The position numbers were made by a program, and so were the translations under genes. Positions 1 through 64,000 of a stretch of 64,000 nt of DNA are shown one piece after another. Source of the DNA: Haematococcus lacustris (taxonomy: Eukaryota; Chlorophyta; Chlorophyceae; Chlamydomonadales; Haematococcaceae). Position 1 is the stretch's first letter. Every line of letters starts with the position of its first letter. The stretch is taken from positions 3,153,076 to 3,217,075 of the forward strand of contig JASKMD010000024.1 in the NCBI GenBank assembly GCA_030144725.1, read 5' to 3'. The notes under the pieces were generated by a model. It worked only from the letters and a program-made list of their open reading frames with translations. It was not told the origin of the DNA and did not search any database.

Positions 1-394
1 TAGTTCCCAACCTGTAGGTAACATCACCTTATTTCATGTGCCGCATCAAAATCAACCAAAGAAGAATTCAGGGCCTTGCACTCCACAAAGCCGACCTTAC
101 CCAGCTTCAGAATGATGGCACGGACATGGACGATCACAAACAGTGCGAGCAAGCACACTTTGTGTACTCAGTGGATAGCCCAAAAGCCTGACACAGTGCC
201 AGCGCCCTCTCTACATTTCACCATCACTCCCTACCATTGTTAGGGTCTCACTGCCATTGCCATCACTGCCATCACCACAGCCCCCTCATCCCTCACTAGG
301 GCCTCCATTCAAGCCAGACGACTAGGGACCACAAGGGCACACTAGGGACAACTTAGAATGGTGTTAAGGGGCTGTGTGGAGTTATGTACCCATC
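1..394. other. non-coding start of window
   Basis: No coding region could be supported here. The sequence is of mixed composition, with short CCATCACTGCCATC-like duplications near 230-290. It may be the spacer or 3' flank of a gene outside the window. Confidence 0.4.
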
Positions 395-680
395 AGTGTT
401 TTTCTTTTCAAAACTGCCAAGCTGACGCTGGTCACGAAGGGTCCAGGACCACCACATGGCTGGTTACGCATTGGGTCCCGAATGGTTACGAAAAACAAGT
501 ATCGAAGCAAATTTTATTGCCAGAAATCATCTTATTTAAATAATATACACCAAAAGAAATTTTTCGGTTACGAAGCAGCCGAGGCCAGCCAACGCAAGGC
601 CCCGTTTGGTAACGAAATCCAGGCCTAGAAAACAAGCTTTTGGTTCCGATCGTTACGTATTGGAAACCAAAAAAATCACT
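395..680 (+). repeat. AT-rich dispersed element, copy A
   Basis: This stretch is clearly more AT-rich than its surroundings. It recurs, diverged and in inverted orientation, at about 2070-2375. Shared landmarks in order are CCAAGCTGACGCTGGTCACG, the GGACCA..CACATGGCTGGTTACGC block, an AT-rich core around 540-560, the GCAGCcGAGGCCAGCCAACG block, and AGGCCTAGAAAACAAGCTTT followed by a CGTTACGTATTG motif. Both copies show scattered differences, so neither is very recent. No convincing ORF is conserved between the copies. It is probably a non-autonomous DNA transposon or another short interspersed element. Confidence 0.7.
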
Positions 681-819
681 GGTACCCATGCACATGGCAC
701 ATGGCATGGGCTGCTTACCACCTACACCATTGCTTGACCCCTTGTAGGGCTATCGTCTAGAATTGGCATGACCTGCATGCACTAATTGTAAGCTGATGAC
801 AGCTCAATGGGGAGACACA

Positions 820-1140
820 CATTACTGTGCCACAACAGGCTGTTGCTGCTGCTGGGCCTTGGGTGGCCGGTCTCGCAGCCGCTTGTAGCACAGGCCAGGG
901 TACTCCCTGCCTGCTCTGGCCACCAGCATAGCTCTAGTGGGCGCCACCTGCTCTCCCCAATGCGCTGCATGTTCAGCGCTGCATAGCAGTCCCTGTCCAG
1001 CCACCTGCCTGGCTGTGGTGCTGGCTTGGCTTTAGCAGCCTTGCCCTTGGCCCTGCCTTTACTCTTGGTGGGCTGGACGGGCCCAGCTGCCGGCTCAGCC
1101 TTGGTGCGCTTACTGACAGCATCATCACCACAACCCAGCT
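820..1140 (-). pseudogene. C-terminal fragment of a lineage-B Fanzor (TnpB-like) nuclease
   Basis: On the minus strand a Lys/Ala-rich segment leads into WLDRDCYAALNMQRIG. This has the form of the third RuvC motif of TnpB/Fanzor proteins (D-R-D-x-x-A-A-x-N, whose first Asp is catalytic). It is followed by ESRWRPLELCWW and, after a shift of one frame, by YKRLRDRPPKA and a poly-Gln tail. The frame change and the absence of upstream RuvC motifs mark it as a broken remnant. It starts immediately beyond the stop codon of the HAD phosphatase on the same strand, so it may lie in that gene's 3' untranslated region. Family assignment rests on the motif and on the related N-terminal half at 50179-50955; the match between those two pieces is inferred. 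Confidence 0.6.
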
Positions 1141-1142
1141 GA

Positions 1143-3613
1143 TTAGGGCACTGCGTGTGGGCCCTGCGCCGCCTCAATGAGATCCATGACCCCATTGAAG
1201 TCAGACACCACTGCCACAGCCCCAGCCTCCACCAACGTCTCTGCTGACTGGCCAGTGGTCAGGCCCAGCACCGGGATGCCAGCTGCCACAGCGGCCTGCA
1301 CTCCTGCGGGGGAGTCCTCCAGCACCAGCGCCCTGTGGCCCTGACCCTGCAGCTCCAGCTGCTGCAGGCCCACCAGGTAGGGGTCGGGGAAGGGCTTGGG
1401 CCGGGTGCACTCCTCCCCCAGCACAACTGCCTGCAGCCATGGCCAAGCAAACTGTCGCTCGCAGTTGCCCCTGTCGCCCAGGCAGCAGCCCCGCAAAAAG
1501 CTCACCTTGACACCTATGGCAGAAGGCGGTATCTATGCTTGGTTGTGGTGTGGAAGAAGCTGGTGAGAAGCTGTCTGTTCACCCACCTCAAACCAGGTTT
1601 GCATGCCCAGTGCGTCCAGCATGAGCTGTGCGTTGGCCCGGGGGGCGTTGGTCACTGCCACGCGGCGTAAGCCCCTCGCCTCCACCCAGGCCATCATGCG
1701 TGACAGCCCAGGCAGGCGCTGCAGGCTGCCACCTGGGGTCAGGGTCGGGGAGCGATGGCGCAACACTGCCACCACCATTGTGGGTGCAGAGCCTGCTCTA
1801 CCATCTGATCCCCTACCCACCCTGACTCGACCTCTTGGCTCCCCATCTGCATGACATGCTCCCTTCTCAACTACTACTACCTCAACAACATACTGTCTCT
1901 ACTTGTCCTCCCCTACTCTGCATCAAGATTGACGTTCAAAGTTCAACGTCCATCATCCAGGAACTGGGCAGCTGCGCCGCACCACCCTGCTTGCCGTTTT
2001 ATCTCGCTGGGTGCCTGGCTGTTGTCAGCAACCTGCCGGCCAGCTTGACTCAGCCCAACCTGCCACAGTGATATTTGTTTGTGCAATACGTAACGAACGG
2101 TTTGTGCAATACGTAACCAAAAGCTTGTTTTCTAGGCCTGGTTTCGTACCAAACGGACCCTTGCGTTGGCTGGCCGCAGCTGCTTCGTGACCTAAAAATG
2201 TCTTTTTGTGTATAGAATTTATATAAAATGTTTTTTGGCATAAGAATAATATGCTGCGATACTTGTTTCTCGTGATTAGTTGGGACCAACTGCGTAACCA
2301 GCCATGTGTTGGTCCTGGACTCTTCGTGACCAGCATCAGCTTGGCTTTTTTGGAAAAAAACTGTCCTACAACCCCCCTGTAACCTGCAGGTCTGCTCCCG
2401 CGACCTGCCGGCCTGCTTGACTCAGCCCGCCCTGCCACTAGCCCAGCCCAGGCTGTGCCCGGCAGCTACCCGATCAGCCTGACCTGCCAGCTCACGGTAG
2501 CGTTGCTCCTTCTTGGTGTAAAAGGCGGTGCGCCACTCCTCCGACTGATCCGGGAACTGCAGGAAGGCCAGATAGGGTACAGCATTGCCAGGCTGCCTTG
2601 AACACTTTGGACAGAACAACAGGGAAAGCGGGTGTTGCAGTCGGTTTACAGGGGCGAGAGCCAGACATGGCATGTCATGAAAGGCATGCCAGGCAGGGGT
2701 GTGTGCACTGGTCGTGTATGCACTACACGGGCCAGGAGCAAGGAGTGGACGAGGTCCTTGCTGTTCACCTGCCAACCCTGCATGGCTGCCCAGCAACCTG
2801 TTTGTCAGCAAGGCTTCCAGCTTGCCTACTACCACCTCATCGCTCTGACAGCCTGCTTGCTTATTATCATAGGGTGCAAATGATGCGTCCTGTCTTTTCT
2901 GAAATGCCAAAGCTGGTTCTGCAAACCAGAAGCAAACCACACCGGTCACACCAGGTCACACCAGGTCCAGCGCAATCTCTGGGTTGTGGCGGCCACTGAT
3001 GTGGAGGCGGAAGAACTCCTCAGAGATGGGTGCTCCGGCATTGAAGCCCTGCGCCACCAGCAGCTCTTGGAACCTGCACCCAAGACCCAGGGGAATGAGG
3101 AGTGGCAGCAGCACGCAAGGGGGGAGGGGAGGGGAAGAGCGCAAGAGGAAGGCGGGCACAGGGAGCGCACAGGACTCAAGATTAGGGAGGGACACTGCTG
3201 CGAAGTAGGGATGAGGCAGATGGAGCAGGGGCTGGAGTCAGGGAGGGAGGAGGGTGTGATGATGGGTAAGTGAAAGAGGGGCCACAGGATGTCTACATGC
3301 CTGGCGCAGACAGGTGTAGTTGTGTGATGTTAATGAGCCCTTCCTGTCATCTCTTTCTGGCAGCCTGAGGCTCGCATAGCCTGGATCCGTCAACAGCTGT
3401 GCATGTAGGGGCAGCTTACATGACTCACGCCTGGAAGTGCAGGGGGTCGCTGTTGCACAGTGTGCCGTCGATGTCGAAGAGCAGCCCCTGCAGCTGCGTG
3501 AAGTCAATGGCGGCAGGAGCTGCTGGCCGTGGCAGCGCCAGCACTTGAGCCGCTGCAGGTGTCTGTGCTGATGTCCGGCTCATCAAGCAACGCCTAGAAA
3601 CACCTGTGAACAC
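1143..3613 (-). CDS. HAD-superfamily phosphatase (CbbY / phosphoglycolate phosphatase-like), five exons
   Basis: Exons on the minus strand are 3429-3613, 2962-3073, 2484-2556, 1587-1732 and 1143-1430. Every junction has GT-AG borders and phases agree, giving 267 residues. Exon 1 carries HAD motif I, LLFDIDGTLCNSDPLHF, where the two Asp are nucleophile and acid/base. Exon 2 (ISEEFFRLHISGRHNPEIA) belongs to the cap. Exon 4 has motif II in VAVTNAP. Exon 5 has the motif III Lys in RPKPFPDPY and motif IV in VLEDSPAGVQAA. This order is that of subfamily IA HADs, which cleave small phosphate esters such as 2-phosphoglycolate or sugar phosphates; the substrate cannot be read from sequence. The N-terminus before residue 35 is Ala/Ser/Arg-rich and could be an organelle transit peptide. 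Met-11 is an alternative start. Intron 3 (1733-2483) contains a dispersed AT-rich element, and the 3' side abuts a Fanzor fragment. Confidence 0.9.
2031..2438 (-). repeat. AT-rich dispersed element, copy B, inside HAD intron 3
   Basis: The core, about 2070-2375, is the inverted counterpart of copy A at 395-680. The core is bracketed by two imperfect direct repeats of about 36 bases (about 2032-2067 and 2403-2438), both reading CTGCCGGCC.GCTTGACTCA and ending CCTGCCAC. These may be long target-site duplications, or outer parts of the element. It lies within an intron of the phosphatase gene and does not disturb splice sites. Confidence 0.65.
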
Positions 3614-4254
3614 AGGTCAGCTACATGGAATAAAGCTTGCTCAGGTGAGCTCACTCAGGCCAGCCCAAAAGCCCACACAGTAACAGCTCAATTGGGTGCT
3701 GGCTTGCCGTCAAAGTGTCGATACTTGCGCTGCCTGCATGCCGCTGCAGCTAGTCCCCGTGGGGTCGCACCTGCTCCTGACATGCGAGCGAGGCCACCTG
3801 ACGGTGAGCCAGGTCCCGCAGCAATGCGCTGATTTGCGACACAATGCATCAGAAGTAGTGGCATACGGGCAAGCTTTCCATGTACAAGCACACTACATGT
3901 TGATATACCCAGCTATGCCAGCCCGGCTGCATGATGTCAGTCTCAACCAATCTCTTCTACTCAAAGGTCAATGGTGGCACCGAAGTCAGAAACATCAAGT
4001 TCTTACTGTGAAAACCATCGCTGCCAGTGTAAGCAGTGTTGTGCTGTTGTACACATGGCTGCGACAGCAGTGGCGAGCTTAGTCTTCATTGACCAGGCTA
4101 AAGAAACACCGCTTTACATGGTGCGGGGCTACCTCGGACGGTGCGAGCATGCGCACTTTGTGCTTTCAGCGAAACGCCCAAAGCTCGCACTTGCACACAG
4201 TATCCGTTTGCGCGTTGTTCAACAGCGCATTCGCGGAGAAGCCAACCCCGCGCG
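3614..4254. other. intergenic region between divergent HAD and ankyrin genes
   Basis: This roughly 640-base spacer separates the starts of two divergently oriented genes and must hold both promoters. I see no clear TATA box or other recognisable control element, and no coding sequence I can support. Confidence 0.4.
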
Positions 4255-4846
4255 ATGGAGGAGATTATGCGCAAGCGCCAGAAGGCCGCACAGGAGGCGT
4301 ACGAGGCAATGTGGGACAACGGCAAAGGCTCGCACCACCCCGACTACGACCCGGACATGCTCAGCGACAGCACACCAAAGGCCTCACGCGTCACGGTGAG
4401 CGGCTGGGCGCTCAGTCTCGGCCCTGTTCCACCGCACGTGGCAGCTGCCAAGACGACCGATGAGTGGCGCGGCGGAGTTTGCAGGGCAGATGGGCACAGG
4501 GTGGGGAGTTAGCTGTTCCCTGCCAATGCAGACTGCACCAGCACAGGAAGCAGTCATCCAACAAATGCACTCATTGATGAGTGGGATGAGCTGCCAGATG
4601 ACCAGCTACTTTGCAAGCTGCAGGACCAGCTTTGAGTATCCCTCCCCATCACCCTGCCCGGCCATATTGGTCAAGGACTTGCAGCCGTAATGGCAGCCAG
4701 CTGACTACCAGTAGCTGCCATACAGAAATAGCCATCCAATGGCTGGATAGCCTGGCATTTAGAGGGAAGAGCCAACACAGCCAAGCACACGCGAGGTCAA
4801 CACAGCTGACTGCATCCTTGCTAGGTACACCATACTTGACTTGAGT

Positions 4847-4878
<32 letters not shown>

Positions 4879-7405
4879 ACCCTCTTGCGTACGCATGCGG
4901 TGTCCACTGCTTAGCCATGTGACTTACAATGATCATTGGCTGACAGAAGGTAGTTGTGGCAGAGTAGAGGGTCAGGAGACAATCAGCTGCTGACAGGGGT
5001 GTCACGGCAGCAGTATTGCTCGGTCTGTGGCTCCTGCTTTTGCACCCGCTCTGCTGCATAGCAGTCCAGCAACTGGTGTCAGCTCATCCAGGTCTGCCAA
5101 GGCCCAGCAGTGGTAGTCTAGTGGGCAAGATCAGTAACGCTCAGGTACCAGGTTCGACCCCTAGGTCATTCCAGGATGAGGGCAGGAGCACACAGGCTCC
5201 CCGCTGCCCTGGTGGGTCGTGCGGTGGCAAGGATGGCCACAATGTGGAGAGAGTTGGGAGCTAGGCTGCGGCCTTGCACAATAGCTAGCACAGGCAGCAG
5301 CTAGCATGACATCATGACTGGGCAAAGTGCCCACCTGTGTCGATGGCAGCAGTGTGGCAAGGGGGCCTGCCCAGCCTGCACCCACGCATCCCCAGCCTAC
5401 CCTGACCTTCACTGCTGCACCTTAGCCCTGGCCTGGCCTGCAAGTGCCGGACCATGCAAGCACGCATGGGTGCCCCAGCTGAGGCAGCATGCGGGCATGC
5501 TCGTCATGTTTGCTGGCGGCCACAGGAGGAGCTGTACCTGGCAATAGTGCGGGACGATGTAGCCAAGGTGTATGACTGCATAGAGGGCGGGGCGGACGTG
5601 AACTTTGTGTTTGGTGCGCTGTACTCGTGTCCTGAGGGCTACACACCACTCATGGTGGCGGCGCACAGGGGCAGGTGAGGCTGGCTGCAGCGCCTCACGG
5701 GGAGGGTGGGGAGAAGGGGCAGGGGCAGGGCAGGGGCAGGGGCAGGGCCAGGGGCAGGGGCAGGGGCAGGGGTGGTTAATGATATCTGCCGCCTGCCACA
5801 CTGCTTCTACCCCAGCCCAGCCCACCCAGTGCCCCTGACTGCAGGCTGGAGTGTGCTCGTGCACTCTTGCGAGCAGGGGCTGACCCTAACTACGTCAACA
5901 AAGCAGGTAGGGGGCCTCAGGCAGCAGGCAGCAAGGGGCCGGTGGAGGGGCCAGGGCCAGCGTCAGGCATGGACGCCATGGAGTGGAACTGAGGGGGCCA
6001 TGTGCGGCAGCAGGTCACAGTTGCTAGGTAGCTGCTTGCAATGCAGTTTAGGACCAGAGCTGTGACTGGAGGCTGGCTAGGGCCAGGACGAGGTAGGCTG
6101 GGGCTGGCCAGGTTGCCTTGCTTGTTGTTGTCGCAGAGTAGCAGCAGCTGGGGTCACACTTCAGGCGGCACTAGGCGGGGTGTTGAAGCGGGACGCATGC
6201 GCGTAGCCAGGGTCAGATGCCTGGCTGCTACAAGTGCTGATGAGACCTGCACAATAAAGAATGGGCGCCACAGGACAGGACAAAGGAGAAAAGACAGGGG
6301 CAGGGCAAAAGACAGGGACAGGACAAAAGACACTGGCAGGCTTGCTGGGCCTTGCCCTGTCAGTGGCTGCGCCCACATGAGTCCCTATCCTACATGTTAG
6401 CGTGTTCAGGCTGGATGCCCCACACATGTCACACATGTCACATGTTACATGTGCTGGCTGGGTCCACAGGTGACCTTGCGCTCTTCTGGGCTATCGATGG
6501 CGGTGTGGAGATGATCAAGCTGTTCATTGACTTCGGAGTAGACCTAAACGCTCGGTGGGTGGTCTCAGCGGGATGGGTGGTCTCAGCGTGGGAAGGGGAG
6601 GGCGGTGGCAGTAGAGAGGGGATAGGGGGAGCAGGTATCAGGCTGGGAAAGGCAAGGGGGAGGGTGTCACCTAGCGTTATTGGAAGGTTTTCGAGTACTT
6701 CAGGAGAGGGGGGGGGCGAGGGACACGCTAGGGAAGGCAAGAGGAAAGGCGTCAACTGCGGGTTTGTAAGGTGATCAACGCTGGAGAGCAGGCAGCCTGC
6801 CTCTGCTGCTGCTGCTGCCACTGCAACTGCTGGTGCTGCTGGTGTCACTGCCGCTGCTGCTGCTGCTGCTCCTGCTCTCAGCTCCCCTAAGAACTGGACG
6901 CCCTTGTCGTACTCTCGAGCCAAGGGCAAGTACGGCGCCACTGAGCAGAAGGGCATCTACCCAGAGGTGAGCCCAGGGGCAGGGCGAGAGCTTGGCAGCT
7001 GGCTGGGTGCCCCAGCTTCAAGGCAGCCCCTCAGGCAGACCCCGCGTGCAGGTCATCAGACACGCTTCCAAAACACCACCCAGTCACTGTCTTCCACATT
7101 TCATGGCAATACAGATCACTGGCCCTTTAGATGTCCTGCAGCACTGTACTACTCACGGATGTTGAATGGAATAATCCAGGCTTGCTCATGCATTAGGCAC
7201 CTTATGATGTCGAAGCTGGTGGTACTGCTGACAACTGTCGGGGAGGTGCTGGCTGCAGGATGTGCTACTATACTACGGGGCATCGGAAGTGGGGTCGGGG
7301 CCGGAGGCGCTCGGCACCCGGTCGCCGCGCAACAGCTTCAACCCCACCGACCCCAAGTTCGCTCGCGAGCGCGGCTCCTACCAGACGCCCTACAGCGAGC
7401 CGTGA
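4255..7405 (+). CDS. ankyrin-repeat protein, six exons
   Basis: Exons are 4255-4395, 5526-5674, 5845-5906, 6470-6554, 6882-6966 and 7259-7405. All have canonical borders and consistent phases, giving 222 residues. Exon 1 is a charged N-terminus (MEEIMRKRQKAAQEAYEAMW). Exons 2 to 4 encode consecutive ankyrin units: LYLAIVRDDVAKVYDCIEGG with GYTPLMVAAHRGR; LECARALLRAGADPNYVNK; and LALFWAIDGGVEMIKLFIDF followed by GVDLNAR. Exon 5 has NWTPLSYSRAKGKYG, and exon 6 has VLLYYGASE, completing a fourth unit. The C-terminus is Ser/Pro/Arg-rich. Ankyrin stacks bind other proteins; no catalytic domain is present and the partner is unknown. The start was chosen because the reading frame upstream is not conserved-looking and this ATG opens directly into the helical N-terminus. 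Introns hold a (AGC)n tract, a tRNA-like SINE and GGGGCA repeats. Confidence 0.85.
4841..4876 (+). repeat. (AGC)n microsatellite in ankyrin intron 1
   Basis: About eleven perfect AGC triplets lie within the first intron of the ankyrin gene. Confidence 0.9.
5095..5175 (+). repeat. tRNA-derived SINE-like sequence
   Basis: TAGTCTAGTGGGCAAG resembles a Pol III A box, and CAGGTTCGACCCC, about 35 bases later, matches a B box (consensus GGTTCGANTCC). The spacing and lack of a full cloverleaf or acceptor stem suggest a tRNA-derived SINE head rather than a functional tRNA gene. A similar A/B box pair occurs at about 45900-45965. Confidence 0.5.
5712..5772 (+). repeat. GGGGCA short tandem repeat in ankyrin intron 2
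   Basis: About nine imperfect GGGGCA/GGGCA units follow the exon 2 donor closely. Confidence 0.8.
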
Positions 7406-8534
7406 GCCAGGCGGTCACATGGCGGTTCCATGGCGGTTGCATGGCAGTCGCTGCGCAGTTGCTTGGCTGTGGCTGGGTGGCTGCCCTCCCACCGCCAAGC
7501 CTGGCGGTTGCTAAGTGGCAGATATGGGATGAAGGCCTTGGCACGGAGGGAGAGGGGAAGGTGGTGCTAAGGGTACCATGCAAGCATGCAAACATGCAGG
7601 TGGTGCCGGATTTAAACGACCCCAAACACCAGCCTGTTGTCACTGACTGGCATGCATGAATGCATGCTGGAGGGGGTTGTCAGCACTCCCTGGTGACTGT
7701 CCAAGGTGCTGAGCCGGATAGCTGGCTGGGGCTTGTTACTATGGGCTTGGCTCCTCCCACTCTCTAGTCACCCTTGAGCTCCTTCTAATCAGGCTGCTTC
7801 AAGCAGGCCGCCACCCTGACCGTATGGGTGGGTCACTTTTGTTGGCCTGACCGTCTGGAGGGCTGTCACCCAGACCAGCCGTTTGGCTTGAGGGGCCCGC
7901 ATGGCTCAAGGACTTGCGGCAGTGGCGGCAGCCAGGCTGCATCGAGTCAGGCCCCTCTCAGCACTCGTTCCTCAGTGCCAGGCATGCTAAAAATGCATGT
8001 CAGGCTTCAGCACCTGGTGTCTCCAAGTGCATGTCAGGAAGCAGGGGTGTGCTGGCTGCTGTACCTACCCTTGGCTTGGTCCATGGCTAGAGGATGTGTA
8101 GATAGGGCCAATAGGCCCTGAGTGCCTCCAGACCAAAGTGACAAACACCCATGGCATGACTCATGTGTGACCTCCAGGGCCTGCATGGTGTTTTGCATGG
8201 TAGCTTGTGCGCTGCACTGCCGTGCATGGGGTGTACAGAGTGCAGCATTACAAGCATGTTGAGCAGGCAGCCCTGGGAATGTGGGTGAAGGGTAGCTGAG
8301 GGGAAGGTGACCACTGAGCATGAGAGCTGACAACATGCAAGTTGACGTAAAGGTCTGCTCCCGCCACAGCTCAATTGGCAGGTGGGTTGTAGGCTTGCTG
8401 TATTCGGCAGGGGGTGCATGTTTTCAACGGAGTTTATGTAAAGAGGTGTTGAAGTGGATGACGCAAAGACGCCTAACAGTCAAACAGGCAGATGCGCGGT
8501 GCACATGCATGACAACAGGCTGACAACTCCTGAA
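7406..8534. other. gene-free spacer downstream of ankyrin gene
   Basis: No exon, RNA gene or transposon could be supported. The sequence is TGC/CATG-rich, typical of the introns and spacers of this genome. Confidence 0.4.
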
Positions 8535-8765
8535 CCCCACAGCCCTCATGCTACACCAAAATAAAGCAAGAGTTGGAATCAAACCTGGCTGCGAGCTCAT
8601 CATTGTAAAGGCTACTGACAGTGCGCCTAATACGCACTTCAGCTCAGCCTTCTGGTGTGTGTGCCTATTGCCAGAGCTTCCCTAGTAGTTCCAAACCACA
8701 CACATCCCCTTTGTTAGGGGTTCATTGTTTTTTTATGTTGGGATTGTCTTGAGTTGTAGCTGGCT
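8535..8765 (-). ncRNA. conserved 3' non-coding block of Fanzor element 1 (candidate guide/omega RNA region)
   Basis: This block follows the Fanzor C-terminal exon and is shared with 33108-33340 and 61308-61560 despite lacking an ORF. On the transcript strand it contains a conserved short hairpin (stem CCCCT/AGGGG, at about 8708-8722). An A-box-like AGGCTGAGC with a B-box-like GGTTTGATTCC (10 of 11 consensus positions) lies near the far end. In TnpB and Fanzor systems the guide RNA scaffold is encoded at the 3' end of, and downstream of, the nuclease gene. Assignment here is by position and conservation only. Confidence 0.4.
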
Positions 8766-11190
8766 ATTGCTGCAGCTGGCGCTGCCACTTGCGCAACAGG
8801 GGCTTGTCGGCTATCTCCACCCAATCCTGGCCTGGCTGGCCTGGCTTTGGCATGGCTGGGCGGTTAGTCCAGTAGCACAGCTCAGTGGGACGTGGCCCTG
8901 GGCCGACTGCACAGCGGCGGATGTTTTGCGCGGCTGACACGCCCTGGTCATAGAACTTGCACATGGGTGTAAGAGATGCATGAAGTCAAGTGGTGTGCCA
9001 TGTCATGTGGGATATGCTCATGTCATGCACATATGTAGGGTTGGGTCAATGCTTACCTGGTGATGTTGTTGATGCTTGTTGAGCACATCAGGCCCCGGAC
9101 TTGGGAACGCTTTGCCATGCTTTTCACTGGCCGCAGCCACCTGCATGGACACATGGGGCAATGCATATTTGTAAGATGTCTCATCTTGACCGTACCAAGT
9201 CACCTTGACTCCACCACCTCCCAACACTGCCAACAACCCCCTATCCTCAACCCCCTCACCTGAAGGACTCAGGCGGCGCGCATATTGAGGAGGGTCTCAC
9301 TGGGGGTGTTGTCGGCTGAGCTGACCCGGCTGGTGCGGAACTCATCCACCAGCACCACACGCCCTGGCCTGAACTGCTTCACTGCCTCCTTCTGCATCTG
9401 GCTGACAGGGACACCCCTGCAACCAATGGTGCCGCTGCCCTTGAAGCCAGCTGCCCCATAGGCCAGGGCCAGGATGCGGTCCGGCCACAGCTTCTTTGCC
9501 TGCTTGTTGACCTGCAGCCACAAATAGCAAGACACAGTGGCACACACGTGTAAGGTCAGGTATAGCAGCAGCAACAGAGGCAACAACAACAGCAGCTGGC
9601 CAGGCTGCCTATCTCGTGGGTTAGGGTTGTTGGGCCTTACCTTGGCCGAGAACGAAGCCACCACGCGCATCTTGCCACAGTACAGCCTGAACCTGGCGTT
9701 GGCCCAGCGGGGCTTCGAGACCTCGGCCCACATGGCGTTGTACGTCGCCAGGACGGTGTCGGCGAACTGCCGGTACGAGGCCAGCGAGCTGGGCTTGCTG
9801 CTGACCCGCGACAGGGCTGTGAGCTGCGTCTTCACCTGGGTCAGCCATGTCTTGGTCGCCTGGGTCTGCCGCGTGATGCCGCTGTCCCGGTAGTATTGAC
9901 CTGCTGTAAGCGTCCAGTGGCGCACTGACACCACTGAGCCGTCGGCGCTGCGCTCCTCGTGCGCCACCGTGGCCATATTCGTCTTGCCCGCGTCCACGCC
10001 AAGCCACTCCGCGTGGAGGTGGGCCAGCGAATTGACTGCTCCCATGCCCTTGGCCATTCGCGGCAGCTTTGCGGGTGGCGCTGCAGGCTTGGGCCGCAGG
10101 AACATCACGCTGATGGTGACTCCATCGGTGTCCACGGTCTGTGCGAATCTGTGCTTGGGGCTGGCGAGCTTCTGGCGGCGAGGGTTAGGCAGCAATGCAT
10201 CCCACCGGCTGGCCACCTGCAGCCACCATAAACACAACCAAGGCACCTCATAAGCTTGTGTAGGCAACTGACTGAAGGCTCACACGGCAACTGACAGCAC
10301 ACAAGGCAGCTGGCTGAGCACCATAGGCTGGTACCTGACTGCAAGGAGCACTCACCTTGCTGTTTGCAGGCCCGGCAATATACCCGCCAGGGTTCGCTGG
10401 GTCAGGTAGGGCACCGTTCCTGAACTTCGTCAAGGAGGTGACCCCCTGCTCCGTCAGCACCCCCAGCATGCCGGCGTCACTCTACAAGCCGTAGAGGACG
10501 TTGGTGTCGATGAAGATGTGCCGAGCACTGCACTTGCTGGTGGGGGTGAGGGCATAGGGAGTGGGGGGGCGGGGGGGCCTCGTCAACAGGTTGGTGGGCT
10601 GAGACTGCTCCCAAAGCACCATATCAAGCTGCCAGGCTGCCATGGCTGCCTCCATCTCTCTGGTGGTGTGCACCGCATGGCGCAACAGCCGGCCACGGTT
10701 TGCTGGATCCTCCACCCAAGCGTGATTCACCACCTCCCCCTCCTCCATCCCCGGCAGGCCCCGCTGCAATGCCACCTCAGCCTGCATGGCTACAGTCACC
10801 ACCACCCCACCCCACCCTCACGCAGCAGCCAGGTGACCTCCAGCTCGCACACCATGCGGCGCACATACGTGCACTGCCACTTGGACCAGGCTGGCAGGTG
10901 CCCACCAACCAGCCCCCTCACCCCAAATCGGCGCTGGTGCTCGTTGGTGCCCAGCAAGAGATCTGGCCCCGGCCAGGGACACTGACTTCTTCAGCCTGCC
11001 AGCGAAGAGCAGCGTGAGGATGTTGCCAAAAGCGGTCTGCAGCTGCTGGCCGACGTGGTCCACCATGTTGGTGTCAGACAGGTGGCGGGGGATTGCTTCG
11101 AGGCGGGCGGGCTTCGTCGCGGTCGAAGTCGGGGTCCTCCGGCACTGCTCTAGGCCCACCCACACCGGTTCGTCTCTTCTTCCTCGCCAT
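8764..11190 (-). pseudogene. lineage-A Fanzor (TnpB-like RuvC nuclease), frameshifted
   Basis: The frame opens at 11190 (MARKKRRTGVGG). Readable segments follow in order. They are a piece near 11000-11190, joined across an internal deletion and frameshift; about 10482-10805 (NRGRLLRHAVHTTREMEAAM); 10248-10469 (MLGVLTEQGVTSLTKFRNGA); exon 9641-10216; exon 9260-9511; exon near 9064-9140; and 8764-8950. RuvC-I is WLGVDAGKTNMATVAH in exon 9641-10216. Exon 9260-9511 ends in VVLVDEFRTSRV, whose Glu sits where Fanzors carry their rearranged catalytic Glu. RuvC-III is FYDQGVSAAQNIRRCAV. The RuvC region looks intact with three well-formed introns. The N-terminal region has lost roughly 170 residues relative to copy 4, and a stop follows WLLREGG. 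The Cys pairs of the usual zinc ribbon are not visible. These proteins would act in the nucleus on DNA. Confidence 0.7.
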
Positions 11191-11226
11191 AAACAATAGC
11201 GACGCGAGGCAGCAACATATACAAAG

Positions 11227-13437
11227 GATCGCCCCGCCCCGCCCCGCCCCGCCCCGCCCCGCCCCGCCCCGCCCCGCCCCGCCCCGCCCCGCCCCGCCCC
11301 GCCCCGCCCCGCCCCGCCCCGCCCCGCCCCGCCCCGCCCCGCCCCGCCCCGCCCCGCCCCGCCCCGCCCCGCCCCGCCCCGCCCCGCCCCGCCCCGCCCC
11401 GCCCCGCCCCGCCCCGCCCCGCCCCGCCCCGCCCCGCCCCGCCCCGCCCCGCCCCGCCCCGCCCCGCCCCGCCCCGCCCCGCCCCGCCCCGCCCCGCCCC
11501 GCCCCGCCCCGCCCCGCCCCGCCCCGCCCCGCCCCGCCCCGCCCCGCCCCGCCCCGCCCCGCCCCGCCCCGCCCCGCCCCGCCCCGCCCCGCCCCGCCCC
11601 GCCCCGCCCCGCCCCGCCCCGCCCCGCCCCGCCCCGCCCCGCCCCGCCCCGCCCCGCCCCGCCCCGCCCCGCCCCGCCCCGCCCCGCCCCGCCCCGCCCC
11701 GCCCCGCCCCGCCCCGCCCCGCCCCGCCCCGCCCCGCCCCGCCCCGCCCCGCCCCGCCCCGCCCCGCCCCGCCCCGCCCCGCCCCGCCCCGCCCCGCCCC
11801 GCCCCGCCCCGCCCCGCCCCGCCCCGCCCCGCCCCGCCCCGCCCCGCCCCGCCCCGCCCCGCCCCGCCCCGCCCCGCCCCGCCCCGCCCCGCCCCGCCCC
11901 GCCCCGCCCCGCCCCGCCCCGCCCCGCCCCGCCCCGCCCCGCCCCGCCCCGCCCCGCCCCGCCCCGCCCCGCCCCGCCCCGCCCCGCCCCGCCCCGCCCC
12001 GCCCCGCCCCGCCCCGCCCCGCCCCGCCCCGCCCCGCCCCGCCCCGCCCCGCCCCGCCCCGCCCCGCCCCGCCCCGCCCCGCCCCGCCCCGCCCCGCCCC
12101 GCCCCGCCCCGCCCCGCCCCGCCCCGCCCCGCCCCGCCCCGCCCCGCCCCGCCCCGCCCCGCCCCGCCCCGCCCCGCCCCGCCCCGCCCCGCCCCGCCCC
12201 GCCCCGCCCCGCCCCGCCCCGCCCCGCCCCGCCCCGCCCCGCCCCGCCCCGCCCCGCCCCGCCCCGCCCCGCCCCGCCCCGCCCCGCCCCGCCCCGCCCC
12301 GCCCCGCCCCGCCCCGCCCCGCCCCGCCCCGCCCCGCCCCGCCCCGCCCCGCCCCGCCCCGCCCCGCCCCGCCCCGCCCCGCCCCGCCCCGCCCCGCCCC
12401 GCCCCGCCCCGCCCCGCCCCGCCCCGCCCCGCCCCGCCCCGCCCCGCCCCGCCCCGCCCCGCCCCGCCCCGCCCCGCCCCGCCCCGCCCCGCCCCGCCCC
12501 GCCCCGCCCCGCCCCGCCCCGCCCCGCCCCGCCCCGCCCCGCCCCGCCCCGCCCCGCCCCGCCCCGCCCCGCCCCGCCCCGCCCCGCCCCGCCCCGCCCC
12601 GCCCCGCCCCGCCCCGCCCCGCCCCGCCCCGCCCCGCCCCGCCCCGCCCCGCCCCGCCCCGCCCCGCCCCGCCCCGCCCCGCCCCGCCCCGCCCCGCCCC
12701 GCCCCGCCCCGCCCCGCCCCGCCCCGCCCCGCCCCGCCCCGCCCCGCCCCGCCCCGCCCCGCCCCGCCCCGCCCCGCCCCGCCCCGCCCCGCCCCGCCCC
12801 GCCCCGCCCCGCCCCGCCCCGCCCCGCCCCGCCCCGCCCCGCCCCGCCCCGCCCCGCCCCGCCCCGCCCCGCCCCGCCCCGCCCCGCCCCGCCCCGCCCC
12901 GCCCCGCCCCGCCCCGCCCCGCCCCGCCCCGCCCCGCCCCGCCCCGCCCCGCCCCGCCCCGCCCCGCCCCGCCCCGCCCCGCCCCGCCCCGCCCCGCCCC
13001 GCCCCGCCCCGCCCCGCCCCGCCCCGCCCCGCCCCGCCCCGCCCCGCCCCGCCCCGCCCCGCCCCGCCCCGCCCCGCCCCGCCCCCGCCCCGCCCCGCCC
13101 CGCCCCGCCCCGCCCCGCCCCGCCCCGCCCCGCCCCGCCCCGCCCCGCCCCGCCCCGCCCCGCCCCGCCCCGCCCCGCCCCGCCCCGCCCCGCCCCGCCC
13201 CGCCCCGCCCCGCCCCGCCCCGCCCCGCCCCGCCCCGCCCCGCCCCGCCCCGCCCCGCCCCGCCCCGCCCCGCCCCGCCCCGCCCCGCCCCGCCCCGCCC
13301 CGCCCCGCCCCGCCCCGCCCCGCCCCGCCCCGCCCCGCCCCGCCCCGCCCCGCCCCGCCCCGCCCCGCCCCGCCCCGCCCCGCCCCGCCCCGCCCCGCCC
13401 CGCCCCGCCCCGCCCCGCCCCGCCCCGCCCCGCCCCC
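11227..13437 (-). repeat. (GGGGC)n satellite array 1, about 2.2 kb
   Basis: This is a nearly perfect tandem array of the pentamer GCCCC (GGGGC on the minus strand), about 440 units. It has a single one-base insertion, at about 13081-13087. It starts 37 bases upstream of the Fanzor start codon and ends in unrelated sequence. All six frames stay open because the unit lacks stops, giving huge meaningless ORFs. The G-rich strand is expected to form G-quadruplexes. Confidence 0.98.
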
Positions 13438-13858
13438 TTGTCATGGTGTTCCTTGTCATGGTGTTGAGCACTTGCGTTGAGCAGGTGTGAACCACAGCAG
13501 CCTCCCCCCCCCGCAGCTATGAGCCTCGCGCCGTTCAGAGACACAGCCCTGTCATCCCCAGTGCCGGGAACCTGCAGTTTGTTTTCGCTACTATAAGCAA
13601 TGGCTCGATTGGCTCGAGCACTCATCCTGACCTTCGCCGAACTGCGGCCATTTGCGCGGGCCGAACTTCTGCGATCGATTGATGGTCTCCAAAACTGACT
13701 TATGCCTATGTCGCGCACTGACTGCGCCGTCGAGCCGCTTGTCACAGAAGTTGTGTGGAAGGCGTGTTCCGGGACTTACAGAAACAGGCATATACGACAC
13801 CATTCACGACGGCATCCACACCTCACGACGGCATTCACAACTCCATGTTCGGCTTGAA
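13438..13858. other. spacer between satellite array and candidate exon
   Basis: The stretch opens with two copies of CCTTGTCATGGTGTT. A tandem CACGACGGCATTCACA-type duplication lies near 13801-13840. No coding region is supported. Confidence 0.4.
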
Positions 13859-14210
13859 CTAAGAAATGATGCACTGGGGCTTGCTCTCCTTGCGAGCCTG
13901 ATTGATTACTTTTAGCGCCGCTCGATCATACTGGTTGCCCGACGCAGCGAACTCGTTGTGCTGATACTCTCCTTTTCGGCCTGTGTGCGGGTCTGGGTCG
14001 CGCGAGTGGGCGATCCGATTTAGCGCTCCAACAAGCCCCTCTTTGTCTGGTACTTGCTCTCGAAGCTTCATTGCCTCGCCCGTCTGGAAAGGGGTAGGCA
14101 TCAAACTTGGCAGGCTCGTAGAGGCTGGGCAATGTCACAGAATCCAGGTCGCGGTAAATGTCGCGGTACTTGGAATGGCAGGGCCAGATAGGGTTGAGTG
14201 ACTCGCGCTT
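13859..14210 (-). CDS. unrecognised protein, candidate C-terminal exon(s) ending in a CaaX-like tail
   Basis: On the minus strand, a codon-like segment (ESLNPIWPCHSKYRDIYRDL, then SVTLPSLYEPAKFDAYPF) is followed in another frame by TGEAMKLREQVPDKEGLVGA and a hydrophilic tail ending KPQCIIS at 13859. The shift could be an intron with acceptor CCTTTCCAG near 14085, or a frameshift. The last four residues, CIIS, fit a prenylation CaaX box. I do not recognise the family, and no upstream exon was found with confidence. It could equally be a degraded transposon gene. Confidence 0.3.
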
Positions 14211-15711
14211 TTCAACGCCAAATTAGGACCAAACCACTCCTGTGGCTGGCTGGCTTGGAAAACTTGAGAGTTGAGGTCTGAAACCTGGCATGTAGGCTGC
14301 TGTGACCTAGGTGTTTACACCGGGCTGGGCATACAGTCAGGTTAGACATGCAAGGTAAAAATGGCAATTTCTCGGACGGACCTGACTGACTCTATACACC
14401 GGAGAAACTGGCAGCTGGGCAGGGGCAGGCGGGGGTGCTAGGAGATCGGGTCGCGTTGTGCCGGGACTGGCCTGCTTAGTGGGGTTGTGATCAGCGAACA
14501 GCTATCGCGCTCAGCGGCCCAACTTTTCAACTTTTCTGATTTTGTGTCGGGCGCAGTACCCCCCCTGACATGTGTTCTAGTGCTAGTGCTAGTGCTGATG
14601 ACATGTTTGAGGGTGTTTGTATGGCGTGTGGCCTGTCCCTGCACCCGAACAGCGCGCAACTCGTGTCACGTCAAATTCCTTGAGAAGGGCACTTTTCCGG
14701 CCGCCAGAACTCCGGCGCCCACAACTCAGCTGTGACACCAATCAGGTCTCCCATGAGGACCTCCCCCTATGGAGGGGAGGTCGCTCCCCCTCATAGGGGG
14801 ACCTTCCAACCGCCCAACCGCATCCCGCCCGCTGTACTGCGCCACCTTCCTGGGCACCTGTGCGCACCTGTGCGCTCGCACCGCACGCGTGCTAGGACTG
14901 ATTACACTGCTATTGCTAGGTTGTGCAGCGTGGGCCGCAGCGCTGGCAGCATCAATTGCCACCACGCTAGATGCGACAAGCCGAGCCACAACAGAAACCT
15001 CAGCAGGAACAGCAGCTGGCGAGCAGCCCGTAACCGCAGACGGAATGCAGAGCGCAGATACTATGCGCAGAACCTGAGCCTGCAACCCCAGCACTTCGAA
15101 CATCAAGCCTCGCACCCCGCACCTCGCATCTCGGCCCATGTCTAACATTTCTCGGCTGGTGCTCTGCGGGACAGTGCCGCGGGACGCAAGAGCCAGGAGG
15201 TGCAGCCAAGGGAAGCAGCTAGGCAGCGCAGCAAGGAGCAGCAAAGAGCAGCAAGGAGCAGCGAGGAGCAGTTGGATGCGGCACCCTTCCCAACCCCTCC
15301 ACCACCACCCTCGCCCTACATCCACCCCAATTCCCCCTGCACACACACCACCCTGCAGATAGTGAGCGGCTCGCTTTTTCAGTTGTGTGGTTAAGTGTGC
15401 CTAGCCTGACCACATGCATGAATTTCTTTGCTGCAGGGTTTCATGGTCACAACCATCCCCTTTCCAACAACCACCACTCTCACCTTCGCCACAATGCAAC
15501 ACCCTCTACCTATCTTGCAGCCTGGAGCAAGCCCTCCCACCTTCCCCCCAAGCTCCGCCACCACCACAACCACCACCTCCCAAGCCCCTCCCCTCCCCAG
15601 ACCCTCCCTTCCCTCCCCTCCCCAGACCCTCCCCTCCCCTCCCCTCCCCAGACCCTCCCCCCCCTCCCCTCCCCAAACCCTCCCCTCCCCTCCCCCTCAC
15701 CTCACCTCACC
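14211..15711. other. gene-poor region with dispersed repeat and C-rich tract up to gap
   Basis: No recognisable gene was found. A short imperfect inverted repeat built on CTATGGAGGGGAGGTC lies near 14765-14805. A dispersed repeat (15138-15232) is shared with 49588-49678. From about 15575 the strand is extremely C-rich (CCCTCCCC motifs) and runs into CACCT repeats at the gap, a likely cause of the assembly break. Confidence 0.5.
15138..15232 (+). repeat. dispersed repeat, copy 1 of a pair
   Basis: The segment starting ATGTCTAACAT, with TGCTCTGC in the middle, and ending GGGAAGCAGCTAGGCAGCGC is repeated at 49588-49678, where it stops at the second scaffold gap. It may be the edge of a longer transposon; the identity is unknown. 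Confidence 0.7.
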
Positions 15712-16211
15712 NNNNNNNNNNNNNNNNNNNNNNNNNNNNNNNNNNNNNNNNNNNNNNNNNNNNNNNNNNNNNNNNNNNNNNNNNNNNNNNNNNNNNNNNN
15801 NNNNNNNNNNNNNNNNNNNNNNNNNNNNNNNNNNNNNNNNNNNNNNNNNNNNNNNNNNNNNNNNNNNNNNNNNNNNNNNNNNNNNNNNNNNNNNNNNNNN
15901 NNNNNNNNNNNNNNNNNNNNNNNNNNNNNNNNNNNNNNNNNNNNNNNNNNNNNNNNNNNNNNNNNNNNNNNNNNNNNNNNNNNNNNNNNNNNNNNNNNNN
16001 NNNNNNNNNNNNNNNNNNNNNNNNNNNNNNNNNNNNNNNNNNNNNNNNNNNNNNNNNNNNNNNNNNNNNNNNNNNNNNNNNNNNNNNNNNNNNNNNNNNN
16101 NNNNNNNNNNNNNNNNNNNNNNNNNNNNNNNNNNNNNNNNNNNNNNNNNNNNNNNNNNNNNNNNNNNNNNNNNNNNNNNNNNNNNNNNNNNNNNNNNNNN
16201 NNNNNNNNNNN
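15712..16211. other. assembly gap (500 N)
   Basis: Exactly 500 unknown bases, a conventional placeholder. The real distance is unknown. It lies between a C-rich tract and an exact duplicate of the Fanzor 5' end. Confidence 1.
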
Positions 16212-16445
16212 CTGCCAGCGAAGAGCAGCGTGAGGATGTTGCCAAAAGCGGTCTGCAGCTGCTGGCCGACGTGGTCCACCATGTTGGTGTCAGACAGGTG
16301 GCGGGGGATTGCTTCGAGGCGGGCGGGCTTCGTCGCGGTCGAAGTCGGGGTCCTCCGGCACTGCTCTAGGCCCACCCACACCGGTTCGTCTCTTCTTCCT
16401 CGCCATAAACAATAGCGACGCGAGGCAGCAACATATACAAAGGAT
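16212..16445 (-). pseudogene. duplicate of the Fanzor 5' end (fragment beside gap)
   Basis: About 232 bases match 10995-11228 with no difference that I can see, including the MARKKRRTGVGG start (at about 16406) and the following internal-deletion junction. It is cut by the gap on its 3' side and runs into a second (GGGGC)n array on its 5' side, exactly as in copy 1. It is either a true second insertion or an assembly duplication. Confidence 0.85.
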
Positions 16446-18293
16446 CGCCCCGCCCCGCCCCGCCCCGCCCCGCCCCGCCCCGCCCCGCCCCGCCCCGCCC
16501 CGCCCCGCCCCGCCCCGCCCCGCCCCGCCCCGCCCCGCCCCGCCCCGCCCCGCCCCGCCCCGCCCCGCCCCGCCCCGCCCCGCCCCGCCCCGCCCCGCCC
16601 CGCCCCGCCCCGCCCCGCCCCGCCCCGCCCCGCCCCGCCCCGCCCCGCCCCGCCCCGCCCCGCCCCGCCCCGCCCCGCCCCGCCCCGCCCCGCCCCGCCC
16701 CGCCCCGCCCCGCCCCGCCCCGCCCCGCCCCGCCCCGCCCCGCCCCGCCCCGCCCCGCCCCGCCCCGCCCCGCCCCGCCCCGCCCCGCCCCGCCCCGCCC
16801 CGCCCCGCCCCGCCCCGCCCCGCCCCGCCCCGCCCCGCCCCGCCCCGCCCCGCCCCGCCCCGCCCCGCCCCGCCCCGCCCCGCCCCGCCCCGCCCCGCCC
16901 CGCCCCGCCCCGCCCCGCCCCGCCCCGCCCCGCCCCGCCCCGCCCCGCCCCGCCCCGCCCCGCCCCGCCCCGCCCCGCCCCGCCCCGCCCCGCCCCGCCC
17001 CGCCCCGCCCCGCCCCGCCCCGCCCCGCCCCGCCCCGCCCCGCCCCGCCCCGCCCCGCCCCGCCCCGCCCCGCCCCGCCCCGCCCCGCCCCGCCCCGCCC
17101 CGCCCCGCCCCGCCCCGCCCCGCCCCGCCCCGCCCCGCCCCGCCCCGCCCCGCCCCGCCCCGCCCCGCCCCGCCCCGCCCCGCCCCGCCCCGCCCCGCCC
17201 CGCCCCGCCCCGCCCCGCCCCGCCCCGCCCCGCCCCGCCCCGCCCCGCCCCGCCCCGCCCCGCCCCGCCCCGCCCCGCCCCGCCCCGCCCCGCCCCGCCC
17301 CGCCCCGCCCCGCCCCGCCCCGCCCCGCCCCGCCCCGCCCCGCCCCGCCCCGCCCCGCCCCGCCCCGCCCCGCCCCGCCCCGCCCCGCCCCGCCCCGCCC
17401 CGCCCCGCCCCGCCCCGCCCCGCCCCGCCCCGCCCCGCCCCGCCCCGCCCCGCCCCGCCCCGCCCCGCCCCGCCCCGCCCCGCCCCGCCCCGCCCCGCCC
17501 GCCCCGCCCCGCCCCGCCCCGCCCCGCCCCGCCCCGCCCCGCCCCGCCCCGCCCCGCCCCGCCCCGCCCCGCCCCGCCCCGCCCCGCCCCGCCCCGCCCC
17601 GCCCCGCCCCGCCCCGCCCCGCCCCGCCCCGCCCCGCCCCGCCCCGCCCCGCCCCGCCCCGCCCCGCCCCGCCCCGCCCCGCCCCGCCCCGCCCCGCCCC
17701 GCCCCGCCCCGCCCCGCCCCGCCCCGCCCCGCCCCGCCCCGCCCCGCCCCGCCCCGCCCCGCCCCGCCCCGCCCCGCCCCGCCCCGCCCCGCCCCGCCCC
17801 GCCCCGCCCCGCCCCGCCCCGCCCCGCCCCGCCCCGCCCCGCCCCGCCCCGCCCCGCCCCGCCCCGCCCCGCCCCGCCCCGCCCCGCCCCGCCCCGCCCC
17901 GCCCCGCCCCGCCCCGCCCCGCCCCGCCCCGCCCCGCCCCGCCCCGCCCCGCCCCGCCCCGCCCCGCCCCGCCCCGCCCCGCCCCGCCCCGCCCCGCCCC
18001 GCCCCGCCCCGCCCCGCCCCGCCCCGCCCCGCCCCGCCCCGCCCCGCCCCGCCCCGCCCCGCCCCGCCCCGCCCCGCCCCGCCCCGCCCCGCCCCGCCCC
18101 GCCCCGCCCCGCCCCGCCCCGCCCCGCCCCGCCCCGCCCCGCCCCGCCCCGCCCCGCCCCGCCCCGCCCCGCCCCGCCCCGCCCCGCCCCGCCCCGCCCC
18201 GCCCCGCCCCGCCCCGCCCCGCCCCGCCCCGCCCCGCCCCGCCCCGCCCCGCCCCGCCCCGCCCCGCCCCGCCCCGCCCCGCCCCGCCCCGCC
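16446..18293 (-). repeat. (GGGGC)n satellite array 2, about 1.85 kb
   Basis: Same pentamer as array 1, about 370 units, with one missing base near 17498-17502. It ends abruptly in unique sequence (CATCTGATGTC), unlike the end of array 1. Confidence 0.98.
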
Positions 18294-18752
18294 ATCTGAT
18301 GTCAGTGCATGCATCTCATGGTTGTTTTAGGCTATAGCCCTGTCACAGGGGTCAGGCAGTATTGTAGGCCGAAGACAAAACACCACCCCTGGTGAGGGAA
18401 CCTGATCATGCCTTTGCATTGGTCCTCGTTGCCCGCTTGGCTGATGTGGAGGAGCTACAATCGCTGAATTGGTTGATCACCTCATGCCATGGCTCCTGTT
18501 GGACGTCTGAATTGCATGGACATTGCCAAAAGCGAAAAACAAGCTTTGAAGCGAGAAGCAAGAAAAGCGAAAAAGCAGCGGAGAGGGTTACAGATTTGCT
18601 CCCCGGTGACATCGAGCATCCAATGCAAGCTTACCTCCAGCACCCACCTCCCAACTTGAGCAGGCCGCAGCTGACTAAAGGATGTGGGTTAAGCGATGTT
18701 CGGGCTGCTGTGTTGTACGCATCTCATCAGCTTTGTGGCTCCTTGCATGCAG

Positions 18753-20646
18753 GCGCGGCCACATTACTGGCCCGCTCCCCGATGCGGAACTCGCGTGCAT
18801 GCGCCAGTAGTAAGGGCCCAGTGGTGGTCATCGACAACTACGACAGCTTCACATACAACTTATGTCAGGTACAGGGCACGCCAAACCTGCAGCCTGCAGC
18901 CACTCAGGACGTGACAGATGCAGGCATGGGCAGAGCCCAGGTTATACTCTGTCAAGACTAGCTGCAAGCATGCCCCTGCAGTACTTAGGTGACTGCGGCT
19001 GTGAGTATGTAGTCATCAAGAACGACGAGAAAACAACAGAAGAAATCAGGGCAATGAACCCACGAGGTATCCTAGTCTCTCCAGGGCCTGGTGAGTAGCC
19101 TTGCATGCACATGCAATGGCATGACAGGGAGCTACGCTAGCTATGCTATCTCACCACAGCTGGCAACTGCTGAGAGAGTGGTCAGCCGTTGTGATGCGCA
19201 TGCTTGTTGCAGCAACTGAGCTCCCATGCATTCTCAAAGAGCGCGTGCACCTGTAAGCAGCTTTGCATCCATGTGTCAGCAAGAGGTATACAATACACTT
19301 ATGGGGTTATCCTCGTCTTCCAGGCAAGCCTATTGAGAGTGGCATCAGCTTGCAAGCCGTCAGGGAGCTGGGCCCAGACTTCCCCTTGTTTGGGGTCTGC
19401 ATGGGCCACCAATGTATTGGTGAAGCTTTTGGAGGTAGGTGACCGGCAATTCAGCTGCATCCTCCATGGCACTTGCATGCATGCATTTTCTGCAATGCGC
19501 GGTGTGGGCTAGGGTAACGGGGTGGGCTCATCCACCACAGCAGCTGCCTGGCCTCAGTAAGTTGGGGCCGAACACAACATGCAGCTTTGCCAGGCTTGTT
19601 AAGCAGGGCGGGTACTGGGTAGGAGAGGTAAGGAGGGCAACTGTGTGATGTAGCTGCTGGACCAAGTGGACCTTAGTAGTGCACACTGGGCACCCAGGTT
19701 TGCCATCACCTGAGCACATATGGTGTCGTGTACACGTCTTATGCCCATGATCTACGAGTAACCTCTTGAGGTGGCTGCCAGGCAAGAGCGAAATGATTTT
19801 TGCGTTGCTGGTGTGCACCCAAGCTGACAGCTGCTGCATCCTGTGTCATGCTGCTTAGGCGATGTGGTCAGGGCACCCGGCGGTGTGATGCACGGCAAGA
19901 CTTCGCCAGTGTTTCACAACAACCAGGGCCTGTTGGAGGGCTTGCCAAAGTAGGTCTCCTGGCGACATGGCTGGCAGCGTAGGTAATATGCATGCTAGGA
20001 GCACTGCAAGCAGTGGATGCTCCGGCAGCTACTGCTGTGTGCCATGAGCATCGACTGCCTACCTCCATACAGCGCAGTCACAGGCGTAGACAAGCGTAGG
20101 CACAAGCATGCGTACAGCTGGAGGCGTTACACACAAACTTGGCAGGGGTTTTGGCATGGATGCCGGGAAGACCCTAGCCAGTGTGCAAGCTGGCCATGTA
20201 TTGCCATCTGTTGCCCCTCATCTTTCCCTGCAGCCCTTTCCTTGCTGGGCGCTACCACAGCCTGGTAATCAAGCAGGACACGTTGCCAGCTGAGCTTGAG
20301 GTCACGGCTTGGACAGACGATGGCACCATCATGGGAGTGCGGCACAAGCACCACCCTCATATTCAGGTAGCTGGGATGCCTACCTGGCCATATCAAGCTG
20401 GCAGGGACATCAGTGTGTCAAAGCATCATCACCACATGACAGCTGACGGTCACAACAGCATAATCACAACCTCGTCACCTGCCTTCACCAGCCGGTCCTT
20501 TGTTGAGCGGAGCAAAGCGTGCTGTGCTTGACTGGCTGCAGGGCGTGCAGTTCCATCCGGAGAGCATTATCACAGAGAGTGGCAAGCTCATCGTCAAGAA
20601 TTTTGTCACGACAATGACCGAGGGTGAGGTGTTGAGTGCAGCATGA
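18753..20646 (+). CDS. anthranilate synthase beta subunit (glutamine amidotransferase, TrpG/PabA type)
   Basis: Exons are 18753-18868, 18982-19090, 19324-19434, 19859-19949, 20234-20366 and 20542-20646, in consistent phase. From the ATG at 18782 this gives about 211 residues, the normal TrpG size. Exon 1 has [14 protein letters not shown], and exon 2 ends in ILVSPGPG. Exon 3 holds the nucleophile Cys in [16 protein letters not shown]. Exon 4 has the [18 protein letters not shown] segment. Exon 5 has FLAGRYHSL, and exon 6 has the catalytic His and Glu in GVQFHPESI. The enzyme releases ammonia from glutamine for the TrpE subunit in tryptophan synthesis, in plastids of plants and algae. A transit peptide is expected; the region before 18753 is in frame but its first exon is not certain. 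The close homologue PabA (aminodeoxychorismate synthase) cannot be fully excluded. The stop is read in frame 15 codons past FVTTM, and a further splice at 20624 is possible. Confidence 0.9.
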
Positions 20647-21263
20647 TGCCGTTGTGTTTGCCTCAAACATGGTAGCAGTGCTGCATGCGGTTTGCACGTG
20701 GCAGCTTAGAGACGGAACATGTGTCTGATCGACCAAACAAGCCTGCAGTCCAGTGCAGGTGGGTACACTGCAACTGAAGTGCCTAAACGCCATTCTGGCA
20801 CGTCGGCACTAGTTTCAGTCATCCCGTATAGCAGACGTAATGTTGGTGATGGCTGGCATGCTGGCTGCATGCTCGGCCTTGTGTCCCTTAGACTCAGTTC
20901 CTGGACCAGGCTCGGCCTATGTAGAAGAAGAAGAGGATTGCTTAGACCACTTGGCCACTAGGGGTTCGGTCATGCAGGAGAATGCGGTGTTGGCATCCTC
21001 CCGCCGTTCCTACGATTCTACGGGCCTGGCCTGGAATAGACCATTCACCCAGAGGAGTCTGGCAGCATCACTGCGCAAGAGCTCTAAAGCAGCTCTATAG
21101 AGGCTGATACCTGACATCGCCACCGCCTTAGCCTGTGATTTCGCGCTTCCCCCTAGCTTGCTAAGCATACCCCCTCCCCAGAGCTCTACCACCCTAGGTA
21201 TCAGCACATAATTTCACTGAATGGCATCGTTGCCGCACACGACATTCGTTAAGACAGGTGACT
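20647..21263. other. spacer downstream of trpG gene
   Basis: An open frame near 20840-21100 (with VEEEEDCLDHLATRG) could be a last exon of the upstream gene if the donor at 20624 is used. I see nothing conserved in it and leave it uncalled. Otherwise the stretch has no feature. Confidence 0.3.
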
Positions 21264-22279
21264 AGGGTTGGCCAGAACCGTAGCGGCGTATATACGTAGG
21301 TACGTATATACAGTATATACGTAGCGTACCCCGACCACCGTGTATCCGTAGGCAGCCGTAGGTACGTCGGTTGACCGTACAATACCGTAGGTTTGACCGT
21401 AGTTTTCACGCTTGAACCGTACACGCGACGGCATAATCGCGAGATTGCAAAGGACGCAGGACGCACAAGTCACCGTAACTGCGGGTGAGGCCGTAACCGC
21501 GGTCATATGTAAGTCGTTGCGATAGCCAGCCCGCCCAGCCCAGCCCAGCCCAGCCCAGCCCAGCCCAGCCCAGCCCAGCCCAGCCCAGCCCAGCCCAGCC
21601 CAGCCCAGCCCAGCCCAGCCCAGCCCAGCCCAGCCCAGCCCAGCCCAGCCCAGCCCAGCCCAGCCCAGCCCAGCCCAGCCCAGCCCAGCCCAGCCCAGCC
21701 CAGCCCAGCCCAGCCAGCCCAGCCAACCAGCCAGCCCAGCCAACCCAGCCAGCCCAGCCCGCCAAGCAACCCCTCCCGTCCCGTACCAAGATCGCATACA
21801 TCCGGGGAAACAGCAACGCATGCCTGGAGGTGGTGGAGGAAGAGGAGGTGGTGATGTTGTAGAGAAAGCTAGCACGAGGGGGTTAGACCATGGCAGAGTG
21901 GGAGCACATGGCCACACATGTGTGCCACAACATGATTGGCCGAGTAGGAGCATATGAAATACTGACTACACAACTGCACCCACGGCTGCCACACGAGGGG
22001 TTTGGACACATGCTTGGCGCACAGAGTAGGAGCACATTGCTAACAGCATGCATGGCTGGCTGGCATATAGATGTGTCACGACACTGCTATTGGTTGAGAT
22101 TCTGAACATGCTTACCCCTAGCGGGCGTTTCTTTAGTTGTTGTGCACCAAACTACATACTCACTTTCGCAAAATGATGACCCCGCCCCTACGGAAGACAC
22201 TACGGAACTACGAATACAGTATATACGTATGTATATACCGTCTTTCTAGCCGCCACATACGGATCTGGCCAACCCTACA
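21264..22279. mobile_element. hAT-like non-autonomous element (MITE) carrying a satellite
   Basis: The left end reads TAGGGTTGGCCAGAACCGTA. The right end, inverted, reads TAGGGTTGGCCAGATCCGTA. The flanks are CAGGTGAC and CAGGCGAC, an 8-bp target duplication with one mismatch. TIR type and duplication length fit the hAT superfamily. Subterminal regions contain mirrored GTATATAC motifs (21288-21325 and 22214-22242). There is no transposase ORF. A CAGCC array fills much of the left half. Confidence 0.8.
21528..21770 (-). repeat. (CAGCC)n satellite within the MITE
   Basis: About 37 near-perfect CAGCC units up to about 21713, then a degenerate tail of CAGCC/CAACC units. The open frames through it (GLGWA-type peptides) are repeat artefacts. 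Confidence 0.95.
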
Positions 22280-22540
22280 GGCGACACCTTAAAACAGGTG
22301 GTTGTCAACACATTCATGGCGGTTACCACAAGGTTTAATCCTACCATTACCCACGTCCCGCAGTGTCAAACGGCACCTGCACCCTTGCTGGGCGCACGGG
22401 GGTTGGGGCGTGTAGTATTCATCCTCGGTGTCATCGCCTGTCGTTATCGTCGGCGTCCTTATTGGGCCAGCAAGGCTACAACAACGACACACGGGCTCAA
22501 CACACTGAGCTCTTGCTTTCTCTTGCGGAGGTTTTAGGAA

Positions 22541-22690
22541 TGATTTCCTTGCGAGCCGATGCCTCCAGCCTGGAGGCGAAGCTGCAGCAGGTCAAGCTCG
22601 ACAGTAAAGGAGCCCCTAGTAAAGGTCCTGGTGAGTGGCTCCAGTAAAGGTCCTGTGTCCCTTTTGTCAAGCAGCCAAATGCCATTCGCT
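22541..22690 (-). repeat. diverged dispersed repeat, copy 1
   Basis: This stretch parallels about 24789-24944 in the same orientation, with matches such as CCTTGCGAGCC/CCTGACGAGCC, GGAGG.GAAGCTG and CTGTGTCCC. Similarity is also visible on the minus-strand translation (LLEPL..TF.R...TV.LD), so it may be a remnant of a transposon ORF. No intact gene is present. Confidence 0.45.
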
Positions 22691-23186
22691 CTGGAACCCC
22701 TCAGCTACAGCTGGGCAGCTTTTCCCACGCAGCAGCTTGCTTTCGGAAAAGCCCAGTGCACGTGTCCCTGTGCAGGCAGCTCCTCGTCCGCCTTTTCCCC
22801 GCAAACTGGAAGCCTCTTGTCTAGCGTGCTGGCCGGTGACGCCCGGGAGGCATCTATGCGGCAGTGCTTCTCAGCAGCATTTGACGCGGAGGTGCGGTGG
22901 GCGACACCACTGGCTGTGTGGAAACTGCAGCCTAACGCACGACTACCCTGCTGCCCGGAGGTGGCCTAGGATCCCATTCCCTTTACCATGTATCACCCCA
23001 TGGACATGTGGTTTACCATTGTGATTGGGCGGTAGATCTTCTTGCTCAGGGCAGTGTATAACCAAAACCCTACAGCCAACCTTTGCCACAGCAGTGCATT
23101 CAGGACGTGCTTTCTGGCGTGGCTCTCCCATGCTGCCCCCAAGCAGTGTGGTCCACTCGCCATCCTACTCCCTGCCTGCCCGCAGG

Positions 23187-23683
23187 TCAATTACCTGACC
23201 AGCCTGAACATAGAGCTGACAAAAGACCGGCGTCGGCAAATCCTTGCAGACATCCTAGTGTGGGCAGAGGTCACTCAACAGCACTACGATGCCACAACAA
23301 GGAGGTCAGCAACCATGACAGCATGCGCTATGGGCATGGTTATAGGCAGGACAGGAGCTGTAACATCACCGCCGCATGGGGCTCAGCAACAGGGTTTGCA
23401 GCAACGTTGACAGTTGAACTGCAGCAATGTATGCATGGTGATGACTGGAGATTGGAACTCAGTCATGGGCCAGCAAGTTGTCTGTTAAAAGCATTGGCAA
23501 GAACAGTTGGTTCAGGCGCACCACCGCTTGATGTCATGTGCCAGCAAGCAGTCATCAACAAATCGGTGTTGTGCTGTGCTGCTTGCCTGCAGCTTTGTGT
23601 TGGAACCCAACCAGCATGATGAGTCATTCCTGCGCATTGGCAGCTTCCTGAAGGACGCTATGCAAGAGCAGGGCCTGCTGTGA
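23187..23683 (+). CDS. unrecognised protein, last two exons
   Basis: Exon 23187-23306, after acceptor CTGCCCGCAG, reads NYLTSLNIELTKDRRRQILA and DILVWAEVTQQHYDATTR. It joins in phase to exon 23592-23683, after acceptor TGCCTGCAG, which reads SFVLEPNQHDESFLRIGSFL then KDAMQEQGLL and a TGA stop. The amphipathic, charged composition and clean splice borders speak for a real gene. I do not recognise the family and could not identify the upstream exons between 22700 and 23180. Confidence 0.45.
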
Positions 23684-24944
23684 TGACCTACATCGCACAT
23701 GCAATGTGATGGGTATGATACTTGGGCTGGGGGGAGGCAGCCGGCCACGGCCATTCTGAGTTGTCCCTGCTGTGCCCTGGTGGTCCCTAGTGGTCCGATT
23801 CGTATGGAGGCTTTGGTGAGGGATGAGGGGGCTGGGGGGTCGGCAGCACTGCAATCCTGATCATTGTCGTGGCAGCTTCAGCAGCACCAGCCGCCAGAGG
23901 CATGTGGGTGCTGGAGTTGCACCAAACCCTGCTGCCATGGTGGACATGCAGGGTGAGCTGCATCATGGCACTGGGTGAGGGTGGGGGTTGTTAAGCCACA
24001 TCCCTGCCTTCATGGAGCTCCCATTCTTGCATGCAGCTCACTTGAGTGTGTGAGGCACATAGCAGTGTTGACATTGGGTGAGAGACCTTGCACATGCTTT
24101 GTACAAAACCAGCTATTGCTTTGGACGGCACAATCTAAGCTGTGGCGGAATTGTCGCCAACGCACGCTAAGCACCTAGCGCAAGCCCTTGCTTGCAACTA
24201 TTGCTTGGCTGCTCCTGGTGTCAATGGCTCCTGCTGTGCATGGTTGCGGCATGACCATGGAATACCCATGAGATGATGGCCTTCGGGTCTGGCATTTGCC
24301 CAGCGGCAAGAAATTGAGGTTCTTTTTTGCTCGAACAGAAGATGCCTGGCAATCTGGGTCATGGGACAATCGCCCTATTGCGAGTGCGATGGGTGTGTGT
24401 GGGGTAAAGGAGGCAAAGGGTGCAAAGAAGTGTAGGGTGCAAGTGGCAGGGTGTCTCGGGAATGACAGCAAATCCATTGTAGGTGTGGTTGCATAGCGGT
24501 GGTGGTCTCACGGGGTGGGTAATGCTGCCATGACGACAGTTGTCTGCGCTGTAACATCAGACGTTTTAATGATCGGCCCGTACTAAACATGTCACTATCA
24601 AGTGACCACTAAACATGTCACTATCAAGTGACCACTAAGCGCCTGCTGCGCATTGCGGCAATCAACAAATAACAAGCCAAGAGCAGGATAGCCATAGGCG
24701 CATGGTGTTGTGGGCCACATGTTGGCCGTCGTAGGGCGTACAAGGGTGAAACAGTGACCGTCACGCTAAACACGCCTAGTGCTAGCCTTGAAGATGACTT
24801 CCTGACGAGCCAATGCCTTCCGCTTGGAGGTGAAGCTGTCAAGCTTGACAGTCAAGAAGTCCCTAGCAAAGGTCTTGTGAAGAGGCTCCAACAACGGTGC
24901 TGTGTCCCATCTGTCAGCAGCTGCTCCAAACAACTCTGGCTTGC
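23684..24944. other. spacer between unrecognised gene and ARL8 3' end
   Basis: The spacer holds a direct duplication of a roughly 28-base unit containing AACATGTCACTATCAAGTGA (about 24587-24643) and the second copy of the diverged repeat (24789-24944), which ends at the ARL8 stop codon. No coding exon is supported. Confidence 0.4.
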
Positions 24945-27900
24945 TCAGCTCTTGGCATGTCGCGTGAGCCATTCCAGCGTGATGTCAATGTTGGTCTGCC
25001 GCCTGCAGCTGACGCTGTACACGCACACCTCACGCGGTTCTCTCAGCCCCTGCAGCCATTGCAAGCAACAGGTTGAGGAGGACTGGGAGGAAGAGGGCAA
25101 GGGAGGCATCACCCACTGCAATCAGGCAACATTAAAACAAGCAGCCAGGCAGCCCAAGCAGCCATGCCCAGCTGACGTTCATATCAACGGAAACACACCA
25201 TCATCACCATGCGCCATGGGCAACATTACACCCTGTGGGGCCAGTCGCTAGTCCCATGCCCAGTTCCACTCACTCGTATGCGTAACTCAACCAGGCATTC
25301 CAGCAGCTACATCGCTCACATACTGGCCCATGCAGGAACCATGCGCATGGTGATGCATGATGGTGCATGGTTGTGCTTGCGACCTGGACATATTCAGCGG
25401 GCCCATCGCACCTTCAACATCAGCTTGTCAATCATGGCAGCTGTGCCCAAGGCACCTGGCAGGTCATGCTTGTTTCCCAGCACCAGCAAAGGGATGCCCT
25501 TCAGGCTGGGCTTGTCCAGCAAGCTATGCAGCTCATTGCGTGCAGCCTGCATGCCAGTGCCCATGTGACTGGCAGTTCAGGTCTTAAGCAGATCACTCAC
25601 TTTGGCTTGTGGCAGCGGCCAAGTCTGCCAGTACAGCATGTGAAACATCACACAAGTGAGCTACAAACTTTGAACATGTGTGTTGTGCGAGTGATGAGTA
25701 CAGCATCTACATATAAAAAATTTAAGGGGGCAAGATGAAAATCATGCTCGGAATGGCCTGCAAACGCGCGCACAGCCTCCTCTAATCAGAGCCATCAACC
25801 ACACAAGGAGAGAGTCGAGCGCGACTCACTGTGCAGTGAGATCAAAAGTCGTTCTGAGATTTGGAGGCAAAATTGCGAGACGAGTAGTGGGTCTGGTAAT
25901 GTAGACGCTAGCGCGTCCACTCGCGCTGTATCGTTTTGGTGTGGCCGGTCCGTCAACCGAAAGTCCAGTCAAACAAGCATACAAGAAGACAGCCCCAGCT
26001 CTGCACTGGGCAGTGAGATTCACTTTCGATTGGCGACTTTTTGAAACGAAATATTACGTTTGAGCTACGATCATGGCTCGGCACGTGGTGACGCCAGTGC
26101 GCGGGATGAAATACAACATCACGCAGGTTGGCCCATCAATTTGAATGAAATGAACATAATGCAGGTTGGTTCATCGATTTGAACTGACAGCCGCAGTCCA
26201 GGGCCAGGACTGGGCTGCAGCTCACGGATGCGGCGCTTGGCCGTGGCGTGGGTGGCGTGCACGTCAACTTTGCGCACTGCCTATGCGATAATACGTGTGC
26301 AGCCTCTGCTTTAGCGCGAGGGAGCCTCCAAAAGCAGCCAGGCGGGCAGCAGGGGCAGCAACAGCAGGGGCAGCAGCAGCAGGGGCAGCAGCCACAGGGG
26401 CAGCAGCAGCAGGGGCAGCAGCAGCAGGGGGGGCAGCAGCAGGGGCAGCAGGGGCAGGGGCGGCAGGGGCAATAGGGGCAGCAGCAGCAGGGGCAGCAGG
26501 GGGAGCAGCGGCAGCAGTGGCAGCAGCGGCAGCATCAGCGGCAGTGGCATCAGCGGCGGCGGCAGCAGCAGGGGCAGCAGCAGCGGCATCATCACCAGCA
26601 GCAGCAGGGGCAGCAGTAGCAGGGGCAGCAGCAGCAGGGGCAGCAGCAACAGGGGCAGCAGAAGACAGCAGTAGGCAGCGGTAGGCAGCAGGCAGCAGCA
26701 GGGGCAGGAGCAGCAAGGGCAGCAGCAGCAGGGGCAGCAGCAACAGGGGCAGTAGTAGCAGGGGCAGCAGCAGCAGCAGTGGCAGCAGTGGCAGCAGCGG
26801 CAGCAGGGGCAGGGGCAGCGGCAGCAACCTCATAATCTAAAGCAGGAGGCAACAGCTTGAGCATGCAACTGGGCATGCAATTAGGGTGTTGATGGCACAG
26901 TTTAAGGCCAGCGGTGCATAAACCAGCCATCACATGTTGCATGCTGGTGGTTTACATTTGGCAATGGGTGCAGAGGGATTGTGCGATGGTACACATTTGA
27001 TGCTTCAGCTGAATACTGCAAGCGATGAACAGCCAGCTGAGGATCGGCAAGCATGACAGCGGGGACATGACTAGCTCTACATGAGGGCTGTAGGATTCAA
27101 CAGCAGTCCCACACTACGTAACAAATAGCAACACGGTGAAAAGACATTCCACTTGAGCAATGTCAAATGTCCTTGGAGGTGGCTGCGGCCAGTGTTCAGT
27201 AAGGCATAGCAATCTCGCACATCAGGTATCACGGGCCACACTGTCAATATGAGCATGACCTAAGCAGATTCCAATTGACCTGACACATGACCTTCCCTGG
27301 CGGCAGGATAGCAAGGGCATGCCGTGAGGCTTCTCTCCACCCTGCTTGCACGCTTGATGGCGAAGGCGTAGTCTTTACTTCTTTCTTGACACATGACCTG
27401 ACGTTGCATAACTTGAACGTGCATACTTTTGTTTGGCTGCATGCGGGCTTGCTTGACCGGCTGTCTATCGGGCTGGTTGTTAAAGAAATGGAGGCCGCAC
27501 ATGCATACGTTGCCTGCTGCCCGTCCAATGTGGGACGGGCCCTCTGCCCTAGTGTGACATGAAACCCCGAGACTGTTGAGATTGGACTAGGACTGATGGA
27601 CTAGGACTATTGGACATGCAGGTTTGCATGCAGACCAGCATGCTGACCCATGGGTGCTGGTGGTGCATGTCCATGCCAGAATTAGCATGTGCACAGCTGG
27701 CAAGCAAGCATGCATGTGCTGCCATGCATGCACTACTGACCTCCAGGCTGTCGATGTCGGACGCGTCCACGACGTACACAATGGCTTGAACGCCACGGCA
27801 GTAGCGCTCCCACAGGCTGCGGAAGCGTGGCTGTGGGTCACACAATTCACACCACCAGGCGAGGCTCAAGTCATACTCACGTCATACTAGCATTCCTAGG

Positions 27901-29127
27901 TTCTGCTTACTGCTGCTGACTCTAGGCACTGCTAACTTAGTCAGGCAGAGTGATGTGTAACGTGCCAGCATGGAAGTGTGGCTGCAGCGCAGAAAATGGG
28001 AAGGTTAAGGTCAGACTTGCCACATGGCCACGCGGTCTGATAGTGGTATCCAAACATGTCCCTTCACACCTGGCCTCCTAGGTCCCACATTTTGATTGTT
28101 ACACCACCCTTCACACACTTCTTCATGCTGAAGCCAACCTGCGGGCAACAGATTTCACATGTGTGATGTATTGTCCATCCATACCACAACGCTCCCTGGA
28201 CAAGGCGCACAACCCACAACACAGCTATGCTGTCAACAAAGCTGAAGCATGTCAACGGACAGCTAAAGCATGTCAGCGGACAGCTAAAGCATGTCAGCGG
28301 ACAGCTAAAGCATGTCAGCTGTCCCTAGCTGTTGGATTACAGTCTGAGAAGCTGACGCTGACAAGGTTAATAAAAGCTGCAGCTGTGGATGTGGTGGTCT
28401 TCCTGCGGTGAATAAAGGTGCGATCACTGGCCAGTGGCACTGACAGACGCCCTCTGGCCCACCGTGGGGATCATGTCCTCCTGGTGTGTCCCAGTAGTGA
28501 GCACATTGACCAGGGAGCTTTTCCTGCACAGGGCTTGTGCAAGCTGGTCAGGGGTGTGCCTGAGACCTGTGACCTTGCCCTTAGCCACAGCCCCAGCATT
28601 TCCAGATAAGCCTACTTGCCAGCGAGCCAGCACCATACCAACACCCTTGCTGGGCTGCATTGCCCTACAGCTAGGGGCTGGATGGCAACAGAGGGTGAGC
28701 GCATCAGAGAGTCCATGCAGCGCTATGTCCTTGGTGTTGCACCGCTTACCCTGCATTTTGAAGTCCGACTGCATGCACCAGGCAAGGGCGACACACACAA
28801 AGTCAGGGAGGATGCCAGTTGTAGTCAAACACACATGCACTGTCATCTAAGCTCTCCCAAGCTCACTGACAGTGTAGATGCTATGGGGTGCGGCTGCCAT
28901 GCCATGGTGCTTGTCTGCAGAACTCCTGCTCCCCCACCCCCACCAGCCCCACTCACTCAACGCAATCTCCATTTCTCGTTTGAAGAACAAACTGCAGACA
29001 TGTCACGCATAGCCGCTCTCTCACCACTTCGTCGTCTAGCCTACTCATTTGGTGGGCGCATCTTCACGTGCATACGACCCCCTCACCTTCGCAGCCAGTC
29101 CACCCAGCTGTACATCCATTTCAGCAT
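24945..29127 (-). CDS. ARL8: ARL8-type small GTPase, eight exons
   Basis: Exons on the minus strand are 29087-29127, 28957-28991, 28593-28614, 28463-28523, 28070-28138, 27741-27830, 25412-25546 and 24945-25049. They sum to 558 bases, 185 residues plus stop, the family length, with all phases compatible. The N-terminus [14 protein letters not shown] then [10 protein letters not shown] is the amphipathic, Trp-rich helix typical of ARL8, which is not myristoylated. The P-loop is split between exon 3 (GLSGNAG) and exon 4 (KSSLVNV). Switch I is DMIPTVGFSM, switch II is [20 protein letters not shown], and the guanine-specificity motif is [14 protein letters not shown]. The SCRR segment in [17 protein letters not shown] and a C-terminal EWLTRHAKS complete the fold. 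In other eukaryotes ARL8 sits on lysosomes or vacuoles and recruits trafficking effectors. The 22-base exon 3 has an AG acceptor but no GT donor, and the P-loop appears one residue longer than usual. Confidence 0.92.
26073..26475 (+). CDS. candidate nested gene in ARL8 intron 6 (unrecognised)
   Basis: A possible exon 26073-26126 reads [18 protein letters not shown] and stops at a GT donor in phase 0. A possible second exon from 26221, after acceptor GGGCTGCAG, reads [20 protein letters not shown] and continues into a Gln/Gly repeat encoded by the CAG-rich minisatellite, ending at 26475. It lies wholly inside ARL8 intron 6 on the opposite strand. I recognise no family, so it may be spurious. 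Confidence 0.25.
26336..26826 (+). repeat. GCAGCAGGG-type minisatellite
   Basis: About 490 bases of imperfect GCAGCAGGG/GCAGCGGCA units. Both strands are open in several frames (Gln/Gly, Ala/Gly, Leu/Pro peptides), which is a composition artefact. It is in ARL8 intron 6. Confidence 0.9.
28240..28322 (+). repeat. 21-bp tandem repeat in ARL8 intron 4
   Basis: About four units of GACAGCTAAAGCATGTCAGC(G), with minor variation, lie between ARL8 exons 4 and 5. Confidence 0.9.
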
Positions 29128-29315
29128 CCCCGTAGCAGGGCTTTGCTCAGTCGCCCAACTGTCAAAGGGTTCACACGCCAGCAGACAAGCGTACTTGCCT
29201 CGGCCGCGGTGACAGTGGCTTCGCTGGCGCAAAACTAGCTGGCACAAAACTCCCAACCACCTTTACGACCACCTGAATCCCTACCTCGCTCTCGCACCTT
29301 GTGTGATTGATCAAG
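29128..29315. promoter_or_regulatory. bidirectional promoter between ARL8 and RPN12
   Basis: Only 188 bases separate the start codons of two divergent housekeeping genes, so both promoters and both 5' leaders must overlap here. The sequence includes CCTCGGCCGCGGTGAC and a duplicated GGC(G/A)CAAAACTAGCTGGC-like motif, but no obvious TATA box. Confidence 0.6.
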
Positions 29316-30274
29316 ATGGCGGTGCTGACAGAGGCGCAAGCATTGCTCTCTCGGTTCAAGGTGCGCGAGAGTGCAGCCGGGTCGACGGACAGTGCGTTCA
29401 CACAGCTTCTGCACATGGGCTGCAGGATTCGTATGCTAGACAAGATCTGAAGACAGCAGAGAGTCTTTTAGGACAGTTGAAGGTGCGTCAAGCTCGTGAA
29501 GCCCTTACTTAAGATCAAATCTGCAATGTGATCTCTACTTCTCTCTGCAGGTTAAGCTCATTCAACTGCCAGCATTGCCCCCAGTATCACAGCCCTCTGC
29601 TACAGCTCAACAGGAGCTGGCCTTAGCACGTAGGTTCCCACCCAGCCTAATGTGATGCGTCCCTGGCTCACCTGCCAACGACACCATAGTCTGAGCATTT
29701 TCGCAAGCCATGTGACAATTTCTAGCATGTTCTTACGCTGATAAAGTCATACCACAGCTCACCTCCTTTGGTGACCATGTTCACCGTCAACACCATGACC
29801 AGGTGATGCAATGGAGCATGCAGCCATGCTGGCAGTCAAGTTACAAGACGAGGCTGCAGCAGAGCGTGCCTTTGTACAGCTCAAGGTATTCTACAATGAC
29901 ACCAGGTGCGCAATTCATAACACGTCAGCCACTCCACAGGTTAGTACCGCGGCAATGCTGGCCCTGTTTGGTGTCAGGCAGCATTTTGCTATTTAAGCGC
30001 TACGTAGCTGGTGCTCGCAAAGCTCTTGCGCTTCCATCTGGGACCATGACCTCATCTCCTAATGGAGTGGCTTTGCAGCTCTGGGTCGTAGCACTGCAAA
30101 ATATGCGTTTACGACATGGCCTAAGGCTCGGTTAGGGTTAGGGTAAAGTTAGGGGTTTGGGTTTGGGTTAGGGGCGAGGGTTAGGCTTGGGTATTTCAAA
30201 CCCTAACCCTATACAATGTGGCCTCGGGCTGTGCTTCTTTGCATCCCTCCACGCCTACATTGCCAAGATGGTGC

Positions 30275-30321
<47 letters not shown>

Positions 30322-32796
30322 ATGGCGATTGCCGTGATCATCGAGACAAGGCAGGTCACTGCTGAACTTGTCAGCACTCTGTTATCATCAGCATCACTTC
30401 CTCATGCAATGCCGTGGCTGATCTGCATGTGTGTGTCGGTAGGTCAGCCTTGGAGCCCTCATCTCGAGAGGGTGCTCTCATCGGCCTTAACCTGCTGCGC
30501 CTGCTGGTTGCTAACCGCATCGCTGAGTTTCACACTGAGCTGGAGGTCACACCTACAGAGGTGTGATGTTGAGCAGCACAGGAGTGTGGACGCACACTCT
30601 TAGTGTGTGATGGCTTGTTGCAGCAGTGCAGTAATGCAGCCGCAGGCCTGGTGGGAGGGCAGCAAGGGCTGCTCATGGAAGCATAGATGGCTTGGCAAGC
30701 ACTCCTCTCACTCCCCCTGTGACGTGTCCCATGCCACAGGTGCAAGATTTGCCTGAAGTGGCAAGTGTGATCCAACTAGAGCGCTGGCTCATGGCTGGGG
30801 CGTATAACAAGGCACGGCCTGCTGTGTATGTCCCCCATCCCTCTTAGGCACAGTGGCAGGGCAGTGAGGCGCCCAGTCCTTGCCGTAGGCTCAAACCAGC
30901 ACAGCCAACCAGAAATGCATCAGAGACTGAATGACCCTCCCTCCCCCCTCGTCCTCCTCACTCTCCTCACTCTGGTCACTCTCGTTATGATGCTCACTAT
31001 CTTTTTAGCCACCATCTTTGTGCTGCAGCAACACTGGCAATACCTGCACATGACCGCATGAGGTGATGATGTTAGTGATGATTGTGATGAGGATGTCATT
31101 AATGATGATGGTTGTCCATGATGGTGGCGCTGGTGATGGTGACCATCAGTGCCACCGCTGTCATCACCTCTTCCTGGCATTGCTCTGCATCTTACGTACA
31201 TGATTTACATGCTTCCACCCATGCACCCATTGCACATACATGCATTGCAACACACACTCATGTGTTGGGGTGGCGGCTTGAAATGTCGGGGCATTGCCTG
31301 ACTTGCGCATGCACCAGGGCACCCCTGACCTCATCTCAGCTGCCATTCCTGCGGCACAGTCTCCGCCAACAGCCTGTCCACCAAGCCTAGCACCCGCACT
31401 CACGCTCCCTCTCTCCGGTTGACCACCCTTCCCTGTGCTGGACTCGTGCCCTCCACAGGTGCTGGACACCAGCAAGCAGCCTGCCTCTGACTTGCATGCG
31501 GCGCTCATGACGCAGCTCACCCTGACTGTCAGGTGGGCTGGTGACCAGGGTGAAGCGAGCGGGGCTGATTCAGCTATGAGAAGAAGCCCTCCAGCAGCCG
31601 CATCGGACTTACCTGCTGCCATCCCAGACATGCTTACTGACACACCTGTCAACTCAGTAATGGCTGACACAGCAAGGCATATGTAAGCTCCTAGACTCCG
31701 GCTCACACTGAGGGTGCGCACTGCTGTGCCCACCCACGCCAGCCACCACCTCTCCCTCACGCATCAAATGCTGACTGGCAGATGAGCTGGTGGTTGAGGC
31801 TTGCATGCTCGCAAAGGGCCAGGGCTCAAGGTGTGGCAGGACCGCACTCTTGCAGGCAGACTGCCTTTGCCCAGGCACATGTCTGGCAGGGTGGCTTGAC
31901 GGATGTTTCTGGCACTGTGCAGAAGTGTTAGGCTTATATGGAGGCTACCTTGTCATGCCCTGCCGGCCCGCCCGCCCGCCCGCCTGCCCTGACTTCCTGC
32001 CCTGACCTACCTTGCCCTGACTTCCTGCCCTGACCACCATGCCCCATCTCCACACTTGGGTATCCTCATCATGTCAACCTGTGACACGTGTGACTGCACG
32101 GCTGTTGCTCGGGCCAAATATATGATGCCAGGTTTGCTGGCACCCTGCACCCCCTGCTTGCTGTACCCCTGCATTGCCCTGTTTGCTAGTTCAGGGAGGA
32201 GGTGGCCAGCTGCATGGAGCGTGCATATAAAAGGCTACAGTTGAGCGACGCTCAGCGCATGCTCATGTTCGACAGCCCACAAGCCACCCTGGACTACTGC
32301 AAGAAGGTGCGCAGGGGGTGGGGTAAGGCGAGCAGGAGGCGGTGGTGTTTGCGGTGCAAGTTGGTGTTGTGGGTTGAGGGACGAGGTCAGTGCTGCTTTG
32401 GGCCTGTAATGCTTGCATGGCAAGCTCATGTCACACATTCTGCACAGTCATGCTCATCTCTGCGACTAGACATTGCACCTATGGTGAAGATTGGGTGATG
32501 TCATCTTCTTGGTGCCTAGAGCCCGTCCTGGGCCATCTATAGCAGCACAATCCACACAATGCAATGTCCGATCCATTGCTCAAGTTTTAAACTTGGTATC
32601 TAGATCTACGTTGATTTAACGATTCCTGTTGGGTGCCATTGCTCCTGTGCAGCATGAGTGGAGCTGCAGCGGCGACTTCATCACGTTCGAGGGAGCAGGG
32701 GCAGCTGCTAGCCAGTCCCAGCACAAAGAGGTGCCGCCATTAGAGCTGATCAACAACACTCTGGTGTATGCAAAGGAGCTGGAGCGAATCGTCTAA
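29316..32796 (+). CDS. RPN12: 26S proteasome regulatory subunit RPN12 (PSMD8), nine exons
   Basis: Exons are 29316-29360, 29426-29482, 29551-29629, 29803-29905, 30443-30545, 30740-30823, 31459-31532, 32195-32306 and 32653-32796. They give 266 residues, the usual RPN12 length, in phase throughout. Recognisable blocks are LTEAQALLSRFKDSYARQDL at the start, VKLIQLPALPPVSQPSATAQ, AMEHAAMLAVKLQDEAAAER, GLNLLRLLVANRIAEFHTEL (the most conserved stretch), LMAGAYNKARPA, the PCI region AYKRLQLSDAQRMLMF, and the C-terminus ELINNTLVYAKELERIV. RPN12 is a PCI-domain subunit of the proteasome lid and joins last during lid assembly; it has no catalytic activity. Intron 4 is unusual, holding telomere-like repeats and a CTG tract. 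The gene is divergently paired with ARL8. Confidence 0.95.
30128..30212 (+). repeat. interstitial telomere-like repeats in RPN12 intron 4
   Basis: Clustered GGTTAGGG, GGTTTGGG and TTAGGGG variants occur on the plus strand, followed closely by CCCTAACCC in the opposite sense. This forms a partly inverted telomere-like patch rather than a clean array. Confidence 0.75.
30276..30321 (+). repeat. (CTG)n microsatellite in RPN12 intron 4
   Basis: About fifteen perfect GCT triplets. Confidence 0.95.
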
Positions 32797-33107
32797 ATCT
32801 TAATGACCATGTTTTATTGCATGTGCTTATCAGTGCTTCGTTATACTCTGTCATGTAGCCTCCCTTGATCTTCATGACTTCCACAACAACTCCAGTGATA
32901 CGTTTCCTAAGGGGGGTGGTTGTTACGGCTAAAGGGGTCGAAGGTAAGTGAAGCTTGGTTACCCAATAAGCCGGCAGTTTATTTAGGTCGCCCACGCTAC
33001 TGTACGTACAACCTCCCTTTTGCCACGGCCAGAGAGGCACCGCTAGGAAACAAATGCTGAGTAGGATTACCGATGCGGCGAAATGACAGAAATGAACTCA
33101 ATTCCTA

Positions 33108-33340
33108 AACCCTACAGCCCTCACGCTACAACAAAATAAAGCATGAGTTGGAATCGATCTAGGTTGATAGCTCACCATTGTAAAGGCAACTGCTAGTGTG
33201 CGTAATGCCCACTTCAACTCAGCCTTCTGGTGTGTGTGCCTGTGCTAGTGCCTGTGCCTGTGCCACACACATCCCCTTTGTGAGGGGTTCAATGTTTTGT
33301 TATCTTGGATTGTCTTGAGTTGTAGCTGGCTACCGTTGCC
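33108..33340 (-). ncRNA. conserved 3' non-coding block of Fanzor element 2 (candidate guide RNA region)
   Basis: Same block as 8535-8765. The CCCCT/AGGGG hairpin is kept at about 33265-33285. Most of the flanking blocks, such as CACACACCAGAAGGCTGAG on the transcript strand, are kept too. The middle spacer has diverged into GTGCCTGT repeats. Confidence 0.4.
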
Positions 33341-34190
33341 ACTTGCGCAACGAGGCCTTGCCTCTCCACCCAATCCTGGCCTGGCTGGCCCGGCTTTGGC
33401 ATGGTAGGGCGGTAAGTCTAGTAGCACAACTCAGTGGGATGTGGCCCTCGGCCGACTGCACAGCGGCGAATGTTTTGCGCGGTTGACACGCCCTGGTCAT
33501 AGAAACTGCACATGGGTGTAAGAGATGCATGAAGTCAAGTGGTGTGCCATGTCATGTGACACTTGATCATGTCATGCACATTTGTAGGATTGGGTCTGTG
33601 CTTACCTGATGATGTTGTCGTGCTTATTGAACACATCAGGCCCCTGACTTGGGCTCGCTTTGCCATGCTTTTGACTGGTTGCAGCCACCTGCATGGACAC
33701 ATGGGGCAATGCACATTTGTGAGATGTTTCCTTGCCCCTTCACTCTGTAAGATGTTTCATCTTGACCCTACCCAACCCTATCCCAGCACTACCGAACCCT
33801 CAAGCTGAGTTTAACCTCAACCCTCTCACAAGAAAGACTCAGGCATCATATTGAGGAGGGCCTCACTGGGGGTGTTGTCAGCTGAGCTGACCCGGCTGGT
33901 GCGGAACTCATCCACCAGCACCACACGCCCTGCCCTGAACTGCTTCACTGCCTCCTTCAGCATCTGGCTGACAGGGACACCCCTGCAACCAATGGTGCCG
34001 CTGCCATTGATGCCAGCTGCCCCATGGGCCAGGGCCAGGATGCGGTCCGGCCACAGCTTCTTTGCCTGCTTGTTGACTTGCAGCCACATATAGCAAGACA
34101 CAGTGGCACACATGTGTAAAGTTAGGTGTAGCAACAGCAACAGAGGCAGCAACAGCAGCAGCTGGCCAAATGAGCTGACTTTGGTCTGGG
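33108..34190 (-). mobile_element. Fanzor element copy 2, 5'-truncated
   Basis: This matches the 3' half of copy 1. The minus strand reads exon VNKQAKKLWPDRILALAHGA to VVLVDEFRTSRV (about 33839-34081), then the LLNMMPESF end. The exon near 33600-33690 follows, then FYDQGV and the RuvC-III-like AQNIRRCAV near 33420-33510, where a stop interrupts LCY. Similarity is lost beyond about 34190, so the N-terminus, RuvC-I and 5' end are missing. Relative to copy 1 it carries ordinary point differences. It lies between RPN12 and the next gene and is not functional. Confidence 0.75.
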
Positions 34191-34731
34191 TGGTTTACAA
34201 GAAATGAACCCAACGGTGCGGCAGCAAGGTCGCTAAACACCAGCCGCAGCAGCCTGTTCGACCTGTTTTTGTGTGCAAGCAGTGGCTAGCGCTGGCCGCG
34301 GTGGTCCAGAAGTCGTCCACCAGCACACTCTCAAAGAGGCGCAGGTTCAGAGGCGCAGGTACAGCCGGGCATGACAGCCGGGCGTCCATTTGCCACTGTC
34401 ATAAGCAGTAACCGGCTTGAGGTAGGGAAGAGCTGATTCACCCGCTTGACCTACAGAACACACCACAAGGGGCACCTTGTGACATCTTGTTGTAGCAGGC
34501 AGCATCATCATCATTGTCATTGCAATAATCATGCCAGGGAAAGAATCATGCCAGTTGGGCTTTGGGCTCACCAATGATCCAGCTGAAACCTGAACCTCAG
34601 GACACATCACGAAGAGTTACAAGCACCTAACTACACTATACTTAATGAACACACATTTGCATTGTGGCTTCACCATGTCGAGGTCCCACATACCCTATTA
34701 ATTCCACCATTATTCTACACCGTCGCGGGTA
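34191..34731. other. spacer upstream of DUF7794-like gene
   Basis: No gene found. Fragments near 34200-34440 on the minus strand may be further transposon debris. The promoter of the downstream gene must lie here, but no element is recognisable. Confidence 0.35.
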
Positions 34732-36371
34732 TGGTGCGCGCTATCCTTGTCTTGGCCCTATTGAGCCTGTGTTCCTGGCGTAGCGCACAAGCCGCACGGA
34801 TATTGCTGGTTGATGCACGCTCAAATCACTATATCGCTGCTCCCTCGGTTGCTCCCCAATTGAGCACATCAGCTTTACAGGGCGCGGTTTCTGCACTCAC
34901 GGGGCTTGTGCCCTCGCAGCTTTTGTCGTCGGATGCGTCGCAGCAGGCAAGTGGTTCGCTCTGCTTTCAGCATGCTTACTCTCTGTGATGCTACCCTCGC
35001 TAAGCTCAACGCGCAGATTAACAGCGCATTGCGACCAAGCCCATTCAAGAAGCCAAGCTGCCATGTGTCGCTTAGCGTAGCGGGGCTGGGCGAGGGTACG
35101 TAGAAGGCGCGCTACACCCAGCAGAATGCCAGCTCCAGGAAGGCCATTTGATTAACTTCCACGTTTGTGATTGTAGAGGATGTCGCGGACGTCTTTAGCG
35201 GCCGCACGCAGCTGCCTGTGGTCCAGGAGGGCGATGTTGCGCAGCATGTGGCAGACCTCCTGCTGGATGTGTTAACAGCAGTCGCTGCAGCGAACCCTGA
35301 TGTAGAGGTCCAGCTAGTAGATGACTTGTCCGTGCAGGTAAGCTACCGCAAAATGCAAGCCGGGGCCTCGCAAATGCTTAACATTGTTGTCATCGCAATG
35401 CAGGCTTGCGGCGATGCCGGCTGCCTGGCAAAGTACGCTGCTGCCTTGTCTACGGCCCTTGGAGGGCAGCCTAGCACAGACGGCAGCCTTCTGCTTGCAG
35501 ATGCAGTGCCTTTGCACATGCAGCTACCTGCAGATCAGTTGTATGCCAACGAGCTTGCTAGCTTGTTTGCTGGCCTGAAGAGTTTGGAAGAGCAGCCGTC
35601 TCAACCTGAGGTAAGCATGCTCGCTCCTGCTTGTAATTCATCTCTTTGGTCGCTTTAAAGCAACAGAGGGTGTTGGCTGCAGGATTTGCAACTCATGCAA
35701 ATCACTATGCTGGGGCTCCAGGGACTGTCATCAGCATATGGTTCAGAGTCAAAGCAGGTGCAGGCCAGTACAGCAGCCACCAAGCAGATGCTGAAGTGGG
35801 CTGTCAGCACGCTGGACTCGCTCTATGATGGAGACGTGACCTTCCAGGTGAAGCTTCAGGCAATTGTTAGCAAGGAAAGTATTTACACTCCCCCTGCGTG
35901 TTACCAGCTTGCTTGACATGCTGCAGGTGGCGTTGTTTGACTCAACTCCAGAGCAAGGCGTGAACCAGGCAGTGGAATACAAGGAGAGGTCTCGGGGTCG
36001 AGTCCTTGCTGGTGGGTCCAGGCCGTCAGCTGTTGTGGCCAGCAGGCGCTCTGTTTATAGAAGCAGACTCAGCTGCCTGATGTGAGGCATGGTTGGCTGT
36101 GCTTTAGCCCATGTGCCAATTGCGGCATGGGCATATGTGATTCCCTCTGTGCTGTGCAGCCATGACCCCCGAGCCAGTCCTCATCAGCACCAACACTGCT
36201 GCATGGCTGGCTGGCGACGAGCTCCTGATGTCCAAGACCTTTGCAGCTAAGGCTGCTGGATACGGGGCCTTCATCATCGTTCTGTACTTCCTGCTGGCAG
36301 GCGTGTATTGCCTGACATTCATGCCATTCAAGAGGGACACTCTGCTCTTCGGCAGCCAAAAGCAGGAGTAA
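34732..36371 (+). CDS. type I membrane protein of plant DUF7794 type
   Basis: Probable exons are 34732-34948, 35005-35095, 35177-35337, 35404-35610, 35683-35847, 35927-35996 and 36160-36371. The N-terminus MVRAILVLALLSLCSWRSAQ is a signal peptide. Next come ILLVDARSNHYIAAP, then LSTSALQGAVSALTGLVPSQ and LNAQINSALRPSPFKKP. This order matches my memory of plant DUF7794 proteins. The middle is a helical luminal region. Near the C-terminus GAFIIVLYFLLAGVYCLTFM is a single membrane span followed by a short cytosolic tail with KRDTLLFGSQKQE. The topology suggests an endomembrane protein with a large luminal domain; the function is not known. The first intron appears to use a GC donor (CAG|GCAAGT). 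The end of exon 6 is uncertain by a few bases. Confidence 0.65.
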
Positions 36372-37173
36372 GCATTACGACATGCAGCAGTGGCTCTTGG
36401 GGCCATATCAATCCAGCCAGATTGTATGCGTAGGCAAGTATATGGGCTACATGCTGTGGCAGGTATCATGGCTGGTGATGACGATTTGTGTGTAACCTGA
36501 TCACCTGACAAGGCCTGGGCCGGCAACTTTGGCTCAGCCTGACCTGCCACTTGGGGCCTGTAGGAGGCCAGCGGAGCCTTGCCAGCGACAAGACTCTGCT
36601 GCCAGCATGCTCCATGGTTAATCATAGCACAGCTATGCAGCGACTGACATGCATCTTACATGCAGCTGGCATTTCTGCATCTGAGGTCCTGAGGCCGTGG
36701 CCTACCTCAGCCTGACCGAGCCAGCCTGCACCGAGAGGCAAGTTGGCTGCACGTCCTGGCTAACCTCTTGATAGATTAGCACATAGAGTAGCACAAGAGA
36801 ATGGTGCACTAGGCAAGCTGTTGCTTAGGCAATCAGCAGCAGGGTCAGCGGCCGTGGCTGATGCATTGCACATTAGATCTAATACCGCAGCAATCAGCAG
36901 CAGCTCGTTGCATAGTCATGTGAGCCAGATTGCATCATACTCCTTTTCGCAAGCTCCTCTCCAATCAGACGGCTGCACGAAGGTTGGGATATCCACAATG
37001 TTAAGGCTAAGAGACGAAAGAAAAAAGGGTACAGTAATGCCCAGCAGCCCAGCAAATGTGAAAGATTCGATGATAGGTGGCTTACACCGCAGCAAATGCA
37101 AATGTGAAAGATTCCAACGGGCAAGTGGATGTCACAGACATGGTGACATAGATAGTTTACATACTGTCTAAAT
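36372..37173. other. spacer before the transposon stack
   Basis: No gene seen. A segment near 36510-36545 (GGCTCAGCCTGACCTGCCAC) resembles the direct repeats flanking the dispersed element in the HAD intron. Confidence 0.35.
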
Positions 37174-37181
37174 ATCGACAT

Positions 37182-37469
37182 CAGGGCTGTGGCAATACGG
37201 GGTAAGTTACGGATATCCGGGTGGTAATACTTACGCACGTATATCCGTAAGTAATACGGGTCAAATCCGGACCAACCGCCATCCGTATGTGTGAAGCACC
37301 CTGTGACCTTTAAAGCCCTGCAGCAGCAGCAGTGCGTCGCGACCAGCGCACATCGACTGCCATGGAGCTGGGGTCACCACGCGCCACTCAGCAGATGCAG
37401 ACCCTCTTGCGACGATCATCCATGGCCACGGCAGAGGATGTGCAGCAGATCCCCGGCGTCTCTAGGCGA
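37182..37469 (+). mobile_element. hAT-like element end, 288-base solo fragment
   Basis: This is the near-exact reverse complement of 41507-41794. It starts with the TIR CAGGGCTGTGGCAATACGG and includes the first codons of the hAT ORF (MRRDQRTSTAMELGSP). It is flanked by ATCGACAT on the left and TTCGACAT on the right, possibly an imperfect 8-bp duplication, and abuts the larger hAT element. Confidence 0.7.
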
Positions 37470-37994
37470 TTCGACATACAGTCAGGGCTGTGGGATACGG
37501 GCTTACGGATTACGGTTCCGCTTACGTGCTTACCGTAATACGTGGTCACACGCGTAAGGTTCCGCCTAACCAATCCGTAAGGTTCCGCCGTAAGGGGCCC
37601 ATGCAAGCATGCGGGGCATCTTTTTCGCCTTTCCCCTTCCGCCTTCCCTGCTTCCGCCGACCCTGCTTCCCCTGTTTCCGCCAACCTAGAGTACTTGTTT
37701 ACTTTGTTACTTTGTGTGTTTGCAACCTTTACTCATCCCAACCTCTCCCAGCCCAATATCAGCCATCAACATCAACTTCAGCCTCGTGCCTAAGCAGGTC
37801 TGCACTGTGACAGCAGCTGGTGGGTTGCTAGGCTGCCAAACCTTCAACCCTCCCCATCTCAGCCATGCAATGAAGTCATTTATGCAGTGAACTGGCGCCC
37901 TTGTAGCGTGCGCCACTGACGTGAGAGATGCTGACGTGAGAGACTGACGTGAGAGATGCCTTCCAGCACCTGCACGACATGGGGTAGTAGGAGG

Positions 37995-38108
37995 TGTTGC
38001 GGGTCAGGCCAAGGCCATCCGCTTTCCTTGCTTAGGGTGATATGTGACATCGGCGTACTTAGCCTGCGTGGTGCTCTGCGATGATTGGCACGGCTGTGCC
38101 CCATCGCA
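37995..38108 (+). repeat. copia 5' LTR
   Basis: 114 bases, TG...CA ends, identical to the 3' LTR at 41129-41242. Confidence 0.93.
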
Positions 38109-38122
38109 GGTTATGGGCCCAC
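38109..38122 (+). promoter_or_regulatory. copia primer-binding site (initiator tRNA-Met anticodon arm)
   Basis: GGTTATGGGCCCAC directly follows the 5' LTR. It is complementary to the anticodon stem-loop of plant-type initiator tRNA-Met, which contains GTGGGCCCATAACC. Priming by an internally cleaved half tRNA is known for Drosophila copia and some related elements. The complementarity is to the tRNA sequence as I remember it. Confidence 0.8.
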
Positions 38123-38222
38123 CCACTTCAATGTGCGGGAATCCAGAAATCTTTCAGATGGTGTGCACCAAGCCGTACCCCGTAAGTCTCGCCTGGTGAG
38201 CGCACCGGCGAGCAGGGAAGGG

Positions 38223-40589
38223 ATGGCGATGCCAAACGCGGCTGCGATTCAAAAGTTAAGTGGGGACAACTGGGACGAATGGCATTTCGAGGTCAAGAAT
38301 GCTCTAGCGTGCGCGGGGCTAGGCGCAGCTCTGCGGGTCACAGCTCTAGGAGGGCCGGGGGAAAGGCGGAGTGGGGCAGGTAGTTTGGGGTCGGGTAGCG
38401 GAGCTGCGGCTGGCACCACCCCCATCTCTGTTGCAGCTGAGGCTGCAGCAGACGCCCTGCATGCGGCAGCTGCGGCTGCCACACCCACCGCATCGGCTGC
38501 GGCCGCGTCTGCCCGTGCCCTGTCGGTCGATGTCGACGAGCGCGCACACGCCTTCATCTGTAGCACGGTCAACGTGCGCAAGTATAGGGGCCTTTGTGAG
38601 CGGCATACTACAGCCCGGGGGCTGTGGGAGGCTTTGCGGGATATGCATGTCAGCAAGGTGCTGGCATCCCGCTCCCTCTTGGTTAGGCAGGCTGCCAGCC
38701 TGCGCATGTCTGAGGAGGAGTCAGTACAGGACTATTGGGCCCGGGCAGAAGATCTCCATGAGCAGCTTAACCTGACTGAGCCTTATGGGGAAACCCTTAC
38801 ACAGGCCTTGGAGGGTCTGCCAGCCGGTTTCGACATTGTTGTGAATGAGGTCTTACGCAAGCCAGTAGCGTCGCGCCCTACTTTTGTTGAGGTCTTGCCT
38901 TTGCTGTTGGTCCAAGAGCGGGTGCTTACCCGTCGGCAGCCAGCTGCCGTTGCTCTCTTTGCGCGTCTTGGTGGCAGCCAGGGTGGAGCCAGCAACAGGG
39001 GTAGGGGCCAGGGTCGCAGCGGTGGGGTTGGAGGTAGCGGGTTCCAGGGGGAATGTTACAAGTGCTTCCAGTGGGGGCATCAGGCTCACCAATGCCCCAA
39101 CCGCCCTCGCTCCCCGTCACCTTCACCCCGGGGTCACTCCCCGGTCACCTACAGCGGGGGGGCCAGCAGGCCACCCACTCCTGGGGGTGGTAGAGCTCCA
39201 GCCTGGTGTGGGAGCAGTTCCGGCCGCGGCCGTGACCCCAGCCCTTCTGTCAGCAGGTACCCTGCCTCCACCTCCCGCAGCAGTGTGGCCTTCCAGGGGT
39301 TGGCAGTGTCTAATGCCATGTCGGTGGTCTCCAAGCCGCTGCTCCGGGGGGAGTGGTTGGTGGACTCTGGGTGCAGTAGGCACCTGACGCCGCACCGGGA
39401 TATCCTGCAGGGCTACGAGCCCTTGCCTGTGCCGCACACTATCATTTGCGGCAACGGCAGCACCATGGCAGCCACCGGCCAGGGCTCAGTGCAGTTCCGG
39501 GGTGCAGGTGGGGAGCTCACACTCCTCAATGTGCTGCATGTGCCAGTAGCAGAAGGCAGCCTAGTGTCTGTGGGAAAAGCCACCAGGGCGGGGGGTGTGG
39601 TGCATTTCACCCCGCATGGGTGCTGCATCAACATGCCGGGGACTGGGTGCAGCATCACAGCTCGGCAGATTGAGGAAGACCTTTTCCTACTTGACAGCAA
39701 GCCTGTGCTTGCAGCTGACAGCTACAGAATGGCTGCCCGCGCCTGTGAACCCATGACTCCGCATCACCGCCTGAGTCACCCTGGTTACCGGCAGCACCGG
39801 TTCGTTGCAGTGGAGCATCAGGGCCTGGGGGGGGCAGTGAAGCACGTCAGCAAGAGCGTGGTGTTCGACGAACAAGCGGTGTTGCATCGCTATGCGCCCG
39901 CTCCCGTCTCCGGTCAAGCTGCGCTGGCTGCCCCGCCGGAGGGCGAAGCATCCAGGGGGGGGGTAGGCACAGAGGGTGCAGCTGGGGATAGCTTGGGTAG
40001 CAGGGGAGGGACCCCTGCTGTCACCCCCACCGTCACCCCCGCCTCAAGCAGCAGCGTCAGCAGCAGAGAGTGCGGGGGACAAGCGGGCGGTGGGGGACAA
40101 GCGGGCAGTGGGGGTGTACCCCCTGCTGCCCTTATGGGTAGTCCAGGCTGGGACGGAGAAGGTGGGGATGGTGCAGGGTTAGGTGGGGCCGGTGTGGTAG
40201 GCTCAGGTGGGGACGGAGTAGGGGGAATGGAGCGCACGCCAGAGTCTTTGGCTGCGCCCGCACCAGAGCAAGCATCGCCTCTGCTGCGCCGCGGCGAGCG
40301 TGTACGCAAAGCTGTCAGATTTGCAGACTATGTCACCGTGTGCTACTCAGCACGCAATGTCAGCTGCAACAGCAGTGAGGGTGTTGGGAGCAGTGGGAGA
40401 AGGGAGAGGGTCGCTTTGGTGGGCAGCAGGGCAACTGCAATTGGCTTCTCCACCAAGCGTCGCTTCAGCAAGGCTGTGTCGAGGCCCGAAGCTGAGGAGT
40501 GGGGACGCGCCGTGGATGCCAAGATGGCCAGAGTTCAACTCCTGCCAGCTGCTGCTTCACTCTGGCATGAGGCTGGTGATGGAGGGTGA
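38223..40589 (+). pseudogene. copia gag-protease polyprotein with internal deletions
   Basis: Translation begins MAMPNAAAIQKLSGDNWDEW, a copia gag N-terminus (UBN2-type gag). A CCHC zinc knuckle, CYKCFQWGHQAHQC, follows near residue 280. The aspartic protease is marked by WLVDSGCSRHLTPHRDIL. A pre-integrase motif HHRLSHPGY then jumps straight to the integrase end (KSVVFDEQAVL). A Ser/Gly/Pro-rich linker leads to the beginning of reverse transcriptase (EEWGRAVDAKMA). The frame then stops. In another frame, 40560-40740 encodes the RNase H C-terminus (ADMVADALTKALPGQKF). The integrase DDE core and the reverse transcriptase YVDD region are missing, so the element is not self-sufficient. Gag could still be made. 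Confidence 0.88.
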
Positions 40590-41128
40590 ACAGCTGAATC
40601 ACATGGGTGGCAGGATGTGGTTGTCCTCCTGCATGATGTTCCCCTTTTGCCCAACGGCAGACATGGTGGCAGACGCGCTCACCAAGGCGCTACCGGGGCA
40701 GAAGTTTGGGAAGTGCAAGGAGGGCATGGGGGTTGGCTAGACTTGCTTGTGCTGGAGTGTGTGGGAGCTTTCTGACTGCGTACAGCGGTTGGGATGGAGT
40801 CTTTGGAGTAGAGCTGTTGACATGGAGTTTCTCTTAGCTGCGTACAGCAGTAGTGGCGTTCGATGCAAATGTACTTGTGTCTTGCTTGTTGCATTCACTT
40901 CACTCTGCATGTAGCTTTGCTCTTTGCTGTCATCTAGTGCTCACGTGTGTTAGCATCATCTCTTCCAACATCACATCTTCATTATGTCATCAACTTCACT
41001 TGTCTTGTGTGTGAGCTTGCATATAAAACACGCATCCGTCATGAACGCACTTTGAGTCATGCATGTAGTTCTCTTCTTATGACGTACTCTGCGTTCTTCT
41101 GCTTTGCTAGCCTAGGCCTGAGTGGGAG

Positions 41129-41242
41129 TGTTGCGGGTCAGGCCAAGGCCATCCGCTTTCCTTGCTTAGGGTGATATGTGACATCGGCGTACTTAGCCTG
41201 CGTGGTGCTCTGCGATGATTGGCACGGCTGTGCCCCATCGCA
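41129..41242 (+). repeat. copia 3' LTR
   Basis: Identical to the 5' LTR and followed by GGAGG, the target duplication. Confidence 0.93.
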
Positions 41243-41247
41243 GGAGG

Positions 41248-41644
41248 TGGCCTCTAGGTGCTGACGGACGACATGCACGTTGGCTGAGTCAGCCCTGGCC
41301 TCGGCACTCGACAGGTACGGGCAGACCGCTGTTAGCAGGTGTGCACCGAGGTGGTTTGGGTTGCTGCCGGGGGCGGCCTTGGCAGCAAAGGAGCAGAACT
41401 TGCACATGCGCCTGTCGCTAGCGCAACCTTCGCCATTTGCGCCGAAGTGCCTATGATACCAGACCTGTGTGCTGATGTTGGGCTGTTCTGTCCTGCGCTT
41501 TCTGAGCGGCCTAGAGACGCCGGGGATCTGCTGCACATCCTCTGCCGTGGCCATGGATGATCGTCGCAAGAGGGTCTGCATCTGCTGAGTGGCGCGTGGT
41601 GACCCCAGCTCCATGGCAGTCGATGTGCGCTGGTCGCGACGCAC
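41248..41644 (-). pseudogene. hAT transposase N-terminus with BED-type zinc finger, truncated
   Basis: The minus-strand frame starts MRRDQRTSTAME and contains VWYHRHFGANGEG, then CKFC and NHLGAHLLTAVC. This is the W..HF, C-x2-C, H-x-x-x-x-x-C arrangement of a BED zinc finger used by hAT transposases to bind DNA. The frame runs to HLEATSC and is cut by the copia insertion at 41247. The catalytic core is absent on the other side, so it cannot be an active transposase. Confidence 0.6.
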
Positions 41645-41978
41645 TGCTGCTGCTGCAGGGCTTTAAAGGTCACAGGGTGCTTCACACATACGGATGGCGG
41701 TTGGTCCGGATTTGACCCGTATTACTTACGGATATACGTGCGTAAGTATTACCACCCGGATATCCGTAACTTACCCCGTATTGCCACAGCCCTGCATACA
41801 GTCTAAATTAGGCTAAAGAGATCAAAGGTATCTAAAATGTAGTTGCAAGCCAAAAGAGGACAGCCAAGACGTTTGAATGCAGCCCCCTTGTTTGCTACAA
41901 CGCCCTGCAATTCTTTGGTTACGAGGCCGAGCTGGGTCATTGGCGTCATTGAAGAAATGGTGACAGAGATGTAACGCC

Positions 41979-42126
41979 ATGCAGCGTTTGCCACTCCGCG
42001 CTGGCTCTCGTGCAGGTGCAGCGCATTGGAGGTGTTCCGCCGCGACGATGAGGATAGATAAAGCGGCTGTGAGCGTTGGGGATAGACTGCCATTGATGCC
42101 CGCAGCGTTCTCATCGCAACCAATGC
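41979..42126 (+). CDS. possible transit-peptide exon of the KAS gene
   Basis: An ORF starting MQRLPLRAGSRAGAAHWRCS runs to QPMQ before a GT donor at 42127. It is Arg/Ala/Ser-rich with few acidic residues, like a chloroplast transit peptide, and lies upstream of the first certain KAS exon. I could not verify a connecting exon or phase, so the link is conjecture. Confidence 0.3.
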
Positions 42127-42528
42127 AGGTAGTGTGCTGCTGCATTGAGCAGAGCTTGAGCCCGCAATCAGCTTAAAATCACACTGCGCAGAATCCGCGA
42201 GTCCGCGAGCGGTTGCACTCCGCGCGGGGCCAGCGCCCAAAGGCTACCAGCACGGGATCACATTCGACGGAGGTGTGCGGCCAGCCGCAGGCTTGCATGG
42301 GCTGCACAGCACGACCCAAATCACTAGGTCGTGTAACCCGCCTACTACATCTAAAGCACCCTCCCTGAGCATGTGCTCCTCGGCATCTTTGCCCAGCCAA
42401 TTACTACAGAAGAGCTGCACAGTCGACACCAGTGATTGATGGTGCTGCCGCTGACACTTCATTGTTGCACATCATGCCTGCTCTGCCGTCATGATGATGC
42501 CCTGATGGTTGCTCTTGGTGTCGTAGCA

Positions 42529-48928
<6,400 letters not shown>

Positions 48929-49678
48929 ACAACCACAATTGCGGCGTTGGGCCTTTAGAGCGTTCCCCTTGACCCTACACCAGGGGTACATGAGTTAAAC
49001 GACCAAACTAGTCAGTTATCAGACTTAACCTAGTTTAAGGCCATCTAGTCGAGTTGAACGAACCTAGTTTAACTAGTGTGGCATCATCATGCACCTTGGT
49101 CAGAGAAAGAGGCAATCCCAGGCACAGCCCAAGGTTTTGTGCCTGTGCAAGCTATGTTACAGCCTCAAGTCCTTGGTGCCAGTGCACATCCGATGCGCCA
49201 ACTCGCATGTCACACTCGAAGGTTTCGCTGAGGGACCGCGAAGGAAATGAGATTGCCCCGCCAAACTGGCATGATGCATATAGCAGCCAGGAGCAGCCAG
49301 GAGCAGCCAACAGCAAATCGCAGCTACAAGCCAGCCAGCCGTCGCCTGCCAGCAGCCACCACTGATGATAGACTGTGTGGCTTGAAGCTCACAGCATGCG
49401 CGACCAGCCATAGCAAACATACGGTCCAGCGAAAGGAGCAAGAGGAAGAAAAGCAAAGTGAAAGGTGCGCTGTGAACTAGCTAGCGAGATAACAACTTGT
49501 CGTTTTGCTAGGACGGGGGCCCCATTTGAGATCGATGAGGAAGAGGATTAGGAGGATGCCCCCGCACCTTGCACCTTGCACCTTGCCATGTCTAACATGC
49601 CCATTACTCGTTTGTTGCTCTGCACAACATTAGCGCACGAGCCAGGAAGTGCAGCCAAGGGAAGCAGCTAGGCAGCGC
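48929..49678. other. spacer up to second gap, with dispersed repeat edge
   Basis: A mirrored AACTAG/CTAGTTTAA-rich patch occurs at 48995-49075. At 49588-49678 the dispersed repeat shared with 15138-15232 begins and is cut by the gap. No gene is supported. Confidence 0.5.
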
Positions 49679-50178
49679 NNNNNNNNNNNNNNNNNNNNNN
49701 NNNNNNNNNNNNNNNNNNNNNNNNNNNNNNNNNNNNNNNNNNNNNNNNNNNNNNNNNNNNNNNNNNNNNNNNNNNNNNNNNNNNNNNNNNNNNNNNNNNN
49801 NNNNNNNNNNNNNNNNNNNNNNNNNNNNNNNNNNNNNNNNNNNNNNNNNNNNNNNNNNNNNNNNNNNNNNNNNNNNNNNNNNNNNNNNNNNNNNNNNNNN
49901 NNNNNNNNNNNNNNNNNNNNNNNNNNNNNNNNNNNNNNNNNNNNNNNNNNNNNNNNNNNNNNNNNNNNNNNNNNNNNNNNNNNNNNNNNNNNNNNNNNNN
50001 NNNNNNNNNNNNNNNNNNNNNNNNNNNNNNNNNNNNNNNNNNNNNNNNNNNNNNNNNNNNNNNNNNNNNNNNNNNNNNNNNNNNNNNNNNNNNNNNNNNN
50101 NNNNNNNNNNNNNNNNNNNNNNNNNNNNNNNNNNNNNNNNNNNNNNNNNNNNNNNNNNNNNNNNNNNNNNNNNNNNNN
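49679..50178. other. assembly gap (500 N)
   Basis: Exactly 500 unknown bases; true size unknown. It removes the C-terminal half of a Fanzor gene. Confidence 1.
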
Positions 50179-50955
50179 GCCGGCTGAGCTTGCTGCTGCC
50201 AGGTGCTGGAGGTGGGGCTTGATCGGTGCTAGCCACCACTCTGTGTCACGGCGGGCATTGTTCAGGCCACTGCCATGCTTGACCTGGCCCTTGGTCAGCT
50301 TCCACCGGCGCAGCTGGTCTGCCAGCAGCTGGCCTGGCGTCGGATCCCACACCCCTGAGGCTGCACTGACTGCCTGGGTGACGCCGGGGTCAATGCCTAC
50401 CCCAATCTGAGTGGCTGGGTTAAACACCAACTGCCGTATTGCAGCTAGGCCCTTGCCAATGTGGGGCAGTCCCAACTCATGGGCCGCTACATCTGCTGCA
50501 CCTGGGGCTGCCGCTGGGCTGCTGTTGCTGCTAGAGGGGCCTGCTGCTGAGGGTGGAGCAGGAGGGGTTGGGAGGGGGCGGGTGTAGTGCACACATACAC
50601 TGACACCATCAGTCTCTACCGTCCTCTCGAACTCAAAGCCTTGGTTGGCCAGCTTGCCTGTGCTGAACCACCTGTCCCAATGGTTGCTACGGGCTGGCTC
50701 TGCGGTGAACACCTTTGCTGTCTCCCTTGTGAGCCCCAGCTGCTGGCACACCCCATGCAACACCCTGCTGTCCACCTTGACGAAGTGCACCCCTACCCTG
50801 GCCAAGGGGGTGAGGGTGAAGGGGGGTGGGCAGGTCAGGACCCTAGGACCTACCCTACGCCCGCCACGCTTTGGCGGCCCTGGCACGGGTGGGGTGGGGG
50901 GTGCTAGGACCTGCGCTGTGATGAACAGAAGCGATGTGAGCAGCGCGGAGCTCAC
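50179..50955 (-). pseudogene. lineage-B Fanzor (TnpB-like nuclease), N-terminal half cut by gap
   Basis: The minus-strand frame from 50955 is open to the gap. After a Pro-rich start it reads HFVKVDSRVLHGVCQQLGLT, then FERTVETDGVSVCVHYTRP and an Ala/Ser/Pro linker. RuvC-I follows in ATQIGVGIDPGVTQAVSAAS, where the Asp of GIDPG is the expected catalytic residue. The TDGVS..V...RP block and the position of RuvC-I align with lineage A (TVDTDGVTISVMFLRP and WLGVDAGKTN). The sequences otherwise differ strongly, hence a separate lineage. Whether the gene is intact cannot be judged because RuvC-II/III lie in the gap. The C-terminal fragment at 820-1140 is of the kind expected for this lineage. Confidence 0.65.
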
Positions 50956-51409
50956 TGGACTGCACAGTTGCAGCGGACCACACTGCGACTACGACGAACC
51001 TTGTTTTCGCGGGCTTTCAATCGGAAGCGGCTCTTGCCCCGCGGCACTTGGGCGCTTCCTCGGAGGCATCGCGCCACTAGGCTCATATCTACTAACACCT
51101 GCTGATACCTACTTATACCCTGGAGGCGATGTCTCTTACTCTCGCACCTCCAAAGGGCACCTCCAAAGGGCACTTTCAAAGGGCGCTGCCGGTGCAGGGC
51201 TGTACACACACAGTATTGCGACAATCGGCAGTGGTTTTGTCCCTGCATCCCTATCTGCATAGCGGTCGCTTGCCATGACAACATTGGGATATCCTGCCTG
51301 CCCATCCTGCCTTCTTTTTACATGCTCCTGATTGCGCCACCTTAGTCACATCACCTTAACTTCCTGGCTGCTGCGTGGGGCCTGTGGGGTCTTGCAGCAT
51401 TACACAGCA

Positions 51410-51458
51410 TAGGCATAAGAATGGTATAGGATAGCATAGCATAGGATAGCATAGGATA
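51410..51458 (+). repeat. ATAGCATAGG short tandem repeats
   Basis: Five to six imperfect AGCATAGGAT units. Confidence 0.85.
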
Positions 51459-53301
51459 GGCACGAGGCACCGCCCCGGCATCTTACACAACATGGGAAAC
51501 AGTGACAGCCTGTTGGGAGGTAGTGGGAGATACTTGGAGATCACACACTGAAGTTACCTGCTGTCCAGCCACCACCAGGCTGTAGCTGTGGGGTGGGATT
51601 GGTTGCCTTGCACACGGCCATGTTCTTTTGGGGCTGGGGGAGCCTGATGGTGCTAGCTCTAGGCAGGTGTCAGCCATCCGCGTTGCTTTCACTATTTAGG
51701 CCTCTGCCAATCCTGAGTCTGTAGTTCTTACCGCCATACTGCCTGCCGTACTTCTGCCTCTTGTTGTGAGAGGCGACAGGAAGCCATGGGGTGCTTGGCT
51801 TCCTTTCCCCTCTCTCTTGCAGCCTAGGCTCATGCTGTACCCACTGTGGGCACTGCTTGCATATTGGTACGTCTGCACAAGACTGTCTAAGGGCCATGGT
51901 CCCTCCTATGCTTCCTGCAGGTGTGGGGTATGCCATCTCCCTCGCAGGCTTTGCATGGTAAGCCCTGGTCTGTGCAAGGTCTGAGCCATGCACACCACTG
52001 GGTTTGATGTTTGTTCATGTTGCATTGGCTTATTCAGCCATGGTACACAAGGTTGAGACAGCTTACAGCATTACAAAACCAAGCATCGACCCAAGACCAA
52101 GTACCAAGCCATCTGCACACGCTTACACACACGCACCCATTACGGCTGGTGTCAATGCTGCCTCAGGTACAACCAGATCAAGATGACCCAGATTGCACAA
52201 GCTGCAGAGGCCAAGCCTGTCAAGACCAGCAGTTGAGCTGATCTCTGCACTCCTAGTGTCGGGCACCGGCACCAGCCCCATTAGTGCATGATTACCTCCC
52301 ACAGGAGGATACTTGGGCCATCACCCATAGACATCTGACTCTGACACCGCCAGAAGCATGTTTGGCCTGCAACAGCGGGGTCACATGCTGTTCACAATGC
52401 CTAGTGTGTGACTCATGCAATCACAGGCTGATGGTGGTGTGTGTCACGTGGGAGTAATTATAGTAGTTATCGGTCAATACACTATGCATGACACTGGTAG
52501 TAGTGGCAATGCTGCTTATCATCCCTATTGATCGTGTGACATTGGCTCCTTGTTGCCTTCAACTATGCGCAACGCACTCTGTGTCTAGGTGCACATGTTT
52601 CAGGATGTGTCTGGATGAAACGGTCGTAAAGGTGTGAAACTAACGTGGGCTTGACTGACCTGCAGCACTTGCCCAGAGCCGCCCTTCATCTTGAGCCTGT
52701 AGCAAGCCTACAATTCTGGCTTTTGAGCCTGGCGCCTGGCGAAAGCATGTTAACCCTCATTTTTATGAGTAGGCAGTGCCCTCCTAAGCACCGTTGCAAT
52801 GGCCAGCCTGGGGTATGGCTGCTTGGCTTCGCTCGCATGAAGCTTGAACACAATGATTGGCAGGCAGCAAAGGTCGGGGTGGCATTGGATGACAAAAGTG
52901 CGTGCAACGGTGCTCAGAGTCTCCTATGGCTCATGTACACTCGGACCTCCGCACATGAGACAGACGCGCCTTTCGATCCGCTCAGGCAAGGGAGGCCAAT
53001 GGTGCCAGTGGTGCCAGCAACTGACGCCAAACCCGTGTAGCTGCGTGCACACTCACAAGCTGCTGCCATGAGGCCAAGCTTCCGTAACATTCTGATTTCT
53101 CTACCCTACATTGCAGCCATCTCTGGCATCACCTGTCAGTATGCAATGTTCTTCACCAACCTAATGCATGCCCGCCTTTGGAATGCACTGCAGATTGCAT
53201 GTTGCGCATTTGAAATTGCAGCCAGGACTGTCGCCGGGCGCTGGGAAGCTGGGATGGGGTAGCGGCATGTAGCGGATGAGTGGGCTCGGAGTTACAGTCG
53301 C
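51459..53301. other. region with unassigned possible exons
   Basis: Several short segments look codon-like but cannot be joined into a gene. On the plus strand, 51823-51890 (LMLYPLWALLAYWYV, a possible membrane span after acceptor CTCTTGCAG) and 52169-52235 (YNQIKMTQIAQAAEA, ending KPVKTSS and a stop, after acceptor GCCTCAG) could be the last exons of one gene. On the minus strand 51670-51993 is also open and basic. I assign no function. Confidence 0.25.
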
Positions 53302-56086
53302 ATGGAAACCGAGCTAGTTGGGCGCGCGGAGGAGCTCGCCGCGAACTTGAAGCGCGCCCGCCACATCAGCCTGAAACCCGACTGGGTTGCAGCATGCCTT
53401 CAATTCCTCGAGTCTAGCCAGCAGCAGCGCCGAGGCCCAGCTTTGGAGGAAGCAGTACTTGCACAGGCACTGCTCAGTGACTTCAACGCATCGGGCGCAG
53501 GCACCTTACCGATGGACCTGAAGGTAGGGTTGGCCCCCAGTACCATGCTGTCATGTGCATGCCTGGCAGGCCCAACCGTTGACAGCTCTTGCAGACGTAC
53601 CACAGGCGGCTGCTGGAAGGAAAGCACGTGCTGCAGGTTGACGAGATCAGTAACCTTGCCGCGCCAGCCAAAGACAGGTGTGCTCCATGCAGTCATTTGC
53701 AGCACATGGCCATACATTGCTGTGCTGGTGGCCGCATGACTGGGTATACTGACCAAGGCCAGCATGCTACTTCGTTGAGGAGTAGTTTGGAAGCCCTGTA
53801 AATACCTTTGGCAAAGAAATTACATGTATGGAAGGGGGTTCGTGGGTGCATGAGTGCAGATACCAAGATAGATCTGAGGGACGCTGCCTGAAGCTGCACC
53901 TCACAGATGGTGCGTAGCCTCACGTACACAATTGCTAGCCTCCGTAGGCAACACTGCTGCTTGTGCTTCTGCTTCAGCTGCAGCTGCAGCTTCAGGTCCA
54001 GCTTCCCTTCAGCTCACCAGCTGCATCCACCAGCTGGGCAGGGTCAGGCAGATGTTGAGAGCTGCTGGTGATAGCAGCTGGGCAGTGCACGGTGTGAAGG
54101 GGAGCAGCTAAGGCAGCAGATGAAGGCAGCCGGTCAAGGCCTCTGGCTTTCAGCTGAGTAGGTTGACAGCCAGGCACAACGCCGGCACCATCATCATCAT
54201 CAACATCATAACATGGCAACCCCCTATTGGTGCCTGTCGCCTGCTGTACCACACATCCTATGGTATCCTGCCATGCAACTGAGCGCAGGCGGTGCATTGC
54301 TGTTGTCTGCTGTGGCAGGGCGGTGCCATGTGTTTGGCATCGAGTACCGGCACATGCCCAGCCTTAGCTGGGACTGCCCTGCCGGCTGCAAGGTGAGGTG
54401 CCGGGCCTAGGCAGCTGTGTGAGGGGCGCTGGAGGGCAGATGATGACCCAGTGGGTCAGCGCTGTCATGCACAGCGCAGCTCAGCGCAGCTCAGCATATG
54501 CTCTTACGTTGGGATTTCTGTGGAGCAGCGAGGTGGTGGGCAAGTCTATGAGGGCGTGCAGAACTCCTTACCGTGATGTTAACCGCTGTGCACAGCACCT
54601 CAGCAGCCACCACCCCCTGCACCCAACACTCTCTCCCTGGTGCCACATAGCTAAATACCCAGGCCCTGCTGTTTGTTGCTATGTGGTGCACAAGATGTGC
54701 CCCGGCCCTCCAGGAAGTGCTATATGGTGTGTGGCATGTGCCAGGCACCTACGCCTAATCTGCTCATCATCATCATCACCTTCACCATCATCGTCATCGT
54801 TACGGATGCTAGATGATGATGGTGGTGATGATGGTGCTGATGGTGGTTATGATGTTAGTGGTGATGATGGTGGTGATGATGACGAGGTTCAGCTCAGCTG
54901 GGCAGATGCTCCATGGTGATGATGATGAGGGTCATCATCACTGTGGGCTGTGTGCTGTAGTGATGTGTGATGAAGCGCTGGAGGTGATGGTGATGGTGAG
55001 GCACGCTGTGGGCCACAGGTGGTGGTGGAGAACGTGGCGGTGCGGCGCGGTGTCCTCCTGCTGCAGACTGAGAATTGCGCAGTGCTGGGGGGCCAGGTAG
55101 ACCGGCTGGAGCAGGCCAGGCAGCGGGCGGTGGCCTGCTGGAACAAGCCTGCAGGTGAGATGGGACAGGGGACAGGGGACCAGCTCCTGGGCTGCTGCTC
55201 TGTGCTGCTGTGGCTCGTGGTGTGAGACAGAGCCAGGCTGTCAATGGTGCTGGCTGCATGGCCTAAGTTAGATATGTAGAGAGAGCCTGTCAGCCTGAGG
55301 TGCCCTGCCCGCCCGCCCGCCCGTTCCAGCCCGCCCATTCCAGCCCGCCGGCCCGCTCCTGCCGGCCCGTTCCCGCCCGCCTGTTCTCGCCCGCCCGTCC
55401 GCCCGCCCTGCTGACCCCTTCCCTGCGCTGCTCGCAACTTTGCTAGGCGGGCGTTCCCGGGAGCATGGCCCCCGGCCTGTTGTGGCGGAGTCCATTGCAG
55501 CGGCCTGGGCAGACCCTGCCCCGGACCCTACAGCAGCAGCACCACCAGGCCCTGGCGGCGTGGCGACTGGATCAGCAGTGCCAGCGGCTGGATCAGCAGG
55601 ACCAGCTGCTGGACCCCCCAATATGGGTGCCATTATGGGTGTGGCGGGTGCACCTACAGCTGGAGCCAGGGCTGGTGGGCCTGAGGTAGCAGTTCAACTT
55701 GCAGCCAGCTCAGCTCGTGCAGATGGCCTAATTAGGCACAACAGCTCAGCACCTGTCACCCTCACAGGCGCAGGCACAGCAGGCAGCAGTGCCAACCCAG
55801 CCCCTGCTGGCCTCCGCCCTTCCTTACCAGCCCAGCCATCAGCAGCTGTGTCGCAGGGCTTGAACGGAGGGAGGGGCCCCGTAATCCACGGCGGGGGAAT
55901 GCCAGGGGCAGTGGGTGGCACAGCAGCAGCAGGGGCAGCGAGGGCAGCCGGGGCGGCAAGGGCGTCAGGGTCATACAACAGTGGAGCAGGAGTGGGTACA
56001 TGGCCTGAGAATGGTTACCACACCAGCTATCAGCCACAGGGCCAGCTACATAAGCAGCTGCCACAACAACAGCCTCACCGGCAGCT

Positions 56087-56119
<33 letters not shown>

Positions 56120-57568
56120 GTGGCCACAAGGGCAGTCAGACCAGCAACAGGGGCAGCAGGGGCAGCGACCCCCTCATCTGCTACACCACACCACTTTCCC
56201 TTCAGGGTCAGGGCCAGGGCCCGCCCCCCTCCACAGCAACATGCAGCAGCCAGGAGGCATCCTAGGCCCTGGAGCAGACCCCCCTGGCCCTAGGCCCTGG
56301 CAAGCCTCACGCCAGCCCCACCCTGCCCCAGCTCCCTCCAGCCCCCCCCATGCAGAGATCATTGACGACTCAGACGACTGCATCTTACACTCCCCCGACC
56401 ACGAACCCCTCCCCCTGGAGCCAGGCCCATCCGCCCATCGCCCGCCCACAGCCAGGGGTGTGATGTCGGGCCTCATGCCCAGCCACCCTGCAGGGTTGCG
56501 GTCATCCATGCCACTAGCACCGCTGCACCCAGATACTGAGGCCTGCCCCATGGACCTACAGCCCCCAGACACTGGCTCAGGCTCCAGGGAGGCCCTGTGT
56601 GGCGAGGGCTGGCAGGACCCTGGCCTGGTGGCTGCAGCTCTATCAAAACCTGCTGCCAGCACTGCTGCCCTGGGGTTTCGAACCCGGGACCTCCCACACG
56701 GGGCTGGGGCAGGGGTGGGGGCCGCGTGGGAGGGTGGGGAAGGGCTTGGAGCTGGGGTGGGGACAGGCAGCCCGGACAGCCTGATGGGGTGGGAGGAGGG
56801 CGCAGAGGAGGAGGGAGGGGCTGTTGGTCATGAAGCTGCCAGGCAGTTGCCAGGCAGCCGCCCTCCACCCCCTGCCACCTCCAATCTTCCTGGAGGGGCT
56901 TCTGATGCCCCTGGTGGAGCAAGCAGGACCAGCCATGCATGCAGTAGCGCCTCCCTAGCCGTGCCCAGAGCCGCTTCACCCTCAGCAGGACCCACACACC
57001 CCGCATCAGACATACACATGTCAGCAGCAGCGGCCACCCCCCCTCTTGGCCCCTACCCACCCCCCACCCAAACTTCCCCCACCGCTGCGTTTGTAGCCAG
57101 CAGCCAGCAGCCTACCCCTGCTGCCTCCCCGCTGCCATATGGCTGTGTGCCGGGCAGCTGGCAGGCAAGAGCCCTGCTGAATCGCTCCAGGCGGCGCAGC
57201 GCAGCAGCAGGTGGCACCCCTTTGACTGGGTTCACCCCTGGGGCTGGGGGCGGCCTCCCTGTTGGTGTGGGAGTCAGGTTCAATACCCAGGTCCTCGGCC
57301 AGCCCCTGGGGCAGCAGCTGGGCCAGGAGCCAGGGGCGGCAGGGAGGGCACATACCCAGGACGAGAGGGGGCCACGCCTCCATGACCCCACCCCCCAGCA
57401 GCAGCAGCAGCAGCAGCAGCTGGGAGTTGGGTCAAGGGAAGAGGCAGGGTCAGGCTGGGGAGCAGGTGGCCCGCTACAAACCCGGGGGGTTGTGGTCATT
57501 GATTTAGAGAGTGATGAGGAAGGGGGGCTGGGGGGGTCACCTAGCAGCAGACAACAGCAGCAGGGTGA

Positions 57569-57599
<31 letters not shown>

Positions 57600-59005
57600 G
57601 GTCAGCAGCAGCAGCAGCAGGGTCAGCAGCAGCAGCAGCAGCAGGTTCACGGTGCACAGAATGGGCTGGGGTGGCAGCAGGGGCAGGAGCAGGGGTTGGG
57701 GCATGGTCAGGGGCAGGAGTGGGGAGACAGTCACGCTCGTGACGGGTGGGAAGAGCCCCCCTCGGAGCCACTGCAACCACATGACTGTGTGGACCGAGTA
57801 GGTGTGCGCCATGGCCCGGGCCCTGCTGACAACCAGGCCCAGCAGCATCAGCAGCAACAGCAGCAACAGCAGCAGCAGCAGCAGCAGCAGTTGATGGAGG
57901 TAGACCAGGAACAGCAGCAGTGGCAGCAGGGGGGCCGCCCCCTTACACCAGCACCACCCTCCAGCTCAACTCCAGCCCACCCCTGCCTAGCCTCCTACAG
58001 CCATCCTGCCCCACAGCCTGACCCTGGCCCTCCAGCCCACCACCGCTTCCTGCGCCCCTCCTCCCCTGTGCCCGTCACGTGCCTATGGCTCCTGGACAGG
58101 GGCTGCCTGCCCCTCATGTGCAAGGGGCAGCTGGGGCATGGCCAGGGGCAGCAGGGGCAGGGCGAAGGGCAGCAGGGCCAGGGGCAGCAGGGGCAGGGCC
58201 AGGGGCAGCTGGTCCAGGTGCTGGGCACCCTGCAGAGTGTGTCACCCTACTTGGCCAGCATTGAGGACGGCACGGGGTATGTGGAGGTGTCCCTAGGCCG
58301 GGACCTGGAGCTCCTGCCTGGTGAGCTAGGAGCTAGCTGGAGGGGGACCAGTCAGGTGGCCTGGGTGGTGATGCTGGCGGCAGCTTGCACCAGTGTGGGT
58401 CTTCTTGCCTGTCCTCCTCTTCTGTCCTCTCCCCTGCCTTATTGCGGGTAAGGAAATGCAGTTGCGGCTATGGAGGCGTGGAGTGTAGGTGGCGGTGGCG
58501 CTTGGGATGAACACGATGGTCCGCCTCCCTGGTTGCTCGCTCTTTCAACGCAGGGCATGACGTCACGTGCCATTGACGATCTGTTCGATGTCGCCTCGCA
58601 GGGTTTACCTCTGGTATGCTCCAGGACTTTGCCCGGGACCCTGCGCAAGCAGCCGAGGCCCAACGATCCTCGCAAGCAGCGGCTCAGCGGTTGCGAAACT
58701 TTCACGGCCTTATGACGTTGCGCTTACCCGATAGCTTTTCCACAGCAGCATCGGCAGGAGTTGAAGACTCAACTCCGCAATGCGCGGGCCGTACACCGGC
58801 ACAAGAGGTGTTTGGAGATTTCGCTAACAGCCCATCCGGGCCGGTGGCGTCCCCGGTGGCGCACCGGCAAGCCGGTGCCGCGTGGAGCAGCGTGTCGCTG
58901 GTCGACCTGGTTGAGGCTCGCGACGCGGGTGTGTTGAGAGATGCCCTGGAGAGCATTCGACAGACATGGCAGGATGCCCAGCCAGACTTGATCAAAACGC
59001 TTTGA
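53302..59005 (+). CDS. RMI1: RMI1, OB-fold subunit of the BLM/RecQ-TOP3 dissolvasome, with giant linker
   Basis: Confident exons are 53302-53523, 53595-53677, about 54283-54392, 55019-55154, 55447-58320 and 58602-59005. One phase between exons 2 and 3 does not fit, so a small exon is probably missed there. The N-terminus HISLKPDWVAACLQFLE is the RMI1 helical start. GKHVLQVDEISNLAAP, VFGIEYRHMPSLSWDCPAGC and VAVRRGVLLLQTENCAVLGG form the OB1/DUF1767 core that binds TOP3. A second OB-type piece is VLGTLQSVSPYLASIEDGTG, then GYVEVSLGRDLELLP, spliced to GFTSGMLQDFARDPAQAAEA and LRNFHGLMTLRLPDSF. RMI1 stimulates TOP3 in dissolving double Holliday junctions in the nucleus. The two parts are separated by about 850-900 residues rich in Gly, Pro and Gln, encoded by one 2.9-kb exon, which contains SUMO-interaction-like motifs and poly-Gln tracts. 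Confidence 0.85.
54765..54990 (+). repeat. ATC/GAT simple repeats in RMI1 intron
   Basis: ATCATCATC tracts switch to GATGATGGTGAT tracts, forming an inverted simple-sequence patch capable of folding back. Confidence 0.8.
55300..55410 (+). repeat. GCCCGCCC-rich tract before RMI1 large exon
   Basis: Repeated CCCGCCCG and TTCCAGCCCGCC units form a long C-rich stretch just upstream of the acceptor at 55446. Confidence 0.8.
56085..56118 (+). repeat. (CAG)n tract coding poly-Gln in RMI1
   Basis: One of several CAG/CAA runs (also 57400-57420, 57554-57642 and 57843-57890) that encode Gln tracts in the RMI1 linker. Confidence 0.85.
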
Positions 59006-59654
59006 TCTGCATCATGGAATCATGGAATGACATCATGGAATCCATATGATAAAGGGGCCTTAGCCCGTGGCAGGAAGCAGCAGTAGTCACTTGTGGTCGG
59101 AGCCCTATGTGGGACGCTGACCGCTGTTATTCAAGGATATTTCATAGCCGCTGGCGTGTGTAGGTCTTGAGAAATAGGGTTCTGTATGTTGGTGATGTGG
59201 AGCCTGATCGCAGCGCATCCACGGCCTAATCGTGCTTGCCCCTGGCAGCGAAGGCGAGGGTATCAAACGGTTTCGTCAGAGCAACTGATTATCAAATCAG
59301 ACCAACCACATGATCTCGCTGTGCTGTCGTGGTCGTCCTGACAGTGAGGTGTGCCAAAACACACGGTTCAATCCATGCTAGCCTCAAGGGTGGCAATAAG
59401 TTTACACAACAGGTGCAGGAGTGGCCAGAAGCAGCTGCATTGCTTGGGCAAACTAGGATTGGGTCATGCCTGCATGTCAACAGTTCACCCCTCCTCCTGA
59501 ATCCTGGATGCAAGTAGGCATGCATCCAAGCATGCCTGGACTAAGCATCCTAAGCATCTAACATCCAACATCAACAACATCAACATCAATCAGCTCTCAG
59601 TCTAAGACCCTGGCTCAGTCTAAGATCCTGGCTGAGCATTCACAATTGGGCAGC
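59006..59654. other. spacer between RMI1 and Cys-rich gene
   Basis: No gene found. It includes a triplicated ATCATGGAAT motif just after the RMI1 stop and AACATCAACATCAA repeats near 59560-59590. The two genes converge on it, so it should hold both 3' ends. Confidence 0.4.
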
Positions 59655-60433
59655 TCAATCAATCACAATTGGGCACTCTTTGCTCCCTGCTCCCTTCTTG
59701 GCTGCTCCCTTCTTGGCAGCTCCCTTCTTGGCAGCTCCCTTCTTGGCTGCCAGGGCTGTCTCGGCTGCCAGGGCTGCCTGGGCTGCCAGGGCTGTCGTCG
59801 CCAACTCGGTATTCTGTCGGCTCTCGTCCTTCATGTTGTGCACGTGGCACAGCACACTGCAGCGCTGGTTGATGTCGCAGTACGAGCGGATTCCCGACTT
59901 GAGTCTGTTCACGGTCCCAATGCCGCCGCAGCGCTTCAGGGGCCCATCCGGGTTCTCCAGGTCGGGCACCAGCTCCTCGCATGTTGCCTGTGGCCCGTTA
60001 GGGCCCTCCGGGAACATCAGAGCAGTGAACCTGCAGACCGAAAGCGCAACCGCAATTTAGCGCCGCTGCACTGCGCTATACTGCGCTACACTGCACTGCA
60101 CCGACACTTACGCTTCGAGCAGCAGCCACTTGCCCGGACCGGACCGGACCTCCACTTTGCTTTGCGCTTGTGCTGTTCCCACGCCTGTTGGGCCAAGGTC
60201 TTCTTCGCATTTGCCCTTTCATTCCTGGCCCTTCGCTTGAAGAAGCACTGTGGGCACTGTGTCTTCCCGGGAGTTACGGCGCGCTTGCAGTATGCTACCG
60301 CGCAGCAACCCTCTGTCTTTCCCAGGCGATCCTTTAATATTGAGCGCGCTGATACCTCGATGCACTGGTGGCAGTGAGCACGCCCCTCAGCCGCTTCGCG
60401 CGAGCAACGCGGTTTATTGCACCACTTAACCAT
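59655..60433 (-). CDS. Cys-rich protein with C-terminal Lys/Ala repeats (unrecognised)
   Basis: The minus strand shows an open exon from 60433, MVKWCNKPRCSREAAEGRAH, with paired motifs WCNKPRC...HCHQC and YCKRAVTPGKTQCPQC, likely zinc-binding. Next is a basic stretch, and then SGPGKWLLLEA in an adjacent frame up to a donor GTAAGT near 60112. Exon 2, from about 60034 after acceptor GGTCTGCAG, reads FTALMFPEGPNGPQATCEEL, RCGGIGTVNRLKSGIRSYCD, INQRCSVLCHVHNM and four AAKKGAAKKG-type repeats, ending ECPIVID. The first exon shows a frame conflict (frameshift or unseen small intron). The basic repeats resemble histone-H1-like tails and could bind nucleic acid. Family unknown; a transposon origin is possible. 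Confidence 0.5.
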
Positions 60434-61307
60434 AGTCCTGGCTAGTCATAGTCTTGTCTTGGTTTGCGGGTATAGCTCAATCGCCCTTCAGTTACATTCA
60501 CTTGACAGCGGTCACATTAACCACGTTCGCGGACTGTGGGCAACCTCGCTCAGCTCCAACTCAACTGTACATCTTCCACAGCAGGGTAGCGTGTTGCCCA
60601 CTGGGCCGGTGAGGCAGGTGCTGGGCCAGGTGCGGCAATGAGGCTTGGCGTCCCACACCTTGTTGTATTCAAGGCGTGACACCTGACATCATCTCATCCC
60701 ATCTCATCCCATCCCATCCCATCACTTGCCATGGCAGCAGTGGCTGCAATGGTAGGGGAGCCAGGCTTGGCGGAAGATGGCAGTGTGACTAGGGGTCAAG
60801 CCTAGGAAGACATGGGGGGAGTAGGCTGCCATGTGCTATGGTTGTTGCTGCTTGCAAGGTCCGGGGAGGCGGCTTGCATGTGACATGCTGCTGTAGCTGC
60901 CAATTGGTCCGGCTCCTCCTGCCGCCCACCTTGCCCCCACGTATCTCTTGGTACAGCAAGCACGCAGGGGCAGCAGCACAAAGGCAGGCACAGGCATGAG
61001 GGGTATGGCATCAGGGCAGGGGGCAAGGAAGGTAAGAGGGCTTGAGGGCAGTGGTGGGGTCTAGGGGTGAGGGGCAACCTCTACACCCCTACAGCTGCTC
61101 CCGCCCCAACCCTTCCCTTGCAGATGCCACTTGCCTGCGGTCAACAACCAGACCCGGCCCTGCCTGCATTGCCATCTTCACGCCCTGACGCACGTAGCTA
61201 ACCACAACGCCTGGATTTCTTTGCAGCCGCAGTTTTGGCGAAAGTGCGTCTGCAACTCGAGCATGTGCCCGCGTTGGCATGAACAACATTGCCCTTGACA
61301 AGTTTTA
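60434..61307. other. spacer before Fanzor element copy 4
   Basis: No gene. A short CATCCCATCTCATC simple repeat lies at 60690-60725. Part of 61100-61290 may be an exon-like remnant, but nothing is recognisable. Confidence 0.35.
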
Positions 61308-61560
61308 AGCCCTACAGCCCTCATGCCACACCAAAGTAAAGCATGAGTTGTAATCAAACACAGGTTGCGAGATCTCTGTTGTAAAGGCTATTGACAGTGT
61401 GCCTAATGCCCACTTCAGCTCAGCCTTCTGGTGTGTGTGCCTCCAGGTCTACTACTAGCAAGAGCTCTACCCTACTCTATAGCTCTTACTCACACACATC
61501 CCCTTTGTGAGGGGTTTGGTATCTTGTTTTCTTGGGTTGTATAGCTGTAGCTGGCTATCG
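61308..61560 (-). ncRNA. conserved 3' non-coding block of Fanzor element 4 (candidate guide RNA region)
   Basis: Third copy of the block. The CCCCT/AGGGG hairpin at about 61500-61516 and the CACACCAGAAGGCTGAGC segment are kept, while the spacer between them is longer and unrelated. Retention in a copy that lost its nuclease fits a cis-acting or guide function. Confidence 0.4.
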
Positions 61561-61569
61561 CTTGGGGCT

Positions 61570-62993
61570 GGCGAGCTTTTGGCGGCGAAGGTCGGGCAGC
61601 AATGCGTCCCATCGGTTGGCCACCTGCGGCCACCATGAAGACAACCAGGGCACCTCATCAGCCTGTGTAGGACTGACTGGCACCTGACTGCAAGGATCAC
61701 TCACATGGCTGTCTTTGAGCCCTTCAATGTACTTGCCCGGCTCCGCTGGGTCAGGTAGGGCACCGTTCCTAAACTTCGTCATGGAGGTGACCCCTGCCTC
61801 CGTCAGCACCCCCAACATGCCGGCGTCACGCATCATGCCGTAGAGGTCCCGTGTGTCAATGAAGACATGCCGAACACGGCACTTGCTGGAGGGGGTGATG
61901 GCATAGGGTGTGGGGGGGCGGGGGGGCCTAGGCAGCAGCCCGGGGTTTGTGAGCTCAGCCTGCTGCCAGGGCACCATATCCAGCTGCCAGGCTGCCATGG
62001 CTGCCTCCATCTCTCTGGTGGTGTGCACCGCATGGCGCAGCAGCCGGCCCCGGTTGGCTGGATTCTCCACCCAGTCATGATCCACCAGCTCCCCCTCCTC
62101 TAGCCCCAGCAGGCCCCGCTGCAATGCCACCTCAGCCTCCATGGCTGCAGACTGCACCACCCCACCCTCCTCCAGCAGCCAGCTGACGTCCAGCCCGCAC
62201 ACCATGCGGCGCACTCCCGCTTTGACCAGGCTGGCAGGTGCCCACCAGCCAGCCCCCAGAATCCAAATCTGCGCCGGTGTTCCTCAGTGCCCACCAGGAC
62301 CTTAGCCCCAGCCAGGGACACTGACTTCTTGAGCCTGCCAGCGAAGAGCAGCGTGAGCATGTTGCTGAAAGCTGTCTCCAGCTGCTTGCCGACGTGGTCC
62401 ACCATGTTGGAGTCTAATAGGTAGCGTGGGATTGCTGCGAGGCGGGCGCGAAGGTCAGGGTGCGCGGCCAGCACGGCAGCCACTGCCGCGTTTGGCTGAG
62501 TGTTCGCGCCGTTTCCGGGCAGGCCGCGGCACAGCTGCAGGAACAGGTTCCTGCAGCTCAGGTCCGGGATGGCTGCCTGGGAGACTAGGATGTCTGTGTA
62601 CACGGGCTGGCCGTGCAGGCCGAGCGGGTCGGCTATGTAGATGGTAAACAAACCGCGCACGAGTAAGCCCAACAGCAGGCTGGCGAGCACCGCCCGCTCG
62701 CTGCAGGCCTCCACTCGTGGCTGCACAGCGTCGGCCAGGAAGGCATCCCAAAGCTCTTGCGGGAGGTGGTCGATGAGGTGGGCTAGCTTACACTTCCTGC
62801 CGTGGTATGTGTTGTGACTATCGCGGGCAGCGCGGGCCTCTCCGGAAGCCTTTCTATTGCGCTCCGCTTCGGTTAGGTCTGGCTGTAGTGCCTCGTCGCG
62901 GTCCAAAATGTCATCGTCTGGGTCCTCCGGCACTGGCTTAGGCACGGTTCGTCGTTTTCTTAGCCATAGAAAACAAGAACGTGAAGCCATCAC
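61570..62993 (-). pseudogene. lineage-A Fanzor N-terminal region (RuvC-less)
   Basis: The minus-strand frame starts at 62993 (MMASRSCFLWLRKRRTVPKP) with an acidic PEDPDDDILDRDEA stretch and a helical region (LIDHLPQELWDAFLADAVQP, LLLGLLVRGLFTIYIADPLG, LPGNGANTQPNAAVAAVLAA). Next come YLLDSNMVDHVGKQLETAFS and LLFAGRLKKSVSLAGAKVLV. A frame change near 62220 leads into MVCGLDVSWLLEEGG, NRGRLLRHAVHTTREMEAAM, VRHVFIDTRDLYGMM and MTKFRNGALPDPAEPGKY. It ends in VANRWDALLPDLRRQKLASP just before where RuvC-I would follow. It supplies the residues missing from copy 1. It has no nuclease active site. Confidence 0.7.
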
Positions 62994-63099
62994 AAATACT
63001 AGGAACTGTTAGTTTTGTTTGTTTTTTATGGGCTCTATTTTTATGGGCTATACCAGTCAAGGATACGATTGCCTTGACAGCACTCCGACATCTGCCGCG

Positions 63100-63372
63100 A
63101 TGTTGAGCCATATGCTGGGATGCGTTGCGCATGTCCCATTCGCGCACCCGGTGCTAGGGCTTCGCCGTCTGTCGGCGTCCGCCACGGATCAGATGATTGA
63201 CTACGCTCTGCTGCAGATGAAGGTCGGTGAAGTGCATGCAGGTTCATCAGGAAAGGGGTGCCCTGGTGCTCTGACGCAACCGCCTCATACCCTGGCCTTC
63301 GCTGCCAGGGCAAGCACGATCAGGCCGTGGATGTGCTGCGATCAGGCTTGTCCATGTACCCCAATGAAACAG
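63100..63372 (+). CDS. TPR-type protein, first two exons (runs on beyond window or unresolved)
   Basis: Exon 63100-63222 starts MLSHMLGCVAHVPFAHPVLG followed by LRRLSASATDQMIDYALLQM, Arg/Ser/Ala-containing and compatible with a mitochondrial or plastid presequence. Exon 63309-63372 continues in phase with GKHDQAVDVLRSGLSMYPNE. Together MIDYALLQMKGKHDQAVDVL forms a tetratricopeptide-like helix pair. Later exons were not resolved in 63373-64000. Function unknown; TPRs mediate protein binding. Confidence 0.45.
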
Positions 63373-64000
63373 GTGTTGATTGTGCCAGGTAGGCCTGGCA
63401 GGACTCTCATGACAGTACATGCAAGCTCTTGACACTTAATGCAAACTCATGACAATTCATGCAAGCACATCACCAGGGCACACAGGTGCTGAACCAGAGG
63501 AGCATGCAAGAAGCCTTACATGACTCACACCATTTTGAGCCATCAGCTGCTTGGCCACCCTCCTCTCCTAAAAAGACCGGTCGCTAACTGTGAGATGATG
63601 ATGGTTCCTCTACTTACAGTACATCCTCGCCCTTGTGACCTCCCTTCTCGGCAATGGGCAGCTATTCAGATGCAGCTTGTGCCTACATGGGTTACACTCT
63701 AGGCCTCACTGCCTGAGGGCTGTTGAGGAATGATGGAGGTGTGACCAAGTACAGGACGGTTCCTTGGTGGTGCATCAGCCCCATCAGCTCAGGGGTTTCA
63801 TGACCCTCGCAGACTCTTGAGCAGAGGGTCAGGGGTCAGCCTTTCATACCCCATGCATAGGGCCAGGGGTCAGCCTTTTGCACCCCACGCCACAGGGGTG
63901 GTGCCTAATGGCACGGCTGGGGGAAGCCCTGAGCCATACATCTAGGTCTGCAAGGGATAGGCATGAGGAGCAGCAACCAGTGTACAGCGCGGGGTTGGGG
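63373..64000. other. unresolved end of window
   Basis: Probably intronic or 3' sequence of the TPR gene. A duplicated GGGTCAGCCTTT motif occurs at 63833-63878, and ACTCATGACA-type repeats at 63400-63460. No exon can be called with confidence. Confidence 0.3.

Follow-up and report, generated by a model that had tools for sequence, protein, structure and literature searches.

Protein fragments scattered over a 64,000-nt stretch of the Haematococcus lacustris genome (the window, which sits in a contig of 8,050,159 bases; genome 308 Mb) were assigned in a first-pass annotation to Fanzor, the eukaryotic TnpB-like RNA-guided nucleases. The question is what kind of element left these fragments, whether its intact relatives could still act as guided nucleases, and how its copies spread.

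Results and Discussion

Broken copies of two related lineages

A tblastn search of the window with seven family proteins recovered fragments at 11190-8767, 16406-16214, 34113-33364, 50865-50200 and 62960-61561, all on the minus strand and well above chance (E down to 0.0). A sixth minus-strand piece, at 0.8 kb, was missed by this search and recognised via the C terminus of second-lineage proteins (Table 1). The six fragments had been taken for one protein class; they are indeed present, but they represent two related lineages, as the 50-kb piece shares only 24-28% identity with copy 1's lineage in tblastn.

Table 1. Features of the window, in positions of the 64,000-nt stretch
Feature	Position	Strand	Basis
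Copy 1, broken Fanzor1-type element	8524-11229	-	tblastn to P0001, reading frames, copy comparison for 3' end
Predicted GT-AG introns flanking RuvC-I exon of copy 1 (10217-10355, 9512-9640)	9512-10355	-	sequence and exon breaks of relatives
Further predicted GT-AG introns of copy 1	9141-9259, 8956-9056	-	sequence and exon breaks of relatives
Candidate omega-RNA region of copy 1, four predicted stems, ending at element boundary	8524-8720	-	alignment, consensus fold, fold z-scores for two relatives, slow divergence
(CGCCC)n array, ~441 units, adjoining truncated 5' end of copy 1	11230-13436		Tandem Repeats Finder
Repeat of copy 1 N-terminal part, behind 500-N gap	16212-16445	-	self-comparison of window
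Second (CGCCC)n array, after the 16212-16445 repeat	16446-18293		Tandem Repeats Finder
33-kb copy, 5'-truncated: C-terminal part and 3' end	33099-34168	-	tblastn, window self-comparison
62-kb copy, internal deletion: N-terminal half fused straight to element 3' end	61299-62960	-	tblastn, copy comparison
Second-lineage piece (GVGIDPGVTQ), cut by 500-N gap 49679-50178	50179-50988	-	tblastn, reading frame
Second-lineage C-terminal RuvC-III piece (LDRDCYAALNMQRIGESRWRPLELC)	782-1258	-	reading frame; string recurs in second-lineage proteins

On the minus strand, the start codon of copy 1 is at 11190 and its stop near 8764, and the element extends to 8524; relative to P0001, copy 1 lacks residues ~31-180 and carries frame breaks and in-frame stops. 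The strings quoted earlier as its RuvC-I, VDEFRTSRV block and RuvC-III are all present, but the last (DQGVSAAQNI) lacks the catalytic aspartate, reading DQG in place of the family form DRD, and RuvC-I itself reads DAG in place of DPG. The 33-kb copy, 84.8% identical to copy 1, is also DQG, and the aspartate loss is therefore common to both; because of this loss copy 1 is expected to be inactive. The earlier suggestion that introns split the nuclease agrees with our predicted positions, whose GT-AG borders coincide with the exon-by-exon matches of relatives.

The segment 16212-18293 repeats 10996-13078 with 99.95% identity directly behind a 500-N gap (15712-16211), and may be an assembly overlap and not an extra genuine copy. 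The two (CGCCC)n arrays, ~2.2 kb and ~1.8 kb long, are nearly pure, and each adjoins the same truncated Fanzor 5' end. We considered the array as a part of the element and rejected this, as it is absent beside the start codon in 30 other copies.

Fold and catalytic signatures point to Fanzor1

The fold check that had been set beforehand was run with a model of the family, and upheld the proposed identity: the seven top PDB matches are all Fanzor1, with SpuFz1, GtFz1 and PpFz1 the best, although the model has low confidence (mean pLDDT 55, pTM 0.50; pLDDT 38 for an earlier AlphaFold model built from 13 rows), whole-chain superpositions are loose, and identity to solved Fanzor1 nucleases is only 8-14%. 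The likeness to these three proteins includes a D-E-D triad with DPG and a relocated glutamate. DPG stands at RuvC-I in 115/118 readable first-lineage proteins and the third catalytic aspartate (RD) in 110/113, while the catalytic glutamate, E678, is found in 80 of 85 alignment rows (the other 5 being gaps), six residues ahead of S685; for Fanzors, Yoon et al. 2023 (PMC10711439) describe both DPG and a glutamate placed six residues ahead of the zinc finger. Predicted fold, DPG, relocated glutamate and RD thus all point to a Fanzor1 family.

The family profile matched nothing related among PDB sequences up to E 1, the NCBIfam search gave nothing relevant, and neither did Pfam and PDB sequence searches with the window pieces. 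Pfam PF07282 is weak in the first lineage (5/13 members, best E 0.0081) and recurs in 7/9 second-lineage proteins, among which only P0178 lies above the cut-off, its match (residues 2-64) falling in a stretch from a further variant. A tblastn search in phages returned none, and a scan of viral contigs gave 101 stretches that fit the pattern, none of them confirmed. An unrelated transposase family, or a chance likeness to RuvC motifs, would be in keeping with the absence of significant Pfam, NCBIfam or PDB sequence matches for the first lineage, but it is contradicted by the fold search and by Fanzor signatures that are exact in their spacing; we strongly disfavour this reading and assign it a very small probability.

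Among the first exons of 28 open copies out of 30, median dN/dS is 0.385 between subfamilies and 0.346 and 0.297 within them, medians on which the tandem copies with identical upstream sequence (L007-L010 on contig C151) weigh; purifying selection on the family proteins is visible in these sequence-based estimates. In a separate fold search of BFVD, predicted proteins of the green-algal Tetraselmis virus 1 outscore every solved Fanzor by E-value, and such matches fit the virus-borne spread proposed in PMC3627910.

A zinc-less variant

One feature went unnoticed in the first-pass annotation: the zinc ribbon is missing. Among proteins readable between RuvC-II and RuvC-III, CxxC occurs in 1/90 of the first lineage and 0/71 of the second. 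The first cysteine position is serine in 82/82 residues: S685, S686 and A687 are each present in 82 of 85 rows, the other 3 being gaps. At position 688, where the second cysteine would stand, V, R, Y and D predominate. The C4 zinc finger that the motif of Bao and Jurka 2013 (PMC3627910) places between [TS][TS]xx and RD is therefore absent here. By contrast, SpuFz1 has a CCCC zinc finger according to PMC10432273, and the motif covering the Chlamydomonas reinhardtii elements CRe-1, CRe-2 and CRe-3 likewise includes a C4 finger in PMC3627910, these elements being likened to ours by description. Since Yoon et al. write (PMC10711439) that "many", not all, Fanzors carry a zinc finger, we classify the family as a zinc-less variant within Fanzor1, in which the D-E-D triad is kept and the ribbon cysteines lost. 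It represents a Fanzor1 lineage whose TNB domain keeps its place without the metal site, and zinc-independent compact nucleases would be of interest to genome engineers. Among the papers listed by our search of the open-access literature on Fanzor, there was no account of this family.

A very numerous element with a fixed 3' end

A 33-nt pattern from the element 3' end, with at most 3 mismatches, occurs 686 + 689 = 1,375 times in the genome and its reversed control 0 times, bearing out the earlier impression of a dense family. The expectation of a full-length copy elsewhere also gained ground: 56 of 13,151 first-look candidates from the genome protein search were scored, all 56 with a first-exon match to P0001, of which 45 are stop-free, and P0001's own first exon was recovered at 100%. 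The three protein searches passed 265, 230 and 712 proteins, of which the best 120 of each were taken; the best 120 of the 265 are all from H. lacustris, and the 712, at E up to 0.01, belong to the second lineage (50-kb and 0.8-kb pieces). Our motif censuses cover 154 and 120 proteins, the best of longer lists. Abundance of this kind has a counterpart, by description, in the green alga Auxenochlorella, where a Fanzor-encoding element is the most abundant repeat and is called uncharacterized in PMC12633428. On contig C151 (1-20635; L007-L010, L068), at least four Fanzor element copies stand in tandem with a 5.1-kb period and are identical across 1,500 nt upstream.

Start-codon-side ends of the copies are ragged and the 3' end is fixed: similarity between copies stops at ...TTCAGGAGTTG in subfamily A or ...TTAAAACTTG in subfamily B, with a few variants, a boundary first read from the 3' regions of 13 fetched copies and of 3 copies in the window. 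Target duplications were sought in 31 copies with both flanks, reduced to 19 by setting aside 5 with unreadable 3' ends and 7 with variant ends. A repeat of the right flank lies in the 500 bp preceding the start codon in 13/19 copies at a length of at least 7 nt and in 10/19 at 9 nt or more, as against 7.3% and 1.2% of shuffled pairings, and in 13/13 the left repeat is preceded by the three bases TTG or CTG; L028 and L030 have one common target and hence are not independent. With a floating end position, duplications of 9-15 nt appear in 15/26 copies, the shuffled control applying to the strict test only. No duplication was found in 6/19 strict-test copies, nor in the three window copies. The 9-15 bp duplications start with or directly follow YTG, and filler of variable length separates the left duplication from the conserved leader. 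Several copies have CTG at the left site but TTG at the element's end; the final TTG is accordingly part of the element, and YTG reflects a preference in the target. Inspection by eye showed no inverted terminal repeats, and the gene has introns, whereas SpuFz1 is a single ORF with 30-nt inverted repeats (PMC10432273).

How the copies may have spread

PMC3627910 describes CRe-1 to 3 as multi-exon Fanzor1 elements within non-autonomous Helitron2: their 3' ends are intact, many copies are truncated at the 5' side or deleted internally, target duplications vary, and extra sequence lies past the left duplication. The Haematococcus element shows this pattern with YTG as its target in place of the TTTT of CRe. 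Ragged 5' ends against fixed 3' ends, filler and variable target duplications (9-15 bp) would also follow from target-primed reverse transcription by a LINE acting in trans, with the Fanzor gene as a passenger. Against this, copies retain their introns, no poly(A) or simple-repeat tail lies past the 3' end in the copies examined, and the same pattern in CRe-1 to 3 is ascribed in PMC3627910 to Helitron2-type one-ended transposition, so that a LINE seems to us a somewhat unlikely agent. Helitron2-type one-ended rolling-circle transposition in trans is quite possible, if short of probable: the anatomy is that of CRe-1 to 3, the genome holds 18 Helitron_like_N matches (seven of them strong), and four copies form the 5.1-kb tandem array on C151, but the element 3' end was not found in ten Helitron_like_N loci (3.1-3.5 kb each, too short for element ends). 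A candidate shared terminus, GGGGTTCAGG in the Helitron locus L071, was rejected as its context differs.

The 3' end as a candidate omega-RNA

According to PMC10432273, the omega-RNA of SpuFz1 lies between the stop codon and the element end, and the Haematococcus family has a conserved region in the same place. An alignment of 21 copies yields four stems in the predicted consensus fold, and one subfamily A and one subfamily B 3' end each fold better than 199/200 shuffles. The subfamilies do not differ (divergence 0.00) in stem 1 or in the 5' strand of stem 2; stem 3 diverges by 0.045, stem 4 by 0.13 and the whole 3' region by 0.094, compared with 0.296 in intron 1 (11 x 2 copies), 0.353 directly past the stop and 0.306 for dS. 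The last ~190 nt are conserved beyond neutral sites and have a stable fold. Stem 2 is invariant, with a loop of varying length and sequence; covariation is close to nil (1/53 predicted pairs), and an Rfam search with two 3' ends gave no match up to E 0.1. An RNA, the candidate omega-RNA, is likely on these comparisons yet not proved, because covariation is almost absent; the conserved 3' end could instead be a DNA end that a transposase recognises.

That alternative extends to the whole family, which might descend from Fanzor1 yet have ceased to be a nuclease system, with its zinc ribbon lost and its 3' end serving as the DNA end for a trans-acting transposase. The loss of the cysteines and, in copy 1 and the 33-kb copy, of the third aspartate fits such an ex-nuclease, as the scarcity of covariation fits a DNA end. 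Against this reading, the family keeps D-E-D at the RD and DPG frequencies given above, its dN/dS is 0.30-0.39, and stem 2 stays invariant around a changing loop; we judge it rather improbable.

A proposed homing cycle

We consider it probable that the window copies are broken members of a very numerous Fanzor1-type element whose intact relatives are predicted RNA-guided DNA nucleases, with their own 3' end as the guide-RNA scaffold. In SpuFz1 the guide RNA comprises the region from the stop codon to the right end and a further 14-15 nt of flank, as reported in PMC10432273. By analogy, transcription through the Haematococcus 3' end would append flanking host DNA as a guide; with the flank starting with the target duplication, this guide would match the empty allele directly beside YTG, which we propose on that account as the target-adjacent motif. 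At the left junction of the filled allele, the guide would match only across the 6-12 nt of duplication past YTG. Cutting of the empty allele and repair from the filled one would then keep or copy the element. The element 3' end itself (8524 in copy 1; relatives L032-L044) is TTG, identical to the proposed motif, and the right junction should accordingly be a self-target: TTG with a full match would permit self-cutting under a bare YTG motif, and a longer motif or protection would be needed.

The full proposal, of a zinc-ribbon-free RNA-guided nuclease lineage in which the ~190-nt 3' end acts as the omega-RNA scaffold and the element's insertion sites themselves write the YTG target-adjacent motif, is offered tentatively, as a possibility and not as our expectation. 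If true, each insertion would gain a guide directed at the empty version of its own site; this would amount to a homing drive, built into the element, that has seeded more than 1,000 ends in one alga. The fixed 3' end, YTG and target duplication would make scaffold, guide and target-adjacent motif predictable ahead of experiment, and the role of Fanzors for eukaryotic transposons would become testable in a cultured alga.

Other repeats in the window

Two further repeat structures were observed. An inverted repeat pair at 401-648 and 2112-2360 (85% identical, with recurring CGTAACC/CGTGACC motifs) was considered as the second-lineage 3' end and rejected, no support having been found. The segment 37182-41794 is bounded by a 286-bp perfect inverted repeat (arms 37182-37467 and 41509-41794) and contains a 125-bp direct repeat, 98% identical (37986-38110 and 41121-41244), together with an 834-aa ORF carrying what we take to be a zinc-knuckle-like CYKCFQWGHQAHQC and a copia-like protease string; it looks like nested mobile elements.
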